DNA of 32,328 nucleotides, taken from Blastocatellia bacterium (GTDB lineage Bacteria > Acidobacteriota > Blastocatellia > HR10 > J050). Positions within the stretch are counted from its first letter, which is position 1; each line of letters begins with the position of its first letter. The DNA is taken from assembly GCA_025054955.1 (NCBI GenBank), contig JANWZE010000118.1:1-32328 (forward strand), in the 5' to 3' direction. Position numbers and translations under genes: made by a program. Of the stretch, positions 1-32,328 are shown piece after piece. The notes below the pieces were generated by a model. That model searched no databases. It saw nothing but the letters and a program-made list of their open reading frames with translations, and was not told the DNA's origin.

Positions 1-85
1 CGTTCGTGGCGTGCGCTGGGCATAAGGGTGATTCCTCGGAAAACGTCCAAGCTCAGCGTGCGCCGGAGGCGCAAACAGCAGGTCG

Positions 86-104
86 CCAGACGTGCAACGT
101 CTGG
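86..104. repeat. Perfect 8-bp palindrome with 3-nt loop
   Basis: CCAGACGT, loop GCA, ACGTCTGG. It sits in the gene-free left end. It could be a hairpin or a dyad-symmetric protein site; there is no T-tract, so it is not an obvious terminator. Confidence 0.5.
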
Positions 105-472
105 AACAGCCGATCGAACCAGAGTGGCGCGTTGGAGACGCACCAAGAGCCGGGTGTTCGCGGCGAGTGTTTCATTTGCATCAACGACCCGATGGGAGCA
201 CTGCTGGCGCCTCTCCAAGGCGCGAGGGATTAGGGGATGACGGCTCCCAGACGTTTCACGTCATGCTACCCTCTGGCAGCGTCTACCGACGCCGCGTCCC
301 ACGATCGCTCCTTCGAAAATAACCACTTTCATACTTCGTAGTGTGCGCGGAGCTCACGGACGATTCCTGTGAAAGTACTCCACGAGACACTCGAAGCTCA
401 CGAAAGAATTGTCTTTCCATCCTTCATGGTGAAGGTGTAGTAATGGGCCATTGGTCGTTATTCCAACTCGGA

Positions 473-577
473 GCGTAAACGCGCCACAGCATGGCCGCCT
501 GAAGCTGGCGCAAGCAAATTCCTACGCTCGTGAACTCAGCGGAATCGCGTAAACGCGCCGCAGCGCAGCCGCCTGAA
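473..577. repeat. 31-bp direct repeat pair, 74 bp apart
   Basis: The copies at 473-503 and 547-577 both begin GCGTAAACGCGCC and end GCCGCCTGAA, and match at 27 of 31 positions by eye. They contain no recognisable coding sequence. There are only two units and the unit spacing is not CRISPR-like. Confidence 0.7.
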
Positions 578-763
578 TGTAGCTCAGTGTTTCAACGCCG
601 AGAACATTCCATCGGCCCCTCTCCCCACGTCGCCTCAGACGGTGTGGTCTGGCCTGGCATTTCAAAATCGTCGCTGGGGGACGAGCCAGGCGAGGCATGG
701 GAATCGGTTCCGGGCTTCGAAAAGCCAATGGGATTAAGTGAAGCCAAGAGGCTCACGACCGCC

Positions 764-828
764 TTTGGAGTGCTGCGACCTGTCGCAGCTTTGGCCGGAA
801 AGCGGTGACACGTCACTGCACTCCAAAA
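764..828. repeat. 65-bp imperfect hairpin element, copy 1
   Basis: The element starts TTTGGAGTGC and ends GCACTCCAAAA, so the ends form a perfect outer stem. The inner arms (around 775-792 and 801-818) pair imperfectly over about 18 positions around a short loop. The same 65-nt sequence occurs at 30734-30798 with 6 mismatches (59/65). Identical length, conserved stem and two copies about 30 kb apart identify a dispersed REP- or MITE-like element. No transposase is nearby. Confidence 0.8.
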
Positions 829-1168
829 ACCGTGCTCACTCTACGCCCTTGGCTCTGAAAAGCGCCGGCTAAACTCAATAGTCCCTGATGCGGCCGGCTC
901 CACATTGGCGATTTGTGTGACACTGGCGCTGGGTTGTCGGGGCGTCTCTTGGCGTATGCTCCCGTTGACACCACCGCGCGCAGCGGTATTTGAATTGAGT
1001 CTTTCAAGCCAGAGACCAACGTTTTACACGTCAGGCACATTGCCTGAGCGACAAGTGAACTGATCCTGAATGTGGATCGCGGATGGAGAAAATGCGCACT
1101 GAGAAGCAGCCACCGGCAACTTCACGTAGCGCTCTCAGAGGCAATGATAGTAGCGGCCGGGGCTGCTC

Positions 1169-2728
1169 TCAGTACTTTTCTGCAACCGACTTGGCCTGCA
1201 AAAACAGCAACAGATAATCGCGTCCGCCGGCTTTGGAGTCTGTCCCTGACATGTTGAAGCCGCCAAATGGGTGCACGTCCACGAGCGCGCCGGTGCACTT
1301 GCGGTTCAAATAGAGATTGCCGACGTGAAATTCCTGCCGCGCGCGTTCAAGGTGCTTTCGCTCACGTGAGTAGAGCGAGCCGGTCAAGCCGAACTTCGTG
1401 TTGTTGGCAATGGCCAAGGCCTGATCAAAATCGGCGGCCCGCAAGCACGCCAGCACAGGCCCAAAAATTTCTTCCTGAGCGATCCGGGCCATCGGGTCTA
1501 CATCGCCGAAGATGGTTGGCGCGATGAAGTAGCCATTGCCGAGTTCTTGCAATGCATGGCCGCCGGTGAGGGTCTTGCCTTCCTTCTTGCCGATGTCAAT
1601 ATAGTCGAGAATGGATTGATACGCCGATCGGCTGGCCACCGGTCCCATATACGTCTCTTGGTTCTTAGCCGGGCCGACGATCAACTTTTGCGCGCGCTCG
1701 ACGAGGCGTTCGATGACCTGGTCATAGACATCCTGAACCATGACAGCACGCGAGCAGGCCGAGCATTTCTGCCCTGCGAATCCGTAAGCAGAGGCCACAA
1801 TGCCTTCAGCCGCGGCATCCAGGTCAGCCGAGCTATCAACAACGATGGTATCTTTTCCGCCCATCTCGGCCACGACGCGCTTGATCCAAATTTGTCCGGG
1901 TGATGTTCTGGCAGCCAGCTCGTTGATCCGCAAGCCGACTTCCATTGAGCCGGTGAACGCGATGAACCGCGTCTTGGGATGGAGCACCAGCGAATCGCCG
2001 ACGACACTGCCGCTGCCGGGTAGGAAATTGATAACGCCGGGCGGCAACGAGACTTCTTCCATCAACTCGACGAACTTCGCGGCAATGATCGGCGTGTCGC
2101 TCGATGGTTTCAGCACGACGGTGTTGCCGGCAACAATCGCGGCTGTGGTCATGCCGACGAGAATCGCCAATGGGAAATTCCACGGCGGGATCACCACGCC
2201 AACGCCAAGCGGGATGTAGAACCATTCATTATGCTCGTCCTTGAGCGGCGACGGTGTAGCCGGTTTTGGCTCGGCATAGCGCAGGGCTTCGCGCCCGTAG
2301 AACTCCATGAAGTCAATGGCCTCGGCCACATCGGCATCGGCTTCGGCCCAAGGTTTACCAATTTCATGAACCATCCACGCGGCAAATTCCAATTTGCGCC
2401 GGCGCATGACGGCGGCAGCGTTGAACAAATAACGCGCGCGGTGCTCGGCTGGCATGCGGCTCCATGAGGCAAAGGCTTTCCAAGCCTCGTCCATCGCTTT
2501 GTCCACCAATTCAGCATTGGCGCGATGAACGGAGCCGACTACTTCATCATAGTTCGAGGGATTGAGCGAATGCAGCAGGTCGCCGGTTTCGTATCGCTTG
2601 CCGCCGATGATCAGTGGATACTGGCGACCAAATTGGCGTTCGACAGATGCTAACGCCTGCCGCATGGCCGCAGCATTGGCTTCATTGGTGAAATCCAGAT
2701 AGGGTTCATTCTTGAATGGCGGAACCAT
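1169..2728 (-). CDS. pruA: L-glutamate gamma-semialdehyde (1-pyrroline-5-carboxylate) dehydrogenase
   Basis: 519 aa, full length for the RocA/PruA-type aldehyde dehydrogenases that oxidise glutamate semialdehyde to glutamate with NAD+, the second step of proline (and arginine/ornithine) catabolism in the cytoplasm. Visible landmarks are the PWNFP cofactor motif at about 182-186, a cofactor-binding Lys near 207, the general-base Glu288 in EMGGK, the nucleophile Cys322 in FAGQKCSA, and EEIFGPVL near the C-terminus. The C-terminal GGFNMSGTDSKAGG stretch is typical of the P5CDH subgroup. ATG is preceded by a strong GAGGAG ribosome site. No proline dehydrogenase gene is in the window, and the protein is not a PutA fusion. 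A 213-bp gap separates it from the upstream egtD-like gene, so it may have its own promoter. Confidence 0.93.
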   Translation of the reverse strand: MVPPFKNEPYLDFTNEANAAAMRQALASVERQFGRQYPLIIGGKRYETGDLLHSLNPSNYDEVVGSVHRANAELVDKAMDEAWKAFASWSRMPAEHRARYLFNAAAVMRRRKLEFAAWMVHEIGKPWAEADADVAEAIDFMEFYGREALRYAEPKPATPSPLKDEHNEWFYIPLGVGVVIPPWNFPLAILVGMTTAAIVAGNTVVLKPSSDTPIIAAKFVELMEEVSLPPGVINFLPGSGSVVGDSLVLHPKTRFIAFTGSMEVGLRINELAARTSPGQIWIKRVVAEMGGKDTIVVDSSADLDAAAEGIVASAYGFAGQKCSACSRAVMVQDVYDQVIERLVERAQKLIVGPAKNQETYMGPVASRSAYQSILDYIDIGKKEGKTLTGGHALQELGNGYFIAPTIFGDVDPMARIAQEEIFGPVLACLRAADFDQALAIANNTKFGLTGSLYSRERKHLERARQEFHVGNLYLNRKCTGALVDVHPFGGFNMSGTDSKAGGRDYLLLFLQAKSVAEKY

Positions 2729-2774
2729 AGTTCACTCCTCCTCAAGGTAACGGTACTTCAACCGATGAGCGGAA

Positions 2775-2803
2775 TGTGTACCACATCAGCCGGGCAAACT
2801 CAA
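2775..2803 (-). promoter_or_regulatory. Possible sigma70-type promoter for pruA
   Basis: On the minus strand TTGAGT (2798-2803) and TACACA (2775-2780) are separated by 17 nt, about 45 nt upstream of the pruA start codon. The match is only fair. Confidence 0.3.
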
Positions 2804-2941
2804 TGCAGCCGGAGCGCGCACGATGGGTCTCCCACTGCGCGTTTGCGATTCGATGAGCCGTAAGTTGACCAGCCGCTGAGCACGCCATTGCAGGAGACGC
2901 TGAAGACCTCGCATCGGCGATTCCAGTATCAGCCGGCTGGA

Positions 2942-3946
2942 TCAGGCGGCGTTCGCTGGAGCGGCCGGCGCGAACATGTTCTCGCTGAATTGTTGCTGCG
3001 TATCCAGCCACTGTCCTTCCAGTCGCAGTCCGGCAGCCTCGGCCAACCTCTCGATCTCAGCAAACGAATACTTGTAGGAATTTTCTGTGTGGATCGCTTC
3101 GCCGGCGCTGAAACACACGGTTAATCCCAGGCGGTCAATCAGCACCGTCTGCTCACGCACGCTCTCAAGGTACATTTGCACACATCCGGCCTGTTCGTCA
3201 TAGGTCGCGCGATGACGAAACCCCTGCAAATCAAAATGGCCGCCCAATTCGCGGTTGATCCGCGCTAGCAGATTTAAGTTGAACTGCGCCGTCACGCCTT
3301 GTGCATCGTCATAGGCAGCCTCCAGCACGGCGCGACTCTTGCGCAGATCAATGCCGACCAGCAGCCGATCCGATGGCATCATCCACCGGCGGATTTGCCG
3401 AAGAAACTCACTGGCGGCGGCTCGCTCGAAGTTGCCCACGTTCGATCCCAGCCATAGAATCAATCTTGGTCCTTCAATGACCGATGACAACTGCTGCAAT
3501 CCATCCTGATATTCGGCGGCGATTGCCACGATCTGCAATGTGTCGTAATCACGCAGCAACGCGCGTGAGCTTTGTTCGAGCGCCGCGCGTGAAATGTCTA
3601 CGGGCACGTAGCGCAATCTGCCCTGTCGTTGTAACAATGCTTCGATCAGAACGCGTGTTTTACTGGCGCTGCCGCTGCCCAGTTCGACCAGCGTCAAATT
3701 CGGTGGGCAGGTCGCTAGAATCTCCGTTGTCCGCGTCAGCAAAATCTCCTGCTCAGCACGTGTCAGGTAGTACTCCGGCAATCGGCAAATCGCCTCAAAC
3801 AGGTGTGATCCGTCTGCATCGTAGAAATAGCGGCAGTCAAGCCGCTTTGGACTCGCCGACAGCCCGGCTGACACATCGCGAGCGAACGCCGCTAGCTGAT
3901 CGCTCAGCTCGCCGCCCATCAGTAGGAAGCGTTCATGTGTTGTCAT
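2942..3946 (-). CDS. egtD: L-histidine N(alpha)-methyltransferase (EgtD family)
   Basis: 334 aa from the ATG at 3946 (GAGG lies just upstream; a TTG further upstream would add 8 residues). EgtD uses SAM to trimethylate histidine to hercynine, the first step of ergothioneine synthesis. The family signature YFYDADGSHLFEAI followed by LPEYYLTRAE lies at about 40-65, the SAM loop ELGSGSASKT at 88-97, LWLGSNVGNF in the middle (the Asn contacts histidine in the family), and HTENSYKYS near the C-terminus matches the conserved substrate-binding E-x-S stretch. No EgtB/sulfoxide synthase is in the window. The upstream gene is L-2-hydroxyglutarate oxidase, 123 bp away. The 5' end is partly duplicated just upstream (see repeat 3928-4028). 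Substrate assignment rests on family resemblance, since EgtD relatives that modify other small molecules exist. Confidence 0.85.
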   Translation of the reverse strand: MTTHERFLLMGGELSDQLAAFARDVSAGLSASPKRLDCRYFYDADGSHLFEAICRLPEYYLTRAEQEILLTRTTEILATCPPNLTLVELGSGSASKTRVLIEALLQRQGRLRYVPVDISRAALEQSSRALLRDYDTLQIVAIAAEYQDGLQQLSSVIEGPRLILWLGSNVGNFERAAASEFLRQIRRWMMPSDRLLVGIDLRKSRAVLEAAYDDAQGVTAQFNLNLLARINRELGGHFDLQGFRHRATYDEQAGCVQMYLESVREQTVLIDRLGLTVCFSAGEAIHTENSYKYSFAEIERLAEAAGLRLEGQWLDTQQQFSENMFAPAAPANAA

Positions 3947-4028
3947 CGTATGTAGGCCCTCGATCCTCAACTATAGAATGCAGCACAGGAGTCAGCAGAA
4001 AGCGTTCATGAGTTGTCACCGTATGTAG
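3928..4028 (-). repeat. Duplicated 5' end of egtD
   Basis: 3928-3955 covers the egtD start and its first codons. The sequence recurs at 4001-4028 with 26 of 28 positions identical, 73 bp upstream. In the outer copy the start is GTG rather than ATG; it would encode VTTHERFLLT and then run out of frame to a stop overlapping the real start region. It looks like a small tandem duplication that has partly decayed, placed in the gap between lhgO and egtD. Confidence 0.75.
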
Positions 4029-4069
4029 AGCGCCTCCTGTTCAGGTCAATGGCTTGGCAGAGTCGGTCA

Positions 4070-5317
4070 TTAGCCATAGCCTGTGCGAGCCTCACCACCG
4101 CGCCAGGTGGGCAGAGCAAATCGTTTGATCGCCATCGTGGCAATGGTCTGGCCAATGCTGAGCGACGCCGTCGCCGCCGGTGATGGCGCGTTCACGACGT
4201 GGATCATGTGTTCAGCTTCAATGATGCGGAAATCATCAATCAACTGGCCAGTCGGATCAACGGCTTGCGCTCGCACGCCGGCTCCTGCCGGTTGAATGTC
4301 GTCAGGCTGCAACGTTGGGACCAATCGCTGCAACGCTCTCACGAACGCGCGTCGGCTCAACGAGCGATAATACTCGCCAAGCCCTACACTGCCGTACCGC
4401 CGCGCCATTCGCCAAAATCCACCGTATGAGATCATGCTCAGCGTGTCTCTGAGCGAAAAGCTGGTTCGTTGATACCCTTCTCGCTTGAACGCTAAGACCG
4501 CATTTGGCCCCACCTCCACACGCCCGTCAATCGTTCGTGTGAAATGTACACCGAGAAACGGCAGCCGCGGATCAGGCACTGGATAGATCAGATTCTTCAC
4601 CAGACGGCGTCGTTCTGGAATCAGCTCATAATACTCACCGCGGAACGGAATGATCCGCAAGCGTGGATGCATGCCGCACATTCGCGCCACGCGATCCGAT
4701 TGTAAGCCAGCGCAACCGATCAAGTAACGGCACTGCACGTCTCCAGTGGTGGTGTTCAGTATCAACGCTTCGGTTCGCCGCTGGACACTCACGACGCGGG
4801 CTTGCGTGCGAATCTCTGCGCCGGCTTCCTGCGCCCGCCTGGCCATTGCTTCTGCCACATCTGCGTAGTTGACAATCCCCGTCTGAGGGACAAACAGTCC
4901 GGCGATGCCTGAGACATGCGGCTCGTATTCAGCAAGCTGCTCGGCTGTCAACTGTCGGATGCCTTGCAGCCCGTTAGCCGCGCCGCGTCGGGCCAATTCG
5001 TCCAACACGGCGCGCTCGGTCTCATTCACTGCGACAACCAACTTACCGCATTGTTCGTGGGCAATGCCATGCTCCCGACAGAAGCGATACATCGCTTCGC
5101 GGCCTTCCGTGCAGTGGCGTGCCTTGAGCGAGCCGGGCTTGTAATATAAACCGGAATGAATCACGCCGCTGTTGTGTCCGCTCTGGTGAGCTGCCAGTCG
5201 CGCCTCAGCCTCCAGCACAATCAGCGACAATCGCGCGCGCGCCGTCAGCGCCATCGCCGTGGCCAAGCCAACGATCCCGCCGCCAATGACGGCCACGTCA
5301 TATCGTTTCAACTCCAT
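4070..5317 (-). CDS. lhgO: L-2-hydroxyglutarate oxidase, FAD-dependent
   Basis: 415 aa, normal length for LhgO, a DAO-fold flavoenzyme that oxidises L-2-hydroxyglutarate to 2-oxoglutarate and passes electrons to the respiratory chain. The N-terminus has the dinucleotide-binding VAVIGGGIVGLATA (Gly12, 14, 17) with an acidic residue ending the next strand (VLEAE). HQSGHNSGVIHSGLYY is the family's FAD-contact signature. The C-terminus has VDPTGQLIDDF and HVVNAPSPAATASLSIG, typical of LhgO. It begins 8 bp after the beta-lactamase-like gene, so the two are likely co-transcribed. The ribosome site (TAGTAGGC) is weak, which fits translational coupling. It could also act in metabolite repair of side products of 2-oxoglutarate-using dehydrogenases. 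Confidence 0.92.
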   Translation of the reverse strand: MELKRYDVAVIGGGIVGLATAMALTARARLSLIVLEAEARLAAHQSGHNSGVIHSGLYYKPGSLKARHCTEGREAMYRFCREHGIAHEQCGKLVVAVNETERAVLDELARRGAANGLQGIRQLTAEQLAEYEPHVSGIAGLFVPQTGIVNYADVAEAMARRAQEAGAEIRTQARVVSVQRRTEALILNTTTGDVQCRYLIGCAGLQSDRVARMCGMHPRLRIIPFRGEYYELIPERRRLVKNLIYPVPDPRLPFLGVHFTRTIDGRVEVGPNAVLAFKREGYQRTSFSLRDTLSMISYGGFWRMARRYGSVGLGEYYRSLSRRAFVRALQRLVPTLQPDDIQPAGAGVRAQAVDPTGQLIDDFRIIEAEHMIHVVNAPSPAATASLSIGQTIATMAIKRFALPTWRGGEARTGYG

Positions 5318-5325
5318 GATGCCTA

Positions 5326-6195
5326 CTACTGGGTGGCCTGATAGACTAGCTCCGTAATCTTGGCCATGAGCGCGGCGCTGACATCCTCTTTCTCGATGCC
5401 GCGCACTAGAATGACTAAGACGAACGGCCGCTTGGCGTACACAATGGCGGCGTCGTGATGGATGCGCGTGATCGAGCCTGTTTTGTGAGCCACGGGCGTG
5501 CCGGGCGGCAAACCGGCTGGGATCGCTTCGTTGAACTTTTGTCGCTTGAGAATCTCCACCATGCGGCGACTCGATTTGCGATCAACGGCTTGACCCTTGG
5601 CCAGGCTCTCCATCAAGCGCAGCAAGCCGCGCGCGGTCGTCGTGTTGTTGAGTCCCTTTTCAAAGGCTTTACTGTCCTCCACACCGCGCAAGATGTTCAA
5701 GCCCTCGGCGCCCAATGCAGCCACCGTGCGACGGATGTTGTCCACGCCCAATTTTTCGATCAGCAAATTGGTAGCAAGATTGCTGCTGACCGTAATCATG
5801 CGGTCGCATAATTGCTCCAGCGTCATCGCCTGACCAATCAAGCGATACGTTTCCTCATCCGAATCGCTCTTCATGTCGAGGTGATAGACGCTGCCATCCA
5901 CGATGCTGTGGAATTGGTTTTTGACCGTCAACGGATCGTCTAATCGCAGCTTGCCGGCTCTAACCTGATTGAACAACTCGACCATCACAGCCACCTTCAT
6001 GGTGCTGGCCGCGTGAAAGACTTTATCCGGCTCAATCATCAGTTCATCCTTGCCATCCAGCGTGCGAGCTGCGACGGCCACTTCAGCGCCACTCGTGCCG
6101 ATCAGTTGCTCAATTTGAGCGCGCGCGTCAGCCAAACGTGATGCAGTCTGCGTCGCCGTGGCCAGACACACGAGCAATGGAATGATCCTGATCAT
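5326..6195 (-). CDS. Class A beta-lactamase-like serine hydrolase, secreted
   Basis: 289 aa with a hydrophobic N-terminal export signal (about residues 3-18). Active-site motifs are present: S64-T-M-K67 (SxxK), S137-S-N139 (position of the SDN loop), Glu173 in RGVED (likely the deacylation Glu, although the classical ExxLN spacing is not clear), and K238-T-G240. The family acylates on the Ser and acts in the periplasm on beta-lactams or related substrates. A strong GAGGAGG site directly follows and overlaps the stop of the upstream reductase gene, so it is probably translationally coupled. Its place inside a lipid/metabolic gene string, not next to an AmpR-type regulator, makes a true resistance role uncertain. 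A non-hydrolytic or peptidase-like relative is possible. Confidence 0.85.
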   Translation of the reverse strand: MIRIIPLLVCLATATQTASRLADARAQIEQLIGTSGAEVAVAARTLDGKDELMIEPDKVFHAASTMKVAVMVELFNQVRAGKLRLDDPLTVKNQFHSIVDGSVYHLDMKSDSDEETYRLIGQAMTLEQLCDRMITVSSNLATNLLIEKLGVDNIRRTVAALGAEGLNILRGVEDSKAFEKGLNNTTTARGLLRLMESLAKGQAVDRKSSRRMVEILKRQKFNEAIPAGLPPGTPVAHKTGSITRIHHDAAIVYAKRPFVLVILVRGIEKEDVSAALMAKITELVYQATQ

Positions 6196-6205
6196 CGTGA
6201 CCTCC

Positions 6206-8188
6206 TCACCAATGAATGCCCCGTGTCAGTTGGACAAAGGCGATCTGCTCAGGCGTTAATTCGATTTCGCCATCGGTTCGCCCTTGCGCCGCCGCTGATT
6301 CAGGGAACATACGGAACGCGGTGTTGAGAATGATATGTCCGACTTTCGGCGCAATCGCGTTGACCACTTGCGCAAAGATGCCCAGCCGGGTCGTGATCCG
6401 CACCGGCTTGTAGATGATCGCTTGAGCGACCATGTCAGCAGCTTCTTCAGGAGAAATGGCCGGCAGTCGGTCATAGAGCTTGGTCGGCGCAATCATCGGC
6501 GTTCTGACCAGTGGCATGTGAATCGTGGTAAAGCTGATGCCATTGTCGGCAAATTCGGACGCAGCGCAACGGGAAAAGGCATCCAGCGCGGCTTTCGAGG
6601 CGACGTAGGCAGAAAAGCGCGGCGGATTGGCCAGCACGCCAAGCGTCGAAATGTTGATGATATGCCCGCGATGCTGACGAACCATGCTGGGTAAAAAACC
6701 GAGAATCAGTCGGAGCGAGCCGAAATAATTGAGCTGCATCGTGCGCTGAAAGTCGTGAAAGCGATCATACGAAGCGGCAATGGCGCGACGAATCGAGCGC
6801 CCAGCGTTGTTAATCAGAATGTCCACGCTGCCGTGCTCCTGCAGCACACGATTGATCATCACATCGCAGGCGGCCAGGTCGGTCAGGTCACATGGATAGA
6901 CGAACGCCGTGCCTCCGCGGGCTTCAATCAGTTGTTTCGTCTCGAGCAGTTTATCTTCGCTGCGCGCCACCAGAATGACGCGGGCGCCCGCTTCGCCTAA
7001 TTTCAGCGCCGTGGCGCGGCCAATGCCCGAAGACGCGCCGGTGACCACGACGACGCGATCGCGCACCTGACCACTCAGGCTGCGGTCAATGAACAGGTCA
7101 GGGTCAAGATGTCGTTCCCAGTAATCCCACAGCCGATGGGCATAACTCTCCAGCGGCGGCGCGACGAGCCCTGTGCCGCGCAGCGCGCGGTCAGCTTCGC
7201 GGCTATCGAATCGCGTCGGGTAGTTCAGATAGCGAAGTATCTGGCGCGGAATGCCCAAGTCTGAAAGCACCTGCTGCGTGATCCGGCGCACCGGCGCCAG
7301 CGACCCCAACCCATCAATCACCGCCGACGGAATGAAACTGAACATGCGCGCATTCACCCGCAACGTCATCTGCGGCGCATGGGCAGCCCGCGCAAACACG
7401 TTCAGGACTTCGCCAACGCGCAGCGGATGATGATCCACCAGATGAAAACATTTGCCATCTTCGCCGCGCTTGTGCGCAATGTGATCAATCGCGCCAGCGA
7501 CGAAATCCACCGGCACGATGTTGATTCGGCCGCCTTCAATGCCAATCATCGGCATCCACGCTGGCAGCAACGCGCGCAGCTTTTGAATCAGCTTGAAGAA
7601 GTAGTACGGCCCATCAATTTTATCCATCTCGCCGGTTTGCGAGTGGCCGACGACCATGCCGGGCCGATAAATTCGCCAAGGCCGCTTCAAAGTTTGCCGC
7701 ACCAGCTTCTCGCTCTCGTGTTTGGTGCGGAAATAGGGATGATCTAGGCCCTCGGCTTCTTCAAACATGTCTTCGCGGAACACGCCTTCATAGAGTCCGG
7801 CCACAGCAATCGAGCTGATATGATGGAAGCACCCCACCTGGAGGGCTTCGGCCAGTTCAATGGCGTGGCGTGTGCCCTCAACGTTGGCAACACGTTGACG
7901 CTCGGCGTCAGCAGCGAAATCATACACAGCAGCCAGATGAAACATGTGTTTGATCTTGCCGCGCAGCTTGTTGATTTGGGCTTGCGAAAGGCCAAGGTGG
8001 GGTTTCTCCAAATCGCCGATGATGGCCACAACGCGGCGACGATCAACACCCCAGCGCCGACGCAATCCATCCAACTTATCAAGCGACTGCTGCCGCACCA
8101 GTGCGTAGACCGTGCCGTTGCGCTCCAGTAACCGTTGCACCAGATGCCGCCCGATGAACCCCGTTGCGCCGGTAATGAAATAGCTCAT
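6206..8188 (-). CDS. Fused two-domain fatty acyl-CoA reductase (tandem SDR)
   Basis: 660 aa from the ATG at 8188, which has AGGAGG 8 nt upstream. An ATG 36 nt further upstream abuts its own AGGAGG and is unlikely. Residues 1-360 form an extended SDR of the male-sterility/NAD_binding_4 type (GATGFIG at 7-13, Y152xxxK156). Residues about 375-620 form a classical SDR (TGASSGIG 383-390, NNAG 460-463, S514, Y528xxxK532). This order and length match the bacterial fused acyl-CoA reductases such as mycobacterial AcrA1 and Marinobacter FAR. In those the C-terminal Acr1-like half makes the aldehyde and the N-terminal half reduces it to fatty alcohol, using NADPH. Both nucleotide sites and both catalytic Tyr/Lys pairs are intact. 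It sits between the TMTC-like gene and the beta-lactamase-like gene in one transcription unit. Confidence 0.85.
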   Translation of the reverse strand: MSYFITGATGFIGRHLVQRLLERNGTVYALVRQQSLDKLDGLRRRWGVDRRRVVAIIGDLEKPHLGLSQAQINKLRGKIKHMFHLAAVYDFAADAERQRVANVEGTRHAIELAEALQVGCFHHISSIAVAGLYEGVFREDMFEEAEGLDHPYFRTKHESEKLVRQTLKRPWRIYRPGMVVGHSQTGEMDKIDGPYYFFKLIQKLRALLPAWMPMIGIEGGRINIVPVDFVAGAIDHIAHKRGEDGKCFHLVDHHPLRVGEVLNVFARAAHAPQMTLRVNARMFSFIPSAVIDGLGSLAPVRRITQQVLSDLGIPRQILRYLNYPTRFDSREADRALRGTGLVAPPLESYAHRLWDYWERHLDPDLFIDRSLSGQVRDRVVVVTGASSGIGRATALKLGEAGARVILVARSEDKLLETKQLIEARGGTAFVYPCDLTDLAACDVMINRVLQEHGSVDILINNAGRSIRRAIAASYDRFHDFQRTMQLNYFGSLRLILGFLPSMVRQHRGHIINISTLGVLANPPRFSAYVASKAALDAFSRCAASEFADNGISFTTIHMPLVRTPMIAPTKLYDRLPAISPEEAADMVAQAIIYKPVRITTRLGIFAQVVNAIAPKVGHIILNTAFRMFPESAAAQGRTDGEIELTPEQIAFVQLTRGIHW

Positions 8189-8229
8189 GCACGAATCCTC
8201 CTGTGATCTGGAAAGCTTGGTCATCCTCC

Positions 8230-10416
8230 TTATGGTAGTTTGGCCAGACGTTCGCGGGCCACCCTGGTATGAGCGTCTTCCGGCGCCAGTTCGACCGCTT
8301 TCTGGAACGCAGCTTTCGCCTGCTCGATCTGCCCCAACGCTTCATAGCAAAGTCCTAAGTTCGTGTAGGCCAGCCGATGCTGCGGCTGCATGCGAACCAA
8401 CTGCGTGAGCGCGTTGATTGCTTCCTGATGGCGATTTGTTTTCAGATACACATCACCAAGCGCATAGAGCAGGACCGGATGACCGGGCGCGTACTGCTGG
8501 GCGATCCGTAACTGCTCCAACGCTTCTGCATACTTGCCCTGCTTGGTCAACAAAATACCCAAATTGATGCGCGGCTCCGGATAGGACGGCCTGACCCGTA
8601 ACGCCTCGGCGTAAGTTGCTGCGGCCTGCTCCAGCTTGCCCTGATGGTCGTAGACCCACGCTAGGTTATACCACGCCTCCGCTTTCATTGGCGCGATCTC
8701 AATCGCCCGGCGCAGCGGCGCCTCAGCTTCAGCCAGTCGGTTCAGCTCGGTGTACGTCACGCCGAGGTTGTAATAGGTATCAACATGAATGGCGCCGGCC
8801 TTGATCGCTTTCTGGTAATGCTCAATAGCCTCCGCATATTTCCCTTGCTGGCGGTAGATGTTGGCCAAATTGCTGTGCGCGTCGTAATAGTTCGGATCAT
8901 ACTGGACGGCTCGGCGGTAGGCTTGCTCAGCTTCGGCCAGTTGATTCTGCTCCTGGTAGTGCGCGCCAAGATAGTTGTGCAGGAAGGGACGCTGCGGCGC
9001 CCATTGCAACGCGCGATTGGCCATGACGAAACCGTTCTGCCAAAAGCCGTTTTGATAGACCGTGAGCAGAAACAAGACCGAGGCCGTGACAACTGTTGGC
9101 ATGATGGTAGCCTGCTTGCGACGCACGCTCAGATACTCGTTCAATCGCCCCAAGGCCAGCGCCATCAGCAGGCAAAATCCTATGGATGGCACGTAGAGAT
9201 ACCGATCATGCAGAAGCGACTCTTGCGGATTAAACGTCTTGAGATTGAGCACCGGCAGCAAAAACAACACGAGCAATGCAAGCGAGCGAAGTCCTATCGG
9301 CGACGCGCGTAGCAACCAGATGGCGCCGGCCAACAGCGCCAGCACGCCGAGCGCAGCGCCCCAGAATCGTGGGTCTGTCGCCGACGTGACATACGAATGA
9401 TCGTAGATCACAGCGAGCGGGTACGGCACGAGCAGCAAGCGAGCATAGGCGAGCAGAATCGAAGGAATGGTCAACAGCACATGCGCGTTTGAAATGCCAA
9501 TCGCCTTCGGCTCCGGCTTGCTGATGAATCCCAACACAGCGTAGCGCGCTAGCAGGTAGATGATGGTCACGGCCAGAACCGGCGCGGCTCGTTTCAAGGC
9601 TCGCGTCACTGCGGCCACCGATGATTCACCGGCCGCTTTGTCGAGCCATTCGCGCACAGCCAGAAAGACTGGCAGCACAATCGCCACTTCCTTGCTGAGC
9701 ATGGCCAGCAAGGCAAACAACAAGCTCAATCCGAGCTGGTGCCAATGGCTCTTCCCGCCGTGATAATAACGCTCATGAAACAACACGGCGGGCAAGATGA
9801 ACAGAGCAGCCAGCGGGTCTGGCAATCCGGAAATCCACGCGACCGATTCGCTATGCGTCGGATGCACACCGAACAGCAACGCCGCCGCAAAGGCCGCTTG
9901 GCGCGCCAGCCCCCACTGCCGCGCCAGCACGTAGACCATCAGCGTGACCAGCAGGTGTATGAGCAACGAAACGAAGTGCCAGCCAAATGTGCTCTCCGTG
10001 CCGAACAGATTGTAATTGATCGCAAGCACGACATTGAACAACGGCCGATAGTAAAGCCCCACGGCTTCCTCCGACGCGAGATTCATGAACTGCCAGACGC
10101 TCTGGGCAAACATCTCCGGCAGGTTATCAAGGGACCGGATCATTTGGTTTCTGAGAACCTGGAACCGATCATCGTAAACAAACTCTCCATCCAGCGCATT
10201 CAGGTAAGCCAAGCATGTCACACCGAGCACAATGGCCATCGTTCGCCATTCATGTCGCACTAACGGCAGCAACCCAGAGCCGCTGGCCGGTCGGCCCTGT
10301 TCGGAAGATGACGAACGAGCGGCAGATGCTGTCTTGGTCGGCCGGTTGCCCAGGGCGGCAGCACTTCCGGTCTGTTTGCCGACAGATTGTTTTTTGCTTT
10401 TCTGTGCAGACGCCAT
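8230..10416 (-). CDS. TMTC-like polytopic GT-C glycosyltransferase with C-terminal TPR repeats
   Basis: 728 aa. After a Ser/Ala-rich basic cytoplasmic tail (1-55) come about ten hydrophobic segments (about 58-475), then seven TPR units (about 485-725; for example repeated NLG/NLA-Y-x(5)-G-x(2)-A-EA patterns with P at the ends). The first loop has EFVYDDRFQ (Asp82/83), the acidic pair expected of GT-C enzymes, followed by YYRPLF (122-127) and GVHPTHSESVAW (H185, H188, E190). These are shared with TMTC/DUF1736 proteins, polyprenyl-phosphate-sugar-dependent protein O-glycosyltransferases. The TPRs would face the periplasm and could bind the acceptor. It lies 37 bp after msrA and 41 bp before the acyl-CoA reductase. 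Donor and acceptor are unknown. Confidence 0.85.
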   Translation of the reverse strand: MASAQKSKKQSVGKQTGSAAALGNRPTKTASAARSSSSEQGRPASGSGLLPLVRHEWRTMAIVLGVTCLAYLNALDGEFVYDDRFQVLRNQMIRSLDNLPEMFAQSVWQFMNLASEEAVGLYYRPLFNVVLAINYNLFGTESTFGWHFVSLLIHLLVTLMVYVLARQWGLARQAAFAAALLFGVHPTHSESVAWISGLPDPLAALFILPAVLFHERYYHGGKSHWHQLGLSLLFALLAMLSKEVAIVLPVFLAVREWLDKAAGESSVAAVTRALKRAAPVLAVTIIYLLARYAVLGFISKPEPKAIGISNAHVLLTIPSILLAYARLLLVPYPLAVIYDHSYVTSATDPRFWGAALGVLALLAGAIWLLRASPIGLRSLALLVLFLLPVLNLKTFNPQESLLHDRYLYVPSIGFCLLMALALGRLNEYLSVRRKQATIMPTVVTASVLFLLTVYQNGFWQNGFVMANRALQWAPQRPFLHNYLGAHYQEQNQLAEAEQAYRRAVQYDPNYYDAHSNLANIYRQQGKYAEAIEHYQKAIKAGAIHVDTYYNLGVTYTELNRLAEAEAPLRRAIEIAPMKAEAWYNLAWVYDHQGKLEQAAATYAEALRVRPSYPEPRINLGILLTKQGKYAEALEQLRIAQQYAPGHPVLLYALGDVYLKTNRHQEAINALTQLVRMQPQHRLAYTNLGLCYEALGQIEQAKAAFQKAVELAPEDAHTRVARERLAKLP

Positions 10417-10453
10417 TAGTAAAGCTCTTGCATAATTGACGCTCCCCCGCCGG

Positions 10454-10924
10454 CTATATCGCGCAATGCGTGATGCCGCGCTTCTCGAAGTATTGTTGAT
10501 GGTATTCTTCAGCGCGATAGAACGTAGTGGCCGGCACGATCTCGGTCACGATTGGTCGGCGAAAACGGCCGCTGTTTTGCTGCTGCTCTTTCGAGGCGCG
10601 CGCGGCGGCTTCCTGCTCCGGCGAGTGAAAAAAGATCGCAGACCGGTACTGAGTGCCCACATCGGGCCCTTGTCGGTTCAACGTAGTTGGGTCATGAATG
10701 CTCCAGAAGACTTCCAGCAGTTGCTCGTAGCTGACCTGCGTCGGATCAAATTCGATTTCAACGGCCTCGGCATGTCCGGTTCGGTCAGTGCACACGTCCT
10801 CGTACGTTGGATTGGGAAACGTGCCTCCCGTGTAGCCGACCTGCGTGGAGATCACGCCTTTGATCCTGCGAAACGCATCCTCCACGCCCCAGAAACAGCC
10901 AGCGGCAAATGTAGCTTTGGCCAT
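10454..10924 (-). CDS. msrA: Peptide-methionine (S)-S-oxide reductase
   Basis: 156 aa, the compact form of MsrA, without an MsrB fusion. The nucleophilic Cys10 lies in [30 protein letters not shown] and the aromatic [12 protein letters not shown] stretch follow the family closely. A C-terminal Cys154 (THCAI) can serve as resolving cysteine. It reduces methionine-S-sulfoxide in proteins, in the cytoplasm since there is no signal peptide, with thioredoxin as reductant. A strong AAAGGAGG site lies 9 nt before the ATG. Its downstream neighbour starts within 40 bp, so it may head the operon running towards egtD. Confidence 0.95.
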
Positions 10925-11045
10925 ATCGTTTGCCCCTCCTTTGGTGAAAATTCAACGATGGATTTTATCACACACTTTCCAGGCAGATTTCAAGCACAAA
11001 CACGACAGTCCGTGATGTAACGATCGTAGCGGCCGCCTCAGTTGT

Positions 11046-11148
11046 TGGGATGTGGTTGGTATCATGCTTGGCGCGACATGCGAGGATTGTTGATGCCGGC
11101 GCCGGTCTATCGTCGCTGGGATGTGCATAGCATCATGCCTGGCGTGAC
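11046..11148. repeat. 32-bp direct repeat pair, 71 bp apart, in the msrA-arfB gap
   Basis: Copies at 11046-11077 and 11117-11148 share TGGGATGTG, ATCATGC and TGGCG blocks (26 of 32 identical by eye). They occupy the 227-bp gap between arfB and msrA, where a promoter for msrA would be expected. The second copy ends just before the arfB stop codon. Confidence 0.6.
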
Positions 11149-11151
11149 GGC

Positions 11152-11577
11152 TCAATCCTCCAGTCGAACGACCGATTGTCGCAGCCGCTTGGTCTGACTA
11201 CGGTGACGCTTAGATTCCAACCGACGTTGCTGAGAGGTCAATGTCGGCTTGGTTGGGCGACGCGCCTTGGGCTTCTCGGCGGCTTGCCGAATCAAGTGAA
11301 CAAGTCGGCTGATCGCATCCTCGCGGTTCTGTTCCTGCGTGCGGAACCGTCGGGCATCAATCAACAGCACGCCATCTGCGGTCAGCCGCTTGCCGGCCAG
11401 TCGCATCAGTCGCTGCCGCACATCGTCGGGTAGTGAAGGGGAACGGCGCACATCGAAGCGAAGCTGCACAGCGGTAGCCACTTTGTTGACATTCTGTCCG
11501 CCCGGCCCGGATGAGCGGACAAAATCCATCTGCAGTTCGCGCTCGTTAATGGTGATGGATCGTGTCACAGCAATCAT
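11152..11577 (-). CDS. arfB: Alternative ribosome-rescue peptidyl-tRNA hydrolase ArfB
   Basis: 141 aa, close to the length of E. coli ArfB/YaeJ and co-linear with it. It has an RF1/2-like domain with the catalytic GPGGQNVNK loop (Gly26-Gly27-Gln28), FR(T)QEQNREDAI in the middle, and a basic Lys/Arg-rich tail (KARRPTKPTL... onward) that in ArfB enters the empty mRNA channel. It releases nascent chains from ribosomes stalled on non-stop mRNAs. The start is 4 nt after the stop of the flavoprotein gene, with no separate ribosome site, so it is probably translationally coupled. The tail is intact, which separates it from true release factors. Confidence 0.93.
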   Translation of the reverse strand: MIAVTRSITINERELQMDFVRSSGPGGQNVNKVATAVQLRFDVRRSPSLPDDVRQRLMRLAGKRLTADGVLLIDARRFRTQEQNREDAISRLVHLIRQAAEKPKARRPTKPTLTSQQRRLESKRHRSQTKRLRQSVVRLED

Positions 11578-11581
11578 GATC

Positions 11582-12049
11582 TCAATCTGCCGCCGAGAGC
11601 GCGGCCAGTTTGCGATGATCCCACGAGATGACGCGCTCTACGTCAATCCGAACGACGACCCGCTTGCGGCCCATCTGTTCGATCACCGGACGCACAGCTT
11701 CGCCGGATTGACCGTAGTACCGCTCAAAGACACTTTCACCGACCTTGATGACGATGGCTTGGTCTTCCAGGATTGTTCCTCGGCCGATCAGCATGGCGCC
11801 GCGCAGTTGCTCATAGGTTTCGCCTTCTTCGACAAGACAGGTTATGCGATTGTCGCGTTGCAGATTGCGGATTTTTTGTGATTTTTTGTATGTCCAAAAT
11901 GCTGGGGCGCCGTCCAGAAATCCATACCACATGGCGACCAGATGCGGCTGGCCGTCTTTGCCAATGGTGGCCACGCTCATCGTATGTCGTCCTTGCAAGA
12001 ACGCAGCCACTTCATCGTCGGTCATACGAATTTGCTTGCGCACAGACAT
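11582..12049 (-). CDS. Pyridoxamine 5'-phosphate oxidase-fold (PPOX-class) flavin/F420-binding protein
   Basis: 155 aa, a single split-barrel domain: HTMSVATIGKDGQPHLVAMWYGF, then KIRNLQRDNRITCLVEEG and RGTILED, the strand-turn pattern of PPOX-class proteins that bind FMN or F420. It lacks the extended C-terminus of PdxH, so it is not the vitamin B6 oxidase. Related proteins act as F420- or FMN-dependent reductases, but the substrate cannot be read from the sequence. It ends 4 nt before arfB and begins 23 nt after the cyclase gene. Confidence 0.8.
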   Translation of the reverse strand: MSVRKQIRMTDDEVAAFLQGRHTMSVATIGKDGQPHLVAMWYGFLDGAPAFWTYKKSQKIRNLQRDNRITCLVEEGETYEQLRGAMLIGRGTILEDQAIVIKVGESVFERYYGQSGEAVRPVIEQMGRKRVVVRIDVERVISWDHRKLAALSAAD

Positions 12050-12072
12050 AGCCGTTGTTCCGTCTCATCGTC

Positions 12073-12897
12073 TCATGGCTTTGGCACGACTTCAATCTCG
12101 AAGACCTTGGGCCAGAGTTTGCCGGTCACGAACAGCCGGTCTTTCTCAGCGTCATAAGCAATGCCGTTGAGAATATCTGCGCCCTGGCTGATCTCCTCAG
12201 GCGTCAACAACCCAGACAGATCAATCCAACTGAGCACCTGACCCGTTTCCGGCGAAATCCGCGCAATCCGGTCCGGTGGAAAGCCCGACCCATACCAGAG
12301 GTTGGCGTAGATCTCGCCCTTGATGTACTCCAGTTCGTTCAGGGTGGGAACCGGTTTGTCTCCCTCGCGGACTTGAAGCCGGCCAATGCGCTGGAAAGTC
12401 TCAGGATGGAGAAAATAAAGAACCGAACTTCCATCGCTCATGATGAGGCGTCGCCCGTCGTGTGTGATGCCCCATCCTTCCGTCGTGTAGGAGAACTCGC
12501 GGAGTTGGGTGAACGTCTCCTTGTCATAGACGAATCCCACGCGGTTGAGCCAGGTTAATTGAATCAACTGATTCCGCCAGAGCGTGAGCCCTTCGCCGAA
12601 GTACTGATCGGCAAGCTGCCGGATTTGCAGCACCCGTCCCGTCTCAACTTCCACCTTGCGCAACGACGAGCGGCCGTTCAAGCCGGTGCTCTCGTAGAAA
12701 AAACCGCTATCGTAAATCAGCCCTTGCGTGAACGCCTGCTTGTCGTGTGGATACGTGTTGATGATCTTGTATCCATAAACCGGTGGCTGCGCCACACGAG
12801 CGGCGACCTCCGTCGGTTGATTGAACCAGTTGGTGAAAAACAGCGCCCCGACCACGACAGCCACCTGGCCAACAAGCATCACCAGCATTCGATTCAT
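12073..12897 (-). CDS. Plant-type glutaminyl-peptide cyclotransferase, membrane-anchored or secreted
   Basis: 274 aa from the ATG at 12897; longer in-frame starts would overlap the peroxiredoxin gene. Nearby ATGs at 12906 and 12888 are also possible, with GAGG/AGGG close upstream. A hydrophobic segment (about 4-23) is a signal peptide or anchor. The rest matches the Glu_cyclase_2 family: YPHDKQAFTQGL (about 49-60), YESTGLNGRSSLRKV, YFGEGLT, LNELEYIKGEIYANLW and LNGIAYD, repeated beta-propeller blades. Members convert N-terminal Gln to pyroglutamate on exported proteins, without the zinc of the animal enzymes. It lies 83 bp after the peroxiredoxin gene. Confidence 0.85.
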   Translation of the reverse strand: MNRMLVMLVGQVAVVVGALFFTNWFNQPTEVAARVAQPPVYGYKIINTYPHDKQAFTQGLIYDSGFFYESTGLNGRSSLRKVEVETGRVLQIRQLADQYFGEGLTLWRNQLIQLTWLNRVGFVYDKETFTQLREFSYTTEGWGITHDGRRLIMSDGSSVLYFLHPETFQRIGRLQVREGDKPVPTLNELEYIKGEIYANLWYGSGFPPDRIARISPETGQVLSWIDLSGLLTPEEISQGADILNGIAYDAEKDRLFVTGKLWPKVFEIEVVPKP

Positions 12898-12980
12898 ATC
12901 CCTCATCCTCGTCGTGATGTTCCAGGCCAAAGGACAGCTCGACAACTTGCCGGCTGCCTCTGGCCTGACGTCCGAGTCTT

Positions 12981-13637
12981 TCACCCGACAGCCTTCTTGG
13001 AGAAGTACCAATCGGTCACTTTGTACTCAGGATTGTTGACCCGCGCTTCGGCATCTTGCATCGTGACCGGGGGCGGCACAATGACCTCTTGCCCCGGTGT
13101 CCAGTTGGCCGGACAAGCGACACCGTATTTGTCAACCGTTTGCAGCGCATCCACCACGCGGGTGATTTCATCGAAGTTGCGCCCTACGTTGAGCGGATAG
13201 TAAATCATCGCCCGCAAGGTACGCTTCGGATCAATGAAGAACACGCAGCGAACGGTCGCCGTTACGGCGCTCGGCTCATGGACCATGCCATACAACCGCG
13301 ACACTTTCTGATCCAGGTCAGCAATCACCGGAAATTGAATCTTCACGTTGAAGTGTTGTTCGATGTTACGCACCCACGCGATATGACTGTAGACGCTGTC
13401 TATCGAACAGCCCAATAGGGCGACATTCTTGGCTCGCAGATCGTCATATCGCTTGGCAAACTCAACAAACTCGGTGGTACAAACCGGCGTGAAATCCGCC
13501 GGGTGCGAGAACAAGATCACCCACTTATCCTTTTCCCATTCTGACAGCCGAATCGGTCCGTGCGTGGTGGTGGCTTCAAAATCAGGCGCCGGACCGTTCA
13601 GCTCCAATCGTGGTCGTTCTGTTGTTTGGTCACTCAT
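12981..13637 (-). CDS. Peroxiredoxin, Prx6/archaeal-type
   Basis: 218 aa, the length of the Prx6 subgroup. The peroxidatic Cys53 is in SHPADFTPVCTTE, with the conserved Arg130 (TVRCVFFID) that activates it. Additional cysteines are Cys77 (LLGCSID), Cys131 and Cys175 (YGVACPANW). Cys175 replaces a residue that is usually Thr in this motif and might act as a resolving cysteine, so 1-Cys or atypical 2-Cys chemistry are both possible. It reduces hydrogen peroxide, alkyl hydroperoxides or peroxynitrite in the cytoplasm. A strong AGGAGGG site precedes the ATG. It is the first gene of the minus-strand block. Confidence 0.92.
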   Translation of the reverse strand: MSDQTTERPRLELNGPAPDFEATTTHGPIRLSEWEKDKWVILFSHPADFTPVCTTEFVEFAKRYDDLRAKNVALLGCSIDSVYSHIAWVRNIEQHFNVKIQFPVIADLDQKVSRLYGMVHEPSAVTATVRCVFFIDPKRTLRAMIYYPLNVGRNFDEITRVVDALQTVDKYGVACPANWTPGQEVIVPPPVTMQDAEARVNNPEYKVTDWYFSKKAVG

Positions 13638-13963
13638 ATATCCCTCCTAATGGTCTGACTTGCTCGGTTCATACATCACACAGCAGCGACCAGCCAATGA
13701 GACTTGAACTGGCCTCTACAGTGTGGTCCTCTCGTTCTTGAGGTCCTCAAGCTTAGCATTAAAGCGCACCGCAAACAAACCCTGGGTTGGACTGGACGGT
13801 ACGGCCAATCCCGTGGCGTTGCCACCGGCTATTGAATTCGTCCCCTTCGGTGACTCCTTCTACCAAGGCTTTATCAATCCTCGTGGTGTCCAGACAAACA
13901 TGGGCGATTCTCCTGTTGTCCTGAGAGAATGTGAGCGAGTAGAATCAAGCCGGTGCTAAGTCC
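13638..13963. other. 326-bp intergenic gap between divergent genes
   Basis: It must hold the promoter of the peroxiredoxin gene (minus strand) and of the nuclease-like pseudogene (plus strand). A 6-bp inverted repeat (CTTGAG/CTCAAG, 13737-13751) is visible. A weak TTGGCT-18-TATGAA pair on the minus strand could serve the peroxiredoxin gene. The 78-codon ORF in this gap has no recognisable features. Confidence 0.4.
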
Positions 13964-14837
13964 ATGAGCAAACCGTATGATCAATCATTCAAACTGTTGG
14001 CGGAGCGCTACGGGCGGGAATTGCTCTTGTGGCTTGGCAAGATTGCTCCTGAAGACCGCGTGCTCCCATTGGAACGCGAAGTGGGGCTACCTGCCTTGTT
14101 TGTGGACCAGCTCTACGAAGTTCAGCACGACGTACAACGCTTCTTAGTCCACTTGGAATCGCAGACTCGCTACAAGGGTGATGCGCCGGAGCGGATGCTG
14201 TGGTACGCCGTGCCGCTGTATGAGAAATACAGGCTGCCAGTCCACAGTGTGCTGTTGGTATTAACGCCGCACGACGCACCAGAAACCATCCCCGACCATT
14301 TTCAGTTGGTGGCCGGTGGGTTGCGGCTGGAGGTTCGCTTCACAACGGCGAAGTTATGGCAGATGGATTACCGCGAAGTGCTTGCACGCGGTTGGACAGG
14401 GTTACTGGCCCTGGTGCCACTGATGAACGTGGCCATCGAGGAAGCGCCGGAGGTCTTACGGCAGTGCCTGGCGCAGGCGGCGCAGGTAGCGGATGAAAAC
14501 ATTCCGGCGCGAGTTATTCACCCGTCTGATTGTGCTGGGTGGCTTGCGATTCTCTTGGGAGCAATTATTGATTGGGAGGGAAGGTATGTTTATTCCACCG
14601 GAAAAATTACGGGATTCCAGCATCGTTCAAATGTGGATTGAAGAAGGCATGCAACAAGGCATGATCCAAGGGCTACGAAACGCGCTACTGGCCCACATTC
14701 GTGAGCGATTTTCGGACGTCCCGGCGGCAGTCGAAACCCGCATACGCCAGATCAATGATGTAGAGCGACTCAATCAGCTTCTGCTCGATGTTGATGAGTT
14801 CTCGGATGCCGAGGAACTGGAGCGCCAGTTGAATTGA
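13964..14837 (+). pseudogene. Frameshifted Rpn-family/PD-(D/E)XK putative transposase-nuclease
   Basis: Two reading frames together make one protein. 13964 to about 14500 (first frame) gives MSKPYDQSFKLLAERYG followed by LVHLESQTRYKGDAPERMLWY, where the acidic residues and E-x-Q resemble the nuclease core of Rpn/DUF4351-type proteins. From about 14493 to 14837 the +1 frame continues as RRELFTRLIVLGGLRF and the EEGMQQGMIQGLRNALLAHIRERF tail that usually ends this family. The frames overlap around 14493-14510, where one extra base (or a loss of two) would explain the break. As it stands translation would stop at 14641 with an unrelated tail. Sequencing error or a real inactivating mutation are equally compatible. 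The family is typically present in many paralogues per genome. Confidence 0.75.
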
Positions 14838-14969
14838 GCTATGAAGAGCGCCTCCGGGAGTTTGGGAATCGCTCACGAGCCAAGCTCGCCACGAACAATG
14901 GAACAATTCTTTCGCGTGGTTGGCGTGTTTCGTGTTTTTTCGGAGAGGAAGGACTTTGTGTGAGTCCTT

Positions 14970-15014
14970 GAAATCTGTGGCTATCTTCAGACCGGTGGAA
15001 TCTGTGGTTATTTC
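14970..15014. repeat. Short ATCTGTGG-type direct repeats
   Basis: GAAATCTGTGGCTATCTT (14970-14987) is followed by GGAATCTGTGGTTATTTC about 28 nt later. Just upstream (about 14910-14940) is a CGTG-rich run (CGTGGTTGGCGTGTTTCGTG). Degenerate sequences of this style recur in intergenic DNA of many bacteria, but no second locus is in this window. Confidence 0.5.
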
Positions 15015-15062
15015 GAGCTATTTTTGGCCTGCGCAATCTAGGGCGATTTCTCGAAGAAGAAC

Positions 15063-16034
15063 ATGACAGCATTGGTCACGCTCGATCAAATCAAAACGGC
15101 AGCGCACGCCATCAAGCCGTACGTCTACGAGACGCCGCTGGTGCCGGCGCAAGAGCTCTCCCACCGCTGTGGCGGACGCGCCTTTCTCAAAGCAGAAAAC
15201 CTGCAACTCACCGGCTCATTCAAGATTCGCGCGGCGATCAATTCCATATTGAATTTGCCGTCCAGGGAGATCAACGGCGTCATCGCGTCTTCATCAGGCA
15301 ACTTCGCGCAGGCATTGGCCTACGCCGGCGCACAACACGGCATTCGCGTCACGATCGTCATGGAGCAACGCAGTTCGCCACTCAAAGTGAGTCAGACGCG
15401 GCAGTATGGCGCAGAGGTCGTCTTCTGTGAAAACAATTTCCTCAGCCGCGATCAGACCGTCGAGCGGCTAAAACACGAGCGGGGATTGGTCATGCTGCAC
15501 CCTTACAACTTGCCGGCAGTCATTGCCGGCAATGGCTCGTGCGGCTTGGAAATCTTCACGCAATGTCCCGATGTGGATATGGTGCTTGTTCCGGTCAGCG
15601 GCGGTGGATTGATTTCGGGCATCGCGACGGCGCTGAAACACCTTCGCCCTTCTATCAACATCATCGGCGTACAAGCCGAAACATCAAACGCCGCTTACTT
15701 GTCTTTCCATCGTGGCCAAATTGTCACGCTGGAAGCGCCAACGACGATTGCCGACGGATTGCGTGCCAGCCCGAAAGAGATCACGTTTGCGCATATTCAA
15801 AAATATGTTGATGACTTCGTGCTTGTTTCCGATGATGAGATTCGACGCGCAGTCATCTTTTTGCTCGAACACAATAAGCTGTTGGTCGAACCTTCGGGGG
15901 CCGTTGGTGTAGCGGCGCTGCTGGCCGGCAAGCTGCCTGTCGAGGGTAAGACGGTGGTGTCTGTTCTCAGTGGCGGCAACATCTCGCTTGATGCCCTGCA
16001 AGCCCTCCGCGCGGAGATTGAAGCCGGCGCATGA
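15063..16034 (+). CDS. Threonine/serine dehydratase, PLP fold type II, catabolic type
   Basis: 323 aa, no C-terminal ACT regulatory domain, so like the short catabolic TdcB/serine racemase-type enzymes rather than feedback-inhibited IlvA. The PLP Lys54 is in LTGSFKIRAA. SSSGNFAQAL (76-85) replaces the common SAGNHAQG substrate loop, with Phe in place of His. SGGGLISG (179-186) binds the PLP phosphate, and LSGGN near the C-terminus holds the pyridine ring. It would deaminate threonine to 2-oxobutyrate or serine to pyruvate, or act as a racemase. GAAGAAG precedes the ATG. A terminator-like hairpin follows 26 bp after the stop, so it is probably monocistronic. Confidence 0.87.
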   Translation: MTALVTLDQIKTAAHAIKPYVYETPLVPAQELSHRCGGRAFLKAENLQLTGSFKIRAAINSILNLPSREINGVIASSSGNFAQALAYAGAQHGIRVTIVMEQRSSPLKVSQTRQYGAEVVFCENNFLSRDQTVERLKHERGLVMLHPYNLPAVIAGNGSCGLEIFTQCPDVDMVLVPVSGGGLISGIATALKHLRPSINIIGVQAETSNAAYLSFHRGQIVTLEAPTTIADGLRASPKEITFAHIQKYVDDFVLVSDDEIRRAVIFLLEHNKLLVEPSGAVGVAALLAGKLPVEGKTVVSVLSGGNISLDALQALRAEIEAGA

Positions 16035-16487
16035 CGCCAAGCAAAATTCTATAACGAATGTCGCCACTGGCGGCGTTTTTGGTTTGGGCATTGCGTCTCT
16101 CTGATGACCAGCGCCAGCAAACCCACCCAGGTCTTTCAGCGCCAACTTCGTGCCGATTGTAGACTGCCGATTGCCCGCTGACAAAACTCAGAGCAACAAG
16201 CGCCCAAGGGCAATGGAGATGGCGTTTTCAAAGGCAAATGGTATCACTTGTCCTCGGCTGCCGCTCTCGGTTAGAGTGTGTTTCATGATGTCTGGCACAC
16301 CAAGGTCTGGAGTGAGGGCCGTTCGTGGTAGGTTTCTGCACGGCGAGCTGCAGAGGGACGTGGCGCTGGCCATGCCCTTCCCAATGCCCAGGCTGCTGAC
16401 GCACTCCTCATCTTGGTGCACTTCTCATAGAGGAGGATTTGTGGTGACCAGAAGACGTGGGTCGCGAGCCAGACAACGGAGGCTGCT
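16035..16487. other. 453-bp gap between the dehydratase and the TauE/SafE gene
   Basis: It contains the terminator at 16060-16080 and, near its 3' end, a strong AGGAGG at 16431-16436. The ORFs in the middle on both strands (117 and 77 codons) resemble nothing I know and overlap each other. A decayed gene is possible but unsupported. Confidence 0.4.
16060..16080 (+). terminator. Rho-independent terminator after the threonine dehydratase gene
   Basis: GTCGCC, loop ACT, GGCGGC (six pairs with one G-T) is followed by G and five T, starting 26 bp after the stop codon. Confidence 0.6.
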
Positions 16488-16503
16488 TTGGAACTTGCGT
16501 TAA
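16441..16503 (+). CDS. Possible Arg-rich 20-codon leader peptide
   Basis: AGGAGG (16431-16436) is followed by tandem GTG codons at 16441 and 16444 that open a 20-codon reading frame with eight arginines, ending TAA at 16501-16503. It overlaps the first codons of the TauE/SafE gene in another frame. A strong ribosome site with no other gene to serve is the main support. Translation through it could couple to, or regulate, the TTG start downstream. It may equally be chance. Confidence 0.25.
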   Translation: MVTRRRGSRARQRRLLWNLR

Positions 16504-17315
16504 GCACGTTCTTGTGGATTGTGTTGGTCGGCATCGCAACCGGCGTGATGTCTGCCTTGCTCGGCGTGGGCGGCGGATTCTTCCTTGTGCCGCTGCTGGT
16601 CATTCTTTTCAAAATACCGATTCATTATGCGATTGGCGCCAGTTTGATTACCATCATTGCCACGTCGTGCGCTGTGTCAGCCTACAACATCAAACACCGG
16701 TTAGCCAACGTGCGTCTGGGCATCATGCTGGAATTGACGGCGACCTTTGGCGCGATTGCCGGCAGTCTGCTGGCCGGACGGCTCAGCCATCGAACATTGA
16801 CGATCGTGTTCGCCGGCTTGATGGTCACGATCGCCATGTTAATGGTGCGCAAACTGCGCAGCGGCGAGAGCTCGATTGTGCCGATCAAGGACCCTGGCCC
16901 GCTGGGCGCATCTTATTACGACGAGGCCATCGGCTTTCGCGTCACCTATCGCGTCCAGCGGTTGCCGACAATGATGGTGGTCTTCTTTCTGGCAGGAAAT
17001 CTATCGGGGCTACTAGGTATCGGCGGCGCGCTGATCAAAGTGCCGACGTTGAACTTGATCTGCAAAATCCCGACACGCGCAGCCGTCGCTACAGCCAATT
17101 TCACCGTTGGATTAACGGCGGTTGCTGCTGCGTTACTGTACCATGATCGTGGCGACATCCCTCCGTTGCTGGCGGCGGCGACGATTCTTGGCGCATTATC
17201 GGGTTCGACCCTGGGCACACGCTTAGCGGCCAAAGTACAAAGTCGGTGGATCAGCGCGGTCTTTACCATCTTGACGCTAGGGCTGGCCGTCCAGATGGTG
17301 TGGCATGTCCTATGA
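16488..17315 (+). CDS. TauE/SafE-family membrane permease
   Basis: 275 aa with about eight hydrophobic segments and the two internally repeated glycine motifs of the family: LLGVGGGFFLVPLL near the N-terminus and LLGIGGALIKVPTL after the central loop, marking the inverted-repeat halves. Members move organosulfur or small organic anions (sulfite, sulfoacetate and others) across the inner membrane. The start is a TTG with CGGAGG six to seven nt upstream; no ATG/GTG lies in frame between the preceding AGGAGG and this codon. The DUF1634 gene follows after 19 bp, a pairing common for this permease family. The substrate is not predictable. Confidence 0.85.
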   Translation: MELALSTFLWIVLVGIATGVMSALLGVGGGFFLVPLLVILFKIPIHYAIGASLITIIATSCAVSAYNIKHRLANVRLGIMLELTATFGAIAGSLLAGRLSHRTLTIVFAGLMVTIAMLMVRKLRSGESSIVPIKDPGPLGASYYDEAIGFRVTYRVQRLPTMMVVFFLAGNLSGLLGIGGALIKVPTLNLICKIPTRAAVATANFTVGLTAVAAALLYHDRGDIPPLLAAATILGALSGSTLGTRLAAKVQSRWISAVFTILTLGLAVQMVWHVL

Positions 17316-17334
17316 CGGGAGAAGCGAATAACCT

Positions 17335-17652
17335 ATGAGGCGAGCAGCAAGTTTTATTCTATTTTGGGGCGCTATCATTTCTGGGGTGCTGATCATGGGT
17401 GGCGCAGCATTGCACTTCATACGCGGCGCGCCGGCCATGACGGCCCGACAGGCGCCAATTAACGTCTGGCATGAACTGCCCTCAGGCAACGCGGAAGCGA
17501 TCATCGAACTTGGCATCATGACGCTCCTCTTGACTCCGTTGATGTCGCTGTTTGTCATCGGCTTTCAACTGCTCCGTCTGCGTGACTGGGGCATTGGCAG
17601 TGTTGCAATGGCGATCCTGCTGATTGTGTTGGGCAGTTACTTGCTGCACTAA
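17335..17652 (+). CDS. DUF1634 small membrane protein
   Basis: 105 aa with three hydrophobic stretches: about 5-28, 56-78 and 86-104. The central EAIIELGIMTLLLTPLMSLF is typical of DUF1634, whose genes are usually next to a TauE/SafE permease as here. It is probably an accessory subunit or partner of the permease. The GGGAG ribosome site is 13 nt before the ATG, somewhat far, so coupling to the upstream gene is likely. Confidence 0.8.
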   Translation: MRRAASFILFWGAIISGVLIMGGAALHFIRGAPAMTARQAPINVWHELPSGNAEAIIELGIMTLLLTPLMSLFVIGFQLLRLRDWGIGSVAMAILLIVLGSYLLH

Positions 17653-17713
17653 TGCGAGTATGTTTACAGCGGTGACTGAGGCATCACACGCAGGCACGAT
17701 CACACACAAATGC

Positions 17714-17772
17714 CTCGCACAAAGACACAGAGACACCAAGATTTCTTTGTGCTCTTTGTGTCTTTGTGTGAG
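17714..17772. repeat. Hairpin of the CTTTGTGTCTTTGTG repeat type
   Basis: CTCGCACAAAGACACAGAG... and its near-complement ...CTCTTTGTGTCTTTGTGTGAG face each other around an ATTT loop, making a long imperfect stem of about 27 pairs. Such CACAAAGACACAAAG-type sequences are scattered through intergenic regions of diverse bacteria. It lies between DUF1634 and the pyrophosphorylase gene, where it could end transcription. Confidence 0.6.
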
Positions 17773-17917
17773 TCAACAAAACATTTCAACGATTGAAAAT
17801 TTTGCCGGCGCCACCGGCTCAACCCAGTACCAACGCCTACCACTCTTGCCGTTAAGAGAGCGCTGATGTTAGAGTACCGCTTACCTTTTTCATCTCGGAT
17901 CAAAAGAGGACGACAAT

Positions 17918-18955
17918 ATGCAAGCTGTGATCTTGGCCGGAGGCAAAGGGACACGCTTACGTCCGCTGACCCTTCACACTCCAAAACCGATTGTGCCTGT
18001 GGTCAACCGACCGTTTCTGCTTTACCAGATGGACCTGCTCAAGCCGGCGGGCATCCGGTCGGTCATCCTCTGCCTCTCCTATCAGCCGCGAAAAATTGAG
18101 GAGCTGCTAGGCGACGGCAGCGAATTCGGCATGCACATTAGTTATCTGGTGGAAGCATTACCGCTCGGAACCGCCGGCGCGTTGAAGAATGCGCAGCAGC
18201 AGCTTGAGGGCACAACGGTCGTGTTCAACGGCGATATTCTGACCGATGTAGACATCGCTGACGTCATTAAACAACATCGCACGACCGGCGCCGCCGCGAC
18301 CATCGTTGTCACGCCCATAGATAACCCGATTGGTCTGGGCGTAGTTGAAATGGCTGACGACCGACGCGTCACTCGCTTCGTGGAAAAACCGCAGCGCCAA
18401 GAGGTTCATAGCAATTTGATCAATGCTGGCATCTACGTGCTTCAGCCGTCGGTCCTCAAGCTGATCCCGGAACATCGCTCGTTTTCCTTTGAATACGATT
18501 TCTTTCCCAGTCTGCTGGAAGCCGGTGAACCGTTTTATGCATATCGGCATGATGGTTATTGGCTGGACATCGGCACACCGGAAGGCTATCGCAGGGGGAA
18601 CTTGGACGTGTTGAATCAACGGCTCTCTACCTACGAAGTACAGTTTCCTCCAGCCGGAGAGAAGTTCGATCCAACATGCTCCGTTGAAAATTCCTATGTT
18701 GATCCCTCCTGTGTGATCAAACCACAAGCCCAGATCATCAACTCGATCATTGGCGCCAATTGTTTTATCGAGGAGAAAGCGCGGATTGAAAACTCTGTCA
18801 TCTGGGCGGCCTCACGCATCGGCGCAGAGGCGCAGCTTCGCGGCTCCGTGGTTGGCAAAGGATGCCATATCGGGCAACTCGCCGTGATTGATGGCGCTGT
18901 GTTGGGAGATAAATCGGCAGTCACCGATTACAGTCAACTGGAGCAACGGCGTTGA
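17918..18955 (+). CDS. Sugar-nucleotide pyrophosphorylase (mannose-1-phosphate guanylyltransferase-like)
   Basis: 345 aa. Residues 1-235 are a nucleotidyltransferase with ILAGGKGTRLRPLT (5-18), TPKPIVPV, LPLGTAGAL (81-89), NGDILTD (Asp106 binds metal), FVEKP and NAGIYVLQP. Residues 250-340 form a left-handed beta-helix of hexapeptide-like repeats (S-Y-V-D-P-S-C-V-I, then further I/V-G-x-x-C-x-I steps). The architecture fits GDP-mannose or related NDP-sugar synthesis for polysaccharides and glycans; GTP versus dTTP or UTP cannot be settled by eye. AGAGGA lies 7 nt before the ATG. It converges with dnaE, with an 18-bp gap. Confidence 0.85.
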   Translation: MQAVILAGGKGTRLRPLTLHTPKPIVPVVNRPFLLYQMDLLKPAGIRSVILCLSYQPRKIEELLGDGSEFGMHISYLVEALPLGTAGALKNAQQQLEGTTVVFNGDILTDVDIADVIKQHRTTGAAATIVVTPIDNPIGLGVVEMADDRRVTRFVEKPQRQEVHSNLINAGIYVLQPSVLKLIPEHRSFSFEYDFFPSLLEAGEPFYAYRHDGYWLDIGTPEGYRRGNLDVLNQRLSTYEVQFPPAGEKFDPTCSVENSYVDPSCVIKPQAQIINSIIGANCFIEEKARIENSVIWAASRIGAEAQLRGSVVGKGCHIGQLAVIDGAVLGDKSAVTDYSQLEQRR

Positions 18956-18973
18956 GCCAGCGCCGATTTCGGC

Positions 18974-21900
18974 TTATCGAAGGATCACACGGCCTGAGCC
19001 ACAAAGCAACTCGATTTGGCTAATCAATTCCGTTGTCGGTTTGACTTTGACCAAGCTGCTGGGTCGGACCTCAGCTACTGCCTGGCCGTTTAGTTCAACC
19101 TCAAACAGGACGTCACATTCGCCGCGGTAGCGGTCGAGCAATTCGTAGAGCGCCTCAATTTTCGCAGCGTCCATTGCGGCCGACGACATGCGCACGATCA
19201 TCAACCGTGTCTGTTGTTCTTTGAATTGGCTCAACGGGACAATCTCCTCAGCAATTAAGCTTGTGTTGCCCTCCTGCACGTCAGGTCGGGCTTTGACGAT
19301 GACCGTCGCTTCGGGCGCCAGCGCCGGGGCAACGCGGGCGTACACGTCAGGCCAGACGACCACTTTGACCGAGCCCAGTTGGTCTTCGAGGCTGAAGGTA
19401 GCGAAGCGGTCGCCTTTCTTGGTCGCTTTGAACGAGAGGTCGGTGACGATGCCGGCTATGGTGACGCGCGGCGCGTCACGTCGTTGATCGAGCGTTTCCG
19501 TGGTCGCATCGGTGTACGCTGCAATGTCAGCGGCGTACTGATCGAGGGGATGACTGGTGATATAGAAGCCGAGCGTCTCTTTTTCGCCGGCCAGTTGTTC
19601 GCTGTGCGACCAGGCCGGCATCGAGGGTAGCGCCGGCTCCAATGTAGCGCCCACGCTCGCGTCGGCGCTAAACAAGCCGAATTGCCCAGCCGCGCGCTGG
19701 CGTTGCACCCGTCCACCAAATTCGATGGCCTGATCAATCACCGCCATCAACTGCTGACGATGCGCGCCAAGCGAATCAAACGCGCCGGCTTTGATCAGGC
19801 TCTCCAGCACGCGCTTGTTCAGCACTTTTTGATCCACGCGAGCAGCAAAATCGAAGATCGAGCGGAATGGTCCGCCCTGCTGTCGCGCTTGAATGATTTG
19901 CTGAACGGTGGCTTGACCGACGCCCTTAATGGCAGCCAGCCCAAATCGAATCTCCTCACCATGCGGCGTGAAGCCTTCCAGACTCTTGTTCACATCGGGA
20001 GGCAAAATCCTAATCCCTTTGCCGCGCAGGCGGTTGATGTACTTGACGATTTTATCCCGGTTCCCCAGCTCATTGGACATGACGGCAGCATAAAAGTGGG
20101 ACGGGTAATGGGCTTTGAGGTACGCCGTCTGATAGGCGAGCCAGCCGTAGCAGGCTGCGTGGCTCCGATTGAACGCATAATCGGCGAAGCCTTCAAAGCT
20201 GGTCCACAGTTTCTCCAGCTTGCGGCGATCGTGTCCTCTGGCGGCAGCTCGTTGGAGAAATGATTCCTTGTGCTTGTCCAGTTCTTCGCGTTTCTTCTTG
20301 CCCATAGCGCGGCGCACCAGGTCAGCTTCGCCCAGCGAGTAACCGGCCAGCCGCTGGAAGACGGCCATCAGTTGTTCTTGATAGGTCAGGATGCCGAACG
20401 TGCTGCCCATCACTTCCTTCAGTTCAGGAAAATCAAATTTCACTTTGCGACGTCCATGCCGGCGCTCAATGAATTCATCAATCAAGCCGCTATCAATCGG
20501 ACCAGGGCGATATAAGGCGTTCAAGGCAATCAGGTCTTCCAGACTTTCCGGCCGCAGTTGACGACATACTTCCACCATGCCGGAGCTTTCAAACTGGAAG
20601 ATGCCGTCACAATCGCCATCGGCAAACAGTTGCAGCGCCCGCGGGTCATTCAATGGGATTTGGTTCAAATCCACGCGCTGGCCTGTGTCGGCTTCGATCA
20701 TCTTGAGGCAGTCATCAATGATCGTGAGCGTGGTCAGCCCCAGGAAATCCATCTTCAGCATCCCTGTCTTTTCAAGATCATTCAACGCGAACTGGGTTGT
20801 CACTTCATCTTTGGGAGATTTATAAACCGGCACTAAATTGTGGAGCGGTTGAGGCGAGATGACCACGCCGGCTGCATGAATCGAGGCGTGGCGGGCACAG
20901 CCTTCCAGTCGTTTGGCCAGATCAATCAGTTCGGCGACGGTTGGGTTGCTATCAATGGCCTTTTGCAGTTCAGGCACTCGCTTGATGGCTTCATCAATGC
21001 TGACGTTTCGTCCACGTTCAGGCGGCGGAATCAGCCTAGCGATTTTCTCCACGTCAGTATATTTCATGTCGAGCGCGCGACCAACGTCTTTGATCGCCGC
21101 GCGCGAGGCCATTCTGCCGAAGGTGATGATTTGCGAGACATTCTCTCGTCCATATTTTTCGCTGACATAATTGATGACCTCGGCGCGCCCGCGAGCGCAA
21201 AAATCAATGTCAATATCCGGCATGGTGACGCGCTCAGGATTCAAGAATCGCTCAAACAGCAACTCATATTGCAGCGGGTCCAGGTCGGTGATCTTCAAGC
21301 TATAGGCCACTAGCGAGCCGGCTGACGAACCACGGCCTGGTCCAACAGGAATTTGCTTCTCTCTGGCGTACCGGATCAAATCCCAAACGATCAGAAAATA
21401 GCCGGAGAAGCCCATTTGTTTGATGACGTTGATTTCATGATCAAGGCGGGCTTGATAGTCTTCGTAAGCGTACTTGCGATTCGGTTGATGCTGAAGCTGC
21501 TGCCATCGCTCAGCGAAGCCAGCGCGGGCGACCTTCTCGAAATAGCTCTCCGGCGTTTCACCATCCGGCACAGGGAAGACCGGCAGATAGCCAACACCGG
21601 GCGGCTTGGGCAACGTCAGGTTGCACATCTGAGCAATCTCGATCGTGGCCGTCAACGCCTGCGGCACGTCATGCCCAAACAGCTCCCACATTTCCTCCGC
21701 CGTCTTCAAGTAGAACTGGTCAGAATCAAAGCGAAATCGGTCGGGCACATTGATCGTGTCACCCGTTTGAATGCACAGCAAGATGTCATGAGCTTTATGA
21801 TCGGCATGGCGCAAATAATGACAGTCATTGGTCGCCACCAATGGAATGCCGGTCTTCTTGGATAGCTCGATCATCGCCGCGACGACCGGCTCCTGACCCT

Positions 21901-22462
21901 CAACGCCGTGCCGTTGAATTTCGAGGTAGTAATTCCCCTTGCCAACAATGTCCTGAAATTCCATCGCCTCGTGGGCCGCTGCTTCGAATTTCCCTTGCAA
22001 GGCCAGCGCATTGGGCACACCCGACAAGCAACCTGACAGAACGATCAATCCTTCGTGGTACTGGGCCAGGAGCTCCTTATCCAGGCGCGGCTTGTAGTGG
22101 AACCCTTCGAGGTAGGCAAACGAACTCAATTTGACCAAATTCCTATAACCCGTTTCGTCTTTGGCCAGTAGGACAATGTGATGGATGCCCTGCTCGGTGC
22201 CTTTGCGATGACCGCTCACGACCGATTTAGCGAAGCGGCTGCCCAACGTCAGGTAGCCTTCCATGCCGATGATCGGCTTAACGCCAACCTCTTTCATCGC
22301 ATGATAAAACGAGACAGCGCCGAACAAATTGCCATGATCGGTGATGGCCACAGCCGGCATCTTTAACTCAGCAACCCGTTGAGCCAGCGCCGGCACGCGA
22401 ATCGCTCCATCTAGCAAACTGTAATCCGTGTGCAAGTGAAGATGAACAAACTGTTTTGACAT
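18974..22462 (-). CDS. dnaE: DNA polymerase III alpha subunit, DnaE1 type
   Basis: 1162 aa from the ATG at 22462. The frame is open further upstream but a promoter lies inside that extension, so the short start is preferred. The N-terminal PHP domain starts HLHLHTDYSLLDG. Comparing with mycobacterial DnaE1, all nine PHP metal ligands seem present: H9, H11, D18, H43, E68, H95, C145, D213, H215. The palm has VGPGRGSSAGSLVAY (about 373-387) and PDIDIDF (catalytic Asp416/418). Beyond are the fingers, the helix-hairpin-helix and beta-clamp-binding region, an OB-fold domain (about 980-1060) and the C-terminal domain. It is the chromosomal replicase. The upstream NHL-M23 gene ends 147 bp before. Confidence 0.96.
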   Translation of the reverse strand: MSKQFVHLHLHTDYSLLDGAIRVPALAQRVAELKMPAVAITDHGNLFGAVSFYHAMKEVGVKPIIGMEGYLTLGSRFAKSVVSGHRKGTEQGIHHIVLLAKDETGYRNLVKLSSFAYLEGFHYKPRLDKELLAQYHEGLIVLSGCLSGVPNALALQGKFEAAAHEAMEFQDIVGKGNYYLEIQRHGVEGQEPVVAAMIELSKKTGIPLVATNDCHYLRHADHKAHDILLCIQTGDTINVPDRFRFDSDQFYLKTAEEMWELFGHDVPQALTATIEIAQMCNLTLPKPPGVGYLPVFPVPDGETPESYFEKVARAGFAERWQQLQHQPNRKYAYEDYQARLDHEINVIKQMGFSGYFLIVWDLIRYAREKQIPVGPGRGSSAGSLVAYSLKITDLDPLQYELLFERFLNPERVTMPDIDIDFCARGRAEVINYVSEKYGRENVSQIITFGRMASRAAIKDVGRALDMKYTDVEKIARLIPPPERGRNVSIDEAIKRVPELQKAIDSNPTVAELIDLAKRLEGCARHASIHAAGVVISPQPLHNLVPVYKSPKDEVTTQFALNDLEKTGMLKMDFLGLTTLTIIDDCLKMIEADTGQRVDLNQIPLNDPRALQLFADGDCDGIFQFESSGMVEVCRQLRPESLEDLIALNALYRPGPIDSGLIDEFIERRHGRRKVKFDFPELKEVMGSTFGILTYQEQLMAVFQRLAGYSLGEADLVRRAMGKKKREELDKHKESFLQRAAARGHDRRKLEKLWTSFEGFADYAFNRSHAACYGWLAYQTAYLKAHYPSHFYAAVMSNELGNRDKIVKYINRLRGKGIRILPPDVNKSLEGFTPHGEEIRFGLAAIKGVGQATVQQIIQARQQGGPFRSIFDFAARVDQKVLNKRVLESLIKAGAFDSLGAHRQQLMAVIDQAIEFGGRVQRQRAAGQFGLFSADASVGATLEPALPSMPAWSHSEQLAGEKETLGFYITSHPLDQYAADIAAYTDATTETLDQRRDAPRVTIAGIVTDLSFKATKKGDRFATFSLEDQLGSVKVVVWPDVYARVAPALAPEATVIVKARPDVQEGNTSLIAEEIVPLSQFKEQQTRLMIVRMSSAAMDAAKIEALYELLDRYRGECDVLFEVELNGQAVAEVRPSSLVKVKPTTELISQIELLCGSGRVILR

Positions 22463-22495
22463 GAACGTCGCCACCAGATATAGGCTTGGGCACTT

Positions 22496-22525
22496 GTTAT
22501 AGCTCAAAATGTTGTAGCGGGTCAA
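22496..22525 (-). promoter_or_regulatory. Sigma70-type promoter of dnaE
   Basis: On the minus strand TTGACC (22520-22525) and TATAAC (22496-22501) are separated by 18 nt, giving a predicted start near 22489 and a leader of about 27 nt before the dnaE ATG. Confidence 0.6.
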
Positions 22526-22609
22526 ACCATTTGACGGATCGCATCGGCGCGGCTGGTCTGAGCTAAGGCTGCGTCCATCGGTGAAGCGCTCTTGCATCCA
22601 TTAGCGGCT

Positions 22610-24733
22610 TCACTTTGACGGCTCCACCACCACAGGCCATTGCCGCACACATTGATTGCCTGCGTAGTCTTGGACAATGACCTTCAATTGGTACAGTCCC
22701 GGAGCCAGTTGTGATGTTCGCAATACGCCGTCTTGCGCGCGCCCGTCGCGGACGCGGTTGGTCACAATGTAGCGAAATCTGGTTGGCGTGCCATAGGCGC
22801 TCACGCCGCTGCCGGGCGCGTAGACCAGCAACACACTCTCATCATCCGGCGGCAGGCGGTTGAACTGCAGATTGATGAGCGGTTGCTCAAACCCGCTCAG
22901 TGGCGCGCCGGCGTCAGTCAATATCTGGTAGCCAGCCTTATACACACCGAGTTTGCGGTGACGCGCGTTGCCGTCCATGCGATCATAGGCCGTGACGACA
23001 ATATCCACGTCGCCAGAGAGCGCCAGCCGGCCGTCGCGCGTGGCTGTCAACGGCTGCCCGTTGGCGCCGAGCACCTCCAGGCCGTTCGGCTCAATGATAG
23101 GAGCGACGGTGTCTTTTAACGCAATGAACGGAAATTGCAACGGATTGGCCGGCGCGTATCGTGGGCCAAAGCTCAGGTGCAGATGGTAAAGCCGGTTGAT
23201 CGTGCCGATGAGATCGCCAACGTTAAATCGCGTGCCACGGCGCACGCGGACGCCGCTGAGTTGACCAGCTTCATCGAACCGAGGCAAAAACCTAGCAGAG
23301 GAGAGCAGTCGCCCATCAGCGTCGCGTCCGACAAAAATGTGAATGTAGCTCATCAACCCAAGCCGAATGCCTTCGTGACTTTCATCAAAGCCCCACGCCG
23401 GCAGCGGATCGCTCACTTTCTCGTTCAGCACGCAGACAACCGGTTCACCCCAGTTGCCGCGAATGTCCAAACCACTGTGCAGGTGATCGAGCGCCACGTG
23501 ATTGGGCGCGCCACGCGCTTCGCCCATGACGCCTGTGATCTCGTGCCACCGATCGGGCGGATTCAACGGCCAAGGAAACGTCGCGCCGACATTGAGCATG
23601 GCCGCGCTGATGCGAGGCAACACGGCGTCAGTCGGCGCCGCCACCGGTTCCGTCGGCGGCTGAATATAGAGCGGCAGCGCCTCAGTCTGCTCAGCCGTTG
23701 GCGCTACCGGCGTCACTCGTCGGATCACATAATTCTGCGTGTCAGCGACAACAACATGACCTCGACGATCCACAGCACATCCAGTTGGACGGCCAAATCG
23801 CGCTCGCCTGCCTATGCCGTCCGCAAATCCCGCGCGCCCGCCAGCAAACAAATGAACTTCCCCTTCCGGCGTGATGCGATGCACACCCTCGGAATCACTG
23901 ACAAACAAAAATCTATCATGCGTGACGGCAATGCCAATAGGCGCATGCAGCGTGCCGCCAGGCACGATAGTCACGACTTCGCCTTGAAGCGTAATCTTAC
24001 GTATCGCGTCATTACCTGTATCGGCGACAAACACATTGCCTTCGCTATCTACGGCCACACCGCAGGGCGTATCAAACAACGCTGCTGTTGCCGGGCCATC
24101 CTGCAAGCCGGGCCGCCGGGCGCCAGCCAGCGTGCTGACTTGTCCGTCAGGTGAAATCCTTCGAATACAATCATTGTAGCTGTCGGCAACAATGATCGAA
24201 CCGTCGTCACTGACCGCGATGCCGATTGGCCCATCAAATTGCGCCTGGAGCGCCGGGCCATCTCGATGGCCGCGCGCGCCCTGGCCAGCTAGCGTGCTGA
24301 CCTGTCCCTGAGGCGTGAGTCGTCGAATCCGGTTGTTAGCCGTATCAGCGATGAAGATATTCCCGTTGGCGTCCAGCGCAACACCTGACGGCGTATTGAA
24401 CGCCGCGGCCGTGGCCTGACCATCGGCGTATCCTTCACGCGAGCCGGCCAGCGTTTCAACGTGCCCCCGCGGGGTGATGCGTCGGATGCGGTTACTATCG
24501 CCGCCATCGGCGACGATCACGTTGCCATTAGCGTCAATGGCGACGCCAAATGGATCACTGAATCGCGCTGCTGGCGCCGGGCCGTCATCAACACCGCCAA
24601 TCCCATCGCCCGCCAGCGTCGTGACGTGGCCGACTGCTCTCGGATCAGTCGGAACATAGCGGCGGCTGAGCCAATACAGAGCGCCGACTGTCACGAGGAG
24701 CACAATCACCATGACCATGATGTCTTTTTTCAT
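22610..24733 (-). CDS. Membrane-anchored NHL beta-propeller fused to M23-type (LytM) metallopeptidase domain
   Basis: 707 aa from the ATG at 24733; a GTG 18 nt upstream is possible and neither has a clear ribosome site. Residues 4-22 form an N-terminal membrane anchor or signal. Residues about 37-343 hold six repeats of the TLAG-G-x-DG-x-A-x-F-x-P-x-G-A-x-D-x-x-GN-x-VAD-x-x-N-x-IRR-x-TP type, a six-bladed NHL propeller. A Pro-rich linker (345-375) leads to a domain with H419-x3-D423 and H517-L-H519, the zinc-ligand pattern of M23 endopeptidases. The last 150 residues look like an extracellular beta-sandwich. Expected location is the periplasm or cell surface. Function would be peptidoglycan or protein binding and cleavage; whether the M23 part is catalytic is inferred only from motif retention. 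Confidence 0.8.
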   Translation of the reverse strand: MKKDIMVMVIVLLVTVGALYWLSRRYVPTDPRAVGHVTTLAGDGIGGVDDGPAPAARFSDPFGVAIDANGNVIVADGGDSNRIRRITPRGHVETLAGSREGYADGQATAAAFNTPSGVALDANGNIFIADTANNRIRRLTPQGQVSTLAGQGARGHRDGPALQAQFDGPIGIAVSDDGSIIVADSYNDCIRRISPDGQVSTLAGARRPGLQDGPATAALFDTPCGVAVDSEGNVFVADTGNDAIRKITLQGEVVTIVPGGTLHAPIGIAVTHDRFLFVSDSEGVHRITPEGEVHLFAGGRAGFADGIGRRARFGRPTGCAVDRRGHVVVADTQNYVIRRVTPVAPTAEQTEALPLYIQPPTEPVAAPTDAVLPRISAAMLNVGATFPWPLNPPDRWHEITGVMGEARGAPNHVALDHLHSGLDIRGNWGEPVVCVLNEKVSDPLPAWGFDESHEGIRLGLMSYIHIFVGRDADGRLLSSARFLPRFDEAGQLSGVRVRRGTRFNVGDLIGTINRLYHLHLSFGPRYAPANPLQFPFIALKDTVAPIIEPNGLEVLGANGQPLTATRDGRLALSGDVDIVVTAYDRMDGNARHRKLGVYKAGYQILTDAGAPLSGFEQPLINLQFNRLPPDDESVLLVYAPGSGVSAYGTPTRFRYIVTNRVRDGRAQDGVLRTSQLAPGLYQLKVIVQDYAGNQCVRQWPVVVEPSK

Positions 24734-24879
24734 CACGGTTTGTTCTACCACACAGCGTTAACATTGCAAACGCTCGACGAGTATCAACCTTCCTGAAAAA
24801 AATCGGGTATTATGCCCCTGGCTCCTGGCTCTCGACCCATGCTGGCCTTTACGCGGACTATTGGTACTGCAAGCGCCTC

Positions 24880-25938
24880 CTAATCATCCCAGCGGCCGGG
24901 GATCGGCGTATGGCATTTGGGACAAGCGCCAGCCGTGATGTTATTCTGCAAAACGCGAAAACCAACGCGCTCGATCAGCAACGCATGACACTGCGGGCAA
25001 TAGGTATTCTCCAGCGTCCCAAGACGGCCGGGCAAGTTGCCGGCATAAACGTAGCGCAAGCCTTCGTTCTGTCCAATTTCAGCCGCGCGGATCAAGGTGC
25101 TGGCTGGCGTATTGTCGGGATCAGTCATCTTGTAGTCTTTATGAAATGCGGTTACATGCCAGGGAATGTCAGGCGACACAGAGACGATAAATTGGGCTAT
25201 GTCGCGCAGCTCTTCATCGGAATCGTTGTAACCGGGAACGACCAGCGTGACAATCTCCAGCCAGAAGCCGCGCGCATACACCATCTGGATGGTATCCAGG
25301 ACGTTTTGCAGCACACCACCGAGTCGGCGATAACTGCGGTCGCGGAATGCTTTCAGATCAATTTTGTACAAGTCCGTCCATGGACGAATGTAATCGAGGA
25401 CTTCAGGCGTCGCGTTGCCATTGGAGACGTAGCCGGTAATGAAGCCGTGTTCTTTGGCTTGCTTGAAGATGGTCACTGCCCACTCGCTGGTGATGAGCGG
25501 CTCGTTATAGCTACTGACCACCAGCTTGGCTTTGTAGCGCCGAGCTGCTGCGATGATCCGTTCTGGCGTCACCTGCTGAGGCAGGGAGACGGCGCGCGGA
25601 TCACGTAGCGATTGGCTGGTGATCCAATTTTGACAATACGCGCAGTGCAGGTCGCAGCCGAGCATGCCGAATGTCAACGCCAGCGAGCCGGGGTAGACAT
25701 GGAAAAATGGCTTTTTCTCCGTCGGATCGCACGCGATCGTGCCGACGTAACCGGCTGGCACGTACAACACGCCACCCTCGTTGTACCGCACGCGACAGAT
25801 GCCGTCCAGTCCTGGCAAGATCACACAACGATGACCGCAGGCGTAGCAACGCACTTTTTGATCGGGGAGCTTTTCGTAAAGTTCGCCCTCGCGAGCGAAA
25901 GTCTTTAAGACATCCTTCAGCGTCATCGTCTCGGCCAT
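24880..25938 (-). CDS. amrS: AmmeMemoRadiSam system radical SAM enzyme
   Basis: 352 aa from the ATG at 25938, which has GGAG 8 nt upstream; an ATG 15 nt earlier has none. The radical SAM cluster is C95-DLH-C99-AY-C102. Before it are four cysteines (C31, C34, C38, C48) in CYACGHRCVILPGLDGICRV, and after it YNEPLI, LYKIDLKAF and VPGYNDSDEEL, which match the AmrS/PflA-like family. Two CxxC pairs at the C-terminus (YCPQCH, CPKCHTP) suggest a rubredoxin-like metal site. Family members usually lie beside AMMECR1 and Memo genes, but neither is in this window. The reaction is not established from sequence. The pcrA gene is divergent. Confidence 0.9.
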   Translation of the reverse strand: MAETMTLKDVLKTFAREGELYEKLPDQKVRCYACGHRCVILPGLDGICRVRYNEGGVLYVPAGYVGTIACDPTEKKPFFHVYPGSLALTFGMLGCDLHCAYCQNWITSQSLRDPRAVSLPQQVTPERIIAAARRYKAKLVVSSYNEPLITSEWAVTIFKQAKEHGFITGYVSNGNATPEVLDYIRPWTDLYKIDLKAFRDRSYRRLGGVLQNVLDTIQMVYARGFWLEIVTLVVPGYNDSDEELRDIAQFIVSVSPDIPWHVTAFHKDYKMTDPDNTPASTLIRAAEIGQNEGLRYVYAGNLPGRLGTLENTYCPQCHALLIERVGFRVLQNNITAGACPKCHTPIPGRWDD

Positions 25939-26015
25939 GATGGTTGCTCCCATGTTCGTAGCTAATTATCTTCTGCGCTGGCCGGTGACGCAATCCTCAT
26001 TTTGTCAATGACCGA

Positions 26016-26044
26016 TTGCTGATCAGCCAATCTTTGCCTACACT
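26016..26044 (+). promoter_or_regulatory. Possible promoter of pcrA
   Basis: TTGCTG (26016-26021) and TACACT (26039-26044) are 17 nt apart. Transcription would start near 26051, only about 7 nt before the preferred ATG, giving a nearly leaderless message. This agrees with the missing ribosome site. Confidence 0.4.
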
Positions 26045-26057
26045 GTGCCCCTCGCTG

Positions 26058-28355
26058 ATGAACTACCTGACGCTACTGAACGAACGTCAACGTCAAGCCG
26101 TGACCAACACTGGAGGACCGCTGTTGGTGGTGGCTGGCGCCGGCTCAGGCAAGACGCGCGTCATTGCCTATCGAATCGCTTACTTAATTGACCATCTCGG
26201 CATTGAACCGTCTCGCATCCTGGCAGTCACGTTCACTAACAAAGCAGCCGATGAGATGCGCCACCGCGTCGAACAAATCCTCGAAGGCCGGCTGTCCGGG
26301 CAACCATGGGTTTCCACGTTTCATAGTTTTTGCGTCAGATTGCTGCGCCAGCATCTGGACGGCACCGAGGGGTACACACCTCATTTTTCTATCTACGACG
26401 ACGATGATAGTCAGCGGGTCATCAAGGCCGCGATCGCCGATCTGGAGATTGATGAACAGATACTCTCACTGCGCGCCATTCAAGCCGCCATCAGTCACGC
26501 GAAAAGCCGTGGCATGCAAGCGGCCGATTACCAAGTTGCCCACGGCAGTGACGCGCGAAAGGCGGTCGTGGCCAAAGTCTTTCAGCTTTATGAACAGCGC
26601 CTGCGCGCAGCCAATGCGCTTGACTTTGATGACCTGCTGCTGAAGACAGTCCAATTGCTGCGCCGTGACAAGGCCCTTCGCGAGCACTACAACGAGCGAT
26701 TTCAACATATCCTCGTGGATGAATATCAAGACATCAATCGTCCCCAATTTAACTTAATCCGACTGCTCACCGAGAAGCAGCAGAATCTTTGTGTCGTCGG
26801 CGACCCGGATCAGAGTATCTACAAGTTTCGCGGCGCTGACATTCAGAACATCATAGATTTTCAGGCGCATTATCCCACGGCGACCGTCATTACGTTGGAT
26901 CAAAACTACCGCTCCACCCAGCGCATCTTGCGTGTCGCCAATCACGTCATCCGCCATAATCGGCAGCGTCCGGACAAATCGCTCCGCACAGAGAATGAGG
27001 ATGGGCCGCGCGTCGCTTATTATCATGCCTTCAACGGCGAAGAGGAGGCTTGGTTCGTCGCGCGAACGATCAAGCAGCACCTTGAGCAACCGCAGGACGG
27101 TTCCAAGTGCCGAGTGGCTGTGCTGTATCGCACAAACGCGCAGTCTCGCTTGTTTGAGGAAGCCTGTCGGCGTGAACAAATCAGATTCAACATCGTGGGT
27201 GGTTTCTCATTCTATAAGCGAGCCGAAGTCAGAGATGTTGTCGCCTACGTCAAAGCGGCCCTCAATGCTCGTGATGACGAAAGCCTGCGCCGCATCATCA
27301 ACACGCCGCCGCGCGGCATCGGTCAAAAGACCCTTGAGGCTATTGACGCGGTGGCCCGCCAGCGCAATCTCTCGTTGTGGGACACGCTGACGCTGATGCT
27401 GGCTCAACAAAAGCTGCCAGCTCGAAGCCTGCAACCGCTACAAGCCTTTCACGAGTTGATCGAACATCTAGCGTCCCTGGCGCGCACGGGCTCGACCTCG
27501 GCTGTGATCAGAGCAGCCATGGAAGAAACCGGGTATGTTCGCGCGCTGAAGCAAAAATCGTTGTCCGCTGCCGATGCGTTGGACGCGGAGAACCGATTGC
27601 TCAACCTTGAAGAATTATTGAGCGCAGCCACTGAAGCGGAAGAGCGCGGCGAATCACTGCGCGACTTCATTGACCATGCGGCGCTGGTTTCCGATGCCGA
27701 CGACTACGAGCCCGATGCGTCGGTCACACTGATGACGATGCACAGCGCCAAAGGACTTGAGTTCAACGTCGTTTTCATTGTCGGGTTGGAAAACGGATTG
27801 TTTCCACACGCGCGCTCGACGGACGATCCGGCAGAGTTAGAGGAAGAGCGCCGATTGTGCTATGTGGCAATCACGCGCGCGCAGCAGCAGCTTTATGTCA
27901 CGCACGCTCGGTCACGTCGCTTGCGCGGCGAGGAGATTTCCTGCGAACCATCGCTGTTCCTCCAAGAGATGCCGCTGGATGAGCTGGAGGACCTCTCCAA
28001 CGGACCAAGTTGGCTGCAAACGTGCGCTCCGCCGACGCGATCACACATAGCGGCCGTCACAACCAAACCAACACGGCCGTTTCAAGGAAAGACCTACAAC
28101 TCGGTGGAGAGCCTACAGGGATTCTTCAAGCAAAAAGGTATCAATGTGAACATCGAAAAACCGGCGTCGCGCAAAACGGCAGCGGGTCAACAGAGCGGGC
28201 TGGCAGTCGGGTCTCGTGTGCGCCATCCCAAGTATGGCGTCGGGCAAGTGATTCACTGCGAAGATCAAGGCGACGATGTCAAACTCACGATCCGGTTTCC
28301 TGGTTTCGGTGACCGCAAGATGCTACAACGGCTGGCTCAATTGGAAAAATTATAA
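26058..28355 (+). CDS. pcrA: ATP-dependent DNA helicase PcrA/UvrD
   Basis: 765 aa from the ATG at 26058; an in-frame TTG 42 nt upstream is less likely because it falls in the promoter. SF1A helicase motifs appear in order: LNERQRQAV (Q motif), GAGSGKT (27-33), FTNKAADEMRHR, VDEYQDINRPQ, VGDPDQSIYKFRGAD, LDQNYRST, TMHSAKGLEFNVVF and CYVAITRAQQQLYV. The last 55 residues (GSRVRHPKYGVGQVI ... FGDRKMLQ) form the Tudor-like C-terminal domain that binds RNA polymerase in PcrA. It unwinds DNA in excision repair, plasmid replication and conflict resolution. It is divergent from amrS. Confidence 0.95.
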   Translation: MNYLTLLNERQRQAVTNTGGPLLVVAGAGSGKTRVIAYRIAYLIDHLGIEPSRILAVTFTNKAADEMRHRVEQILEGRLSGQPWVSTFHSFCVRLLRQHLDGTEGYTPHFSIYDDDDSQRVIKAAIADLEIDEQILSLRAIQAAISHAKSRGMQAADYQVAHGSDARKAVVAKVFQLYEQRLRAANALDFDDLLLKTVQLLRRDKALREHYNERFQHILVDEYQDINRPQFNLIRLLTEKQQNLCVVGDPDQSIYKFRGADIQNIIDFQAHYPTATVITLDQNYRSTQRILRVANHVIRHNRQRPDKSLRTENEDGPRVAYYHAFNGEEEAWFVARTIKQHLEQPQDGSKCRVAVLYRTNAQSRLFEEACRREQIRFNIVGGFSFYKRAEVRDVVAYVKAALNARDDESLRRIINTPPRGIGQKTLEAIDAVARQRNLSLWDTLTLMLAQQKLPARSLQPLQAFHELIEHLASLARTGSTSAVIRAAMEETGYVRALKQKSLSAADALDAENRLLNLEELLSAATEAEERGESLRDFIDHAALVSDADDYEPDASVTLMTMHSAKGLEFNVVFIVGLENGLFPHARSTDDPAELEEERRLCYVAITRAQQQLYVTHARSRRLRGEEISCEPSLFLQEMPLDELEDLSNGPSWLQTCAPPTRSHIAAVTTKPTRPFQGKTYNSVESLQGFFKQKGINVNIEKPASRKTAAGQQSGLAVGSRVRHPKYGVGQVIHCEDQGDDVKLTIRFPGFGDRKMLQRLAQLEKL

Positions 28356-28409
28356 GAGCGACGAATGGGATGAGCCCAAGAGGTCATTGAGGCAGTCCAC
28401 GCCAGACAC

Positions 28410-28484
28410 CTGAGTCGTTCTCTTCTCTGTTTCATCGCTCTCGCCAAACAAACATCTGAGTCGTCCCCTTCTCTCATCGCTCTC
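28410..28484. repeat. Short direct repeat pair in the pcrA-hydrolase gap
   Basis: CTGAGTCGT..CTTCTCT..CATCGCTCTC occurs at 28410-28442 and, with a 4-nt deletion, at 28456-28484. The region lies between two convergent genes, and nothing else is visible in the 250-bp gap. Confidence 0.5.
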
Positions 28485-28605
28485 ACACCAATGCGTTTGA
28501 AAGCGCCGGTTCAGGTGCTCGTGGCCGCTCGTCGCGCTGAGCTTTACCAAGCCCACATTCCGCAATCGGCATCAGCCTGGTTGTGCCGCTCCTGCTTGCT
28601 TGCTC

Positions 28606-29463
28606 TCATGATGACGGCAGTTGCTCAATGAATTGGCGAATCTTGCTATAGTAAGCCTCGCCGCCGACCAGAAACGGATCGTTATGCGTGGCGCCGGGCA
28701 TGGAATAAAACTCTTTCGGCTCATTAGCCGCGTCGAACAGTTTTCGACCCAGCTCATAAGGAATCACTTCATCGTGCGTGCCGTGAATGATCAGCACCGG
28801 CACATGCACCTGTTTGATCTTGGTGGCTGAATCAAAGCGAACACCGATGAAGTAGTGAACCGGCAGAAAAGAAAAGAGGCTTTTGGCAACATCCTTGGCC
28901 GAGCTGAACGAGGATTCAATAATCAATCCAGCGCAGGGCCGCGCCACTGCCAGATCAACGACCACGGCTCCGCCCAAACTTTGACCGTACAGCACCAGTT
29001 GCTTGGCGTTGACTTGCTTTTCTGCAACCAGGTAGTCATAGGCTGCCCGCGCATCTTGGTACAGTCCGTCTTCGTCGGGTGAGCCGTCGCTGCGGCCATA
29101 GCCGCGATAGCTCAGAATGAAGATGTTCACTCTGACACGCTCATGCAGCATCTTCAATTGGTCGAGTCGGTGCGAGATATTGCCAGCATTGCCGTGACAC
29201 CACAAGAGTGTATGTTGTGCGCCTTCGTAAGGCGCATACCAGCCGTGCAACTTGACGCCATCCGATGTGGTGAAGAAGCAATCTTGGACGGCGATTCCCC
29301 GTTGAGCCGGCTGCCAAAATCCTTCAGGGTACTTGGTGGGAAAGAAAATCATTGAAGGCTCCATTACTCGTAGTCCCAACAGGAAGGCGAGCAGCATCGC
29401 CAGCGCCGTCACGAAGAAACGCGCGCCGGCTGATGCGGTCACTGCCGGTCGCTGTTTGATCAC
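28606..29463 (-). CDS. Membrane-anchored alpha/beta hydrolase (BEM46/ABHD13-like)
   Basis: 285 aa. The start is a GTG at 29463 with no ribosome site; a promoter 6 nt upstream suggests a leaderless message, although a later start is possible. A hydrophobic segment (about 15-32) anchors it. The catalytic Ser lies in YGQSLGGAVV, the Asp in HGTHDEVIP and the His in GATHND; WCHGNAGN is the oxyanion strand. The pattern matches BEM46/ABHD13-type serine hydrolases, generally esterases or thioesterases of unknown natural substrate. It is divergent from the aldolase gene with a shared regulatory region. Confidence 0.85.
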   Translation of the reverse strand: MIKQRPAVTASAGARFFVTALAMLLAFLLGLRVMEPSMIFFPTKYPEGFWQPAQRGIAVQDCFFTTSDGVKLHGWYAPYEGAQHTLLWCHGNAGNISHRLDQLKMLHERVRVNIFILSYRGYGRSDGSPDEDGLYQDARAAYDYLVAEKQVNAKQLVLYGQSLGGAVVVDLAVARPCAGLIIESSFSSAKDVAKSLFSFLPVHYFIGVRFDSATKIKQVHVPVLIIHGTHDEVIPYELGRKLFDAANEPKEFYSMPGATHNDPFLVGGEAYYSKIRQFIEQLPSS

Positions 29464-29469
29464 GCCCAG

Positions 29470-29498
29470 AGCTTAGCGGGGCTTGCCACAAGCGTCAA
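29470..29498 (-). promoter_or_regulatory. Possible promoter of the alpha/beta hydrolase gene
   Basis: On the minus strand TTGACG (29493-29498) and TAAGCT (29470-29475) are 17 nt apart. The GTG start is 6 nt past the -10 element. Confidence 0.4.
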
Positions 29499-29507
29499 CT
29501 TTCATCG

Positions 29508-29537
29508 TTGACCCCAATGCAACCGAACCTCTACAAT
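29508..29537 (+). promoter_or_regulatory. Sigma70-type promoter of the aldolase gene
   Basis: TTGACC (29508-29513) and TACAAT (29532-29537) are 18 nt apart. Start of transcription is expected near 29544, giving a leader of about 30 nt with an AGGAGG site. The two divergent -35 boxes form an inverted repeat GTCAA-n9-TTGAC. Confidence 0.6.
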
Positions 29538-29575
29538 TGCCACTCCATATCATTGCCCTAAGGAGGAGCGGCGTT

Positions 29576-30631
29576 ATGTCCATTGATCAGATTCGAGAAG
29601 CTCTCGGCGACCAAGCCGGTTATCTGCTGGATCACACCTGTCAGACAATTCCCAAAGAATCTCTGCATCTGCCCGGCCCCGACTTTGTTGATCGCGTGTT
29701 AACCGCGTCAGACCGACCGCCGGCAGTATTGAGGAACCTACAACTTTTGTTCAACACAGGACGACTGGCCGGCACCGGCTACCTTTCGATCCTGCCTGTG
29801 GATCAAGGGGTGGAGCATTCTGGCGCGGCATCGTTTGCCCCGAATCCAATGTATTTCGATCCGGAGAACATCGTCCGGCTCGGTATCGAAGGCGGCTGTA
29901 ACGCGGTCGCTTCAACGCTCGGCGTCTTGGGCGCGGTGGCGCGAAAGTATGCCCACAAAATTCCGTTCATTGTGAAAATCAATCACAACGAGATGCTCTC
30001 CTATCCCAACAGCTACGATCAGACGCTGTTTGCCAGTGTTCGGCAGGCCTTTGAGATGGGTGCCGTCGCCGTGGGCGCGACGGTCTATTTCGGTTCAGCC
30101 GAATCGCGCCGACAGATCATGGAGATCAGCGAAGCCTTTGAAGAAGCCCATTCGCTTGGTCTCGTCACAATTCTGTGGTGCTATCTGCGCAATGCGGCCT
30201 TCAAAACCAAAGAAGCGGATTATCACACGGCGGCTGATTTGACGGGACAGGCTAATCATCTGGGCGTCACCATTCAGGCTGACATCGTCAAGCAGAAATT
30301 ACCTGAATGCAACGGCGGCTACACGGCGCTGAAGTTCGGGCACACGAATGCGAAAGTCTACAGCGAGCTGACCTCCGACCACCCGATTGATCTGACGCGC
30401 TATCAGGTGGCCAATTGCTTCATGGGGCGTGTGGGCTTGATCAATTCCGGCGGCGCGTCGGGCAAGAATGATTATGCCGATGCTGTCAAAACAGCGGTCA
30501 TCAACAAGCGCGCCGGCGGCATGGGATTGATCTCCGGGCGGAAGACATTCCAGAAGCCGCTCAGCGAAGGTGTGAAGCTGTTTGAAGCGATTCAGAGCGT
30601 CTATCTGTGCAAAGACGTGACGATTGCTTGA
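29576..30631 (+). CDS. fbaB: Class I fructose-bisphosphate aldolase, FbaB/DhnA type
   Basis: 351 aa from the ATG at 29576, which has AGGAGG about 8 nt upstream; the longer in-frame start lies inside the promoter. Landmarks of the DhnA/archaeal-type class I family are [11 protein letters not shown] (about 73-83), [12 protein letters not shown] (about 130-141), [13 protein letters not shown] and [12 protein letters not shown], whose Lys239 is the best candidate for the Schiff-base lysine. [15 protein letters not shown] and [15 protein letters not shown] follow towards the C-terminus. It cleaves fructose-1,6-bisphosphate to glyceraldehyde-3-phosphate and DHAP in glycolysis or gluconeogenesis. 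Similarity to E. coli FbaB is clear in length and motifs. Confidence 0.92.
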
Positions 30632-30930
30632 GCTGATGCGCCGATCCCATCGGCACGCGCACTGATGCCGGAAGGTCACAGCGTCGCCGCTGCGGAGTGT
30701 GAGCTAAGTACCGTGATAAACGTTCGGGGCGTTTTTGGAGTGCTGCGACGTGTCGCCGCTTTGACCGGAACGCGGTGACACGTCACCACACTCCAAAACG
30801 CCCCGTCCTCCCCAAATGTCGCAGAACGTTTGTCCACCTTTAATTGCATTTAGCCTGGGGGCCTCGCATCTGGCAGGCGCCGGTACGTTGGAAGCATGCG
30901 CTCCCAGAGTAAAATCATTCGCAAACCGCT
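30632..30930. other. Convergent intergenic region with hairpin element
   Basis: The region between the aldolase gene and the M24 peptidase gene is 299 bp. It holds a small GCCGAT/ATCGGC stem just after the aldolase stop, and the 81-bp palindromic element. Nothing in it looks coding. Confidence 0.6.
30725..30805. repeat. 65-bp hairpin element, copy 2, with extended stem
   Basis: The core 30734-30798 repeats the element at 764-828 with 6 differences. Here the stem is extended outward by CGGGGCG (30725-30731) pairing with CGCCCCG (30799-30805), so the ends read CGGGGCG-TTTTGGAGTG and CACTCCAAAA-CGCCCCG. The inner arms CGACGTGTCGCCGC and GCGGTGACACGTCAC pair with few mismatches. Between two convergent genes it could act as a bidirectional terminator. 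Confidence 0.8.
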
Positions 30931-32130
30931 CTAAGCAAGAATTGGCACGACGGCTGTTTGAATCGGTTCGGCCGTGACCACAACCTCGCTCTCCGTCACA
31001 TAGACATCCACTTCGCTGCGCACGCCGAAATCACCTTGCAGGTAGATGCCCGGCTCGATCGAAAAGGCTGTGCGCGGTACGATCAGGCGATTGTCGCGCG
31101 TTTCCAGATTATCAATGTTGGCGCCATTGCCGTGTACCTCTTTGCCAATCGAGTGGCCGGTGCGATGAATGAACTGATCGCCGTAGCCGGCCTGTCGAAT
31201 CACCGCGCGCGCCACATCGTCAACTTCCCAACCGTGGAAGGCTCGTCCGGCCTGCACGCAGTCACGCACGAAGGCAATGGCTGCGTCGCGCGCATCGCGG
31301 ACGATATTAAAAATGTGGGTATATCGCTCAGGCACGCGCTCTCCGACGTAACCTGTCCATGTGTAATCCGTGTAGACAGCCTCCGGGTCAGCCTTGAGTT
31401 TTGCCCAGTAATCAATGAGCACAAAGTCGCCGCGTTGAATCGGCCATGAATGCTCAGCCGTTGGGCCGTAATGCGGATTCGCAGCATGAGCGTTGACGGC
31501 GACAATCGGCGGATGATCGGCCGTCAATCCGTGCTGCTCAAAGAGCGAGACGATGAATTGCTGAATCTCATATTCGGTCGTCGGGATGTCGCTCGTGATA
31601 CGACGTCCGATTTCGGCAAAAGCTTGATCAATAATTTGGCGCATGATCCTGGCTGCTGTGTAATGCGTTTGCAATTGACTATCCGACCATACAGCCTCGA
31701 ATCGTTGCACTAAATTGGCTGAGGTGACGACCTCGACGCCGAAGCTACGCAGCAGTTCCACGGTGCCAGCGTCCACACGGGAGACGTAAGGAATATCGTT
31801 GTTGGGCGAGTACTGCATCGCAATGGTCTTATGTGGACCGACCGTCTCGCGCAGGTACTCGTGTAGTTGCTGCCATGGCAAATAGATTCGTTTCTTGCCT
31901 GGGAGCGAATCCAGATACTCGCGTTCAATGGAATGCACAATTTTTACCGGCTCGCCCTCGGCAGGGACGAAATAGAACCAGCGGCGTGTGCCGAATTTCG
32001 TTTCATCGAGCCGCAAAATGCGATAGGCAAGCGGGTCGCTTTGACGAAAATCGTAAAACAACCAGCCGCCGATTCCCTCGGCTTGTAGCGCCTGTTGAAT
32101 CATCGTGACTACGTTGTTATTGGCTTGCAT
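30931..32130 (-). CDS. Xaa-Pro aminopeptidase-like metallopeptidase, M24 family
   Basis: 399 aa from the ATG at 32130, which has GGAG 5 nt upstream; an ATG 42 nt earlier has no ribosome site. The N-terminal half (1-160) is the creatinase-like domain. The C-terminal pita-bread domain shows the five metal ligands: Asp240 (DFVLIDYWAK), Asp255 (VYTDYTWTG), His326 (HRTGHSIG), Glu359 (FSIEPGIY) and Glu373 (RSEVDVYV). It would remove N-terminal residues ahead of proline, or act as a dipeptidase, in the cytoplasm. No signal peptide is seen. It follows the truncated gene at the right edge by 60 bp. Confidence 0.9.
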   Translation of the reverse strand: MQANNNVVTMIQQALQAEGIGGWLFYDFRQSDPLAYRILRLDETKFGTRRWFYFVPAEGEPVKIVHSIEREYLDSLPGKKRIYLPWQQLHEYLRETVGPHKTIAMQYSPNNDIPYVSRVDAGTVELLRSFGVEVVTSANLVQRFEAVWSDSQLQTHYTAARIMRQIIDQAFAEIGRRITSDIPTTEYEIQQFIVSLFEQHGLTADHPPIVAVNAHAANPHYGPTAEHSWPIQRGDFVLIDYWAKLKADPEAVYTDYTWTGYVGERVPERYTHIFNIVRDARDAAIAFVRDCVQAGRAFHGWEVDDVARAVIRQAGYGDQFIHRTGHSIGKEVHGNGANIDNLETRDNRLIVPRTAFSIEPGIYLQGDFGVRSEVDVYVTESEVVVTAEPIQTAVVPILA

Positions 32131-32190
32131 AGGTTCTCCAGCAGAAAGAGATGTGCCCTCAGGTGACTGCATCGGTGGCGGCGTGCAGAT

Positions 32191-32328
32191 TCACGGCTTG
32201 AATCGCAAGCCGGTCAACACGACTTGCGCGGCTGCCGGGACCGAGCCTGCCGGGATGCTATCCACGTTCACCCGCACCAGCATGGATTCGCCCGGCGCCA
32301 GTTGCCGACGCACGCGCGGGACAGGCCG
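32191..32328 (-). CDS. C-terminal end of an unidentified protein (truncated by the window edge)
   Basis: 45 codons plus TGA read from the right edge: RPVPRVRRQLAPGESMLVRVNVDS and on to VLTGLRFKP. The frame is open to the edge. The pattern LAPGES-x-x-V-V followed by a strand ending VVLTGLRF looks like the last strands of an extracellular beta-sandwich, but no family is assignable from so little. It may be co-transcribed with the M24 gene 60 bp downstream. Confidence 0.5.
   Translation of the reverse strand, partial: RPVPRVRRQLAPGESMLVRVNVDSIPAGSVPAAAQVVLTGLRFKP

Follow-up and report, generated by a model that had tools for sequence, protein, structure and literature searches.

We describe a conserved bacterial architecture in which an anchored, six-bladed NHL beta-propeller is followed by a predicted, very divergent metallopeptidase domain of the M23/LytM fold; the two domains are well known, and their combination is apparently undescribed. 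Its representative here is encoded in a Blastocatellia bacterium, in the window (the whole stretch of 32,328 nucleotides that was analysed). Our findings favour, with a probability of roughly two in three, a model where the protein is an exported, membrane-tethered M23/LytM-fold zinc metallopeptidase that docks through its propeller and cleaves a peptide bond, the likeliest target being peptidoglycan. The architecture, the predicted fold, the residue conservation and the export/anchor signal form the observed part of this best explanation. The gene and its parts are as follows.

22610-24733, minus strand: complete gene, encoding 707 aa with anchor, NHL propeller, predicted M23-fold metallopeptidase domain and beta-sandwich (ORF and translation; full-length relatives in the same class)
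24665-24730, minus strand: N-terminal hydrophobic anchor, residues 2-23 (helix in the AlphaFold model; hydrophobic segment in 72 of 74 sequences)
23696-24634, minus strand: six-bladed NHL beta-propeller, residues 34-346 (Pfam NHL; VIA Z up to 42 against known NHL structures)
23111-23593, minus strand: predicted M23/LytM-fold peptidase domain, residues 381-541 (structural matches to EnvC and ShyA; hhalign)
23477-23479, minus strand: H419, predicted zinc ligand of Hx3D (invariant, 81/81)
23465-23467, minus strand: D423, predicted zinc ligand of Hx3D (invariant, 81/81)
23339-23341, minus strand: H465 of Y463-x-H465, predicted water-activating third histidine (invariant, 81/81; role by analogy with the canonical M23 Y-x-H)
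23183-23185, minus strand: H517, first His of HxH, predicted catalytic base (invariant, 81/81)
23177-23179, minus strand: H519, second His of HxH, predicted zinc ligand (invariant, 81/81)
22613-23110, minus strand: residues 542-707, a beta-sandwich at the C-terminus that is Ig-like or of Wzt type (VIA Z about 7-8 against the carbohydrate-binding domains of Wzt and domains of ribophorin type)

The reading frame, with its stop codon included in 22610-24733, starts at an ATG; an alternative GTG start at 24751, upstream of the ATG, would give 713 aa. Scans for promoters and terminators around the gene returned nothing above chance. An earlier note on this DNA had proposed a membrane anchor, six NHL repeats and a domain with H419-x3-D423 and H517-x-H519, and this outline holds: the residue numbering is exact when checked against the translation, Pfam finds six NHL stretches (E 1.4e-30; 104 bits, the cut-off being 20), and the anchor appears both as a helix at residues 2-23 in the AlphaFold model and as a strongly hydrophobic 17-residue window. 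The model of the whole 707-aa protein, built with 26 sequences (mean pLDDT 92, pTM 0.89), places after this helix the propeller (about 34-346), a badly ordered linker (about 350-380) and then two beta-rich domains. Two features add to the earlier outline, namely an invariant Y463-x-H465, which resembles the third histidine motif of M23, and a distinct beta-sandwich C-terminal to the M23 fold. The layout is beyond chance, as 25 relatives at 34-59% identity retain the entire architecture and all the named residues.

The assignment of the second half to M23 comes from fold and profile comparisons. A Foldseek search with the full model was filled by propellers and teneurins, and residues 381-707 were therefore modelled on their own (pLDDT 89.8). 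With this C-terminal half, Foldseek alone gave nothing below 0.001 and a mixture of RhoGDI and M23 matches, which VIA re-alignment told apart: the top 37 entries are all M23/LytM proteins (Z 12.0 to 8.5), including EnvC (12.0), ShyA (11.7), Csd3 (11.6), lysostaphin (10.8) and LytM (10.2). Nearly all of these matches cover model residues 1-159, that is, residues 381-539 of the protein, and the superposition on EnvC extends across 117 residues at 3.0 A. Thus, the M23-like fold that had been anticipated from the zinc-ligand pattern is borne out by the prediction. The remaining residues (542-707) resemble Wzt- and ribophorin-type beta-sandwiches at scores too low to fix a family. Scanning the whole protein, Pfam recognises the propeller and no peptidase, and NCBIfam returns no M23, with families below cut-off only; the Pfam M23 model itself reaches 15.4 bits against a cut-off of 28.7, the best E value among the 26 sequences being 0.0036. 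This cut-off is a detection threshold, not a defining feature of the family, and the absence of an M23 domain implied by these scans is overruled by the profile and fold comparisons. When the family profile was aligned by hhalign to a canonical M23 profile (29 domains from related genomes of the same class, two of them from the window's genome), a probability of 96.5 was obtained (E 8.9e-10) with a score of 61.9, compared with at most 21.5 for 100 column-shuffled targets, and both H419/D423 and H517/H519 fell on the canonical motifs. Among PDB sequences, hmmsearch with the family profile found a sole, weak M23 match (9gy1, E 0.078) amid unrelated ones. Both the modelled structure and the profiles thus identify the second half as a predicted M23/LytM-fold domain of very divergent sequence.

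The first half belongs to a well-known type of module. Its tandem NHL repeats close a six-bladed propeller, as judged from Pfam and from VIA comparison with known structures (SOQ1, Z 42; PknD, Z 33). Near-invariant residues lie on blades 2-4 (P115, S116, D184, Y186, N187, D188, T255 and P265) and mark a candidate docking face or enzyme interface. On blade 3, the D-x-Y-N-D stretch at residues 184-188 (window 24170-24184), near-invariant in the family, is a candidate docking site. Two named propeller proteins were considered and discarded on NCBIfam scores, ScyF (90 bits where 350 are required) and the streptogramin lyase VgbA (34.5 bits where 600 are required). A phage or plasmid origin was likewise rejected, the matches being at the level of the propeller and none spanning 80% of the protein. 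Two unannotated faecal phage records, MT837514.1 and MT835956.1, carry several NHL-like stretches with 27-28% identity to the propeller.

With regard to location, an N-terminal hydrophobic segment is present in 72 of the 74 usable sequences, and a lipobox-like sequence occurs in at least 20. The mean charge flanking the segment is +2.4 on its N side against +0.8 on the other; the window protein's own anchor (+1 against +2) is ambiguous for orientation. Together, the hydrophobic segments, lipoboxes and N-side charge make a tethered location in the envelope likely, and relatives that share the propeller carry a transmembrane or lipoprotein anchor. We propose that the N-terminal segment would keep the protein at the outer face of the cytoplasmic membrane, relatives with a lipobox being held on a membrane as lipoproteins, and that the rigid propeller would dock a ligand or partner. 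Zinc would be held by H419, D423 and H519, and water would be activated by H517, probably together with H465. The bond cut would most likely lie in a stem or cross-bridge peptide of periplasmic peptidoglycan, or alternatively in exported proteins, while the C-terminal beta-sandwich may pack against the M23 domain as an accessory or binding module.

What the putative enzyme would cut is the point on which the gene neighbourhood bears. In the window, a radical SAM gene (24880-25953) lies upstream and dnaE (18974-22597, minus strand) directly follows, in accordance with the adjacency described earlier. Neither of these, nor a helicase gene, recurs beside the NHL-M23 gene in relatives, and the dnaE neighbourhood hence carries no functional message. 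In Pyrinomonadaceae, on the other hand, the downstream neighbour on the same strand is often a signal-peptide-bearing Xaa-Pro aminopeptidase P (Pfam AMP_N and Peptidase_M24), whose start overlaps the NHL-M23 stop by 4 bases in several loci; L114:10939-12648 (plus strand) and its equivalents are such exported aminopeptidases 3' of the gene. A member of this ORF cluster occurs in 32 loci, mostly downstream on the same strand. The opposite side is occupied by a DUF937 protein and, in some loci, by an exported aminopeptidase that appears from its sequence to be of M1 type. This pairing, the sole context clue to function, points to peptide processing in Pyrinomonadaceae. An exported aminopeptidase next door leaves a peptide or protein substrate possible in place of peptidoglycan, and one may envisage an active M23-fold protease working on exported proteins or scavenged peptides, with the propeller selecting or holding the substrate and the exported Xaa-Pro aminopeptidase finishing the products. 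The same-strand neighbour with its start-stop overlaps, the recurrence of its cluster and the putative M1-type enzyme upstream would all suit such a pathway, and within that lineage the pairing fits a peptide or protein substrate no worse than it fits peptidoglycan. Yet only one lineage shows the pairing, which is absent from the window genome (whose closest match to the Pyrinomonadaceae aminopeptidase P is 34% identical), the other examined Blastocatellia and Oxalobacteraceae, and the majority of characterised M23 enzymes target peptidoglycan (PMC9662197). We thus regard this alternative as a rather unlikely one. Equally tentative is a broader proposal, in which these proteins would constitute a separate envelope metallopeptidase family, spread between Acidobacteriota and Proteobacteria, whose NHL propeller senses or captures a specific exported ligand and either delivers it to the divergent M23 site or gates that site, the enzyme being a regulated protease of proteins or peptides and not a cell-wall hydrolase.

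The favoured model, a peptidoglycan-directed metallopeptidase, is in keeping with an apparently intact active site. In the M23 family, defined by Hx3D and HxH, an additional histidine lies upstream of HxH (PMC9662197). H419, D423, H517 and H519, named earlier as the likely zinc-ligand pattern, are invariant in 26/26 sequences of the whole-protein search and in 81/81 of the loci set, and so is H465. The larger set consists of the window together with 80 loci of named genomes, and it shares some genomes with the smaller; as some of its members were retrieved by a pattern containing HVH, 26/26 is the unbiased figure for HxH. The second half of the query contains nine histidines, of which only H419, H465, H517 and H519 are invariant, and as judged from the alignments these are the histidines that an M23 enzyme should possess (PMC9662197). 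The distance from H465 to HxH is 52 residues, against about 30 in LytM, having been enlarged by an insertion, and hhalign does not pair H465 with the histidine of canonical M23 enzymes. The oxyanion-stabilising tyrosine of LytM, Tyr204, lies 6 residues before the first ligand; that position is a valine here (V413), and another residue may replace its function. With these five residues all kept, the family is apparently a catalytically intact, divergent branch of M23 and not an EnvC-like pseudoenzyme. A protein acting as a non-catalytic LytM regulator of another cell-wall enzyme, after the manner of EnvC or NlpD and with the propeller as interaction module, would account for EnvC being the top structural match and for a membrane tether combined with a propeller of protein-binding type; however, EnvC leads the catalytic ShyA and Csd3 by less than 1 Z unit, which amounts to a tie, and whereas degenerate LytM proteins have lost catalytic residues (PMC9662197), conservation here is complete (81/81) for the ligands and for the two histidines that are candidates for catalysis, making such a role improbable. 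More improbable still is a signalling propeller protein whose M23-like domain is a structural or sensory zinc-binding domain without hydrolysis, as the distance in sequence from canonical M23 enzymes, the inserted hairpin that separates Y-x-H from V-x-x-G and the missing tyrosine at the LytM Tyr204 spacing could suggest, since it would not need the non-ligand H465 and H517, both conserved in every relative.

Several known systems share features with this putative metallopeptidase. With M23B/LytM endopeptidases (LytM, lysostaphin, ShyA, Csd3, NMB0315) it has in common the fold over residues 381-539, Hx3D, HxH, a Y-x-H motif upstream of it (at a wider spacing here) and a conserved Asn after HxH (N530 here); it differs in falling below the Pfam threshold, in the insertion of about 20-30 residues between Y-x-H and V-x-x-G, and in its NHL propeller and beta-sandwich, where those enzymes carry LysM, SH3b, OapA or Csd3-type domains (PMC9662197). 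EnvC and NlpD resemble it in structure and envelope location, yet they are degenerate whereas all five predicted active-site residues are present here. The six-bladed NHL propeller is shared with the extracellular sensor of PknD, the NHL domains of Thin and TRIM proteins, and SOQ1/NHLRC2, which carry a kinase, RING/TRIM or thioredoxin-like partner instead of a metallopeptidase. A review of M23 counts more than 1,000 architectures, chiefly single domains and combinations with LysM, Csd3-like, OapA, G5 and SH3b domains, and its text mentions neither NHL nor propeller (PMC9662197); our full-text search of open-licence articles found no paper on the combination.

M23 enzymes remodel the bacterial cell wall, and some serve as antibacterials. 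Given that the Pfam model misses this branch at its cut-off, the genomes that carry it are probably annotated with just an 'NHL repeat protein'. The family is consistent and nearly always present in one copy per genome, including in cultured Massilia, Undibacterium, Pseudoduganella and Sphingomonas, and both gene deletion and enzyme assays are therefore within reach. Control of the active site by the propeller, if it occurs, would be a new mode of regulating a cell-wall or envelope protease.

Many soil Acidobacteriota and some Proteobacteria have this combination in conserved form. It was found in 38 of 396 genomes sampled across Acidobacteriota, 32 of them being the window's own or from its class, and in 42 of 195 genomes from the family of Undibacterium terreum; the 81 sequences span two phyla, in Blastocatellia, Oxalobacteraceae and sphingomonads. 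The propeller profile matches 80 of the 81, the exception being a fragment at a contig edge, and the propeller is present in relatives whose contig extends far enough upstream. In a quick tree with two main groups, the Pseudomonadota form a supported set inside the group to which the window and other Blastocatellia belong, a nesting that hints at transfer between phyla. No NHL-M23 gene turned up in the genomes sampled from the family and order to which the window belongs, and the window genome may thus have gained it, or its surroundings may have lost it. A shorter acidobacterial protein (L159, minus-strand ORF, 396 aa) has a lipoprotein-like signal and, like the NHL-M23 family, an M23 domain followed by a beta-sandwich, with HLGMD, YWH and HHLH motifs (Pfam M23 19.5 bits, E 0.0011), but no propeller. 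The M23-sandwich unit can thus stand alone, and the propeller probably either became attached to an older, pre-existing unit of this kind or disappeared from it.

Two further genes of the window deserve mention. At 12073-13011 (minus strand) lies a glutamine cyclotransferase (Pfam Glu_cyclase_2, E 3.7e-97) with an N-terminal hydrophobic stretch, a second propeller-type enzyme that is probably exported, and at 6206-8224 (minus strand) a male-sterility/acyl-reductase-type domain is fused to a short-chain dehydrogenase.
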